Below, in pieces: positions 1 through 40,781 of a stretch of DNA of 40,781 nucleotides (within the stretch, counting starts at the first letter, position 1; each line of letters starts with the position of its first letter). This DNA comes from Sphingomonadaceae bacterium. Its GTDB lineage: Bacteria; Pseudomonadota; Alphaproteobacteria; Sphingomonadales; Sphingomonadaceae. Under the pieces are notes generated by a model. The model saw nothing but the letters and a program-made list of their open reading frames with translations. It had not been told where the DNA came from and made no database searches. The translations under genes and the position numbers were made by a program. The stretch is taken from positions 1 to 40,781 of the forward strand of contig CAHJWP010000006.1 in the NCBI GenBank assembly GCA_903642255.1, in the 5' to 3' direction.

Positions 1-1
1 G

Positions 2-721
2 CTGCGGCTGCTGATCGACCGGCCGGCGGCGCGCAACGCGATCGACGCCGACACGCGCCACGCCCTGCTCGCCGCGGTCGAGGCGGCGCGCGACGACGGC
101 GACGTCCGCGCGCTGATCCTTGGCGGGACGGGGGGCATGTTCTGCGCCGGCGGCGACCTGCCGAGCATGGTCGGTATCGGCCACGCCGCCGCGCTCGAGC
201 GGATGGCGCACGGCCACCGGATCGTCGCGGCGCTATGGACCTTTCCGAAGCCGGTCGTCGTCGCGGTCGAAAAGTTCGCCGTCGGGGCCGGGGCGGGGCT
301 GGCGCTGCTCGCCGACGAGATCGTCATGGGGCGCGGCGCAGTGTTCGGCTTTCCGTTCGTCCGCCTCGGGCTGGTCCCCGACTGGGGCCTGATAGGCAGC
401 GCGCCGCGGCGGATCGGGGCGACGGCCGCCGCCCGCGTGTTCCGCGACGGGGCGACGGTCAAGGCCGAAGCGGCGCTGGCGCTGGGTCTGGCCGACCGCG
501 TCGTCGACGACGGCGAGGTACAGGAGGAGGCGCTGCGGGTGGCCGAAGGGTTCGCGACGCTCCCGCCCCACGCGTTCGCGGCGGTCAAGCATCGGATGCG
601 CGGTGACGCCGACGTCCTCGGGCTGGCGGCGGAAGCGGCGGCGCAGGCGGCGTGCCTGACGTCAGCCGAGTTCGCCGAGGGCTATGCCGCGTTCCGCGAG
701 AAGCGCGAGCCTAAGTTCTAG
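2..721 (+). CDS. Enoyl-CoA hydratase/isomerase (crotonase fold), 5' end cut by window
   Basis: The reading frame is open from base 2 and ends at TAG 719-721; the true start lies left of the window. The translated N-terminal part includes LRLLIDRPAARNAID, the usual first crotonase block. It is followed by FCAGGDL, which carries one oxyanion-hole peptide NH, and by KFAVGAGAGLALLADEIVM, the second oxyanion segment and CoA-binding helix. The family hydrates or isomerises 2-enoyl-CoA thioesters in the cytosol. About 239 residues are visible of a usual 250-270. It converges on the aldehyde dehydrogenase gene, with a palindromic repeat between them. Substrate is unknown. The family assignment is firm; the exact reaction is not. 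Confidence 0.9.
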   Translation: MRLLIDRPAARNAIDADTRHALLAAVEAARDDGDVRALILGGTGGMFCAGGDLPSMVGIGHAAALERMAHGHRIVAALWTFPKPVVVAVEKFAVGAGAGLALLADEIVMGRGAVFGFPFVRLGLVPDWGLIGSAPRRIGATAAARVFRDGATVKAEAALALGLADRVVDDGEVQEEALRVAEGFATLPPHAFAAVKHRMRGDADVLGLAAEAAAQAACLTSAEFAEGYAAFREKREPKF

Positions 722-743
722 GTGAGAGCAAGCGGGACTTACT

Positions 744-762
744 CCTCCCCCTCAGGGGGAGG
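744..762. repeat. Palindromic intergenic repeat, probable bidirectional terminator
   Basis: A 9-bp perfect inverted repeat, CCTCCCCCT and AGGGGGAGG, is separated by one base. It lies between two convergent stop codons (721 and 843). The following stretch to about 838 (GGTGGAGCGAAGCGCC and further C/G runs) resembles dispersed intergenic repeats common in sphingomonad genomes; that link is from memory. Its position suits a bidirectional terminator, although no T-tract is present. Confidence 0.5.
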
Positions 763-842
763 TGGAGCGAAGCGCCGGGGGGTCTTCGCGCGATGCCCCC
801 TCCGTCACCCTGCGGGTACCCCCTCCCCCGTCAGGGACGAGT

Positions 843-2270
843 TCAACCCGTCAACTGCGTCACGCCCTTGACGTAAGTATACCCGTCGAGCCCCTCGCTG
901 CCGCCTTCGCGACCATAGCCGCTGTCCTTGATGCCGCCGAACGGCACCTCGGGGAAGCTCGAGGTCAGATGGTTGAGCGACAGGCTGCCGCATTCGACCT
1001 CGTCGATCATCCGCGCGGCGATCCGCGCCGAGTCGGTGAAGCCGTATGCCGCCAACCCGAAGCCGACCGAATTGGCCTTGGCGATCGCCTCGTCGATGCC
1101 CGTTACCCGGCTGACCAGCGCCAGCGGGCCGAACGGCTCCTCGCGCATCGCTCGCGCGTGGTCGGGGACGTCGGCGATGACGGTCAGCGGATAGACGAAG
1201 CCGGCGTTGCCGACGCGCTGCCCGCCCGCGGCGAGGCGCGCGCCCTCTGCCAGCGCGTCGGCGACATAGCCCTCGACCGCATCGAGGCGGCGCTGGTTGA
1301 TCAGCGGGCCCATCTTCGTTCCCGGGGCGAGCGCGTCGCCGGCCGTCATCGCCGCCGCCGCCTCGCCGAACTTGCCGACGAACTCGTCGTAGACGCGGTC
1401 GTGGACGAAGAAGCGCGTCGGTGCGACGCAGACCTGCCCGGCGTTGCGCGCCTTGCCGCTCGCCGACAGCGTCGCCACCGCGTCGACGTCGATGTCGTCC
1501 CAGACGATCACCGGCGAGTTTCCGCCGAGCTCCATGATCGCCGGCTTCATGTGCCGGCCGGCGAGCGCCGCGAGGTGCCGCCCGACCGGGACCGAGCCGG
1601 TGAAGGTGATGAGGCGGATCGCGGGATGCGGGATCAGATATTCGGAAATCTCGGCCGGCTTGCCGAAGACGAGGTTGACGACGCCGTCGGGGACGCCGGC
1701 ATCGTGGAACGCCTCGACCAGCCGCAGCGGTCCCGACGGCGTCTCCTCGGCCCCTTTCAGGATGATCGCGCAGCCCGCCGCCAGCGCGCCGGCGACCTTG
1801 CGGGTCGGCGAGGCGAGCGGGTAGTTCCACGGCGTGAAGGCGGCGACGATGCCGACCGGGAAGCGCAGCGCCATCTGCCGCATCCCCGGGCGCGCCGGGA
1901 TGACGCGGCCGTACAGCCGGCGGCCCTCGGCGGCGTCCCACACGATGCGGCTGCGCGCGATGTCGACCTCGCTGCGTGCCTCGTCGAGCGTCTTGCCTTG
2001 GTCGAGTGCGAGGCCATAGGCGACCTCTTCGCGCCGCTCGCCGAGCAGGTCGGCGGCGCGGTTCATGATCTTTTCGCGTTCGGCCGGCGGCACGGCGCGC
2101 CACGCCTTCAGCCCCTGTTCGGCGGCGGCGATGGCCGCGTCGAGCTCGGCGCGGCCGGCGTGCGGCAGCTCGGCGATCGTGCTGCCGTCGGACGGATTGA
2201 CGATCGGTTCGCCCGGTGCGGCACTGCGCCACTGGCCACCGATGAGGAACCTGATTTCGGGGTAGGTCAT
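843..2270 (-). CDS. NAD(P)-dependent aldehyde dehydrogenase, succinate-semialdehyde dehydrogenase-like
   Basis: A 475-residue ALDH-superfamily enzyme that oxidises an aldehyde to the acid with NAD(P)+. Visible catalytic elements are Asn149 in FTPWNY, the cofactor-binding Lys172 in ILKGAEETP, general base Glu247 in MELGGNSP and nucleophile Cys281 in GQVCVAP. The FTGSVPVG cofactor loop and EEPFGPL are also present. The frame is open to 2345, but ATG 2270 (MTYPEIRF) gives the normal family N-terminus and has a GGGAAGA-type site upstream. It is transcribed away from the acyl-CoA dehydrogenase operon and shares the 158-bp divergent region with it. The closest described subfamily is succinate-semialdehyde dehydrogenase (GabD-like); the true aldehyde is not determined. 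Confidence 0.92.
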   Translation of the reverse strand: MTYPEIRFLIGGQWRSAAPGEPIVNPSDGSTIAELPHAGRAELDAAIAAAEQGLKAWRAVPPAEREKIMNRAADLLGERREEVAYGLALDQGKTLDEARSEVDIARSRIVWDAAEGRRLYGRVIPARPGMRQMALRFPVGIVAAFTPWNYPLASPTRKVAGALAAGCAIILKGAEETPSGPLRLVEAFHDAGVPDGVVNLVFGKPAEISEYLIPHPAIRLITFTGSVPVGRHLAALAGRHMKPAIMELGGNSPVIVWDDIDVDAVATLSASGKARNAGQVCVAPTRFFVHDRVYDEFVGKFGEAAAAMTAGDALAPGTKMGPLINQRRLDAVEGYVADALAEGARLAAGGQRVGNAGFVYPLTVIADVPDHARAMREEPFGPLALVSRVTGIDEAIAKANSVGFGLAAYGFTDSARIAARMIDEVECGSLSLNHLTSSFPEVPFGGIKDSGYGREGGSEGLDGYTYVKGVTQLTG

Positions 2271-2428
2271 GCGTGTCTTCCCGGCCGGCAGGCCGCGAAT
2301 GTCTATCCCAGCGTCGGCGAGCCTTGCCAAATGACAGATAATCACCGTTCAATCAGCTTAAATCGGGTTGCCTGCCCTTAGCCTTTGCTGAATTCGGGGC
2401 GCACCGCCCGCGGCGGCACGGGACAGGT

Positions 2429-3541
2429 ATGAATTTCGATTTCTCCGACGACGTGACGACGATGCGCGGCGAGGTGCGCCGCCTGCTGCACGACCGCTTC
2501 CCGCGCGGCGCGGTGCGCCAACAGGTCGACGCCGGCGCCCCGTTCGACCGCGACCTGTGGCGCGAGCTCGGCGCGATGGGCTGGCTCGGCGTCGCGCTGC
2601 CCGAGGCGGTCGGCGGCGCCGACCTCGGTTACGAGGCGCTGTGCATGATCGCCGAAGAGATCGGTGGGGCGCTGCCGCCCGCGCCGTTCGCGTCGTCGGT
2701 CTATTTCGCGGCCGAGGCGCTGGTGCTGTTCGGCAGCGCAGAGCAGCAGGTGCGCTGGCTGCCCGGCATCGCGGCGGGGGAGGCGGTCGGCACGGTCGCC
2801 ATCGCCGAAGGCATCGGCGATCCGCGGCCGGGGGGCATCGCCACCGTCGCCGCAAAGGGAGCTTTGACCGGGGTCAAGCTGCCGGTCGTCGACGGCGACA
2901 TCGCCGACTTCGCGGTCGTCGCGGCGAAGGGCGCGGGCGGCGAGCCGGGGCTGTGGCTCGTCGATCTCACCGCCCCGGGCGTGACCCGCGAGGCGATCGA
3001 GTCGCTCGATCTCGTCCGGCGCAGCGTCCGCCTGACGCTCGACGGCGCGGCGGCCGAGCCGTTGCCGGGCGGGCAGGACTGGCCGGCGATCGAGCGCCTG
3101 CTCGACCGCGCGGCGATCCTCGTCGCGTTCGAGCAGGTCGGCGGGGCGCAGGCGGCGCTCGACATGGCTGTCGGCTATGCGCAGGACCGTTTCGCCTTCG
3201 GCCGGTCGATCGGCTCGTTCCAGGCAATCAAGCACAAGCTCGCCGACGTCTATGTCGCGACCGAACTGGCGCGGTCGAACGCCTATTTCGGCGCATGGGC
3301 GATCGCCAACGACGCCGCCGACCTGCCGGTCGCCGCGGCGACGGCGCGGATTGCCGCGACCGACGCGTTCAGCCTTGCGGCGCAGGAGAATATCCAGACC
3401 CACGGCGGCATGGGCTTCACGTGGGACAGCGACTGCCACCTGTTCTATCGCCGCGCCCGCGAACTCGCCGTCGTCGCCGGCAGCCAGCGTTACTGGCGGC
3501 GCCGACTGATCGACCGCCTCGACGCCCAGAACCACGGATAA
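2429..3541 (+). CDS. Acyl-CoA dehydrogenase, short subunit of a tandem pair
   Basis: A 370-residue acyl-CoA dehydrogenase fold protein. An N-terminal helical domain (LWRELGAMGWLGVALPEAVGG) precedes the beta domain. The C-terminal helical domain contains DRFAFGRSIGSFQAIKHKLAD and a FAD-binding QENIQTHGGMGFTW. The usual YEGT-type catalytic Glu region is absent; the end reads RRARELAVVAGSQRYWR, as in subunits of actinobacterial heterotetrameric (alpha2beta2) enzymes of the FadE28/FadE29 type. The stop is 5 bases from the next acyl-CoA dehydrogenase start, which supports co-assembly. The family would oxidise an acyl-CoA to the 2-enoyl-CoA, passing electrons to ETF. The heterotetramer idea is inference from architecture. 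Confidence 0.9.
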   Translation: MNFDFSDDVTTMRGEVRRLLHDRFPRGAVRQQVDAGAPFDRDLWRELGAMGWLGVALPEAVGGADLGYEALCMIAEEIGGALPPAPFASSVYFAAEALVLFGSAEQQVRWLPGIAAGEAVGTVAIAEGIGDPRPGGIATVAAKGALTGVKLPVVDGDIADFAVVAAKGAGGEPGLWLVDLTAPGVTREAIESLDLVRRSVRLTLDGAAAEPLPGGQDWPAIERLLDRAAILVAFEQVGGAQAALDMAVGYAQDRFAFGRSIGSFQAIKHKLADVYVATELARSNAYFGAWAIANDAADLPVAAATARIAATDAFSLAAQENIQTHGGMGFTWDSDCHLFYRRARELAVVAGSQRYWRRRLIDRLDAQNHG

Positions 3542-3546
3542 AACCC

Positions 3547-4785
3547 ATGGATTTCAGCGACACGCCGCAAGAAGCCGCCTTCCGCGCCGAGGTCCGCGCC
3601 TTCCTCGACGCGCACGTTCCCGCCAAGACGCCAGGCAACCGCAGCTATGCGAGCCGCGCGATGAGCCCCGCCGACGTCGCCGCATCGAAGGCATGGCAGC
3701 GGACCAAGGCCGAGAACGGCTTCGCCGGCATCCTGTGGCCGAAGGCGTTCGGCGGCCGCGAGGGGACGCCGATGGAGCACATCATCTTCCAGCAGGAGGA
3801 AGAGAATTACCTCGTCCCGGCGAGCGTGTTCAACCAGGGCGTCGGCATGGCGATGCCGACAGTGATGACCTTCGGCACGCCGGAACAGCTCGAACGCTAC
3901 CCGCGCCCGGCATTGTTCGGCGACGAGATCTGGTGCCAGCTGTTTTCGGAACCCGACGCCGGCTCCGACCTCGCCGGATTGCGGACGCGCGCGGTACAGG
4001 ACGGCGACGACTGGGTCGTCAACGGCCAGAAGATCTGGACGTCGAACGCGCATTTCTCCGATTATGCGATGCTGGTGACGCGGTCCGATCCGACCGTCGC
4101 CAAGCACGCGGGCCTGACGTTCTTCATCGTCGACATGAAGTCGCCGGGCATCGACGTGCGGCCGATCAAGCAGATTTCGGGCACCTCGAACTTCTGCGAG
4201 GTATTCCTGTCCGACGTCCGCATCCCCGACAGCCAGCGCCTCGGCGCGGTCGGCGCGGGGTGGAAGGTGGCGATGACGATGCTCGCCAACGAGCGCTTCA
4301 CCGTCGGCAAGACCGAGGGGCCCGACTTCGAAGACATCTTCCTGCTGACGCGCGGTCTCGAACTCGACGGCCGCCGCGCCGTCGACGATCCGGCGGTGAT
4401 CGAGCATCTCGCCGACTGGTACGTCCAGTCGGCGGGGCTGAAATACGCCCGCCTTCGGTCGCAGACGGCGCTGTCGCGCGGCAAGACGCCGGGGCCCGAG
4501 GCGTCGATCGGCAAGCTGGTCAGCGCGAGCAAGCTGCAGGACATCGCGACCTACGGCATCGACCTGCTCGGCCAGGCCGGGGCAGTGATGGACCCGGCGG
4601 TTGCGCCGATGAACGCGTGGTTCCAGCACGCCCTGCTGTATGCGCCGGGCAAGCGCATCGCCGGCGGGACCGACGAAATCCTGCGCAACATCATCGCCGA
4701 GCGCGTCCTCGGCCTGCCCGGCGACATCCGCGCCGACAAGGGACTGGCGTTCAACCAGGTTCCGACCAGCCGGCGGCAGGGCTGA
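3547..4785 (+). CDS. Acyl-CoA dehydrogenase, long subunit of a tandem pair
   Basis: A 412-residue acyl-CoA dehydrogenase. ATG 3547 gives MDFSDTPQEAAFRAEVRAFL, a typical start, although the same frame is open much further upstream. The FAD/substrate loop LFSEPDAGSDLAGLRT and the beta-domain segment WVVNGQKIWTSNAH are clear, and the C-terminus has GGTDEILRNIIAERVLGLP. At the position where medium-chain enzymes carry the catalytic Glu (YEGT), this protein reads AGGT, so any catalytic base must lie elsewhere. It sits directly after the shorter paralogue (5-bp gap). A CoA ligase-like gene follows 5 bp after its stop. An alpha,beta-dehydrogenation step on an activated acid is likely. Confidence 0.92.
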   Translation: MDFSDTPQEAAFRAEVRAFLDAHVPAKTPGNRSYASRAMSPADVAASKAWQRTKAENGFAGILWPKAFGGREGTPMEHIIFQQEEENYLVPASVFNQGVGMAMPTVMTFGTPEQLERYPRPALFGDEIWCQLFSEPDAGSDLAGLRTRAVQDGDDWVVNGQKIWTSNAHFSDYAMLVTRSDPTVAKHAGLTFFIVDMKSPGIDVRPIKQISGTSNFCEVFLSDVRIPDSQRLGAVGAGWKVAMTMLANERFTVGKTEGPDFEDIFLLTRGLELDGRRAVDDPAVIEHLADWYVQSAGLKYARLRSQTALSRGKTPGPEASIGKLVSASKLQDIATYGIDLLGQAGAVMDPAVAPMNAWFQHALLYAPGKRIAGGTDEILRNIIAERVLGLPGDIRADKGLAFNQVPTSRRQG

Positions 4786-4790
4786 TCGTC

Positions 4791-6953
4791 TTGGCCGGCT
4801 CGTTCCTGCGCCGGCCGGTCTATACGCACGACCAACTGCGCCGCCTGATCGCGCCACGCACGGTGGCCATCGTCGGCCTGTCGCGCAACGCGGCGTCGTT
4901 CGGCGCGCGGACGGCGGCGAACCTGTCGCGCTTCACCGGCGGGCAGGTATACGGCGTCAATCCCAATGCCGACGAACTCTACGGCCTGCCGTGCCACCCG
5001 ACGCTGAGCGCGATCCCGGAGGACGTCGACTGCGCCATCCTCGCGGTGCCGCTTGAGGCGGTCGAGCGCGTGCTCGAGGAATGCGCCGCGGCGGGCGTCG
5101 GGGGCGCGATCATCTATGCGTCGGGGTTCGCCGAGACCGGGCGCGCCGACCGCATCGCGCTGCAGCGGCGGATCGCCGACATCGGCCGCGCCGGCAACGT
5201 CCGTATCGTCGGGCCGAATTGCATCGGGCTGATCAACAACACGTCGGCGGCCGGGCTATGCTTCTCGTCGAGCTACGGCCTGCATCCGGTGCCGGCCGGG
5301 CCGGTCGGCATCGCCTCGCAATCGGGCGGGCTGGGGCAGGCGATCGTCCAGGCGACCGAGCGCGGCGGGTCGTTCAGCCACTTCCTCGCCGCCGGCAACA
5401 GCTGCGACGTCGACGTCTGCGATTACGTCAGCTACCTCGCCGGCGACGATACTTGCCGGGTCATCGCCTGCGTCGCCGAGGGCCTGAGCGACGGCGAGCG
5501 GCTGATCGAGGCGGGCGAGGCGGCGCTTGCCGCAGACAAGCCGGTCGTCATGTACAAGATCGCCACCGGCGCGGCCGGCGCGGCGGCGGCGATGTCGCAT
5601 ACCGGCACGCTCGCCGGATCGAACGCCGCCTACGACGCCGCCTACCGCCGCCTCGGCATCATCAGGGCCGACAATATCGAGGACATCTACGCCGCCGCCG
5701 CCTTCCTCGCCAAGGCGGGGCCGGCCCGCGCCGAGGGCGTCGCGGCGTGCGCCGCGTCGGGCGGGGCGTGCGTCATCACCCTCGACAAGGCGGAAGCGTC
5801 GGGCGTGCCGATGCCGAAGCCGTCGCCGGCGACGCAGGCGGTGCTCGAGGCGAACGTCCCCGACTTCGGCTCGCCGACCAACCCGTGCGACATCACCGCG
5901 CAGGTCGCGACCAACTCGGCGTCGTACGCGGCGTGCGCCCAAGCGCTGCTCGCCGACCCCGGCTACGCCGCGCTGGTCGTCATGGTGCCGAGCGTGACCG
6001 CTGCGATGACCCCGCGCAACGTTACCATGTTCTCGGGGCTGGCGGCGGCGGCGGGCAAGCCGGTGTGCCTGAGCTGGATGTCGGAATGGCTCAGCGGCCC
6101 CGGTGCGGCACAGGCCGAGGCCGACCCCCATGTCGCGCTGTTCAAATCCACCGACCAGACCTTTCGCACCCTCGGCGGCTGGCTTGAGCGCGCGCACGTC
6201 CTCGCCGGTCCTCGCCCGCGCGACCGCCGCGCTGGACCGACCGCGAACGCTGCCGCCGCCACCCGCCTGCTCGACGCGGCGGGCGAGCGACTGAGCGAGC
6301 GCGAGGCGAAGGCGGTGCTCGCCGCCTACGGCGTGCCCGTCGCATCCGATCACGTCGTCCAGTCGGTCGATGCCGCGGTCGCCGCCGCCGACGCGGTCGG
6401 CTATCCGGTCGTCCTCAAAATCGAATCGGCCGACATTCCGCACAAGACGGAGGCCGGCGTCGTTCGCCTCCGTCTCGCCGACGCCGATGCGGTGCGGCAG
6501 GCTTATGCCGAAATCGTCGCCGCCGCCGACCGCATCGTGCCGCGCCCCGCCGTCGCCGGGGTGCTCGTCCAGCCGATGATCGCCGCCGGCCTCGAACTCG
6601 TCGTCGGGGCGCAGCGGGATCCGACCTTCGGGCCGCTGGTAGTCGTCGGCCTCGGCGGCATCATGGTCGAGCTGCTCCGCGATTCGGCCGCCGACCTCGC
6701 CCCGGTCAGCCTCGAACAGGCCCATGCCATGCTGCGCCGCCTCAAGGGCTGGCCACTGCTCGCCGGCTTCCGTGGCGATGCCAGGGTCGACGTCGAGCGC
6801 GTCGCGGCGATCATCGTCGCGGTATCCGAACTCGCCGCCGACCACGTTGACGAGATCGTCGAGATCGACGTCAATCCGGTTATCTGCGGCCCCGGCCGCG
6901 CCATCGCCGTCGACGCGCTGATCGTCCGCGCGCCAGCAGGAGACCCCGCATGA
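4791..6953 (+). CDS. Acetyl-CoA synthetase (ADP-forming)-like acyl-CoA ligase
   Basis: A 720-residue fusion of the two halves of NDP-forming acyl-CoA synthetase. An N-terminal CoA-binding Rossmann domain (RTVAIVGLSRNAASFG, about residues 23-38) leads to the succinyl-CoA-ligase-like domain. The latter carries SHTGTLAGS, whose His270 is the expected phospho-histidine. The C-terminal ATP-grasp domain starts near residue 500 (LSEREAKAVLAAYGVP) and includes HKTEAGVVRL near 551. The frame is open upstream inside the previous gene. TTG 4791 is chosen because it lies just after the preceding stop with GGCAGGG about 9 bp upstream. It probably activates, or releases, the acid processed by the flanking acyl-CoA dehydrogenases. 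ATGA overlap with the next gene indicates one operon. Confidence 0.88.
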   Translation: MAGSFLRRPVYTHDQLRRLIAPRTVAIVGLSRNAASFGARTAANLSRFTGGQVYGVNPNADELYGLPCHPTLSAIPEDVDCAILAVPLEAVERVLEECAAAGVGGAIIYASGFAETGRADRIALQRRIADIGRAGNVRIVGPNCIGLINNTSAAGLCFSSSYGLHPVPAGPVGIASQSGGLGQAIVQATERGGSFSHFLAAGNSCDVDVCDYVSYLAGDDTCRVIACVAEGLSDGERLIEAGEAALAADKPVVMYKIATGAAGAAAAMSHTGTLAGSNAAYDAAYRRLGIIRADNIEDIYAAAAFLAKAGPARAEGVAACAASGGACVITLDKAEASGVPMPKPSPATQAVLEANVPDFGSPTNPCDITAQVATNSASYAACAQALLADPGYAALVVMVPSVTAAMTPRNVTMFSGLAAAAGKPVCLSWMSEWLSGPGAAQAEADPHVALFKSTDQTFRTLGGWLERAHVLAGPRPRDRRAGPTANAAAATRLLDAAGERLSEREAKAVLAAYGVPVASDHVVQSVDAAVAAADAVGYPVVLKIESADIPHKTEAGVVRLRLADADAVRQAYAEIVAAADRIVPRPAVAGVLVQPMIAAGLELVVGAQRDPTFGPLVVVGLGGIMVELLRDSAADLAPVSLEQAHAMLRRLKGWPLLAGFRGDARVDVERVAAIIVAVSELAADHVDEIVEIDVNPVICGPGRAIAVDALIVRAPAGDPA

Positions 6954-7837
6954 AGTGGCTCAAGTCGACCGAATTCCTGCTGTTCGAGGTCAGGGACAAG
7001 ATCGCTTACATCACCCTCAACCGGCCCGAGAAGCGCAATGCGCTGTCGCCCGACCTGATCCGCGAAATCCACGAGGCAATGCTCGAGGCCGACGACCGGC
7101 AGGAGGTCAGCGTCATCGTGCTGCAGGCGGCGGGCGACGACTTCTGCGCCGGCTACGACCTCGGCTTCGGCTACAATCCCAACAACCAGTATGACAATAC
7201 CGGCCAGTACCGGACCCGGATGGGCACGCTCGACGACGACATCTGGACGATGACGCGCAAGATGGGCCAGACGTGGATCATCGCCGACATCCACAAGCCG
7301 GTGATCGCCAAGGTCCAGGGCCGGGCACTGGCTGGCGGGGCCGAGATGGCGCTGATCTGCGACATCATCATCGCCGCCGATGACGCACTGATCGGCCATC
7401 CGGGCACGCGCGGCCTCGGCTCGCCGCCGATCAACTACTGGTTCTACCATGTCGGCCCGCAATGGGCGAAGCGCCTGCTGTTGACCGGCGACAGCATCAC
7501 CGGCAAGGACGCCGCGCGGATCGGGCTGGTGCTCGATTCGGTGCCGCGCGCCGAACTCGACGCCGAGGTCGAGAAGCTCGCCAAGCGCATCGCGCTGGTC
7601 GACCCCGAGATCGCCGCGGCGCAGAAGCGCACGGTCAACCTCGCGATGGAGTTGGCCGGCTCGCGGACCTATCAGAAGCTGGCGATCGACCAGGACGCGC
7701 GCGCCCACCTGTCGCAGGGCCCGGGCCGGGCGGCGTGGCGAGCCAACGTCAAGGAGCACGGCGTGCGCAAGGCGATCAAGCTGCGCGACGCCGAGTACGG
7801 CCCCGATCCGGTCAAGCTGCGCTTCCTCGAAGACTGA
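6950..7837 (+). CDS. Enoyl-CoA hydratase/isomerase family protein
   Basis: A 295-residue crotonase-fold protein whose ATG overlaps the previous stop by 4 bp. YITLNRPEKRNALSPDLI is the canonical first block. FCAGYDLGFGYNP and RALAGGAEMALICDIIIA are the two oxyanion-hole segments. HPGTRGLGSPPINYWFYHVG occupies the active-site loop in place of the usual PE...G. The tyrosine- and asparagine-rich insertion after the first oxyanion segment is longer than in housekeeping hydratases, pointing to a dedicated substrate. It is followed one base later by the 2-hydroxyacid oxidase. Expected role: addition of water to, or cleavage of, the enoyl-CoA made upstream. Confidence 0.9.
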   Translation: MKWLKSTEFLLFEVRDKIAYITLNRPEKRNALSPDLIREIHEAMLEADDRQEVSVIVLQAAGDDFCAGYDLGFGYNPNNQYDNTGQYRTRMGTLDDDIWTMTRKMGQTWIIADIHKPVIAKVQGRALAGGAEMALICDIIIAADDALIGHPGTRGLGSPPINYWFYHVGPQWAKRLLLTGDSITGKDAARIGLVLDSVPRAELDAEVEKLAKRIALVDPEIAAAQKRTVNLAMELAGSRTYQKLAIDQDARAHLSQGPGRAAWRANVKEHGVRKAIKLRDAEYGPDPVKLRFLED

Positions 7838-7838
7838 G

Positions 7839-8996
7839 ATGGGTCTCGCCGACTGCCATAATGTCGAGGACTTCCGGAAGCTCGCGAAGGCGCGCCTGCC
7901 CGGGCCGGTGTTCCATTACATAGATGGCGCGGCCGACGACGAGGGGACGAAGGCGCGCAACACCGCTGCCTTCGCCGACTGCGATCTCGTCCCCGATGTG
8001 CTCGCCGGAGTGGCCGACGTCGACCTCCGGACAACGGTCATGGGGCGCGAGCTCGCCATGCCACTGTTCCTGTCGCCGACCGCGCTGCAGCGCCTGTTCC
8101 ACTGGCAGGGCGAGCGCGCCGTTGGCGCGGCGGCGGCGAAGTTCGGCACCTATTTCGGCATCTCGTCGCTTGCGACCGTCAGCCTCGAGGAGATCGGCCG
8201 CACGGTCGCCGCGCCCAAGCTGTTCCAGCTCTACATCCACAAGGACAAGGGGCTAAACCGCGAGCTGATCGCGCGGGCGAAGGCGGCGGGGTTCGACGCG
8301 CTGGCGCTGACCGTCGACACGATCGTCGGCGGCAATCGCGAACGCTGCCTGCGGACCGGCTTCACCTCGCCGCCGCGCCTAACGCCGGCGTCGGCGGTCA
8401 GCTTCGCGTTGCACCCGCGCTGGACGCTCGACTATCTGTTCCGCGAGCAATTCTCGCTGCCCAACCTCGACGGGCATCTCGCCGAGGGGTCGAAGGTGGC
8501 GATGTCGGTCGCCGATTATTTCACGACGATGCTCGACCAGAACCTCGACTGGAAGATGGCCGAGGACATTCGTGCCGAATGGGGCGGCGAGTTCTGCCTC
8601 AAGGGCGTGATGTCGGTCGGCGACGCGCGCCGCGCGGTCGACATCGGCGCGACGGCGATCATGGTATCGAACCACGGCGGTCGGCAGCTCGACGGGTCCC
8701 GCGCGCCGTTCGACCAGCTCGCCGAGATCGTCGACGCTGTCGGCGACCGGCTCGACGTGATCTGCGACGGCGGTATCCGCCGCGGCAGTCACGTCCTCAA
8801 GGCGCTGAGTGTCGGGGCCAAGGCGTGCTCGGGCGGCCGGCTGTACCTCTACGCCCTCGCCGCGGCCGGGCAGCCGGGGGTCGAGCGCATCCTCGGCAAG
8901 CTCCGCGCCGAGATTGAGCGCGATATGAAGCTGATGGGAGCAAGGTCGGTGGCTGATCTGACGCGCGATAAACTGCGCTGGCGGCTCGCCCGTTAG
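7839..8996 (+). CDS. FMN-dependent alpha-hydroxy-acid oxidase/dehydrogenase
   Basis: A 385-residue TIM-barrel flavoenzyme of the lactate oxidase/glycolate oxidase/mandelate dehydrogenase family. Family signature residues are present: Lys255 in CLKGVMS, catalytic His279 and Arg282 in SNHGGRQLDG, and the FMN-phosphate loop DGGIRRGSHVLKAL. Members oxidise an (S)-2-hydroxyacid to the 2-oxoacid with transfer to oxygen, a quinone or cytochrome. The LTPASAVSFALHPRW region is the variable loop 4 area that sets acceptor and membrane association, so soluble or membrane-bound type cannot be called. It begins one base after the preceding hydratase stop and overlaps the convergent esterase by 4 bp. Confidence 0.92.
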   Translation: MGLADCHNVEDFRKLAKARLPGPVFHYIDGAADDEGTKARNTAAFADCDLVPDVLAGVADVDLRTTVMGRELAMPLFLSPTALQRLFHWQGERAVGAAAAKFGTYFGISSLATVSLEEIGRTVAAPKLFQLYIHKDKGLNRELIARAKAAGFDALALTVDTIVGGNRERCLRTGFTSPPRLTPASAVSFALHPRWTLDYLFREQFSLPNLDGHLAEGSKVAMSVADYFTTMLDQNLDWKMAEDIRAEWGGEFCLKGVMSVGDARRAVDIGATAIMVSNHGGRQLDGSRAPFDQLAEIVDAVGDRLDVICDGGIRRGSHVLKALSVGAKACSGGRLYLYALAAAGQPGVERILGKLRAEIERDMKLMGARSVADLTRDKLRWRLAR

Positions 8997-9940
8997 GCGG
9001 TCCAGCGGGCCAGCGCGCGTGCGGTTTCCTCGACCGCGGTCCGCGCCAGCGCGACGTCGCGCGTCATCTGCAGGAAGCCGTGCGTTGCGCCGCGCCAGAC
9101 GACGAACTCGGCCGGCACACGCGCCGCCTCGAGCCGCGCGAGGAGCAGCCGGCTGTCGTCGGATACGGTGTCGGCTTCGGCGATGCCAAGGAACTGCGGC
9201 GGCAGCCCCGTAAGGTCGGCGTGGAGCGGCGTCGCCAGCACCGGCGGGTCGGCCGTGGCCGGCCCGAGGTAATTGTCCCAGTACCAGCCCATCCGCGCAG
9301 CGGTCAGGCCGTAGCCGCCCTGCCCGAAGCGGCGCATCGTGTCGGTGTCGAGGCCGGGCGCGAAGCAGCCGTAGAGCAGCGCCCCACCGACCGGCATGAA
9401 CTGGCCCGTGTCGCGCAGGTGGACCGACAGCGCCAGCGCGAGGTTCGCTCCCGCGCTGTCGCCGGCGACCGCAACCCGCGCGGGGTCGATCCCCTGTTCC
9501 GCGGCGTGCTCCTGCAGCCACGCCCACGCCGCTCGGCAGTCGTCGAACGCGGCGGGGAACGGGTGTTCGGGCGACAGGCGGAAGTCGACGCCGACGACGC
9601 TGACCCCCGCGGTATCCGCAATGACCCGCATCATCCGGTCGTGGGTGTCGACGTTGCACGCGAACCAGCCGCCGCCGTGGATGTAGAGGACCGCACCGCA
9701 CCCGCGCGCGCTCTCGGGCTGGTACAGCCGCAGCTGGAGGTCGCCGCCTGCGGTCGGAACCATGAAGTCCTCGACGCGCGCGACGAACGGCGCGCCGTCG
9801 TTGAAGATCATCGCCGCCGCGTTGGCCAGCCGCCGCGCCTCGGCGGTCGGCAGGGCGGTGATGTCGAGCGCCGGGGCGGCCTTCGCTTGCAGGATGCGCG
9901 CGGCGAGGATCTCGGAATCGATGACGACGTCGTCGGCCAT
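8993..9940 (-). CDS. Alpha/beta hydrolase, HSL (family IV) esterase
   Basis: A 315-residue hormone-sensitive-lipase-type esterase. The oxyanion motif HGGGW is at 88-92 and the nucleophile Ser162 lies in AGDSAGA. The acid Asp257 (EADTVSDDS) and His287 (ATHGFLQM) complete the triad. The frame extends much further upstream, but ATG 9940 (MADDVVIDSEIL) is the natural start because upstream sequence overlaps the divergent SDR gene. The family hydrolyses short- or medium-chain carboxyl esters and lactones in the cytosol. It is tail-to-tail with the hydroxyacid oxidase and shares a 145-bp divergent intergenic region with the SDR. Substrate unknown. Confidence 0.92.
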   Translation of the reverse strand: MADDVVIDSEILAARILQAKAAPALDITALPTAEARRLANAAAMIFNDGAPFVARVEDFMVPTAGGDLQLRLYQPESARGCGAVLYIHGGGWFACNVDTHDRMMRVIADTAGVSVVGVDFRLSPEHPFPAAFDDCRAAWAWLQEHAAEQGIDPARVAVAGDSAGANLALALSVHLRDTGQFMPVGGALLYGCFAPGLDTDTMRRFGQGGYGLTAARMGWYWDNYLGPATADPPVLATPLHADLTGLPPQFLGIAEADTVSDDSRLLLARLEAARVPAEFVVWRGATHGFLQMTRDVALARTAVEETARALARWTA

Positions 9941-10085
9941 GGCGGGGGCATAGCATGGCGTCGCGCGGCCGCGACAATGACCAATGCTCGCCGCCCGATG
10001 ACAAAGTTTCGCGGCCGGACGGCGCGTTTGTGCGCGCCGCGCCGGCCTCGGTGCTGATAGTGGACACGGGGGACGGAGAACAGAT

Positions 10086-10829
10086 TTGACCGACGGGACG
10101 CGCCGCGTCGCATTCGTCACCGGTGCCGGCAGCGGCATCGGTCGCGCCGCCGCGCTGCGGTTCGCCGCCGCCGGTGCGGCGGTCGCGGTGGTTGATGTTG
10201 ATGGCGACGCAGCCGCGACTGTCGCGGCCGAGCTCGGCGAGGCGATCGCGCTGACGGTCGACGTCGCCGATGGCGCGGCGGTCGGACAGGCGGTGGCGGC
10301 GACCGTCGCCGCGTTCGGCCGGCTTGACTGGGCGGTCAACAACGCCGGGGTCAGCTGCGGCGCGCCGGGTCCCGACGACTGGGACGAGGGCGTCATGGCG
10401 CGCGCACTCGCGGTCAACCTGACGGGCACATGGCAGTGCATGAAGCACGAGGTCGAGCAGATGCTGGCGCAGGGCGGCGGCGCGATCGTCAACATGGCGT
10501 CGGTCGCCGGCCTCGTCGGGGTCGGCGGCCTCGCTTATGCCGCCAGCAAGCACGCCGTCGTCGGGCTCACGAAAGCGGCGGGCGCGCGCTATGCGCCGCA
10601 CGGCATCCGGGTCAACGCCGTCTGCGCAGGCACGGTCCGTACGCCGATGATCGAGCGAGCCGAGGCGCGGACGCCGGGTATGCTGGCCAGCCTTGTCGCC
10701 GCCCAGCCGATCGGCCGGCTCAGCGAGCCCGAAGAAATCGCCGATGTCGTCTTCTGGCTGTGTTCGGATGCGGCGAGCTATGTCGCGGGCCAAGCGATCG
10801 CCGTCGACGGCGGGTTCACCGCGATATGA
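10086..10829 (+). CDS. SDR family oxidoreductase
   Basis: A 247-residue classical short-chain dehydrogenase/reductase. The cofactor motif TGAGSGIG is at residues 12-19 and VDVDG follows strand 2, the acid favouring NAD(H). NNAG is at 85-88, and the catalytic set is Asn111, Ser139, Tyr151 and Lys155 (YAASK). The C-terminal RINAVCAG-like segment (RVNAVCAGTVRTPM) is standard. The start is TTG 10086, 7 bp after a GGAG at 10075-10078. The stop overlaps the CoA-transferase start by 4 bp, so the two are co-transcribed. Likely a hydroxyacyl-CoA or alcohol dehydrogenase step in the catabolic route. Confidence 0.93.
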   Translation: MTDGTRRVAFVTGAGSGIGRAAALRFAAAGAAVAVVDVDGDAAATVAAELGEAIALTVDVADGAAVGQAVAATVAAFGRLDWAVNNAGVSCGAPGPDDWDEGVMARALAVNLTGTWQCMKHEVEQMLAQGGGAIVNMASVAGLVGVGGLAYAASKHAVVGLTKAAGARYAPHGIRVNAVCAGTVRTPMIERAEARTPGMLASLVAAQPIGRLSEPEEIADVVFWLCSDAASYVAGQAIAVDGGFTAI

Positions 10830-12025
10830 GCGGCATCCTCGCCGGCCTGCGGGTCACCGAATGCGCCGCGTTCATCGCCTGCCCCTATGCGACGATGACG
10901 CTGGCACAGCTCGGGGCCGAGGTCATCCGGATCGACGCGCTCGAAGGCGGCCTCGACTACCGCCGCTGGCCGGTCACCGCCGCCGGGCGCAGCCTGTACT
11001 GGGCCGGCCTCAACAAGGGCAAGAAGTCGGTCCGCATCGACATCCGCACGCCCGCCGGGCAGGAACTGGCGCAGGCGATCATCGCCGCGCCCGGAGCCGG
11101 TGGCGGCATCTTCGCGACCAACCTGCCGGCGACCGGCTGGCTCAACTACGACGCGCTTCGGGCAAGGCGCGACGACCTGATCATGGTCGCCATCGTCGGC
11201 AATCACGACGGCTCGACGGCGCTCGACTATACGGTCAACTGCGCCGCGGGCTTTCCGGTGCTGACCGGACCGCCGGGATCAGACGCGCCGGTCAACCACG
11301 TGCTGCCGGCGTGGGACCTGCTGGCGGGCATGACCGCAGCGACCGCGATCCTTGCCGCCGACCGCCACCGGGGGCTGCAAGGCGCGGGGCAGCTGATCCG
11401 CATCGCCCTGTCCGACGTCGCCTTCGCGGTGGTCGGCGACCTTGGCTATCTCGCCGAATGGCAGATCAACGGGACGCTGCGCGAGCGCCACGGCAACCAT
11501 ATCTACGGCGCGTTCGGCCACGACTTCGCGACCGCCGACGGTCGCCGGCTGATGGTCGCGGCGGTCAGCGGTGGTCAGTGGAAGGCGCTGCTCAGGGCGA
11601 CCGGCATCGGCCCGGCGCTTGGCGAGGTGACCGGCGAGGCGGACCGGTTCGCCGCGCGCGAGCGGATCGTCGCGCTGCTCACGCCGTGGTTCGCCGCCCG
11701 GACGTTGACGCAGGCGCGCGCCGACCTCGATGCGCAGCGCGTCTGCTGGGGGCCGTATCAGGATGTCGCGCAGATGCTCGCCGAGGACCCGCGTGTCTCG
11801 CCGGCCAACCCGATGTTCGCCGACGTCGAACACCGCGACATCGGGCATACGCTGACCGCGCGGACGCCGATCGATTTTGGCGACGTCGCCGCGGTGCCGC
11901 CCGCCAGTGGCCCCGTCCTCGGCCAGCACACCGACGAGGTGCTCGCCGACGTCCTCGGCCTCGCGTCGGGCGCGATCGGGGCGCTGCACGACAGTGGCAC
12001 CGTCGCCGGGGCCGACGACCAGTGA
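10826..12025 (+). CDS. Class III (CaiB/BaiF) CoA-transferase
   Basis: A 399-residue family III CoA-transferase, which moves CoA between carboxylic acids through an aspartyl-CoA anhydride. ATG 10826 overlaps the SDR stop. LRVTECAAFIACPYATMTLAQLGAEVIRI is read from residue 8 and is the characteristic N-terminal CoA-binding fold (spelled in two pieces: LRVTECAAFIACPY, then ATMTLAQLGAEVIRI). Asp164 in LPAWDLLAGM aligns with the catalytic aspartate position of the family. An N-terminal GLNKGKKSVRIDI block is also typical. It would activate a free acid without ATP, complementing the NDP-forming synthetase-like gene at 4791. The donor and acceptor acids are unknown. Confidence 0.92.
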   Translation: MSGILAGLRVTECAAFIACPYATMTLAQLGAEVIRIDALEGGLDYRRWPVTAAGRSLYWAGLNKGKKSVRIDIRTPAGQELAQAIIAAPGAGGGIFATNLPATGWLNYDALRARRDDLIMVAIVGNHDGSTALDYTVNCAAGFPVLTGPPGSDAPVNHVLPAWDLLAGMTAATAILAADRHRGLQGAGQLIRIALSDVAFAVVGDLGYLAEWQINGTLRERHGNHIYGAFGHDFATADGRRLMVAAVSGGQWKALLRATGIGPALGEVTGEADRFAARERIVALLTPWFAARTLTQARADLDAQRVCWGPYQDVAQMLAEDPRVSPANPMFADVEHRDIGHTLTARTPIDFGDVAAVPPASGPVLGQHTDEVLADVLGLASGAIGALHDSGTVAGADDQ

Positions 12026-12044
12026 ACCGATGGGGAGACCTGCG

Positions 12045-13325
12045 ATGACCGTTGCCACCGAGACGCGGCCGGCCGCGGCGGACACGCGCCGCCCGGTCGA
12101 TGCGCTGTTCGAGCCGTTCGTCCTCAATGGCCTCCACTTGCCCAACCGTATCGTCATGCCGTCGATGGGCCACGGCAAGGCCCCCGGCGGCGTGCTTGCG
12201 CCCGAGTTCGAGGAGTTCTTCCGGCTGCGCGCGATCGGCGGCGCGGGGCTGCTGTTCGGCGAAGCGTCGACCGTGCCGCACGCCGTCGCGCCGGGGCGCG
12301 ACGACACGACACACTTCCACGGCATCCACTCGCTGGCGATGTACCGGCGGATCGTCGACACGGTCCACGCCAACGGCAACCGGATCATCGGCCAGCTCCA
12401 CCACAAGGGCGGGACGCGCTGGGCCCCCGATGCGCCAAACCCCTATCTGCCGTCGATCTCGCCGTCGGGACTGTTCCTGCCGGCGACCGAGGACGAGCGG
12501 CGCGAGGTGGTCGAGGCCGGCATCGCGATGACCCAGACCGACATCGACGAGGTGATCGACGCCTATGCGACGGCGGCGCTGACCGCCAAGCAGCTCGGCT
12601 TCGACGGGGCGGAGATTCACGCCGCGCACGGCTATCTGATCGACCAGTTCCTGTGGCATGTGACCAACCGCCGCACCGACGCCTATGGCGGCGCGCCGGA
12701 GAACCGCGCCCGCTTCGCCGCCGAGATCATCGCCGAATGCCGCCGGCGGGTCGGGCCGGACTTCCCGCTGCTGATCCGGCTGTCGCAGTGGAAGACGACC
12801 GACTATCGCGCGAAACTCGCCGAGACGCCGCAGGAACTCGAGAAGCTGTTGCGGCCGATCGCCGACGCGGGCATCGACCTGATCGACTGCTCGCAGCGCC
12901 GGTTCTGGCAGGCCGAGTTCGACGGGTCGGATATGAACTTCGCCGGCTGGACCAAGAAGCTCAGCGGCAAGCCGACGATGACGGTCGGCTCGGTCGGCCT
13001 CGACGGCGAATTTTATCACTTCCACTCAACCGGGCTGACGCTGAAGGAGGTCGGCCGCGGGGCCGACGACGCCAAGACCGACGCCGCCGCGCAGGTCAGC
13101 GCGCGGGGCCTCGACCGGCTGATCGAGATGCTCGAACGCGGTGACTTCGACCTCGTCGGCGTCGGGCGCGGGATGATCGCCAACGCCAACTGGCCGCAGC
13201 TGGTCCGCGAGGGACGGATGGACGAGCTGAGCTCCTACGGTGCCGACTCGCTGATCAACTCGACGACCTTCGCCCAGTACCAGCCGAGTGGTGCGCCGTC
13301 GGCGGCGTCGGAGAAAGGCGCGTGA
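12045..13325 (+). CDS. Old yellow enzyme-type NADH:flavin oxidoreductase (2,4-dienoyl-CoA reductase-like)
   Basis: A 426-residue FMN TIM barrel of the OYE family. ATG 12045 follows GGGGAG at 12031-12036. Key segments are LPNRIVMPSMGHG at the N-terminus, GAEIHAAHGYLIDQFL with the active-site His, and TNRRTDAYGGAPENRARF. The near-C-terminal FMN-phosphate region includes LVGVGRGMIANANW. The protein lacks the C-terminal FAD/NAD(P) domains of full-length FadH-type dienoyl-CoA reductases, so it is a single-domain ene-reductase. It probably reduces an activated C=C bond of an enone, dienoyl-CoA or ring intermediate. The SDR and CoA-transferase genes end 19 bp upstream. Confidence 0.9.
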   Translation: MTVATETRPAAADTRRPVDALFEPFVLNGLHLPNRIVMPSMGHGKAPGGVLAPEFEEFFRLRAIGGAGLLFGEASTVPHAVAPGRDDTTHFHGIHSLAMYRRIVDTVHANGNRIIGQLHHKGGTRWAPDAPNPYLPSISPSGLFLPATEDERREVVEAGIAMTQTDIDEVIDAYATAALTAKQLGFDGAEIHAAHGYLIDQFLWHVTNRRTDAYGGAPENRARFAAEIIAECRRRVGPDFPLLIRLSQWKTTDYRAKLAETPQELEKLLRPIADAGIDLIDCSQRRFWQAEFDGSDMNFAGWTKKLSGKPTMTVGSVGLDGEFYHFHSTGLTLKEVGRGADDAKTDAAAQVSARGLDRLIEMLERGDFDLVGVGRGMIANANWPQLVREGRMDELSSYGADSLINSTTFAQYQPSGAPSAASEKGA

Positions 13326-13351
13326 CGCGGTCTTGCGCCGTGTCAAAACCT

Positions 13352-13375
13352 GTGTGCAATATGAGATATATTCCG
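13352..13375 (+). promoter_or_regulatory. Candidate operator/promoter upstream of the first luciferase-like gene
   Basis: The 160-bp gap before the luciferase-like gene holds an AT-rich block unlike its surroundings. It has GTGTGC at 13352-13357, then an inverted repeat AATAT-GAGAT-ATATT (13358-13372), ending in ATTCCG. TATATT at 13367-13372 could be a -10 hexamer. A block with the same GTGTGC and ATTCCG ends lies upstream of 16753. The function is inferred only from position and symmetry. Confidence 0.3.
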
Positions 13376-13485
13376 TATGTCAGCACAACGGGGGCTGGTA
13401 GATGTCGATCGGGATCGGTGACGCGGCCAGCGTCGAACAGTTGAGGCCCGGCCTGACCGGCCGGATGATGGACAGGAGACTTTCA

Positions 13486-14685
13486 ATGGCGAGCACGTCG
13501 ATGAAATCCGGGATTTTCCTCGCGCCGCTCCATCCGGTCGACGAAAACCCGCACCTGCTGATCCACCGCGACCTCGAACTGATGGAGTGGCTCGACAAGC
13601 TCGGCTACGACGAGGCGTGGATCGGCGAGCACCACTCGGGCGGCTTCGAGACGATCTCGTCGCCCGAACTGTTCATCGCTGCCGCCGCCGAGCGGACGAA
13701 GACGCTGCGCTTCGGCACCGGCGTCATTTCTCTGCCGTACCATTCGCCGCTAATGGTCGCTAACCGCATCATTCAGCTCGATCACCAGACGCGCGGCCGC
13801 GTTACCTTTGGCTTCGGCCCCGGCCTGCTGGTCCAGGACGCCGCGATGCAGGGCATCGACCCGAATACACAGCGCGACCGCATGGCGCAGGCGCTCGACG
13901 TCATCTTGCGGCTGCTCGACGGCGAGACGGTGACCGAGAAGACCGACTGGTACAATCTGGTCAACGCCCGCGTCCATTTGCTCCCTTACACCCAGCCGCG
14001 GCCCGAGATCGCCGTCGCCAGCGCGGCGACGCCGTCGGGCGGGCGGCTCGCCGGCAAGCACGACCTAACCATGCTGTGCGTCGCGGCGACTTCGGCGACC
14101 GGCGGGTTCAACGTCCTCGACGTCAACTGGAAGGTCGCGTGCGACATCGCCGCCGCCGACGGCCGGGTGATGAACCGCTCGAAGCTGCGCCTGATGGGGC
14201 CGATGCACATCGCCGAGACCGGTGAGCAGGCGCGCGAGAACGTCCGCTTCGGGCTGATGAAGTACATTGACTATGCGCGCACCGTGACGCCGGGCCGCTT
14301 CGGCGATTTCGGCAGCAAGGACCCGGTCGACGTGATGCTCGAATCGGGGCACATAGTGATCGGCACGCCCGATGACGCGATCGGCGTGCTCGAGCGGCTG
14401 CGCGCCAAGCAGGGCACGTTCGGCGGCTTCCTCCACCAGGCCCACGACTGGGCCGACTGGGAGCAGTCGAAGAAGTCGTACGAGCTGTACCAGCGCTTCG
14501 TCGTGCCGCACTTCAACCGGTCGAACTATACGCGCGATGCGTCGTACGACGAGCTGAAGGACCGCTCGGTCGAGTTCAGCGGCGCGAGCCACGCTGCGGC
14601 ACAGGCGACCTTCGCCAAATACGGCAAGGAAGACGACGCCGCCGCTGCTGGTAAGCAGACGGGGATGATCGGCGCCACCGGCTGA
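13486..14685 (+). CDS. LLM-class (luciferase-like) flavin-dependent oxidoreductase
   Basis: A 399-residue bacterial-luciferase-like protein using reduced FMN or F420. Typical features are LGYDEAWIGEHHSGG near residue 40, the LRFGTGVISLPYHSPL block and the TRGRVTFGFGPGLL strand. The frame is open to 13402, but ATG 13486 has AGGAG at 13474-13478 with 7-bp spacing, so MASTSMKSGIF is taken as the start. Members of this subgroup act as monooxygenases on alkanes, alkanesulfonates or terpenoid ketones. Here a Baeyer-Villiger or hydroxylation role in the catabolic route is plausible. A GTG-started SDR follows after 4 bases. It would need a partner flavin reductase, which is not seen in the window. 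Confidence 0.9.
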   Translation: MASTSMKSGIFLAPLHPVDENPHLLIHRDLELMEWLDKLGYDEAWIGEHHSGGFETISSPELFIAAAAERTKTLRFGTGVISLPYHSPLMVANRIIQLDHQTRGRVTFGFGPGLLVQDAAMQGIDPNTQRDRMAQALDVILRLLDGETVTEKTDWYNLVNARVHLLPYTQPRPEIAVASAATPSGGRLAGKHDLTMLCVAATSATGGFNVLDVNWKVACDIAAADGRVMNRSKLRLMGPMHIAETGEQARENVRFGLMKYIDYARTVTPGRFGDFGSKDPVDVMLESGHIVIGTPDDAIGVLERLRAKQGTFGGFLHQAHDWADWEQSKKSYELYQRFVVPHFNRSNYTRDASYDELKDRSVEFSGASHAAAQATFAKYGKEDDAAAAGKQTGMIGATG

Positions 14686-14689
14686 GGCG

Positions 14690-15475
14690 GTGTCCGGTCT
14701 GGCCGGTCTGCGCGTCGTCGTCACTGGCGGCAGCCGGGGGATTGGCCACGGCATCGCTCTCGGGTTCGCCCGGGCCGGGGCGTCGGTATCGATCTGTGCG
14801 CGCGATGCCGCGCAGCTGGTGGCGACCCACGCCGAACTCGCCGCGATCGGCCCCGCACATGCGCAGGTCTGCGACCTTGCCGATGGCGACGCGGTTCGCA
14901 CCTATGTCGACGCCGCGGCGACGGCGCTCGGCGGCCTCGACGTGCTGGTCAACAATGCCTCGGGGTTCGGTCGGAGCGACGACGAGGCGGGCTGGGCGGC
15001 AGCGGTCGGCGTCGACCTGATGGCGACGCTGCGCGCCGGCTGGGCGGCAGTGCCGTGGCTGCGGCAGAGCGACCGCGCGGCGATCGTCAACATCAGCTCG
15101 ACGACCGCCTTCCGCCCATCGGTGATCGCGCCGGCCTATGCGGCGATCAAGGCGGCGCTGGTCAGTTATACCGAAAGTCATGCCAAGGCGCTGGCGAGCG
15201 ACGGCATCCGGGTCAATGCCGTCGCGCCGGGATCGACCACCGCGCCCGGCCACTTCTTCGAGAAACGTCGTCTCGCCGGCGACCCAACCTATGCCGCGAT
15301 GGTCGCCAGCATTCCCGCCGGGCGACTCGGCAGTCCCGACGAGATCGCCGACGTCGTGCTGTTCCTCGCCTCGCCGGCGGCGCGCTGGGTCACCGGGCAG
15401 ACGATCGTCGCCGACGGCGGCCAGAGCCTGTTCGAGGGCGGCGGCGTCACCGCAGCGGCCGGAAAAACGCCCTGA
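14690..15475 (+). CDS. SDR family oxidoreductase
   Basis: A 261-residue classical SDR beginning with GTG 14690, four bases after the luciferase-like gene. The cofactor loop is TGGSRGIG (12-19), with SICARD after strand 2. NNAS is at 88-91, and catalytic Ser137, Tyr150 and Lys154 (YAAIK) are all present. ARD in place of an acidic residue suggests NADP(H) preference. The C-terminus overlaps the convergent epoxide hydrolase gene by 29 bp. It is probably co-transcribed with the preceding flavin oxidoreductase and oxidises or reduces its product. Confidence 0.92.
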   Translation: MSGLAGLRVVVTGGSRGIGHGIALGFARAGASVSICARDAAQLVATHAELAAIGPAHAQVCDLADGDAVRTYVDAAATALGGLDVLVNNASGFGRSDDEAGWAAAVGVDLMATLRAGWAAVPWLRQSDRAAIVNISSTTAFRPSVIAPAYAAIKAALVSYTESHAKALASDGIRVNAVAPGSTTAPGHFFEKRRLAGDPTYAAMVASIPAGRLGSPDEIADVVLFLASPAARWVTGQTIVADGGQSLFEGGGVTAAAGKTP

Positions 15476-16603
15476 TCTCGTCGACCAGCGCGACCGGGTT
15501 CTCCATCGGCGCGAAGTGGCCGCCGTCGTCGATCACCGTCCAGCGCTGCAGGTTGTAATAACGCTCGGCCCAGCGGCGCGGCAGTTTGACGGTATCGTGG
15601 CGCATGATTGCGACGCCGGTCGGGGTCGGCACGACCGGGCTGCGGTCGTGCGACGGACGCCACGGGTCGCGCCGCGCCTCGGCGTAATAGCGCACCGAGC
15701 TGCCGAAGCTGCTCGTCGCCCAATATATCGTGAAGCCGGTCAGCAGGTCGTCTTTGCTGAACCGCCGCTCGACGTCGCCGTCGCTGTGGCTCCAGTCGCG
15801 GCGCTTCTCGAGCAGCCACGCCGCCATGCCGACCGTCGAATCGGTCATGCCGTAGGCGAGCGTCTGCGGTCGCGTCGCCTGCAGATAGGCATAGGCGCTG
15901 CCGGTCGCGAAGAAGCGCTCGTTGGCGTCGAACCAGCCTTCCTCGCCGTCGCCGTAGTCCTCGCATGGCGGCGCGTTGCCGGTGATGCCGCTCAGCGGCC
16001 CGATGAGGTGGAGGTGAATGCCGATCAGCCGCTCGGCGTATTTGTGGCCGAGTTGCGCCGTGACGAACGCACCGATGTCGCCGCCCTGCGCGCCGAAGCG
16101 GTCGTAGCCGAGGCGGGTCATCAGCGTCGCCCACAGGTCGGCGGTGCGGTGGTAGTTCTGCTTTGCCGCGCTATCGGCGTCGAAAAGCCGAAGCCGGGCA
16201 GTGACGGCACGACGACGTCGAACGCATCGGCCGGGTCGCCGCCGTGCGCCGCCGGATCGGTCAGTGGGCCGATCACCTTGCGCAGGTCCCAGAAGGTCCA
16301 CGGCCAGCCGTGCGACAGGATGAGCGGCAGGGGCCGCGGCCCGGTCCCGCGCCGGTGGATGAAATGGATCGGCAGCCCGTCGATTTCGGTCCGGAACTGC
16401 GGCTCGGCGTTGATCGCCGCTTCCTGTGCGCGCCAGTCGAAGCCGTTGTGCCAATAGGCAGCCAGCGTCTCGAGATAGGCGCGATTGGTGCCGTAGCTCC
16501 AGTCGGCGTTGTTGGCATCGAGCGGCCAGCGGGTGCGCGCGATCCGGCGCTTCAGGTCGTCGAGGACCGCATCCGGCACCGCGACGTGGAACGCTTCGAT
16601 CAT
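15447..16603 (-). pseudogene. Epoxide hydrolase (EHN-type alpha/beta hydrolase), one frameshift
   Basis: Two overlapping frames together make one epoxide hydrolase of about 385 residues. The first frame, from ATG 16603 (MIEAFHVAVPD), holds the EHN N-terminal domain, the oxyanion motif LSHGWPW and LPGFGFSTPI. The second frame, from about 16190 to TGA 15447, holds the nucleophile elbow GAQGGDIGAF and the C-terminal His in DDGGHFAPMENP. The frames differ by one base near 16160-16190; restoring one base after ATAGC would join PIA to AAKQNYH. The family opens epoxides to diols. Either this is a sequencing or assembly error, or the gene is broken. Both halves look otherwise conserved. Confidence 0.8.
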
Positions 16604-16688
16604 CGTGTCTTCACCCGCTCCCCGCACCACGATCATGCCGCGCCGCCGCGGTCATCGCCGCGCGAGAAAAAATGATGAGCGCCACACC

Positions 16689-16715
16689 GTGTGCTATATT
16701 GCGGAAAGCATTCCG
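16689..16715 (+). promoter_or_regulatory. Candidate promoter and operator upstream of the alpha/beta hydrolase
   Basis: GTGTGC is followed at once by TATATT (16695-16700), giving an extended -10-like TGC-TATATT. It is followed by the inverted repeat CGGAA-AGCA-TTCCG at 16702-16715. The position, 38-64 bp before ATG 16753, fits a promoter overlapped by a repressor site. It shares its GTGTGC and ATTCCG ends with the block at 13352-13375, so one regulator could control both transcripts. No regulator gene is seen nearby. Confidence 0.35.
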
Positions 16716-16752
16716 AAGTGCGATAGATCGCCCATAGCCTTGGGGAACGACG

Positions 16753-17553
16753 ATGTTCATCGCACCACTGCCCGATCACCGGACGATCGCCGGGGCCGAA
16801 GTCGAAATGATGATCAAGGGCACCGGCCAGCCGCTGCTGTTCCTTCACGCCGGGCACGGCGTCGAGCCGACCGATCCGCTGATCGACCATCTCGCCAAAA
16901 GCTATCAGGTCATCGTCCCGTCGCACCCGGGGTTCGGGGCCTCGGCGCGGCCCGAGGGGGTCGATACGATCGACGACCTCGCCTACGCCTATCTCGACCT
17001 GCTGGAGAACCTCGGCCTGACCGACGTCGTCCTCGTCGGCGTGTCGTTCGGCGCATGGCTCGCCGCCGAGCTGGCGATCAAGGGGTCGGGACGTTTTGCC
17101 AAGGTCGTGCTGATCGACGCCGTCGGGTGCAAGTTCGGCGACCGTGAGACGCGCGACATCGCCGATATCTATGCCACGACGATCGAGCAGATCCCCGACC
17201 TGTTCTTCGCCGACCACGACAAGGCGATGGCGGCGCTCGGCAACCTCGATTTCAAGGCCATGTCGGACGCCAGCGTCATGCGCTTCGCCCGCAACCGCGA
17301 GGCGCTGCTGCTGTTCGGTTGGTCGCCGACGCTGTACAATCCGAAGCTGCGCCGCCGGCTGCACCGCATCAAGGTGCCGACGCTGGTGCTGTGGGGCGCG
17401 CAGGATAAGGTCGTGTCGCCCGACTACGGCCGCCACTACGCCGCGGCGATCCCGGGCGCGACGTTCGAGGTCGTCGAGGCCGCCGGTCACTATGGCTACC
17501 TCGAGCAGCCCGAGGCCTTCGGGGCCAAGATCGACGCTTTCCTGACCGCCTGA
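16753..17553 (+). CDS. Alpha/beta hydrolase
   Basis: A 266-residue alpha/beta hydrolase. The nucleophile Ser98 lies in VGVSFGAW, the acid is Asp218 in WGAQDKVVSP and the base is His246 in AAGHYGYLEQP. LHAGHG forms the oxyanion-side loop. The size and absence of a signal peptide point to a cytosolic esterase, lactonase or C-C hydrolase of a degradation pathway. It heads a three-gene transcript with the second luciferase-like enzyme (36-bp gap) and a crotonase. The pairing with a flavin monooxygenase suggests hydrolysis of an ester or lactone made by that enzyme; this is inference. Confidence 0.9.
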   Translation: MFIAPLPDHRTIAGAEVEMMIKGTGQPLLFLHAGHGVEPTDPLIDHLAKSYQVIVPSHPGFGASARPEGVDTIDDLAYAYLDLLENLGLTDVVLVGVSFGAWLAAELAIKGSGRFAKVVLIDAVGCKFGDRETRDIADIYATTIEQIPDLFFADHDKAMAALGNLDFKAMSDASVMRFARNREALLLFGWSPTLYNPKLRRRLHRIKVPTLVLWGAQDKVVSPDYGRHYAAAIPGATFEVVEAAGHYGYLEQPEAFGAKIDAFLTA

Positions 17554-17589
17554 CCCCTGTTAGCCGGCGCGCGCCGGAGGAGAACCATC

Positions 17590-18765
17590 ATGGAATTCTG
17601 GCATTTCAGCGAACAGTCGATGCACCCGGCGTGGGATGCGATCCAGGGCCCGACCAAGGTCCTCGTCGACAACCGGCACTGCGACCCGCAGACGGCGCAC
17701 GAGCTGTACAACCGCTACCTTGACGAGTGGGTAATTGCCGACCAGCTCGGCTACAACATCTTCGTCAACGAACACCACGCGTCGGCGAACTGCATGTCGG
17801 CGTCGTGCCTGCTGACCCTCGGCATCCTTGCGCGGCAGACCAAGAACGCGCGGTTGCTGTGTCTCGGCGTGCCGGTCACCAACCGGACCGATCCCTATCG
17901 CGTCGCCGAGGAACTGGCGATGATCGACGTCATCTCGGGCGGCCGCCTCGAGATCGGGTTGGTCAAGGCGTCGCCGTTTGAGCTCGCGATGTCGAACCAG
18001 AGCCCGGCGCGGATCATGGACCGCTATTGGGAAGCACATGACTTCATCGTCAAGGCGCTGACCTACGACGGCGGCCCGTTCAGCTGGGAAGGCGAGTTCT
18101 ACAATTATCGCAACGTCAACGTCTGGCCGCGCCCGTTGCAGCAGCCGATGCCGCCGATGTGGATCACCGCGTCGGGCGCGGGGACGGGCCGCAAGGTCGC
18201 CCAGCTCGGCTATGTCTGCGCGACCTTCTTCAACGGGGCGGGCACGCGCCCGCTGTTCGAAGCGTACAAGGACGAATATCGCAAGACGTGGAAGCGGCCC
18301 GCGCCGATCGACCGCTTCGCCTATCTCGCGATCACCTGCTGCGGCCGCAACGAGAAGGAGGTCGCGACGCGCTTCGCCAAGATGAAGCCGTACCTCGACG
18401 TCCAGCCGCGCACCCCCAAGGGCTGGACCAACCCGCCGGGTTACGAAAGCGCCGAACTCAACGCCGGGGCGCTGCGCGCCGGCAAGACCGGCCGCATCAA
18501 CTTCGGCCTGCCGGAGAACCCGTCGCGGCAGGACATGGCTGACGGCGGCATTCTGTTCTCGGGCACGCCCGATCAGATGTACGACCAGATCACCAAGTTC
18601 AGCGACCGTGCGGGCGGCATCGGCCACCTGCTGATGCTCGCCCAGGCCGGTTATCTGGCGCACGAGGAGACGGTCGACAGCATGACGCTGTTCGCCACCG
18701 AGGTCGCCCCGCGGCTGCGTGAATACGCCCGTGAGAAGGACATGGAACTGACCGAGGCGGCGTGA
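17590..18765 (+). CDS. LLM-class (luciferase-like) flavin-dependent oxidoreductase
   Basis: A 391-residue luciferase-fold flavin-dependent oxidoreductase with an excellent ribosome site (GGAGGAGAA before ATG 17590). NIFVNEHHASANCMSAS corresponds to the active-site HH region. RLLCLGVPVTNRTDPYRVAEELAMID is a standard block (family pattern: P.. ...DPVRVAEE.A..D). SGGRLEIGLVKASPFEL and PMWITASGAGTGRKVAQLGY bind flavin phosphate. It differs clearly from the copy at 13486, so the two probably oxidise different intermediates. Members of this group are FMN-dependent monooxygenases for alicyclic or aliphatic substrates. The stop overlaps the next start (GTGA). Confidence 0.9.
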   Translation: MEFWHFSEQSMHPAWDAIQGPTKVLVDNRHCDPQTAHELYNRYLDEWVIADQLGYNIFVNEHHASANCMSASCLLTLGILARQTKNARLLCLGVPVTNRTDPYRVAEELAMIDVISGGRLEIGLVKASPFELAMSNQSPARIMDRYWEAHDFIVKALTYDGGPFSWEGEFYNYRNVNVWPRPLQQPMPPMWITASGAGTGRKVAQLGYVCATFFNGAGTRPLFEAYKDEYRKTWKRPAPIDRFAYLAITCCGRNEKEVATRFAKMKPYLDVQPRTPKGWTNPPGYESAELNAGALRAGKTGRINFGLPENPSRQDMADGGILFSGTPDQMYDQITKFSDRAGGIGHLLMLAQAGYLAHEETVDSMTLFATEVAPRLREYAREKDMELTEAA

Positions 18766-19505
18766 GCCCCGCCGACGACCCGACCGGGCTGCGGGTCGAG
18801 GCGCGTGGCCCGGTCCTGCTCGTCACAATCGACCGGCCGCATGTTCGTAATGCCGTCGACAACGCGACGGCGTGGGCGATCGCGGCGGCGATGGACCGGC
18901 TCGACAACGATCCCGCGCTGGTCGTCGGCATCCTGACCGGGACGAGTGGGTTCTTCTCGGCGGGGGCCGACCTCAAGGCCGCGCCGGCATCGCGGCCGCT
19001 CCCCGACCGCGGCCACTTCGGGCTCTGCGCTCGCCCCCCGACTAAGCCGCTGATCGCGGCGATCGAGGGCTTCGCACTCGGCGGCGGTCTCGAGATGGCG
19101 CTGGCGTGCGACCTGATCGTCGCGGCGCGCGACGCGCGGCTAGGCCTGCCCGAAGTGCGCCACAACCTCGTCGCGGCGGCCGGCGGCGCGTTTCGCCTCG
19201 CGCGGCGCGTCCCGTACCATATCGCGATGGAGGTCGCGCTCACCGGCACGCCGCGCGGTTCCGAGGCGTTCGCCCGCTGGGGACTGGTCAACCGCCTGAC
19301 CGAACCCGGCGAGGCTCTGGCCGGCTCGCTGGCGCTGGCCGCCGAGCTGCTCGCCAACGGCCCGACCGCCCTCGCCGCGACCGTGCGGATCATGCGCGGC
19401 GCACGCGGCCTGAGCGACGCCGACGCGTGGGCGATGCAGCGCCCAATCCTGACCGAATTGCGTGCGACCGCCGACTACGCTGAAGGCCGCCGCGCTTTCA
19501 CCTAG
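18762..19505 (+). CDS. Enoyl-CoA hydratase/isomerase family protein
   Basis: A 247-residue crotonase-fold protein starting at GTG 18762, overlapping the luciferase-like stop by 4 bp. LLVTIDRPHVRNAVDNATA is the first conserved block. FFSAGADLKA and GFALGGGLEMALACDLIVA form the oxyanion hole. LGLPEVRHNLVAAAGGAFRL contains the Glu that normally acts on water. It is the last gene of the catabolic block; the next gene on the right is on the opposite strand and of unrelated, defence-like type. It likely hydrates an enoyl-CoA made from the oxygenated substrate. Confidence 0.92.
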   Translation: MSPADDPTGLRVEARGPVLLVTIDRPHVRNAVDNATAWAIAAAMDRLDNDPALVVGILTGTSGFFSAGADLKAAPASRPLPDRGHFGLCARPPTKPLIAAIEGFALGGGLEMALACDLIVAARDARLGLPEVRHNLVAAAGGAFRLARRVPYHIAMEVALTGTPRGSEAFARWGLVNRLTEPGEALAGSLALAAELLANGPTALAATVRIMRGARGLSDADAWAMQRPILTELRATADYAEGRRAFT

Positions 19506-19542
19506 AAGCGCCCGCCCATGTGGCAGGGCCGGTGAACCCGTT

Positions 19543-20148
19543 CTACGACCCGCCGAGCGCCGAGGCGGGGACATAGCCGGTCGCCGCGCTCCAGAACATG
19601 TCGACGTCGGGATAGGTGCAGCGATGGTTGTTCCAGCGATGCTGCCAAATATCGCCAGCGGCATCCTTGTAGCGGCTGTCGGTCGAGGGCATTGCCTCGA
19701 GGTCCCAGAGCCGCTGGAGAAACTCGACATCCTCGAGTGTGCCCATCCAGGCAATATTGTCGACCTTAATGCCGTCGATGATGTTGCGGCGTGCGCGGCG
19801 CGACACCGACGCTGGCGCAGTCCGCCAGTCGGGGCGCGGCTGGATACGCGAACGGATGGTTGCGCTGAACCAGTTGTTATCGTCTTGCTCATAGACCAGC
19901 TTAACCCGCGCCGTGATCTGTTCCTCGAGCGTCGCGCGCTTGGCGCCGAGCCGGCCGAAGCTCGCGGGGTCGATAGACAGAAACACGGTGTAAAGTCGCG
20001 TGCCGCCGTTCCAATTGTCGTAACCGGTCTCGACGACCTCGGTCTCAGCTTCGCGCAACAATTCGGCGGCTTCCGCCATGCATTCGGCGGTCAGCATCGC
20101 CTCCACACTCGCCAGATAGGCTTCTTCGTCCAGCCCGCTCACGTCCAA
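19543..20148 (-). CDS. AbiJ-like N-terminal region, probably truncated
   Basis: About 200 residues. The N-terminal part contains YDNWNGGTRLYTVFLSID and LEEQI, recalling a domain seen at the start of abortive-infection-type and TIR-type proteins. The C-terminal part (LPS-like: LEAMPSTDSRYKDAAGDIWQH) resembles the AbiJ N-terminal domain 3 family. Such proteins normally continue into a HEPN or other effector domain. Here the frame stops shortly after, 37 bp from the end of the catabolic operon, so the effector half seems lost. TTG 20148 is preferred (AAGGA 8 bp upstream); an in-frame ATG lies at 20193 and a GTG at 20142. Family assignment is from remembered motifs. Confidence 0.5.
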   Translation of the reverse strand: MDVSGLDEEAYLASVEAMLTAECMAEAAELLREAETEVVETGYDNWNGGTRLYTVFLSIDPASFGRLGAKRATLEEQITARVKLVYEQDDNNWFSATIRSRIQPRPDWRTAPASVSRRARRNIIDGIKVDNIAWMGTLEDVEFLQRLWDLEAMPSTDSRYKDAAGDIWQHRWNNHRCTYPDVDMFWSAATGYVPASALGGS

Positions 20149-20228
20149 CGTTCCGTTCCTTACACTCCTCGGTCCATAGCATGGAACGAACACTGAACGA
20201 AATGCCGGATAGCGCGAACAATAAATCT

Positions 20229-20255
20229 AGGGGATTATCCCCTGGACGCAGGTAT
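20229..20255 (+). repeat. Left terminal inverted repeat of the IS1595-family element
   Basis: It starts AGGGGATTATCCC and ends CAGGTAT, and matches the reverse complement of 22858-22884 at 23 of 27 positions. The transposase ATG lies 22 bp inside it. Confidence 0.8.
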
Positions 20256-20277
20256 GGCGGTTTGCTAATCACAATGC

Positions 20278-21180
20278 ATGAGCAAGTCGCCCTCCGCATC
20301 GCCCGCCTTCAACGTCCGGGAGTTCTTCGCCCGCTTTCCTAACGATGAAGCGGTCCTCGATCATATCATGGCCGTTCGCTACGGCGGGACGACGTTCGAT
20401 TGCCCCAAGTGCGGCACGGTCAACGCCACGTTCCACCGCCTCGCCAACCGCCGCGCCTATAGCTGCGCTGCTTGCGGTCATGCCGTTTATCCGACCGCCG
20501 GGACGATCCTTCACGACACCCGAACGCCGCTCGTTTCGTGGTTCTTCGCGATCTACATGTTCGTCACCACCCGCCACGGTGTCAGCGGCAAAGAACTGCA
20601 GCGCCAGCTCGGCGTGACCTATAAGACGGCGTGGCGCATGGGGCAGCAAATTCGCTCGCTTATGGAAGCTGGCAATCTCGACGCGATGCTTTCGGGCCAT
20701 GTGGAAGCCGATGAAGCGTATGTCGGCGGTGTGCGTAGCGGCGGCAAGCGCGGTCGCGGCGCGCCGGGTAAGACGGTCGTTGTCGGCCTCGTCGAGCGTG
20801 GCGGGGCGATGAAGGCGGTTGTAGCCAAGGACGTTCGCAAGGCGACGCTCCGCGCGATCGTCAATGAGAACGTCGAAAAGGGTTCGGTCGTCTCGACTGA
20901 CGAACTGGCAAGCTATGGCTTACTCACCGGCGACGGATACACGCACGGCGCGGTAAAGCACGGCAAGCGCGAATATGCCTTCTACGATCACAAGCAGGGC
21001 GTGAACCACCACGTCAACAGCGTGGAATCGTTCTGGAAGCTGTTCAAGGACAGCATCAAGTCGACGCACATCCATATTTCGCCGAAGTATATGGACCGCT
21101 ACCTTGGCGAGTTCACTTTCCGGGCGAACCACCGCGACCGGGTGAACGGGATGTTCGATCTGCTGGTGGGGGCGCTTTGA
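20278..21180 (+). CDS. IS1595-family (ISXO2-like) transposase
   Basis: A 300-residue transposase. The N-terminal zinc ribbon has Cys42/Cys45 (DCPKC) and Cys63/Cys66 (CAAC). It is followed by a helix-turn-helix (GVSGKELQRQLGVTYKTAW). The DDE-type catalytic domain shows Asp145 in VEADEAYVGG, Asp208 in STDELASY and the C-terminal HHVNSVESFWKLFK block. The length and layout match ISXO2/IS1595. The gene starts 22 bp inside the left inverted repeat and looks intact, so the element may still be mobile. Confidence 0.93.
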   Translation: MSKSPSASPAFNVREFFARFPNDEAVLDHIMAVRYGGTTFDCPKCGTVNATFHRLANRRAYSCAACGHAVYPTAGTILHDTRTPLVSWFFAIYMFVTTRHGVSGKELQRQLGVTYKTAWRMGQQIRSLMEAGNLDAMLSGHVEADEAYVGGVRSGGKRGRGAPGKTVVVGLVERGGAMKAVVAKDVRKATLRAIVNENVEKGSVVSTDELASYGLLTGDGYTHGAVKHGKREYAFYDHKQGVNHHVNSVESFWKLFKDSIKSTHIHISPKYMDRYLGEFTFRANHRDRVNGMFDLLVGAL

Positions 21181-21307
21181 CAACGCCCGCGACAACCGCA
21201 TCAAAAGCCTGAAGCGACGCTGAGCCGATCCCGGCGGAATCCGCTTGAGATATAAATTCGTCTAGCCGTCCCTCGGCAAGCGCACGTGCCAGCGATATCT
21301 GTTCCAT
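21113..21307 (-). CDS. Small hypothetical protein inside the IS1595-family element
   Basis: A 64-residue ORF, MEQISLARALAEGRLDEF onward, with an amphipathic N-terminal half and a basic, Ser/Gly-rich tail (RTSRSPGRGGSPGK). It overlaps the transposase 3' end by 68 bp on the opposite strand. The sequence looks protein-like and I have a vague memory of similar short sphingomonad proteins. It has no strong ribosome-binding site. It could be a passenger or a chance ORF. Confidence 0.35.
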   Translation of the reverse strand: MEQISLARALAEGRLDEFISQADSAGIGSASLQAFDAVVAGVVKAPPPADRTSRSPGRGGSPGK

Positions 21308-21345
21308 AGCTGGCCTATAGACGGATTCGGTCAGATTCGCTATAT

Positions 21346-21416
21346 GGCCCCAGCGTGACGCTCACACTGGGGCCTGCCGGTCTAACCGGCTAGGTCGTTA
21401 TTAACGCCGTCACGCT
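21346..21416. terminator. Strongly structured region, likely terminator or RNA element, inside the IS
   Basis: Three nested or competing stems lie in 71 bases. GGCCCCAG (21346-21353) pairs with CTGGGGCC (21367-21374), with GTGA-CGC-TCAC inside. GCCGGT (21376-21381) pairs with ACCGGC (21385-21390). AGCGTGACG (21352-21360) pairs perfectly with CGTCACGCT (21408-21416), which excludes the first stem. It sits just downstream of the minus-strand gene at 21442, so a terminator is the simplest reading. The competing stems are unusual for that. Confidence 0.45.
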
Positions 21417-21441
21417 AGCACCTGCCTTCCTTAGTGGGGAG

Positions 21442-22005
21442 TTAGGGGTTGAGGAACAGCAGTTCGGAGTGGGTGCTCCGTCCTGCCTCTGTAGCGCCCG
21501 CCGGCTTGCCGTTGGGCGCTACATTCTCGTTCTGAACGCCGCCGATGAGGCCGGGCCCAGGAAAATATCTTCCGTTGCGGTGGAGCATCTCGTCGCCGTC
21601 TCGAAGGCGTTTGAACGTGTCGCGGTACTTCAGCGTCGACGGGTCGGCTTCCAGTATGGCGGACGCTGTCTCAACCAACTCTTCTTTAGATAACCCCATA
21701 GCTGGGGACATCCTAAGCGCCTCCCGGAACGCGCCGGCTACGGCCCCATAGCGGAAAGGCCGTGTCTCGGCCGAGTTCCAATGCACCTTAGGCCTTGCTG
21801 CCTTGGCACGAACTGAAGGCTGAGGGGTTCCCATGAAATCGCCAAGCGGAGCCGGCACTATGCCTTTTGCGGCCTTCAGGATGCTCTCAAAAGCCGACAG
21901 GTTACCGTCGCGATATCCCGCTTCGTACGCCGAGCGAATGGCGGCGCGGAGCGGTTCCGACAGGGAGCCGACCAGATCGTTCAATTGAGGGGTTAGGTCC
22001 GTCAT
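21442..22005 (-). CDS. Hypothetical passenger protein with possible winged-helix domain
   Basis: A 187-residue protein I cannot assign to a named family. Residues about 1-45 form a helical segment (LNDLVGSLSEPLRAAIRSAYEAGYRDG). The middle includes YGAVAGAFREAL. Residues about 105-155 read like a winged-helix fold: GLSKEELVETASAIL as the helix-turn-helix, then STLKYRDTFKRLRDGDEM and the wing LHRNGRYFPG. The C-terminal tail is low-complexity. It lies between the inverted repeats of the IS1595-family element, on the opposite strand to the transposase and the NYN gene. It may regulate the element or its neighbour; that is inference. Confidence 0.6.
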   Translation of the reverse strand: MTDLTPQLNDLVGSLSEPLRAAIRSAYEAGYRDGNLSAFESILKAAKGIVPAPLGDFMGTPQPSVRAKAARPKVHWNSAETRPFRYGAVAGAFREALRMSPAMGLSKEELVETASAILEADPSTLKYRDTFKRLRDGDEMLHRNGRYFPGPGLIGGVQNENVAPNGKPAGATEAGRSTHSELLFLNP

Positions 22006-22232
22006 AAACGCTTTGTAGAGGAAACCGACAACCGACGCAAGATGCGACGCGACGAATGCGGCGGTTGATAGCCCAAGGGCTTTTTTAGAATTCGGCCGTC
22101 GCTATTTAGGTGATGTAGCGCCGTAACGCGGTGCCACAAATAGGCGAGCGAGCCGGCTCATTCCGACAGGCCGCATTATGCGGCGCGCTAGCGCGCTAGG
22201 TGTGAGTCGGCTCCACCGTTCGGGGGCGAGAA

Positions 22233-22858
22233 TTGCAGCGACCGCTCTATGCAATTCTGGTGGACGGCGGGTATATAACCAAAATCCTAAAAGACAGGAA
22301 TAAGCAGGCGGCGACAGCCGATCAGGTGGAGGCCGAATGCACCCGGATCAGGGCGCTCCCTCTTGTTGCCGACTACGAGCTGCTTCGCATCTACTATTAT
22401 GATGCGTACCCATCGACCGAAAACGTAAAGCTTCCGATCACCGGAGCCGCTTTCCCGCTTGGACAAACGCCGCGGTTTCGCGAAGGCCAAGCGTTGCATG
22501 ACCGACTGATCCTGAAGCCCCATTTTGCGCTGAGAATGGGAAGCGTCACCATCTCGCCGCATCAGTGGAAACTAAAGCCCCGAGTAATGCGCGCGATTAT
22601 GCGAGCGCCGCGCCAACTACAAGACAATGATTTCGTCTTAGATATGACACAGAAAGGCGTCGACATGCGGATTGGCATGGATATGGCGCGACTTGCACTG
22701 CGCGAGATGGTGCGGCCGTGGTCGTTCTGACTGGAGACACTGATTTTGTGCCTGCCTTTAAATACGTCCGGCGTGAAGGCGTTAAGGTGTTCCTAGAAAC
22801 GATGGGCGGCGGGGGCCGTGTCGAGCTGAAAAGTCACGCCGATATCGTGATATCTTGA
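22233..22858 (+). pseudogene. NYN-domain (PIN-like) ribonuclease, one frameshift
   Basis: The first frame (22233-22730) begins MQRPLYAILVDGGYI with the first acidic residue of the NYN/LabA nuclease fold, and reaches KGVDMRIGMDMARLAL with further Asp residues. It stops early at 22730. The next frame continues directly with VVVLTGDTDFVPAFKYVR and KVFLETMGGGG, ending at TGA 22856-22858. Together they form a complete NYN domain of about 208 residues with the canonical TGDTDF site. One base appears missing near 22713 (GTGCG/GCCGTG). The stop codon overlaps the right inverted repeat of the IS1595-family element, so the gene is a passenger. The family cleaves RNA using a metal-binding Asp cluster. 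Confidence 0.7.
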
Positions 22859-22884
22859 TACCTGTCTCAAAGGGATAATCCCCT
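22858..22884 (-). repeat. Right terminal inverted repeat of the IS1595-family element
   Basis: Read on the minus strand it begins AGGGGATTATCCC and ends CAGGTAT, mirroring 20229-20255. It is followed by AAATCT, which also precedes the left repeat. Confidence 0.8.
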
Positions 22885-22890
22885 AAATCT

Positions 22891-23542
22891 ATGTCCTTCA
22901 AGGCGGCGAGGCGTCTCGAGGTGAAGCTGATGAGGTGGGGTCCGCCAGCCAACGGCAGACAATTGACAACCTGCCGGTTCTGGGATGGCGCGGGCCAGAC
23001 CCATTGCGACGACCGATGCACCACCGGTCTCCCAACAGGCCTCCGCTAACAACCGCTCGGCGCCGTTTCGACAGCTGATCAGGGCTGCGGCGTGCCGCGC
23101 GGATCGAGATATACGAATGACAGAAGTTGGGAAGGCGACAGGGGGCTCTGGATAACTGCTTCTGGGTCGTTCACCATCCGGCAGTTACTAAACCGAGGGC
23201 CTTAGCGGCCTGGCTCGCCTGAAGCTCCCCCGGCAGCAGCCAGGCCCGCGTGCATTTTAGGGACACCGATTCACGGTAGGCCAAGCCACTGATTTTGCCG
23301 GATCACGCGCAAGCGGACGATTGTAAAAGCCGTTCTAGAGGTCGTTGATCGTGCTTGGAATCGGCCTTCCAACAACCGTCACCTCCCCTATCCCCCGAAA
23401 GGCAACCCGTTTTTGGAAGACTGCCGTGAATCGGTGTCCCTACAATGCACTGCGGCCACAATGCGCGCTTTCAACGCCTGTAGGAGATCAGTTCGGACTA
23501 ACGATCCACTTCGACATTATCCGGCTTGGCCCAGCACACTGA
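22891..23542. other. Stretch without a recognisable gene
   Basis: About 650 bases between the IS right end and the putative retron RNA. A 53-codon ORF starts at ATG 22891 with several Cys residues near its end (THCDDRCTTG), but nothing identifies it. Minus-strand ORFs at 22782-23052 look non-coding. CCAACAAC (23369-23376) is complementary to GTTGTTGG (23590-23597), a possible long-range pairing with the RNA region. I see no other structure. Confidence 0.4.
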
Positions 23543-23718
23543 GGCGGGGAGGACCAGATAGACGTTGCGACCAAGGAAAGGCTTGGTATGTTGTTGGCAC
23601 GGGGTCCTCCCTCGCATACGCGCTGTGATAACTGCGGCGTAAGAGTCAATGTCTGCACCTATCGTGCGCGCCGAATGCTTCCTGCGAGCCACGGCGTGAT
23701 TGGAAGGGGACCCCGTGC
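23543..23718 (+). ncRNA. Candidate retron ncRNA (msr-msd) or 5' leader of the reverse transcriptase
   Basis: Two mutually exclusive long stems lie directly upstream of the RT. Stem I pairs GGGAGGACC (23547-23555) with GGTCCTCCC (23603-23611) and contains ACCAAG/CTTGGT (23570-23575, 23582-23587). Stem II pairs GCACGGGGTCC (23597-23607) with GGACCCCGTGC (23708-23718). It encloses CTCGCA/TGCGAG (23611-23616, 23683-23688) and TACGC/GCGTA (23617-23621, 23637-23641), a multibranched fold. Retron ncRNAs sit just 5' of the RT and are closed by an a1/a2 stem, which stem II could be. However, its right arm covers the presumed ribosome site and GTG start, so a translation switch is also possible. Confidence 0.4.
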
Positions 23719-24908
23719 TAAGTCCGGCTCGCGCGTTTGGCCCGCCAATCCGCGTCACCTTGCCTCCGGAACTGGCCAGCGAGGCGACCATCCTCGCGCA
23801 CCTCGGTGTAAGCCCCGCCGAAGCGAAGAAGATCCGCTACTATCGGTCGAGGATGTATCAGACATTTGCCGTGCAGAAGAAGTCCGGCAAGCAGCGGATC
23901 ATCAACGCTCCAGATCGTCGGCTGAAAATGCTGCAGCGGAAAATCTGCGACCTGCTCAACCCGCTCTACAAGCGTCGAAATCCTGTGCACGGCTTCGTTG
24001 CCGAACGGTCCGTGAAGACCAACGCCCAATCCCACTTGGGGAGCAAGTATGTCGTGAACCTCGATCTGAAGGACTTCTTTCCTTCGATTACCGAGCGGCG
24101 CATCACCGGCGTCCTGACGGCGTTGGGGATTGGGCGTGACGTCGCGGATATCCTGTCGTCGATCTGCTGTGTAAACGGCGGGCTTCCACAAGGGGCGCCA
24201 AGCAGCCCGATACTGTCCAACATGATCTGCTTCAGGCTAGACAAGGAGCTGATGACCTTCGCGAAGGGTGCGAGATGTATCTACACCCGCTATGCAGACG
24301 ATCTCACCTTCTCGAGCTACCAGCCTCTGACTGGCCTGTTCGAGGCGCCGCCGCCGCCATCCGGCAGTTTCGCACCCGACGCGCTCGCCTTGGGATTGAG
24401 CGGCATCTTCGATGCCAACGGCTTCGTCCTCAATCCTGAAAAAGCCCACTATGCCGACCGCAACTCAAGGAGGACGGTCACGGGCCTGCGAGTAAACGAG
24501 GCGTTGAACGTGGATCGCAAATTCGTGCGCAACCTGCGCGCTGCGCTCCGTTCGGTTGAAGTGCTCGGCGAAAAGGCAGCCGAAGCCAAATTTCATGCCG
24601 AGCACGGGGGCAGCGCAGCAATCGGGAGCCACCTTCAAGGAAAGCTGTCTTGGCTCGGGCACATCAAGGGGCCCTCCGACCCGGTCTTCCGCGGCATCGC
24701 TGCGCGCTTCAACCATTCGTTTCCGGCGTTGGCGCTCGCGATCCAGCCGACCCAGTCTGAGGTGCGGGAACGCGCCGTATGGCTAATTGAGCACTGGGAG
24801 GGGTCCGGCGATCAGGGCACCGCGTTCTTCATGAAAGACGTTGGCCTAGTTCTGACTGGTTCGGCGGAGATCGGTGGCATATGTCGAAGGCGAGCTGTTT
24901 CGCGATGA
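23715..24908 (+). CDS. Retron-type reverse transcriptase, C-terminal protease extension lost
   Basis: A 397-residue reverse transcriptase from GTG 23715 (GGAAGGGGA upstream). RT motifs in order: KKSGKQRIINAP, NPVHGFV, NLDLKDFFPSI with the first Asp (about 117), GLPQGAPSSPILSN, catalytic RYADDLTFS (about 192-200) and VTGLRVN, the VTG motif of retron RTs. After the thumb region the chain reads QGTAFFMKDVGLV, like the first strand of the trypsin-like serine protease fused to some retron RTs. It then runs into unrelated sequence (LTGSAEIGG) and stops. So the protease domain is deleted. RT activity may remain; immunity by the intact system is doubtful. Confidence 0.82.
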   Translation: MLSPARAFGPPIRVTLPPELASEATILAHLGVSPAEAKKIRYYRSRMYQTFAVQKKSGKQRIINAPDRRLKMLQRKICDLLNPLYKRRNPVHGFVAERSVKTNAQSHLGSKYVVNLDLKDFFPSITERRITGVLTALGIGRDVADILSSICCVNGGLPQGAPSSPILSNMICFRLDKELMTFAKGARCIYTRYADDLTFSSYQPLTGLFEAPPPPSGSFAPDALALGLSGIFDANGFVLNPEKAHYADRNSRRTVTGLRVNEALNVDRKFVRNLRAALRSVEVLGEKAAEAKFHAEHGGSAAIGSHLQGKLSWLGHIKGPSDPVFRGIAARFNHSFPALALAIQPTQSEVRERAVWLIEHWEGSGDQGTAFFMKDVGLVLTGSAEIGGICRRRAVSR

Positions 24909-25632
24909 GGCTATGCTTGACGGGGGCGTGAGCTTCCTGCGACATCTTCTCCCCGTTAATGCTCTGGTCGACGCGTCGTCGGAGAAGGGTGTATTTACCG
25001 AGGAGCAGACCTTATTTAGCCAAGACTCCGTTTTCCGCATTATTGTCGATGACATTGCAGCAAACGATGATGTCCTTATCTGCGACGATCTTGGCCATAA
25101 AATGGGCCGACTTTATCGGGCTTAATACGCAAGCGCGGCCGCCCAGCATCAACTTCTACGACGGCAAGCACGGCGCCTTGACCCTTGGCGCGTCCTCGTT
25201 CCATGTTTCCGTCAGCCAAGCAGAAAAAGAACTTAGGTCGCATGGCGATGCAACCTGACGCCGTGGAAGCGAAGTATGGCGGTTGGGCTACGAATTACGT
25301 CGGCCCGAACGTCCAGTCAGCCATCGCTCGCATCGTTCGCGGCGGAGCGATCGCAGATATCAGGCAGCACATCGACGTGGCTCGCCAAGCTCCCGATGCT
25401 GTGAGACATGTCTACATTGTGACGTCGTCGCTGAGCAAAGCGCAGGTCGAAGCGGTATTCCAGGAGCTGGCTAACGGCGGCCGGCCCTCGGCGCATTTCG
25501 TGCAGCTCTACTGGCTCCTAATGGCTTGGCGATTATGTAGTTTACACTTTGTAAACTACATAATCGCCAATGGCTTACTACTCTGCGTGCGCTGAAATGG
25601 GCGCCGTCGGCTTCGTGGTGTGCCAGCCATAG
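24856..25632 (+). pseudogene. C-terminal remnant of a large, probably defence-related protein (helicase-associated type), interrupted by a palindrome
   Basis: Three frames chain into one protein tail of about 240 residues. Frame one (24856-about 25105) runs from VEGELFRDEAMLDGG to VLICDDLG. Frame two covers WADFIGLN and SINFYDGKHGALTLGAS. Frame three runs from KNLGRM through HVYIVTSSLSKAQVEAVF to VQLYWLLMA. The frame changes fall in AAAA (about 25097-25100) and AAAAA (about 25228-25232), one extra base each. The last frame is broken by the 41-bp palindrome; without it the protein continues to GFVVCQP and a stop at 25630-25632. From memory, the CDDLG...WADF block resembles tails of SF2 helicase-like proteins. 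No N-terminal part exists: it abuts the truncated RT. Confidence 0.5.
25520..25576. repeat. Perfect 41-bp palindromic insertion with 8-bp target duplication
   Basis: GGCGATTATGTAGTTTACA (25528-25546), a three-base centre CTT and the exact reverse complement (25550-25568) form a flawless 19-bp-arm hairpin. AATGGCTT flanks it on both sides (25520-25527 and 25569-25576). Deleting one flank plus the palindrome restores an open frame ending WLLMAYYSACAEMGAVG and CQP. This is the signature of a transposition event that left only two abutted ends, or of a tiny non-autonomous element. I do not recognise the end sequence. No second copy was seen in the window. Confidence 0.85.
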
Positions 25633-25945
25633 CGCCCAGACCTAAACAAGATTTATAGGCGCCGTGCTGTGCAATGGGCGGCCGTGACGTGAGCAGATTG
25701 GGGGCTTCCACAGGCCAGATGCTCGTGTGAGGACTGACAGCTAGCCCAGTTCTGGCCGCGAGGTAGCACCTAAACCAATGACCGCTTTTGAAAGCGCGTG
25801 AGCGCTCCTGAGCGACGGGTAGTGGGTCGTTGCCGAAGTGAACCCGCCTGCTGGCAGTTCTTCACAATCCGCTCGGGATGCCGCGCGCGCCTCCTTATTG
25901 CAGACGTTGCGTCGCGCGGCATCCGTCCCGCTAGGGATTTTTCCT
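25633..25945. other. Intergenic stretch with two inverted repeats
   Basis: No gene is supported in these 313 bases. GGATGCCGCGCG (25876-25887) and CGCGCGGCATCC (25913-25924) form a perfect 12-bp stem with a 25-base loop. On the plus strand TCCC-GCTA-GGGA then ATTTTT follows, a possible terminator for rightward transcripts from the remnant. GCAGACGTTGC (25900-25910) is complementary to GCAACGTCTGC (25963-25973), the latter inside the next gene's 3' end. Confidence 0.4.
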
Positions 25946-26839
25946 TCAGCCGGTGATGAGGTGCAACGTCTGCTGCGCGCGGCCGAGCGTTACGCTCCGG
26001 CCCCAGTCGAAAGCGAGGAAATCGCGTTCGATCCCGTCGGCGAAGATCACGCCGCCGTCGTTCATCCGCGAGGTGACGGACAGCGGCGCGGTCGCAAGCT
26101 TGCCGGCGCGCAACGCGGTGCCGGTCGCGACGCTAGGAAACGGCTCGCGCACAAAAAAAGCGACGGCGCGCTCCTCCGGGCTTAGCGGCAACGCTTCGTG
26201 CGTCGCTTCCATGATCGACCGCGCCCAGCCAGTAACGCCCGTTCCGGAGGCGACGATCACCCCACTCGAGGATTGATCCTCGGCCAGCTCGGGGGTGGCG
26301 ATCCGGTAGCGCGCCGACTGGTGGCTACGGTGGCCGACGAACACCTCGTTGAGGGCGAGCAGCCGCTCGCCGCTGTCGAGCCGCGCCTCGACCATCGTGC
26401 GTCGCTCGGCCGGCGCGACACCCGCAGCGCTGGCCGGTAGCAGCGCCTTAAGTCGCGCCAGTGGGACCCGCACGAGCACGCCATCGTAGAGATCGGGCGC
26501 GGGGTTGAGCCCCAAGACCGGCTGGCCGTCGAGGTATTTGGCGACGTTGGCGACGAGTCCGTCCTGCCCGACGACGACGATCACGTCCTCCGGCCCGAAC
26601 AGGAACCGGTCGAGGTCTGCACGCGTCACCGCCGCCTGTCGCCAGTCGGCCGGCACGGCGGTGCGACCGGCATGGAGCGTCGCGTGGAGCTGGCGGTGGC
26701 GATCTTCCAGCAGGTCGATGTCCTGCCCGCGCGTTTCGAGAAAGAACTTGGCCTGGCCGCGCGTAGCGTGGCGCGCAAGCAGCAGCTCGAAGTCGGTCTC
26801 GCGCGTCACGAATACCGCGCGCGGGCTGTTCGTGGCCAT
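25946..26839 (-). CDS. NAD kinase-fold protein (ATP-NAD kinase-like)
   Basis: A 297-residue protein with the NAD-kinase/diacylglycerol-kinase fold. VIVVVGQDGLVANVAKYLDGQP corresponds to the nucleotide loop (GGDG in NadK, here GQDG), given here as VIVVVGQDGLVANVAK. LGLNPAPDLYDG matches the NadK N-x-G segment. GVIVASGTGVTGWARS matches the second nucleotide-binding turn. The first 80 residues are an unrelated helical extension. It ends the nudix-SPFH-NADK operon, starting 4 bp after the SPFH stop. It may phosphorylate NAD(H) or sense it; altered GGDG leaves catalysis uncertain. NadK itself is usually encoded elsewhere as an essential housekeeping gene, so this is an accessory paralogue. Confidence 0.75.
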   Translation of the reverse strand: MATNSPRAVFVTRETDFELLLARHATRGQAKFFLETRGQDIDLLEDRHRQLHATLHAGRTAVPADWRQAAVTRADLDRFLFGPEDVIVVVGQDGLVANVAKYLDGQPVLGLNPAPDLYDGVLVRVPLARLKALLPASAAGVAPAERRTMVEARLDSGERLLALNEVFVGHRSHQSARYRIATPELAEDQSSSGVIVASGTGVTGWARSIMEATHEALPLSPEERAVAFFVREPFPSVATGTALRAGKLATAPLSVTSRMNDGGVIFADGIERDFLAFDWGRSVTLGRAQQTLHLITG

Positions 26840-26843
26840 GGCG

Positions 26844-27827
26844 TCAGCGCGCCGGCAGCGCGGGGGCGTCGCGGCGGAACTCGCCGAGAACCGTCGCGAG
26901 CAGGTCGGGCGTGACGTTGAGGTGCTCGATGGTCTCGAGCTTGCCGGCCAGCTCGCGGGCGGCGAGCCCGAGCATCACGGACGGCGGCAGGTCGCGGTAG
27001 ATCGTCATGCGCGCTTGCTCGGCTTCGGCCTTGGCGCTTTCGACCGTGCGGATGCGCCCTGCCTCCGCCGCTGCATCGACCTGCAGCGCCTCGGCCTGGC
27101 CGGTGGCGCGGCTGCGGGCGTTCTCCGCTTCCTGGGTGATGAGCAGCATCTCGCGCCGGGCAAGCTCGGTCTTGTTGGCAAGTTCATTCTCGGCGATCGC
27201 GCGCTCCTTCTCCACCGCGAGCGCGCGGCGCTCGAACGTCGCCTGATCGGCCTTCTGCTGGAGCGCCTCGAACGTCGGCGTCTGGAGCGCGCGTTCCAGC
27301 TCGCTTGACGGCGCGAGGTTGGTCAGCCGGATGGCCGTCACGCCAATGCCAAGCTCGCCCAGGGCCGGATCAGCTGCGAGTGTGGCTTCGAGTTGATGGC
27401 GCAGCGGCTCCGGCCCGGCATCGAGTAGCGCACGAACTGGCGACTGCGCCAGATATTGCAGCGCTGCCTGGTTGACGAGGCCGGCGAGTCGAGTCTCGAT
27501 CCGCTGGATTGGCTCGCTCTTGTAGCTGCCTGTCAGGAGGCCGAGGCTGAAATCGACGCGGGCGGCGAGCAACTCGGGATCGACGACGTGCCAGGTCAAG
27601 GTGCCTTGAATGGCGACCGCCTGGAAATCCTGGCTACGTCCCTTCACGAACAGCGCCATCTCGCGATCGTCCATCGGCAGTTCGGCGATGCTCGCAGCCT
27701 CGGAACGGAACCAGAAGACGAGCCCGCGCCCGCTTTGCCTAATCTTGCCGTTCCGGTAGCGGATGACGTGATTGCTGGCCTCGCTGCGGAGTTGCGCGAG
27801 GAAGCCGAGGTTCTTGATAGATGCCAT
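26844..27827 (-). CDS. SPFH/band-7 domain protein
   Basis: A 327-residue SPFH (stomatin/prohibitin/flotillin) protein. Residues about 20-175 form the SPFH domain (RQSGRGLVFWF, GTLTWHVVDPELLA, LGELGIGVTAIRLTNLAP). Residues about 185-285 form a long charged coiled coil (QQKADQATFERRALAVEKER, ENARSRATGQAEAL). There is no N-terminal transmembrane helix or signal, so membrane contact would be peripheral. Such proteins oligomerise and scaffold membrane microdomains or proteolysis. It lies in one operon between the Nudix regulator (23-bp gap; AAGGGA ribosome site) and the NAD-kinase-fold gene. Confidence 0.88.
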   Translation of the reverse strand: MASIKNLGFLAQLRSEASNHVIRYRNGKIRQSGRGLVFWFRSEAASIAELPMDDREMALFVKGRSQDFQAVAIQGTLTWHVVDPELLAARVDFSLGLLTGSYKSEPIQRIETRLAGLVNQAALQYLAQSPVRALLDAGPEPLRHQLEATLAADPALGELGIGVTAIRLTNLAPSSELERALQTPTFEALQQKADQATFERRALAVEKERAIAENELANKTELARREMLLITQEAENARSRATGQAEALQVDAAAEAGRIRTVESAKAEAEQARMTIYRDLPPSVMLGLAARELAGKLETIEHLNVTPDLLATVLGEFRRDAPALPAR

Positions 27828-27850
27828 GGTGCTGTCCCTTCGGTTCTGAA

Positions 27851-28576
27851 TCAGATGGCCGCGCGGCGGCGGTAGAGTTCGGCGGGGCGGAATGAGGCGC
27901 CGGTCTCGCGCTCGCCGGTCGCCTCGAGGCGACCGCTGTCGAGCATGCGGCGGCGGAAGGCAGGCTTGTTGAGCCGCTCGCCGAGAATGGCCTCGTGCAC
28001 GTCTTGCAAGGCGCGCAGCGTGAAGCGACCGGGCAGGAGCGCGAAGGCCACATCCGAATAGTCGAGCTTGCCGCGCAGCCGCAGCACTGCGAGTCCGAGC
28101 ATGTCGGCATGGTCAAACGCGAGCGGCAGCGCCTCGCCGTCCGCCGAGCACGCGGTCACCGGCCCGCCGGCCTCGCCCAGCCACGCCACGACAAGCTCGG
28201 CGAGCGTCAGCTCCGGCGCGGCTTTAAGCGCGGCCGCGAAGCGGGCGGGCGGCAGCAGCGCGAAATAGGCGACACTGATGATCCGCGTGCGCGGATCGCG
28301 ATCGACAGCCCCAAACGTGTAGAGCTGCTCGACATAGGCGTCGTCCATCCGCGCCTTGGTGGCGAGCAGCCGGCGGGCGGCGGCATCTAGGCTCTCGTCG
28401 ATCGCGACAAAGCCACCTGGAAGTGCCCATTGCCCGAGCTGCGGGTGCTCGTCGCGTCGGATCAGCAGCGCCGACGGAGCGCCCTCGACGACGCTCATCA
28501 GGATTAGGTCGACCGAGACGGACGGTCGTTCGTACTGCGTCGGGTTATAATTCGTCAGGAACTCGGCTTCGCCCAT
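27851..28576 (-). CDS. NrtR-like regulator: Nudix domain with degenerate box plus winged helix
   Basis: A 241-residue protein with a Nudix domain at about 18-140 and a C-terminal winged helix (about 165-241: FTLRALQDVHEAILGERL, then FRRRMLDSGRLEATG). This is the NrtR architecture, a family of ADP-ribose-sensing repressors of NAD metabolism genes. The Nudix box starts GGFVAIDESLDAAARRLL but lacks the REUXEE glutamates, so it probably binds rather than hydrolyses its ligand. It is first in the operon with the SPFH and NAD-kinase-fold genes, which fits autoregulation of an NAD-linked unit. The start is ATG 28576. Functional assignment is by architecture and context. Confidence 0.8.
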   Translation of the reverse strand: MGEAEFLTNYNPTQYERPSVSVDLILMSVVEGAPSALLIRRDEHPQLGQWALPGGFVAIDESLDAAARRLLATKARMDDAYVEQLYTFGAVDRDPRTRIISVAYFALLPPARFAAALKAAPELTLAELVVAWLGEAGGPVTACSADGEALPLAFDHADMLGLAVLRLRGKLDYSDVAFALLPGRFTLRALQDVHEAILGERLNKPAFRRRMLDSGRLEATGERETGASFRPAELYRRRAAI

Positions 28577-28594
28577 AATGCACCCATATATGCA
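28572..28594 (-). promoter_or_regulatory. Tandem direct repeat at the start of the NrtR-like gene, candidate operator
   Basis: On the plus strand CCCATAATGCA (28572-28582) is followed at once by CCCATATATGCA (28583-28594), two copies differing by one inserted base. The first overlaps the start codon. It is AT-rich within GC-rich DNA and could be the autoregulatory site, but known NrtR sites are palindromic, so this is weak. Confidence 0.25.
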
Positions 28595-28948
28595 ACTCGC
28601 GTCTTACTTATGCGCGTATCGAATGTATGTCAATTGGCTCGACGATACTGAGCGATCGCGAATTAGGCTTGTGATCGGAGCGTGACTTAATGAGGCCGGG
28701 CGGCGCGCTGTGCGTCGTCAGTGCCAAGGCGTTGGACTTGCTGGTGAACGCATAGCTGGCGACGCTTTCCCGAGACTGAGTGAATGTCGGAAGTTTGGAG
28801 GCCTGACAAAGAACGTGAATGGCCGCATCTGGGTCGAGTCAGCTAGGACGAACGCATCAGGGCGTTGGCGGCAATGATTGCGGCCTGCTTCCGCGTCGGT
28901 CAGAAGCGTGTCTCACCGGCGGAGCCACCTTCGCGCAAGGAATATATC
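28595..28948. other. Divergent intergenic region between the NrtR-like operon and the Hsp70-like gene
   Basis: About 350 bases with no supported gene. The first 45 bases are AT-rich (TTACTTATGCGCG, GTATGTCAATTGG) and probably hold the leftward promoter. The remainder shows no clear hairpin or repeat. AAGGA at 28937-28941 is the ribosome site of the Hsp70-like gene. Confidence 0.4.
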
Positions 28949-30249
28949 GTGGGCAGCACTAAGGCTGCGGTCGCGCTCGGGCTCGACTTCGGCACCACCA
29001 ACACTGTCGCGGCGCTCGCCGATGGGGCAGGGGGCTCGCGTCTGGTAGAATTTGCAGGGGCGGAGGCGACCGGTCCCGTGTTTCGCTCGGCGCTGTGCTC
29101 CTGGGAGGAGGAGCAAGCCAGAAACGGGGTGGCGCATGAGGCTGGGCCATGGGCGATCGCCGAATACCTCCAGTCGCCCCTCGACAGTCGCTTCGTGCAA
29201 TCGTTCAAGACGGTTGCGGCAAGCCCGCTCTTCGAACGGGCGCTGATCTTCAATCGACCGTTTCGGTTCGAGGATCTGGGAAGATTGTTCCTGCAGAGGT
29301 TGGTCGCACACGCCGGGGGTCGGCTGGACGATCGGCCCGCGCGCGTGGTGGTAGGCCGACCCGTCGAGTATGCGGGTGCGCGCCCCGATCCGGCGCTCGC
29401 CCGGCAGCGCTACGACCTGATGCTCCGCGAGTTCGGCACCGAGCTGTTCTACGTGCACGAGCCGCTGGGCGCCGCGTTCAGCTACGCTGCTCGCCTTACC
29501 GAGCCTGCAATGATCTTGGTGGCGGACTTCGGTGGTGGCACGACGGACTTCTCGCTGGTCCGCGTCGGCGAGGTCGGGGCTTCGCGGCGGTGCGTCCCGC
29601 TGGCGTCGTCCGCGTCGCCATCGCAGGCGACCGGTTCGACCAGCGCATCGTCGAACGGTTGGTGCTCCCGCTCCTGGGCAAGGGCGGGCGCTACCGCTCG
29701 ATGGGCAAGGTCCTCGACATACCCGATGGCTACTACGCCGAGTTCGCCGATTGGTCCCGGCTTGCCCTGATGCGCAATCGGCGAACACTGGACGAGCTGA
29801 GCCGCCTTCAGCGCGGCGCGGTCGAGCCCGAGCTTATCGGGCGCATGATCGCCATGATCGAGCACGAGCAGGGGTTCCCGCTCTACGACGCCGTCGGGCG
29901 GCTCAAGCGCGCGTTGTCCGCTGCGGAGCAGGCGGAACTCCGGTTCAGCGGCGATGGCGTCGAGATCGCGGCCGAGGTGCGTCGCGCCGATTTCGAGCAG
30001 TGGATTGCGGACGATCTTCGGCAGATCGAAGCGACCCTGAACGCAGTGCTCGCGCGGGCGCGCGCCGGGGTGCAGGATGTCGACCGGGTGTTCCTGACCG
30101 GCGGATCCTCATTGATCCCTGCGGTTCGCGCCATGTTCGAGCGGCGTTTCGATCCTGCCAGGATCGCCACCGGCGGCGAGCTCACATCGATCGCGCACGG
30201 GCTCGCCCTGATCGGCGAGCAAGCAAACCCGGCGGAATGGACGGCCTAG
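28949..30249 (+). pseudogene. Short Hsp70-family ATPase (YegD-like), one frameshift
   Basis: Two frames join into a protein of about 433 residues, the size of YegD-like chaperones that lack the Hsp70 peptide-binding domain. Frame one has the phosphate-1 motif LGLDFGTTNTVAAL and phosphate-2 motif VADFGGGTTDFSLVRV. Frame two continues FAAVRPAGVVRVAIAGDRFD, through YEAEFAD-type sequence (YYAEFADWSRLALMRN), to the adenosine motif VFLTGGSSLIPAV. The change falls at GGGG near 29576-29579; a fifth G would join them. GTG 28949 is chosen because AAGGA lies 7 bp upstream, although the frame is open to 28865. It is divergent from the NrtR-SPFH-NADK operon. Intact function depends on whether the frameshift is real. 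Confidence 0.75.
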
Positions 30250-30324
30250 ACTAAGCTCTCGTGTCCGGGGGTCGTGAACGGGTGTCCGACCTCGGAAGCG
30301 CGAGCCAACTTGCGTGCCGACCGT

Positions 30325-31509
30325 TCAGTCCTTGGAGGCTGTGACCTGGTCCAGTCCCAACCAGCCCGCCATCCGAACAAGTTCCTGGTTGAGCATCTCC
30401 CTGGCGTCCGCGGAAGCGTGATCTTCTAGGGTCACCTGACCGACGACAAGCCGCGAGGTTTGGCGGTCGCTCTTGAGATCGACGCGTGCGACGAGCCGGT
30501 CGCCGAGGAGGAAGGGTAGAACATAGTAGCCGTGGGTGCGCTTGGCCGCCGGGGTGTAGATACCGATCCGGTAGTGGAAGCCGAACAGTCGCTCGGCGCG
30601 TGACCGTTCCCAGATCAGCGGATCGAAGGGTGCCAGTAATGCGTGCGCCTCGATGCGCCGTGGGATCCGCGCGTCACGGTGGAGGTAGGCGGGCCGGAGC
30701 CACCCGGCGACGGTCGCCGGGAGCAGGATGCCGTCGTCGACGAGCGACGCGATGGCGACACGAGCGTCGTCCGGACCGAGACGGAAATAACCGCGGAGAT
30801 CGGTCGCGGTGGCGATGCCGAGCGCACGCGCCGACCGCTCGATCAACGCCCGGTGCGCGTCGGGCGCGGCGGGCGTCGGCAGGTCGAGGACGGCGGCCGG
30901 GATCACCCGCTCCGTCAGGTCGTAGACGCGGGCGAAGCTCGGCCGCCGGGTTGCGGTGGTGATCCGCCCCGACCAGAACAGCCATTCGAGCGCCCGCTTG
31001 GTGTCACCCCATTCCCACCAGCCGCCGCGGCCCTTGCCGCCATCGAAGTCGGCGGCGGTCATCGGACCCTGGTCACGAATCTGCGTGAGCAGCGCCTCGG
31101 CCTCGGCTCGCCGTTCGGTTGCGAAGACGCGCAAGCCTGTCCAGCCCGCTTCACCACAGTCGGCGCGCGCCATGCGCCAGCGGAGCAGCGGGTGAAGGTC
31201 GAGCGGCAACAGCGACGCCTCGTGCGCCCAGTATTCGAACAGCCGACGCTCCGACCGGCGGCCCCACGCGGCGCGGTCGATCAGTGCCCGGTCGTACGCC
31301 CCAAGGCGCGAGAACGCCGGCAAATAGTGGGCGCGGACGAGGACGTTGACGCTGTCGATCTGGTGGAGGCCGAGCTGGTTGACCGTGCGGCGCAGGTAGC
31401 CCTGGTCGACTGATGCCGGGTACGGCCGGCCAAAGCCCTGCGCCGCCAGCGCGATGCGTCGCGCCCGCGGCGCCGACACCTGTATGCCCGCATTCGAACC
31501 CAGATCCAT
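30325..31509 (-). CDS. Winged-helix DNA-binding protein, AlkX/YcaQ-type DNA glycosylase family
   Basis: A 394-residue HTH_42-superfamily protein. The N-terminal ARRIALAAQGF and LGLHQIDSVNVLVRAHYLPAF are family hallmarks. QID (Gln50-Asp52) corresponds to the catalytic QxD motif of AlkX/YcaQ, which unhooks DNA interstrand crosslinks and removes some alkylated bases. Also present are WAHEASLLPLDLHPLLRWRM, FDPLIWERSRAERLFGFHYR and YYVLPFLLGDRLVARVDLK. The frame is open to 31575, but ATG 31509 gives the family N-terminus and avoids overlapping the divergent reductase. Only 50 bp separate the two divergent starts. Confidence 0.88.
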   Translation of the reverse strand: MDLGSNAGIQVSAPRARRIALAAQGFGRPYPASVDQGYLRRTVNQLGLHQIDSVNVLVRAHYLPAFSRLGAYDRALIDRAAWGRRSERRLFEYWAHEASLLPLDLHPLLRWRMARADCGEAGWTGLRVFATERRAEAEALLTQIRDQGPMTAADFDGGKGRGGWWEWGDTKRALEWLFWSGRITTATRRPSFARVYDLTERVIPAAVLDLPTPAAPDAHRALIERSARALGIATATDLRGYFRLGPDDARVAIASLVDDGILLPATVAGWLRPAYLHRDARIPRRIEAHALLAPFDPLIWERSRAERLFGFHYRIGIYTPAAKRTHGYYVLPFLLGDRLVARVDLKSDRQTSRLVVGQVTLEDHASADAREMLNQELVRMAGWLGLDQVTASKD

Positions 31510-31559
31510 GCCAATGCGTTGCCTGCCGGCGACGGCGAAGACAAGCGGAGCGACCACTG

Positions 31560-32390
31560 ATGAAGACGGTGACATTGCCGGGCGGGGAAACCGTTCCCGC
31601 CCTCGGCCAGGGCACGTGGAAGATGGCCGAACGCCGCGACCGGCGGGCGGCCGAAGTGGCGGCGCTGCGCACCGGCATCGACCTCGGCATGACGCTGATC
31701 GACATCGCCGAGATGTACGCCGACGGCGCCGCCGAGACGCTCGTCGGCGAGGCGGTCGCTGGCATCCGCGATAAGGTGTTCGTGGTCAGCAAGGCCTATC
31801 CGCAGAATGCATCGCGCGACCGTCTGCGGCGTGCCTGCGAGGCCACCCTCAAGCGGCTAGCGACCGACCGGATCGACCTCTATCTGCTCCACTGGCGCGG
31901 CGCGGTGCCGCTCGCGGAGACCGTCGAGGCGATGGAGCGGCTGAGGGCGGCGGGGCACATCCGGCACTGGGGCGTGAGCAACCTCGATGCCGACGACATG
32001 GTCGAACTGGTCACCGCCGGCGGGGCCGGGTGTGCGTGCGACCAGATCCTCTACAACCTGACGCGCCGCGGGCCGGAGGCCGACTTGCTGCCTTGGCTGA
32101 CGGACCGCGGCATCGCGGCGATGGCGTACAGCCCGGTCGAGCAGGGCCGACTCGTTCGTGACGACCGCCTTGCCGGCATTGCTACACGGCACGGCGTCAC
32201 GCCGGCCCAGGTGGCGCTCGCCTGGACCCTGCGCCGTGACGGGATGATCGCGATCCCGAAGGCGGGGACGGTGGAGCACGTCCGCGAGAACCGAGCGGCG
32301 GCCGACCTCATGCTCGATGACGACGACTTCGCTTACCTCGACGCTACCTTCCCGCCGCCGCGTGGGCGGCGGCCGCTCGAGATGCTGTGA
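31560..32390 (+). CDS. Aldo/keto reductase
   Basis: A 276-residue AKR with the full catalytic tetrad: Asp48, Tyr53 (IDIAEMYADG), Lys78 (VVSKAYP) and His111 (LYLLHWRG). VRHWGVSNLD-type sequence (IRHWGVSNLDADDM) and IPKAGTVEHVRENRAA bind NADP(H) phosphate. ATG 31560 has GGAG at 31547-31550. The enzyme reduces aldehydes or ketones, including reactive carbonyls, in the cytosol. It is divergent from the AlkX-like glycosylase, so both may belong to a damage or stress response. Specific substrate unknown. Confidence 0.92.
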   Translation: MKTVTLPGGETVPALGQGTWKMAERRDRRAAEVAALRTGIDLGMTLIDIAEMYADGAAETLVGEAVAGIRDKVFVVSKAYPQNASRDRLRRACEATLKRLATDRIDLYLLHWRGAVPLAETVEAMERLRAAGHIRHWGVSNLDADDMVELVTAGGAGCACDQILYNLTRRGPEADLLPWLTDRGIAAMAYSPVEQGRLVRDDRLAGIATRHGVTPAQVALAWTLRRDGMIAIPKAGTVEHVRENRAAADLMLDDDDFAYLDATFPPPRGRRPLEML

Positions 32391-32609
32391 GCGAGTGAAC
32401 GGATGTCTGGTAATAAGAAGCTCTAAGATCCCCTAAAATGTCCGAGACTGGGTCGATTTACCCGTCGTCAACGGCGAACACTGATCTAAGCTGCTCCTTA
32501 ATGCGGCGATGTTTGAACGCAGGTCACGGGGGCGCGACACGGCAACTGGCACGACGGCGCGCAGCCCCGACCCGCTTCAGTGCTTTAACAGCCGACAAGG
32601 TCTTGCTGA

Positions 32610-35600
32610 TCAGTCGCCGTCGAGGACCTCCCGAATCTTGGCGCCCAGCTGATCGATGGAAAATGGCTTGCCGATCAGCTGCACGCCTTCGTCGAGCACA
32701 CCGTTGTGGACCACGGCATTGCGGGTGTAGCCAGTGGTGAAGAGGATCTTGAGATCCGGACGGAGGCCGCGCGCCGCATCCGCCAGCTTCCGCCCGTTCA
32801 CGTCGGGCATGATCACGTCGGTGAACAGCATTACGATCTCCGGGTGACTATCCAGCAGGCGAAGCGCCGACGCCGCTCCGTCCGCCTCGATCACCCCGTA
32901 TCCAAGTTCCACAAGCGCATCGACGCTGAACTGGCGCACCGCCGTCTCGTCATCGACGACGAGGATCACCTCGCGGTCGCCCCCCGCTACCGCCGGCCGC
33001 TCCAGCGCCAGAGACTGCTCTTCGTCCCCCGATACGATCAGGCGCGGCAGGTAGATCTTCACCGCCGTGCCCTGGCCGGGCTCGGAGTAGATTTTCACAT
33101 GCCCGCCGGACTGTTTGATGAAGCCGTAGACCTGACTGAGCCCGAGCCCGGTGCCCTTGCCAACCTCTTTCGTGGTAAAGAACGGGTCGAATGCCTTGGC
33201 GATCACCTCGGGCGGCATGCCCGACCCGGTGTCGCTGACGGCGATCAGCACATACTGCCCTGCCGGCACGCCGAGATGTGCCGCGGCATAGCGTTCGTCG
33301 AGATGCGCGTTCTGCGTCTCAATCGTCAGGCGACCGCCATCGGGCATCGCGTCGCGCGCATTCACTGCAAGGTTCAGGATGACGTTCTCGAGCTGGTTGG
33401 GGTCAACATGCATCCGCCACTGCCCGCCGGTCAGCACGGTCTCAAGGCGCACGTCGGCACCGAGCGAGTGGCGCAGCAGGTCAGACATCCCCGCAACCAG
33501 CTTGTTCGGATCGACCCGTTCCGGTTGCAGCGGCTGTTGGCGCGAAAAGGCGAGCAGCCGCTGGGTCAGCAGCGCCGCCCGCTTCGCGCCCTCGGTCGCG
33601 GCGTCGACGTATCGGCGTGAGCGAGCGTCGCCTTCCCCCATACGCCGCCCCAGCAGATCGAGCGACCCGATGACGACCGCGAGCATATTGTTGAAGTCGT
33701 GCGCGATGCCGCCGGTGAGCTGTCCGACCGCCTCCATCTTCTGGCTCTGCCGCAGCGCCTCCTGCAGTCCGGCAAGTTCGATCGCTGCCTCCTTCTCGAC
33801 AGTGATGTGACGGCCCGTGGCATAGATCAGGCCCTCTTCAGCGGTGGCTACCCACGAGAGCCAGCGGAACCCGCCATCGCGATGCCGGTAGCGATTTTCG
33901 GAACTGCGGCCGACGCCCTTTGCCAGCAACGCCAACCCCTCGCGCGTCTTCGCCTCGTGCTCGTCCACAAGGAATTCAAACAGCGAATGGCCAACCATCT
34001 CCTCGGCGCTCCAGCCTAGCGTCGCCTCCACCGAGGGGCTGACCGACCGGAAGGTGCCGTTCAAATCGAGGACGAGCAGCAGGTCCTGCGAGTTGCGCCA
34101 CATACGGTCGCGGTCAGCGGTGCGGTCTGCGACCTCTTGTTCTAGTGAAGCGTTCAGGGTGGCGAGCGCCTCTGCTGTGGTCCTCTGTTCGTGGATGTCC
34201 GTGTTAGTGCCGATCCAGCGCACTATCTTGCCAAGATCGTCCCGGATCGCGATCGCACGCGCGATGTGCCATCGGTAGGTGCCGTCGGCGCGGCGGAGCC
34301 TGAACTCGGTCTCGTAAGTGTCACCCGATGAGAGCGACGCGGCCCAAATCTCACCTGCTGCCGGGGCGTCGTCGGGGTGCACCATGACGGTCCAGCCGGT
34401 GCCGTCGAGGGCACCGGGCTCTAACCCGCTGTACTCGTAAACCTGCTGGTTGAACCAGTTGAGCAGTCCGTCGGGCGGTGACGCCCAGACATGGTTGGGC
34501 ATGGCCTGGGCAAACGTGCGGAACTCGGCCTCGCTTGCCGCGAGCGCCGCCTGCGCGGCCTTGCGCTCGGTGATGTCGACGAACGTGCAGATCGCGCCGG
34601 TTACCACCCCATCGAGGATGATCGGTTCGGCCCGGTACTCCACCGGAAAGGCCGTGCCATCGGCCCGGAAGAACAGTTCGTCGAGGACATGCGCTGAGAA
34701 GCCTGTCGCGGCGGCACGGTAGATCGGGCAATCGTCGCGTGCGTAATGGGTGCCGTCCGGATGAGAGTGGTGGATCACTCCGTGCAGCGCTCGACCGATC
34801 ACCGCGCGGCGATCCTCGAAGCCGAGCATCTTCAGGAAGGCGCGGTTGCAGAGCGTCGTCAGACCGTCGCGATCAACCGCGTAAAAGGCCTCGGACGTCG
34901 CATCGAGCACTTGCGCAGCCGAAGTCTCGGCAGCGAACAGCGCATGCTCGGCCGCCACGCGCTCGGTGATGTCATAACCACCGATGAAAATGCCGGTAAC
35001 GACACCCTCGTCGTTGCGAACCGGCTCAAAGACGAAGTCGACGAACTTGGTGGCTTTCTCGCCCGCCAGGTTCACCGGAAGAGCGGGCGCGTTGAACCTC
35101 TCGCCGGTCGCGTAGACCTGGTCGAGCAATTCGTAGAAGCCTTGTTCCGCCAGTTCAGGGAAGACGTTGCGAAAACCTTGGCCGAGGAATTCGCGCTCGC
35201 CCGCGATTCGGATATAGGCCTCGTTAACGTACCCGAAGACGTGGTCCGGTCCGTGCAACATTGCGACAAAACCAGGCATCTGCCGGAGCATCGCTTGCTG
35301 GCGCTCCCGCTCGCTTGCGAGTTGACGCGAGACGGCGACCTGTTCGGTTGTTTCGATGCAGGGGCAGAACAGTCCAACCACCGTGCCAGCATCGTTACGG
35401 ATTGGCGTGTAGGAGAACGCGAAATGAGCTTCCGCGAGACCCTCCCCGCGATCGAGCTGCAAGGTGATGTCGTCCATGTGCACAGGTTCGCCTGCGAACA
35501 CTTGGTCGAAGAGCGGGATCAAGTCAGCCGCCGCCTCTGACCAGACATCGAGAAACGGGCGCCCCAGCGCGTCCGGGTGCTTGTTACCAAGAAGTGGCGC

Positions 35601-35816
35601 ATAGGCGTCGTTGTAGATCAGCGTCCGCTCCGCTCCCCACGCCAAGAACATCGGCTGGCCCGCCTCGAGCAGCACGCCGACCAGGGTCGCCATCTGCAGC
35701 GGCCACGACGACGGGTCGGCCAGCGGACTCGATGTCCAGTCGTGCGAGCGGACGCGCCGTCCCATTTCGCCACCGCCGCACAGGAAAGGAAGATCGGCCG
35801 CGGCTTTGACGGACAT
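32610..35816 (-). CDS. Multi-PAS hybrid sensor histidine kinase/response regulator
   Basis: A 1068-residue soluble hybrid kinase with no transmembrane segment. About five PAS-type sensor domains span residues 40-680; several end in DITER-like linkers (GGYDITERV, VDITERKAA). The HisKA domain has the phospho-acceptor His706 in GGIAHDFNNML. The HATPase domain shows NLAVNARDAMPDGG, DTGSGMP and FDPFFTTKEVGKGTGLGLS. The C-terminal receiver domain has VVDDE, phospho-Asp1000 in FTDVIMPD and the GKPFS lysine. ATG 35816 (GGAG 9 bp upstream) is preferred to TTG 35831. The receiver has no output domain, so signal probably passes to a separate regulator. The ligand or light cue is unknown. Confidence 0.93.
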   Translation of the reverse strand: MSVKAAADLPFLCGGGEMGRRVRSHDWTSSPLADPSSWPLQMATLVGVLLEAGQPMFLAWGAERTLIYNDAYAPLLGNKHPDALGRPFLDVWSEAAADLIPLFDQVFAGEPVHMDDITLQLDRGEGLAEAHFAFSYTPIRNDAGTVVGLFCPCIETTEQVAVSRQLASERERQQAMLRQMPGFVAMLHGPDHVFGYVNEAYIRIAGEREFLGQGFRNVFPELAEQGFYELLDQVYATGERFNAPALPVNLAGEKATKFVDFVFEPVRNDEGVVTGIFIGGYDITERVAAEHALFAAETSAAQVLDATSEAFYAVDRDGLTTLCNRAFLKMLGFEDRRAVIGRALHGVIHHSHPDGTHYARDDCPIYRAAATGFSAHVLDELFFRADGTAFPVEYRAEPIILDGVVTGAICTFVDITERKAAQAALAASEAEFRTFAQAMPNHVWASPPDGLLNWFNQQVYEYSGLEPGALDGTGWTVMVHPDDAPAAGEIWAASLSSGDTYETEFRLRRADGTYRWHIARAIAIRDDLGKIVRWIGTNTDIHEQRTTAEALATLNASLEQEVADRTADRDRMWRNSQDLLLVLDLNGTFRSVSPSVEATLGWSAEEMVGHSLFEFLVDEHEAKTREGLALLAKGVGRSSENRYRHRDGGFRWLSWVATAEEGLIYATGRHITVEKEAAIELAGLQEALRQSQKMEAVGQLTGGIAHDFNNMLAVVIGSLDLLGRRMGEGDARSRRYVDAATEGAKRAALLTQRLLAFSRQQPLQPERVDPNKLVAGMSDLLRHSLGADVRLETVLTGGQWRMHVDPNQLENVILNLAVNARDAMPDGGRLTIETQNAHLDERYAAAHLGVPAGQYVLIAVSDTGSGMPPEVIAKAFDPFFTTKEVGKGTGLGLSQVYGFIKQSGGHVKIYSEPGQGTAVKIYLPRLIVSGDEEQSLALERPAVAGGDREVILVVDDETAVRQFSVDALVELGYGVIEADGAASALRLLDSHPEIVMLFTDVIMPDVNGRKLADAARGLRPDLKILFTTGYTRNAVVHNGVLDEGVQLIGKPFSIDQLGAKIREVLDGD

Positions 35817-36098
35817 TCGGGAACACTCCAAGGTAGGCTATCGAGCGATCGTCATGGCGGGTTATCAAGTTCGGACCCGCGATGACAACTGCTTGCAGGG
35901 ATGTCACCCCACGCATTCTCGATGCTGAACTCGATCCGTTTTAGTAGAGATTTTTGTGCGCATGGCTGGCCGAATCGCTCGGCATCACGAAAGTAAACCC
36001 TGCATCTTGCGGATCACCGTCTATGGCTCGGCCAACAACCCGTAGCTGAGCACGATCGCGCTCGGCAGTGGCACGAGTTTGAAAGGCCGTAGACCGCG
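35817..36098. other. Stretch without a gene upstream of the kinase
   Basis: About 280 bases holding the kinase promoter region on the minus strand. The minus-strand ORFs here (36014-36335) are low-complexity shadows of the relic described next. No hairpin or repeat stands out. Confidence 0.4.
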
Positions 36099-36314
36099 AC
36101 GCCTCTTGTCGCGAAACTGACCGACGGTCGATCGCTGATCGTCGAATACAAGGGCGGCCGCCTCCGACGTCGCCGCCGCCGCCGCTGCCGCCAAGCGCGC
36201 GATCGGCGCGCTGTGGCAGGCCGCCAGCGAGGGGAGGGGGGGGGTGTCACGATGGTCGAGCGCGAGCGCGACGGGCTCGACATGCGCGCGCAGCTGATGG
36301 CGGCGATCGGCTAA
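36099..36314 (+). pseudogene. Decayed C-terminus of a restriction/helicase-type protein
   Basis: Three frames chain into a recognisable tail: TPLVAKLTDGRSLIVEYKGG, then AASDVAAAAAAAKRAIGALW, then VTMVERERDGLDMRAQLM ending at TAA 36312-36314. The pattern (D)GR.LIVEYKG...KR.IG.LW...S.G...M..RD matches, from memory, the end of DEAD/DEAH-helicase restriction-type proteins. One frame change falls after KGG and the other in a run of nine G (36236-36244 area). Upstream sequence is not coding in any consistent frame. It is a relic rather than a gene. Confidence 0.4.
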
Positions 36315-36357
36315 ACCCGCCGGGCAGTCTCGCACTGGTCTTTTCCCACTGGCTGCC

Positions 36358-36376
36358 GTATACGTTTGATGTATAC
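36358..36376. promoter_or_regulatory. VapBC autoregulatory operator
   Basis: GTATAC (36358-36363), a 7-bp spacer GTTTGAT, and GTATAC again (36371-36376) lie 17 bp upstream of the antitoxin ATG. Each half is a palindrome and the pair is symmetric. VapB-family antitoxins, with the toxin, repress their own promoter by binding such GTATAC/ATATAC inverted repeats. Confidence 0.65.
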
Positions 36377-36392
36377 CACGGGGAGCAAAAGC

Positions 36393-36629
36393 ATGGACAC
36401 TGCCAAGCTGTTCTGGACCGGCCGCAGCCAGGCGGTACGGCTGCCGCGCGCGTACCGGATCGACGGCGACGCCGTTCGCATCCGGCGAGTGGGCGCGGCG
36501 GTAGTGCTTGAGCCGCTGCCGGTCAGCTGGGCGTGGCTCGACCGCCTGCAGCCGGTCGACGCCGACTTTCTAGACGAGGGCCGCGATCAGCCGCCGCCGC
36601 AGCCGCGGGCGCTGTTCGACGCGGCGTGA
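36393..36629 (+). CDS. vapB: VapB-type antitoxin
   Basis: A 78-residue AbrB/MazE-fold antitoxin. MDTAKLFWTGRSQAVRLPRAYRI is the characteristic DNA-binding swapped-hairpin start (piece: AKLFWTGRSQAVRLPRAYR). The C-terminal third, rich in Asp, Glu and Pro (FLDEGRDQPPPQ), is the flexible toxin-neutralising tail. ATG 36393 has GGGGAG 7 bp upstream; the frame is open to 36366. The stop overlaps the toxin start by 4 bp (GTGA), the usual translational coupling in these modules. Confidence 0.9.
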   Translation: MDTAKLFWTGRSQAVRLPRAYRIDGDAVRIRRVGAAVVLEPLPVSWAWLDRLQPVDADFLDEGRDQPPPQPRALFDAA

Positions 36630-37024
36630 CCTACTCGCTCGACACCAACGCGGTCATTGCCGTGCTGCGCGATCCCGGTAGCACCGTCGCGCAGCGGCTG
36701 CGCCAGCAGTCGCCCGGAGATGTGGCGGTATCCGCGGTCGTCCTGCACGAACTCTACTGGGGCGCGTACCGTTCGGCCAGGGTCGAGCATAATCTCGCGC
36801 AGGTCGACGCGCTGGCCCTCCCGGTGCTCGACCTCGACCTCGACGATGCGCGCGAGGCCGGGCGCCTCCGCGCCGAGCTGGCCGCTGCAGGTCTGCCGAT
36901 CGGTGGCTACGATCTGCTCATCGCCGGGCAGGCGCGCGCCCGGGGGCTGATCGTCGTCACCGCCAACACCCGCGAGTTCGAGCGCGTCGCGGGGCTGAGC
37001 GTTGAGGATTGGGCGGCGGCGTGA
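36626..37024 (+). CDS. vapC: VapC-type PIN-domain toxin ribonuclease
   Basis: A 132-residue PIN-domain endoribonuclease toxin starting at GTG 36626. The acidic metal-binding residues are Asp6 (YSLDTNAVI), Glu42 (VLHELYWGAY) and Asp96 (IGGYDLLIAGQA). The C-terminal VTANTREFERV segment is also standard, with Asn114 in the conserved position. The family cleaves tRNA or rRNA when free of VapB. The module looks complete and probably helps keep the island in the chromosome. Confidence 0.92.
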   Translation: MTYSLDTNAVIAVLRDPGSTVAQRLRQQSPGDVAVSAVVLHELYWGAYRSARVEHNLAQVDALALPVLDLDLDDAREAGRLRAELAAAGLPIGGYDLLIAGQARARGLIVVTANTREFERVAGLSVEDWAAA

Positions 37025-37154
37025 CAGGGCGGCTTTAGCCAAGTGGTCGACATGTTCGTTCTTCGGCGGCTGTAAGCTTCTCAAATGAAGACACTCCCTT
37101 GCAGGGGGTGACATTTCTGAATGGCGCGCCTCCGTGCCTGTCGGAGCCATTTAG

Positions 37155-38739
37155 AGAAGTCAGTTTCTCGGCAAAGTAGAGATGTCAGTTGGAGTGGCCA
37201 GGCGGTGCGCGGAGCCGCCCCACACGAGCGCAGCGTGCCGCCTGGCCGCGGGCCACGCACTCAGGCTGGTAGTTGTTCGCCGCGCCGGGGCGGACGCTTC
37301 GGCGGCACCGCCGCCTCGATCACCTTGGCCAGCGCAAACGCCGCTGCCAGCCGATGACCATTGTCCGGAGCAGGCGCCGGGAACATGTGCTGCGGCTGCG
37401 CCCGCCGGGTCGGCTCGTCGTTGTTGCGCTTTCCCGGCCCGCGCAGCGCCTGCATCTCCCGCGCGACCGCGAGCACCTCACCCAGATGCTTATTGTCGAC
37501 GATCGCCGCTTGGTTGACGCGCCGCAGCTTGTCGAACACCCGGTAGGGAAGGGCGGTGCCCTCGTGCCGGATCTCGAGACGCCCATCGGAATACTCGCAG
37601 ACGCAGACCTGCTTGCCTACCAGCTCGCGGCTGATGGCGTTCGGCTCGAGGATGAACATCATCTTGTTGTAATGCAGTGTCAGCGCCGAGGTGACGGTGC
37701 GCTTCTCGCGCCAGACCATCGTCGCATCGAGATCCTCGTGCAGCGCCAGTGGCCGGTGCAGGTCCTTCGGGTTGTACGGCTCGACCGCGAAGCGGTCATT
37801 ATGCTTCGTCATAAACGCGGGCAGGAAGGCGTTGGCAGCCTCGATGTCGCTGATACCGGCCAGGCGCAGCTCCTTGACCAGTCGATCCTGCAGCGTCTGG
37901 TGGACCCGCTCGACCCGACCCTTGGCCGGTGCCGAGTTGGCGCAGATGATCTCGATGTTGAGGGCGTCGAGCACGCGACCGAACTGGCTCATGCCGTCGC
38001 TGCGCTTGGCGCTGGCGGCGTGCACCCGGAACACGCTGTGCTTGTCGGAATAGAATGCCACCGGCTTGCCGTGCGCTTCGATGTACGCCCGCGTCGCCTG
38101 CATATAGGCGAACGCGCTCTCGGTCGGCACCATGGTCAGCTGCATCAGCCGGCTGGTCGCATCGTCGATGAATACCAGCAGCGACGTTTTCGGGCCACGA
38201 TCCTCGAACCACCAGTGCGTCGACCCGTCGATCTGGATCAGCTCGCCCAGGCAGTCGCGCCGGTAGCGTGGTTGGTAAACCCTTGCGCGCCGGGCGCGAC
38301 GCTCGGTCCACAGGCCGTCGGCGATCATCAGCTTGCGTAGCGTCTCCTTCGACAAATGAATGTCGTGCAGCTCGGCGAGCTTCTCGGCCGCGAACGTTGG
38401 ACCGAAATCATGGTACCGGGCGCGAACCAGCGCGATCGCCGCGGTCCTGACCTCGTCGGGCAATCGCCGGTTACTCGGGCGACCGCGGCGACGTGACGAC
38501 AATCCGGCGGCACCATCGGATCGCAATCGGTCGAGCAGCCGGAAAACATGCCGCTCACTCAGGCGAAGCAGGGCGACCGCGTCCGCGATCGCCAACTCAC
38601 CGCGATCGACCCGCACCAGCGTATCGAACCGCGCCAACTCCGCGTCGCTCATTAGCCGCACCGCCATCACAGCCTCCCGTCCGAACGGGAGGACAATGCG
38701 CCAGCGCTGACATCTCTACTTTGCCGGGCACTGACATCT
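37155..38739 (-). mobile_element. ISNCY (IS1202-group)-type insertion sequence
   Basis: A single transposase gene is bounded by imperfect inverted repeats of about 34 bp. The left end is 37155-37188 and the right end 38707-38739. They share CGGCAAAGTAGAGATGTCAG (20 bases) plus an outer copy of the AGATGTCAG motif (AGAAGTCAG on the left). Each end therefore contains the motif twice, 24-25 bp apart, as expected for tandem transposase-binding sites. No convincing target duplication was found around the outer edges. Total length is about 1.6 kb. Confidence 0.8.
37261..38667 (-). CDS. ISNCY-family DDE transposase
   Basis: A 468-residue transposase. The N-terminal helix-turn-helix (DAVALLRLSERHVFRLLDRL) is followed by an Arg-rich linker (SSRRRGRPSNRRL). 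The rve-type catalytic core begins IQIDGSTHWWF with the first Asp. FIDDATSRLMQLTMVPTES precedes GKPVAFYSDKHSVFR with the second Asp, and ANSAPAKGRVERVHQTLQDR holds the Glu. The C-terminal domain recalls a Mu-type/SH3-like end. ATG 38667 follows GGGAGG with 5-bp spacing; GTG 38670 is an alternative. The gene looks intact. Confidence 0.9.
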   Translation of the reverse strand: MAVRLMSDAELARFDTLVRVDRGELAIADAVALLRLSERHVFRLLDRLRSDGAAGLSSRRRGRPSNRRLPDEVRTAAIALVRARYHDFGPTFAAEKLAELHDIHLSKETLRKLMIADGLWTERRARRARVYQPRYRRDCLGELIQIDGSTHWWFEDRGPKTSLLVFIDDATSRLMQLTMVPTESAFAYMQATRAYIEAHGKPVAFYSDKHSVFRVHAASAKRSDGMSQFGRVLDALNIEIICANSAPAKGRVERVHQTLQDRLVKELRLAGISDIEAANAFLPAFMTKHNDRFAVEPYNPKDLHRPLALHEDLDATMVWREKRTVTSALTLHYNKMMFILEPNAISRELVGKQVCVCEYSDGRLEIRHEGTALPYRVFDKLRRVNQAAIVDNKHLGEVLAVAREMQALRGPGKRNNDEPTRRAQPQHMFPAPAPDNGHRLAAAFALAKVIEAAVPPKRPPRRGEQLPA

Positions 38740-38845
38740 GAACGTTGCCACTACCGTGCCAAAGTCCGATAATCGACATTATGTTGGATGGTCTTAACCA
38801 GACGACTGCTTTCGGCTAGCTTAGCCGGCGACGGGTTTCCATCGC

Positions 38846-38880
38846 GACCTTATCACAGTTTATCCTCGGACAATAAGGTC
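38846..38880. promoter_or_regulatory. Inverted repeat near the excisionase gene
   Basis: GACCTTAT (38846-38853) and ATAAGGTC (38873-38880) form a perfect 8-bp inverted repeat with a 19-bp spacer. It lies 73 bp beyond the stop of the AlpA-like gene in locally AT-rich DNA between that gene and the IS. It could be a regulator or excisionase binding site; only symmetry supports it. Confidence 0.25.
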
Positions 38881-38952
38881 TGGTAAGATCGCCATTTTCC
38901 CAATGTCCACATCGACGGCGATGGACACCCGCCCTGGTCCAGGTCGCTGCTG

Positions 38953-39183
38953 TTAACGTTCCGATGCGCGTCGCCGGCGTTCGACCAGCGCTGTTATGCT
39001 GTCGACGAGGATCAAGGTCGCGGACCCGAGCTTAATTGTCTCGATCTCGCCGGTGCCGATCAACTCGTAGACCTTCGATCTGCCGATCCCGAGCATCGTG
39101 ACCGCGTCGGCTATTCGAACAGTGAGTCGCGGTAGGCGCGTCTCTTCGGCGCTTGTCATAGCGGCCTGTACGTTCTGGGTCAT
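38953..39183 (-). CDS. AlpA/excisionase-like helix-turn-helix protein
   Basis: A 76-residue protein with a MerR/excisionase-type helix-turn-helix: LTVRIADAVTMLGIGRSKVYELI, ending in the wing ETIKLGSATLILVDSI (spelled in pieces). Such proteins direct excision or activate the integrase of P4-like islands. ATG 39183 has AAGGAGG about 5 bp upstream, which decides against the longer frame open to 39306. It is encoded downstream of the integrase in the same direction, the usual arrangement at an island edge. Confidence 0.85.
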   Translation of the reverse strand: MTQNVQAAMTSAEETRLPRLTVRIADAVTMLGIGRSKVYELIGTGEIETIKLGSATLILVDSITALVERRRRASER

Positions 39184-39336
39184 GCTGTCCTCCTTGCCGG
39201 CGCGCATAGGCGAGCCGGCAAGGAGCGACAGTAGCCGCGGCGGCTTGGCGACAGGATCGCCCAAAGACACGCGCGGATACGCCGGCACGCGCGTCTGGTC
39301 GGCCACACCCAGCGCACACGGCGGCTCGCTGGGCCG

Positions 39337-40530
39337 CTAGCTCCCTTCAACCGCCGCGCTGCCGCAGAACGCTGCCCACTCGGCCATCATCGTCCGGCGC
39401 TTGGTGAGGAAGTCGGTGCGGCGATACGCGGCCTCGACCTTGTTCTGGACGGTGTGGGCGAGCGCGGCTTCCGCGACTTCACCGGGAAAATTGGTCTCCT
39501 CGGCGACCCAGTCGCGGAAGCTCGAGCGAAAACCGTGCGGCGTCGCGCTGCATCCCATGTCGTCGATGACTTTGCCGATCGTCATGTTCGACATCGGCTT
39601 CTTCGGTGCTCGGCCGTAGAACACGAGGTCGGTGCACGGGATGCGGAACTCGGCGACGCGCTCGAGCACGGCGAGCGCGGCGTCGGACACCGGTACGACG
39701 TGCTTGACAGCCGCCTTCATACGCTCGGCGGGCACCGTCCATGTCGCCGCCTTAAGGTCGAACTCGCGCCAGGTCGCCTCGCGGATTTCACCTGACCGCG
39801 CGGCGGTCAGGATCAGGAACTCGAGCGCGATGCGTCCCATGCTCGGCCGGCCCGCTCTCAGGTCGGCAACAAAGGCCGGCACGTCGGGGAAGGGCATCGC
39901 TTCGAAATGGCCCTTCTGCTTGGGCTGACGCGGCAGCGTCAGCGACAGCGAGCGCATCGGCAGCTCGGTCGCCCGGTAGCCCTTGGCGCAGCTCCAGTCG
40001 AGGATGACGCCGATGCGCTGGCGGATACGGCGCGCCGTCTCTGGCTTCGCCAGCCAGATGCGCGCGAGCACGTCGCGCACGGCGGGTCCGTCGACCGTGT
40101 CGACCAGCCGGTCGCCGATCAGCGGAAAGACGTAGTTCTCGAGGCTGACGAGCCACTGCGCCGCGTGCTTGTCGCTCCGCCACGAGTCGCGTCGCTCGGC
40201 GTGGACCTCGATCGCCGCTGCACGGAAGGTCGGGGCAAGCGGCGGCGGGCCGTGTTTCAGGTGCTGCAGCCGCGCTCCCGCGAAGCTCAGCGGCGGCGGG
40301 GCCTCGGCGAGGCATATCCGCCGCAACTCGCGGGCCGCCTCCCGGGCCTGCGCGAGGTCGCGCCGGGCGACGCTGCCAAGGCCGAGGTCGCGCCGGCGGC
40401 CGCCGGCGTTCGTGCGCAGGATCCAGCTCTTGCTGCCGTGCGGTCCGACCAGCAGGTAGAGGCCGTCGCCGTCGCAATAGCGACCTGGCTCGGTGAGCGT
40501 CTTGATCTGGTTTGGTGTCAGTTTTCCCAT
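39337..40530 (-). CDS. Tyrosine-type site-specific integrase (P4-like)
   Basis: A 397-residue tyrosine recombinase. Residues 1-75 form the DUF4102-type arm-binding domain (YCDGDGLYLLVGPHGSKSW). A SAM-like core-binding domain spans about 100-200. The catalytic domain has Arg245 (TAARSGEIR), His332 and Arg335 (PHGFRSSFRDW), His359 (LAHTVQNKVEAAY) and nucleophile Tyr369. The set is complete, so the enzyme is probably active. It starts 174 bp from the 3' end of the tRNA-Ser gene, the normal place for an integrase that uses a tRNA 3' end as attB. Confidence 0.95.
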   Translation of the reverse strand: MGKLTPNQIKTLTEPGRYCDGDGLYLLVGPHGSKSWILRTNAGGRRRDLGLGSVARRDLAQAREAARELRRICLAEAPPPLSFAGARLQHLKHGPPPLAPTFRAAAIEVHAERRDSWRSDKHAAQWLVSLENYVFPLIGDRLVDTVDGPAVRDVLARIWLAKPETARRIRQRIGVILDWSCAKGYRATELPMRSLSLTLPRQPKQKGHFEAMPFPDVPAFVADLRAGRPSMGRIALEFLILTAARSGEIREATWREFDLKAATWTVPAERMKAAVKHVVPVSDAALAVLERVAEFRIPCTDLVFYGRAPKKPMSNMTIGKVIDDMGCSATPHGFRSSFRDWVAEETNFPGEVAEAALAHTVQNKVEAAYRRTDFLTKRRTMMAEWAAFCGSAAVEGS

Positions 40531-40580
40531 GACCTGCTCCCGTCAAAGGGTCCGACCCCGCTCCCTCATTCCATTCCCCG

Positions 40581-40638
40581 CAGGCGTCTGCTCTCGAAGA
40601 TCCGTTCGCAAATGTTCGCGAACTTCGACGGACGCCTG
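40581..40638. promoter_or_regulatory. Nested inverted repeats between integrase and tRNA, candidate att/arm region
   Basis: CAGGCGTC (40581-40588) pairs with GACGCCTG (40631-40638). Inside, TCGAAG (40594-40599) pairs with CTTCGA (40623-40628), and GTTCGCGAAC is a further palindrome. The 58-bp structure sits between the integrase start and its tRNA target. It may bind integrase arms or control int transcription. Not proven. Confidence 0.35.
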
Positions 40639-40704
40639 TGGATAAATAAGCTGAACGATGTCAGTACCTTATACCACAGACTCGGACAGCGATGTAGGGG
40701 GAAA

Positions 40705-40781
<77 letters not shown>

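Follow-up and report, generated by a model that had tools for sequence, protein, structure and literature searches.

Insertion sequences of the IS1595 family encode a transposase with DDE_Tnp_IS1595 and zinc-ribbon domains, are bounded by inverted ends and an 8-bp target duplication (PMC8101967), and include members, termed tIS, that carry passenger genes (PMC7986276). In type III toxin-antitoxin systems such as ToxIN, CptNI and TenpNI, which are mobile, an RNA with tandem repeats, a terminator and a nuclease gene form one transcription unit, and the type III-like AbiF/RCd22 module of a C. difficile prophage has a comparable order of promoter, small structured RNA, terminator, ribosome site and ribonuclease-type gene (PMC12373285). 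LabA-like and NYN family proteins include VPA0982 (2qip), the MARF1 NYN and a CRISPR-associated NYN characterised as a sequence-nonspecific ssRNase (PMC11346440). Here we describe a small IS1595-family transposon that carries a broken gene for a likely RNA-cutting NYN enzyme together with a folded RNA directly in front of it. The same kind of RNA-plus-enzyme pair was found in viruses, plasmids and chromosomes of many bacteria without, as far as our searches show, having been described.

The window analysed was a 40,781-nucleotide stretch of a Sphingomonadaceae contig, in which the initial annotation had proposed an IS1595-family element carrying a NYN nuclease and a regulator as cargo, and this observation was confirmed (Table 1). 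The 8-bp direct repeat enclosing both ends is perfect and had not been reported; the first A of the end sequence initially given, AGGGGATTATCCC, belongs to this target duplication. The same geometry of ends gave at most 17/24 matches at 28 other places of the window and at most 15/24 in 40 base shuffles. The transposase matched PF12762 (135.5 bits, E 2e-39), PF12760 (37 bits against a cut-off of 25.4, E 3e-9) and NF033547 (201.7 bits against a cut-off of 75).

Table 1. Features of the transposon and its target duplication, in window positions.
Position	Strand	Feature	Remarks
20222-20229		Left copy of 8-bp target-site duplication	TAAATCTA
20230-20253	+	Left terminal inverted repeat, 24 bp	GGGGATTATCCCCTGGACGCAGGT; 20/24 to the right one
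20278-21180	+	IS1595-family transposase, 300 aa	Zinc ribbon and DDE domain
21442-22005	-	Cargo 1: orphan 187-aa protein	Predicted helices and strands at residues 87-149 could be a winged helix, but the model is of low confidence (pLDDT 46.5)
22150-22213	+	Cargo 2a: structured leader RNA	Three-way junction; P1 22150-22160 with 22203-22213; ends 19 nt before the NYN start; model R2, in whose training set it is, matches 22148-22216
22233-22730	+	Cargo 2b: NYN nuclease, N-terminal part	TTG start; homologous to relatives up to about 22715
22718-22858	+	NYN nuclease, C-terminal part	GDTD motif, in another frame; stop 22856-22858
22860-22883	-	Right terminal inverted repeat	Imperfect inverse of the left one
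22884-22891		Right copy of target-site duplication	TAAATCTA

Comparison with related transposase loci (collected loci are denoted L, genomes G) showed that cargo is the rule in this group. Of 32 loci, L040/L048 and L044/L049 were the same places, leaving 30, of which 22 lie in elements with this kind of end; for L050 the second-ranked pair of ends was taken because it matches the family ends, and L062 is weak (18/24). The eight loci without a pair were L037, L038, L040, L045, L046, L051, L054 and L057, with L045 and L051 on short contigs. Extra ORFs, mostly different ones, were carried by 21 of the 22 elements, and cargo in this clade included ImmA/IrrE, Panacea, N6 methylase and protease genes. 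An element without a cargo ORF exists (L066, 1195 bp), and the window could alternatively be read as a bare IS1595 element beside unrelated genes. This is very improbable, as the right end and the target duplication lie beyond the NYN gene and 21 of 22 relatives have the same build.

The initial interpretation was only partly borne out. An IS1595-family element with passenger genes is supported, as is NYN as cargo, which was seen a second time in an independent IS1595-family element (L084), and a defence- or addiction-like character is plausible from the RNA-plus-nuclease layout and from the other cargo in this clade. The reading of nuclease plus regulator as a unit was not supported. Recurrence of the same cargo between the same ends, proposed beforehand as a test, was not found in the 22 related elements; nor, in what was searched, were the two cargo genes found together without the transposase, so that the condition stated for rejecting the proposal was only half fulfilled. 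The 12-base end had no other copy in the window's own assembly, which is 71% complete. Of 142 NYN locus records, some overlapping and with flanks of 1.5-5 kb at most, only that of the window (L104) and L084/L070 had an IS1595 transposase match (five query transposases, E up to 1e-5).

The putative regulator is an orphan. It matched no family, with Pfam at E up to 1 giving only a chance-level hit of 0.14, and it had no plasmid match. Of 96 pattern matches in genome contigs none was confirmed, and a search of 289 genomes gave, besides the window, one weak match (E 7e-4) whose locus (L090) had no match to transposase or NYN queries. Outside the window's own copies no match at or below E 0.2 was found in the 242 loci collected, and none was found in L084. 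Resemblance to the small helical cargo of L036, L041, L043 and L047 (15–27% identity) was not significant, and of those only L041 and L043 match each other.

The NYN gene of the window is present in two frames, broken near 22716. The N-terminal part matched phrog_5783 (E 8e-33) without a Pfam match, while the C-terminal part reached 22.2 bits to PF01936, just under the cut-off of 24.2, and its stop abuts the inner edge of the right repeat. This copy is therefore either decayed or carries an assembly error. Five intact relatives scored 28.4–40.8 bits to PF01936 with no other family listed. The nearest intact relative (L238), 73% identical to the N-terminal part of the window's protein, lies beside an integrase and a tRNA on a viral contig, as shown by Pfam analysis of neighbours and a tRNA scan. 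A NYN profile found no match among PDB sequences, but the predicted structure of the L238 protein (pLDDT 95.7) matched the MARF1 NYN (Z 17.7, rmsd 2.4, 141 aligned) and VPA0982 (Z 17.5, rmsd 2.7, 151 aligned), and there are invariant aspartates. Relatives were found in 162 of 72,556 plasmid records, and 177 viral relatives were identified.

The conserved partner of the NYN gene, which the initial annotation had not noticed, is the folded RNA before it. Single-sequence folds upstream of 10 NYN genes gave z from -5.3 to +0.45, several being unremarkable, and a controlled comparison was made in which the hairpin score, its threshold of 18 and the T-tract rule were fixed in advance. Of 80 viral loci 78 had a usable start, and a hairpin plus T-tract preceded 59 of these 78 NYN genes in comparison to 9 of 228 other ORFs on the same contigs; after removal of NYN proteins 80% or more alike the counts, by the same rules, were 46 of 61 against 7 of 179. 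A model (R1) built on 9 leaders from bacterial genomes gave 26 hits at E up to 0.1 in the 80 viral loci, 25 of them 14–66 nt before the NYN start (median 20), albeit 54 of the 80 loci had no R1 hit and 19 of the 78 genes failed the hairpin-plus-T criterion. Distant NYN relatives (L079, L112) showed no such leader by eye. MAFFT/RNAalifold on 16 leaders recovered only 4 pairs because the inner stem differs in length, and the structure was therefore set by hand on 9 leaders. Compensatory change was then seen in 13 of 17 pairs, against 0 of 500 shuffles, although these counts rest on an alignment fitted to that structure, which leans towards it. No leader overlapped an Rfam match at E up to 1 in 19 loci, the window locus (L067) included. 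That the hairpin is merely a terminator insulating an ordinary passenger gene is suggested by the many leaders that end in a T-tract. This is very unlikely, however, given the control counts, the compensatory changes with conserved internal-loop bases, and the conservation of the window subclass without a T-tract in three of its four members.

The window's own leader has no T-tract and no recognisable promoter and was missed by R1, although the four leaders of its subclass fold alike (z -3.6 to -5.9). A promoter-like sequence with at least 9/12 matches was found before 15 of 23 RNAs in comparison to about 0.9% of 460 random positions. Some RNA copies stand without NYN. In 398 genomes R1 gave 17 strong hits, of which 10 have a NYN gene directly downstream (7 of those being model training sequences, one of which, in G493, has an internal stop), 1 has a NYN remnant and 6 have none recognisable; without training sequences, 3 of 10 have NYN. 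Fourteen places below 35 bits were not counted, and the ORF lists of 13 of them showed nothing read as NYN. Alternatively, the leader may act only in cis, as an attenuator or autoregulatory site at which the nuclease or a host factor acts on its own mRNA leader to keep its level low, as occurs for other RNases, without antitoxin action in trans or a role in defence. The near-constant spacing to the start codon and the terminator-like 3' ends are consistent with this, and in the window subclass the RNA would stay joined to the mRNA for lack of a T-tract. This alternative remains possible but is the less favoured, as RNAs without a recognisable NYN gene and the promoter-like sequence suggest an RNA with a role of its own, and conserved unpaired bases (AGUA, GA) go beyond what a terminator needs, although the 16 leaders in which they were examined were chosen for AGUA.

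In summary, our analysis demonstrated that the element is an IS1595-family transposon with passenger genes that moved as one unit. It also showed that its NYN cargo belongs to a mobile family of NYN (PIN-like) proteins (phrog_5783) usually preceded, about 20 nt before the start codon, by a conserved structured RNA, which in the commonest class has a promoter-like sequence at its 5' end and a T-tract at its 3' end, so that it looks like a discrete small RNA with the nuclease behind its terminator. What remains inference, without experimental support, is that the NYN protein is a ribonuclease that recognises this RNA, and that the RNA restrains it. In this view most transcripts would stop after the RNA, so that RNA would exceed nuclease mRNA, and loss of transcription (phage takeover or loss of the element) would free the nuclease, as type III-like modules such as AbiF/RCd22 are described. 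We give this reading a probability of roughly 0.5; against it count the window's own leader without T-tract, recognisable promoter or R1 hit and its broken nuclease frame, the RNA copies without NYN, the viral NYN genes and loci without a hairpin plus T-tract or an R1 hit, the single RNA motif in place of tandem repeats, the distant NYN relatives without such a leader by eye, and the sequence-nonspecific activity of the CRISPR-associated NYN (PMC11346440). The RNA may instead be an active component (substrate, guide or sensor) of an anti-phage RNP with the NYN protein. NYN genes beside an integrase (L238, L239) and in a Thermus BREX locus (L120), and an orphan RNA between the N6 methylase and specificity genes of a type I restriction operon (L136), are in keeping with this, but nothing shows a guide-like variable region or activation, and we consider it unlikely.

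More tentatively, and less likely than not, the pair may represent a widespread, undescribed type III-like module in which a single-motif RNA binds and holds in check a NYN ribonuclease, traded between prophages, conjugative plasmids, defence loci and IS1595 transposons. If the AGUA/GA internal loop of the commonest class is a bulged-G motif, which it may resemble, like that of the 23S sarcin-ricin loop, the RNA could be a decoy for the real target of the nuclease. The phage family library lists phrog_5783 as of unknown function despite its frequency on mobile DNA, and the conserved RNA provides a testable reason for this mobility and a candidate RNA family without a match in Rfam 15. If the RNA restrains the nuclease, RNA-restrained nucleases would extend from the ToxN and AbiF proteins to the PIN-like fold. 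Small IS1595 transposons are also shown as carriers of defence-like genes.

In comparison to described tIS elements, the transposon shares the transposase domains, the inverted ends, the 8-bp target duplication and the position of passenger genes between transposase and right end, and differs in that its cargo is a structured-RNA-plus-NYN module and an orphan protein. With the LabA-like and NYN proteins the family shares the predicted fold and acidic residues, while no RNA partner encoded directly before the CRISPR-associated NYN appears in what was consulted of its description (PMC11346440). As in ToxIN, CptNI and TenpNI, a structured RNA lies directly upstream of the nuclease gene on mobile DNA, with terminator-like T-tracts between them in 59 of 78 viral copies but not in the window copy. 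The RNA lacks tandem repeats, with one R1 match per locus in 24 sources and one R2 match in the window, and the nuclease has a predicted NYN fold whereas ToxN has another. AbiF/RCd22 has a HEPN-like (Abi_2) protein and two RNA motifs in place of a NYN (PIN-like) protein and a single motif, and neutralisation was shown there and is only inferred here, but its order of promoter, structured RNA, terminator and ribonuclease-type gene on a prophage is that of the commonest layout found in our analysis, with promoter and terminator predicted from sequence.

Analysis of the repeat pair reported in the initial annotation showed that it is real. The element itself spans 2654 bp, with 24-bp ends that match at 20 of 24 positions and a perfect 8-bp direct repeat, TAAATCTA, on both outer sides. 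The same search geometry gave at most 17/24 at 28 other places of the window and at most 15/24 in 40 base shuffles. The transposase was assigned to the IS1595 family by both Pfam and NCBIfam, and 8-bp duplications together with the zinc-finger and DDE_Tnp_IS1595 domains are given as features of this family (PMC8101967). The 12-base end occurred nowhere else in the assembly of the window, which is 71% complete. An ORF on the left of the element, whose end matched only positions 2–62 of 167 of AbiJ_NTD3, represents a truncated abortive-infection-type gene that starts 28 bp from the target duplication. The right end of the window looks like a mobile island.

Coordinates of features in the window and in related loci (L numbers denote sequence loci retrieved for comparison)
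Locus	Coordinates	Strand	Feature
Window	19543-20193	-	ORF with partial AbiJ_NTD3 match
Window	20221-20255 / 22858-22892		Repeat pair
Window	20230-22883		IS1595-family element
Window	22150-22213		Leader RNA, three-way junction (P1 22150-22160/22203-22213, then P2 and P3)
Window	22233-22730		NYN gene, first frame, ending early
Window	22856-22858		Stop of the NYN part with the GDTD motif, in another frame
Window	23243-23457		37-nt inverted repeat (23243-23279/23421-23457)
Window	23700-24908; 24874-25125	+; +	Retron-type reverse transcriptase; C-terminal part appears to continue in another frame (PDC-S71 match)
Window	36533-37024		PIN-domain protein (65.4 bits)
Window	37261-38670		469-aa helix-turn-helix protein, by eye like an integrase-core transposase
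Window	39337-40530		Phage-type tyrosine integrase
L136	1501-1566	-	Leader RNA without NYN, between N6_Mtase and Methylase_S genes of a type I restriction operon
L154	1501-1569	-	Leader RNA without NYN, before a DUF2281 gene
L138	1501-1569	+	Leader RNA without NYN, before a Peptidase_M78 (ImmA/IrrE) gene
L120 (Thermus thermophilus plasmid)	3992-4705		NYN gene between a helicase-related gene after brxL and an N-6 methylase gene
L084	1046-1124	-	int-alpA RNA (RF02996, 45.7 bits) near the second NYN-carrying IS1595 element

To determine whether related transposases carry comparable cargo, 32 loci were retrieved, of which 30 were distinct. Twenty-two of the 30 lie between ends of the same style with an 8-bp duplication, and 21 of these 22 carry at least one extra ORF of 90 aa or more, the exception being L066 (1195 bp). 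The cargo mostly differed from element to element and included ImmA/IrrE peptidase (L061, L064, and L039 by similarity), trypsin-like protease (L052, L060), DUF7946 (L058, L065), N6 methylase (L056), SocA/Panacea (L063), DUF433 with MerR (L035), DUF5343 (L042) and proteins without a clear family. The ImmA/IrrE-type peptidase, accompanied by a small second protein in L061 and L064, recurs in separate IS1595-family elements, as do the trypsin-like and DUF7946 proteins. No NYN was seen among the cargo of the 22. Passenger-bearing elements have been described as 'tIS' (PMC7986276, which lists the 2009 paper 'The new IS1595 family'), so that the transposon itself is a further element of this already described type.

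The NYN gene of the window is split between two frames. The nine relatives first examined are in one frame throughout, while in a further set three relatives from bacterial genomes (G493, G504, G390) have an internal stop. The neighbouring retron-type reverse transcriptase gene, with RT-Protease_XI as its best PADLOC match (451.7 bits), also seems broken, so an assembly fault is possible; the inverted repeat just upstream of this gene could be its ncRNA. A second IS1595-family element, L084 (transposase 32% identical; 2494 bp; duplication GAATCTCC; ends 22/24), carries an intact NYN gene of the same family antiparallel to its transposase, without the middle protein found in the window. Of 142 NYN locus records, only these two cases have an IS1595 transposase nearby. 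The nearest relative, L238, is 73% identical over 161 residues and lies between an integrase gene and a tRNA-Val gene on a viral contig. NYN relatives were found in 162 of 72,556 plasmid records (Campylobacter 134, Xanthomonas 13, Aeromonas 8, Thermus 2, five others), in 15 of 50,697 phage records and in 177 viral stretches, of which the best 80 were kept.

A structured RNA was observed upstream of many NYN starts. The commonest class reads AUCCGCCCC..GG(C)AGUA(C/A)G - inner stem - (C)GA.CC..GGGGC-UUUU, and a model (R1) was built from nine leaders. An alignment of 24 matches has 17 pairs, 13 of them with changes on both sides that keep the pair; none of 500 shuffles reached any of the five measures, and the slid versions scored lower (covariation score 0.240 against 0.024–0.120). 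It is important to note that this alignment is fitted to the structure, and that seven of its 24 rows are leaders without an intact NYN gene downstream while an eighth (L095) precedes a NYN gene with an internal stop. No leader overlapped an Rfam match at E up to 1 in 19 loci. By eye, a third class of NYN leader (GGCUGC ... GGGUG..AUAUA ... GGCGGCC, T-tract) is present in a set of viral contigs (L157–L162, L164–L166, L168, L207).

The association between the RNA and NYN genes was examined in several ways. Among 78 viral NYN genes, a hairpin plus T-tract was found upstream of 59, in comparison to 9 of 228 upstream regions of other long ORFs on the same contigs (Fisher p 2e-36). After removal of NYN proteins 80% or more alike, the values were 46 of 61 against 7 of 179 (p 1e-28). 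R1, trained on leaders from bacterial genomes, gave 26 hits at E up to 0.1 in the 80 viral loci (470 kb), of which 25 lie 14–66 nt before the NYN start (median 20) and one (L198) does not; 54 loci had no hit, although some of these have leaders of other classes. Of 41 sources, 18 had an R1 match at E below 0.01, nine of them training leaders, while the window and the loci L068–L070 had none. A search of 398 genomes that did not start from NYN identified 29 with a hit at E up to 0.01. Of 17 strong hits (35 bits or more), 10 have NYN directly downstream (7 of these are training leaders), one (L128) has a NYN remnant and six have none recognisable (L135, L136, L137, L138, L140, L154). Without the training leaders, 3 of 10 have NYN. 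NYN of this family therefore usually has the RNA, but the RNA also occurs alone.

Directly before 23 leaders of the common class (seven of them without intact NYN), 15 have a -35/-10 pair with at least 9 of 12 consensus matches, in comparison to about 0.9% of 460 random positions. Together with the T-tract, the common class looks like a small-RNA gene with the nuclease behind its terminator. No such promoter pair is seen before the leader of the window, and this copy also has no T-tract.

The leader of the window forms a predicted three-way junction and ends 19 nt before the TTG start. Three other leaders share it, namely L093 (from a genome of another family, with a NYN 57% identical to that of the window) and the viral L155 and L156. 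All four fold into the same shape (z -4.1, -5.9, -5.3 and -3.6), with compensatory changes readable in P1 (G-C to A-U) and in P2 (C-G, U-A, G-U). A second model (R2) found these four at 79–88 bits in 45 sources, although they are its training set, with two further weak hits at 23 and 21 bits; in 147 genomes of the order it found only the window and one borderline match.

An AlphaFold2 model of the L238 protein, based on 22 sequences, had a pLDDT of 95.7. The best solved structural matches to this predicted fold are NYN domains: mouse MARF1 (Z 17.7, rmsd 2.4, 141 aligned), VPA0982 2qip (Z 17.5, rmsd 2.7, 151 aligned) and human MARF1 (Z 16.8, rmsd 2.3, 139 aligned), while the next matches are below 8. 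Aspartates 11, 57, 144, 150, 169, 171 and 204 are invariant in the 22 sequences; D11, D57, D144 and D150 lie in the first frame of the window and D169 and D171 in the broken-off part.

Literature searches on NYN with structured RNA, with toxin-antitoxin and type III toxin-antitoxin systems and with noncoding RNA plus prophages, and on LabA/DUF88 proteins, returned nothing on such a pair, although a prior description cannot be excluded because most subscription papers and all bioRxiv preprints fell outside the literature covered. IS1595 passenger genes were searched separately from NYN. A CRISPR-associated NYN has been described as a sequence-nonspecific, Mn-dependent ssRNase (PMC11346440). A defence role for the present family is inferred from the places in which it is found, that is, adjacent to an integrase in L238 and in the locus L239, inside a BREX-like locus of Thermus (L120), where a hairpin and T-run precede the gene, and on a Klebsiella plasmid with phage genes.

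While the transposon ends, the leader RNA and its association with NYN rest on the sequence comparisons, the mechanism is inferred by analogy, namely that the NYN protein binds its RNA and is restrained by it. Cis-only autoregulation remains a strong rival to this reading. The nearest precedent is AbiF/RCd22 (PMC12373285), where a prophage-borne HEPN-like protein lies behind a promoter, a structured RNA and a terminator, and where the RNA lowers expression and neutralises the protein by binding. In comparison to type III systems, the present pair has one RNA motif rather than tandem repeats, and another fold, both of which argue against full type III membership.
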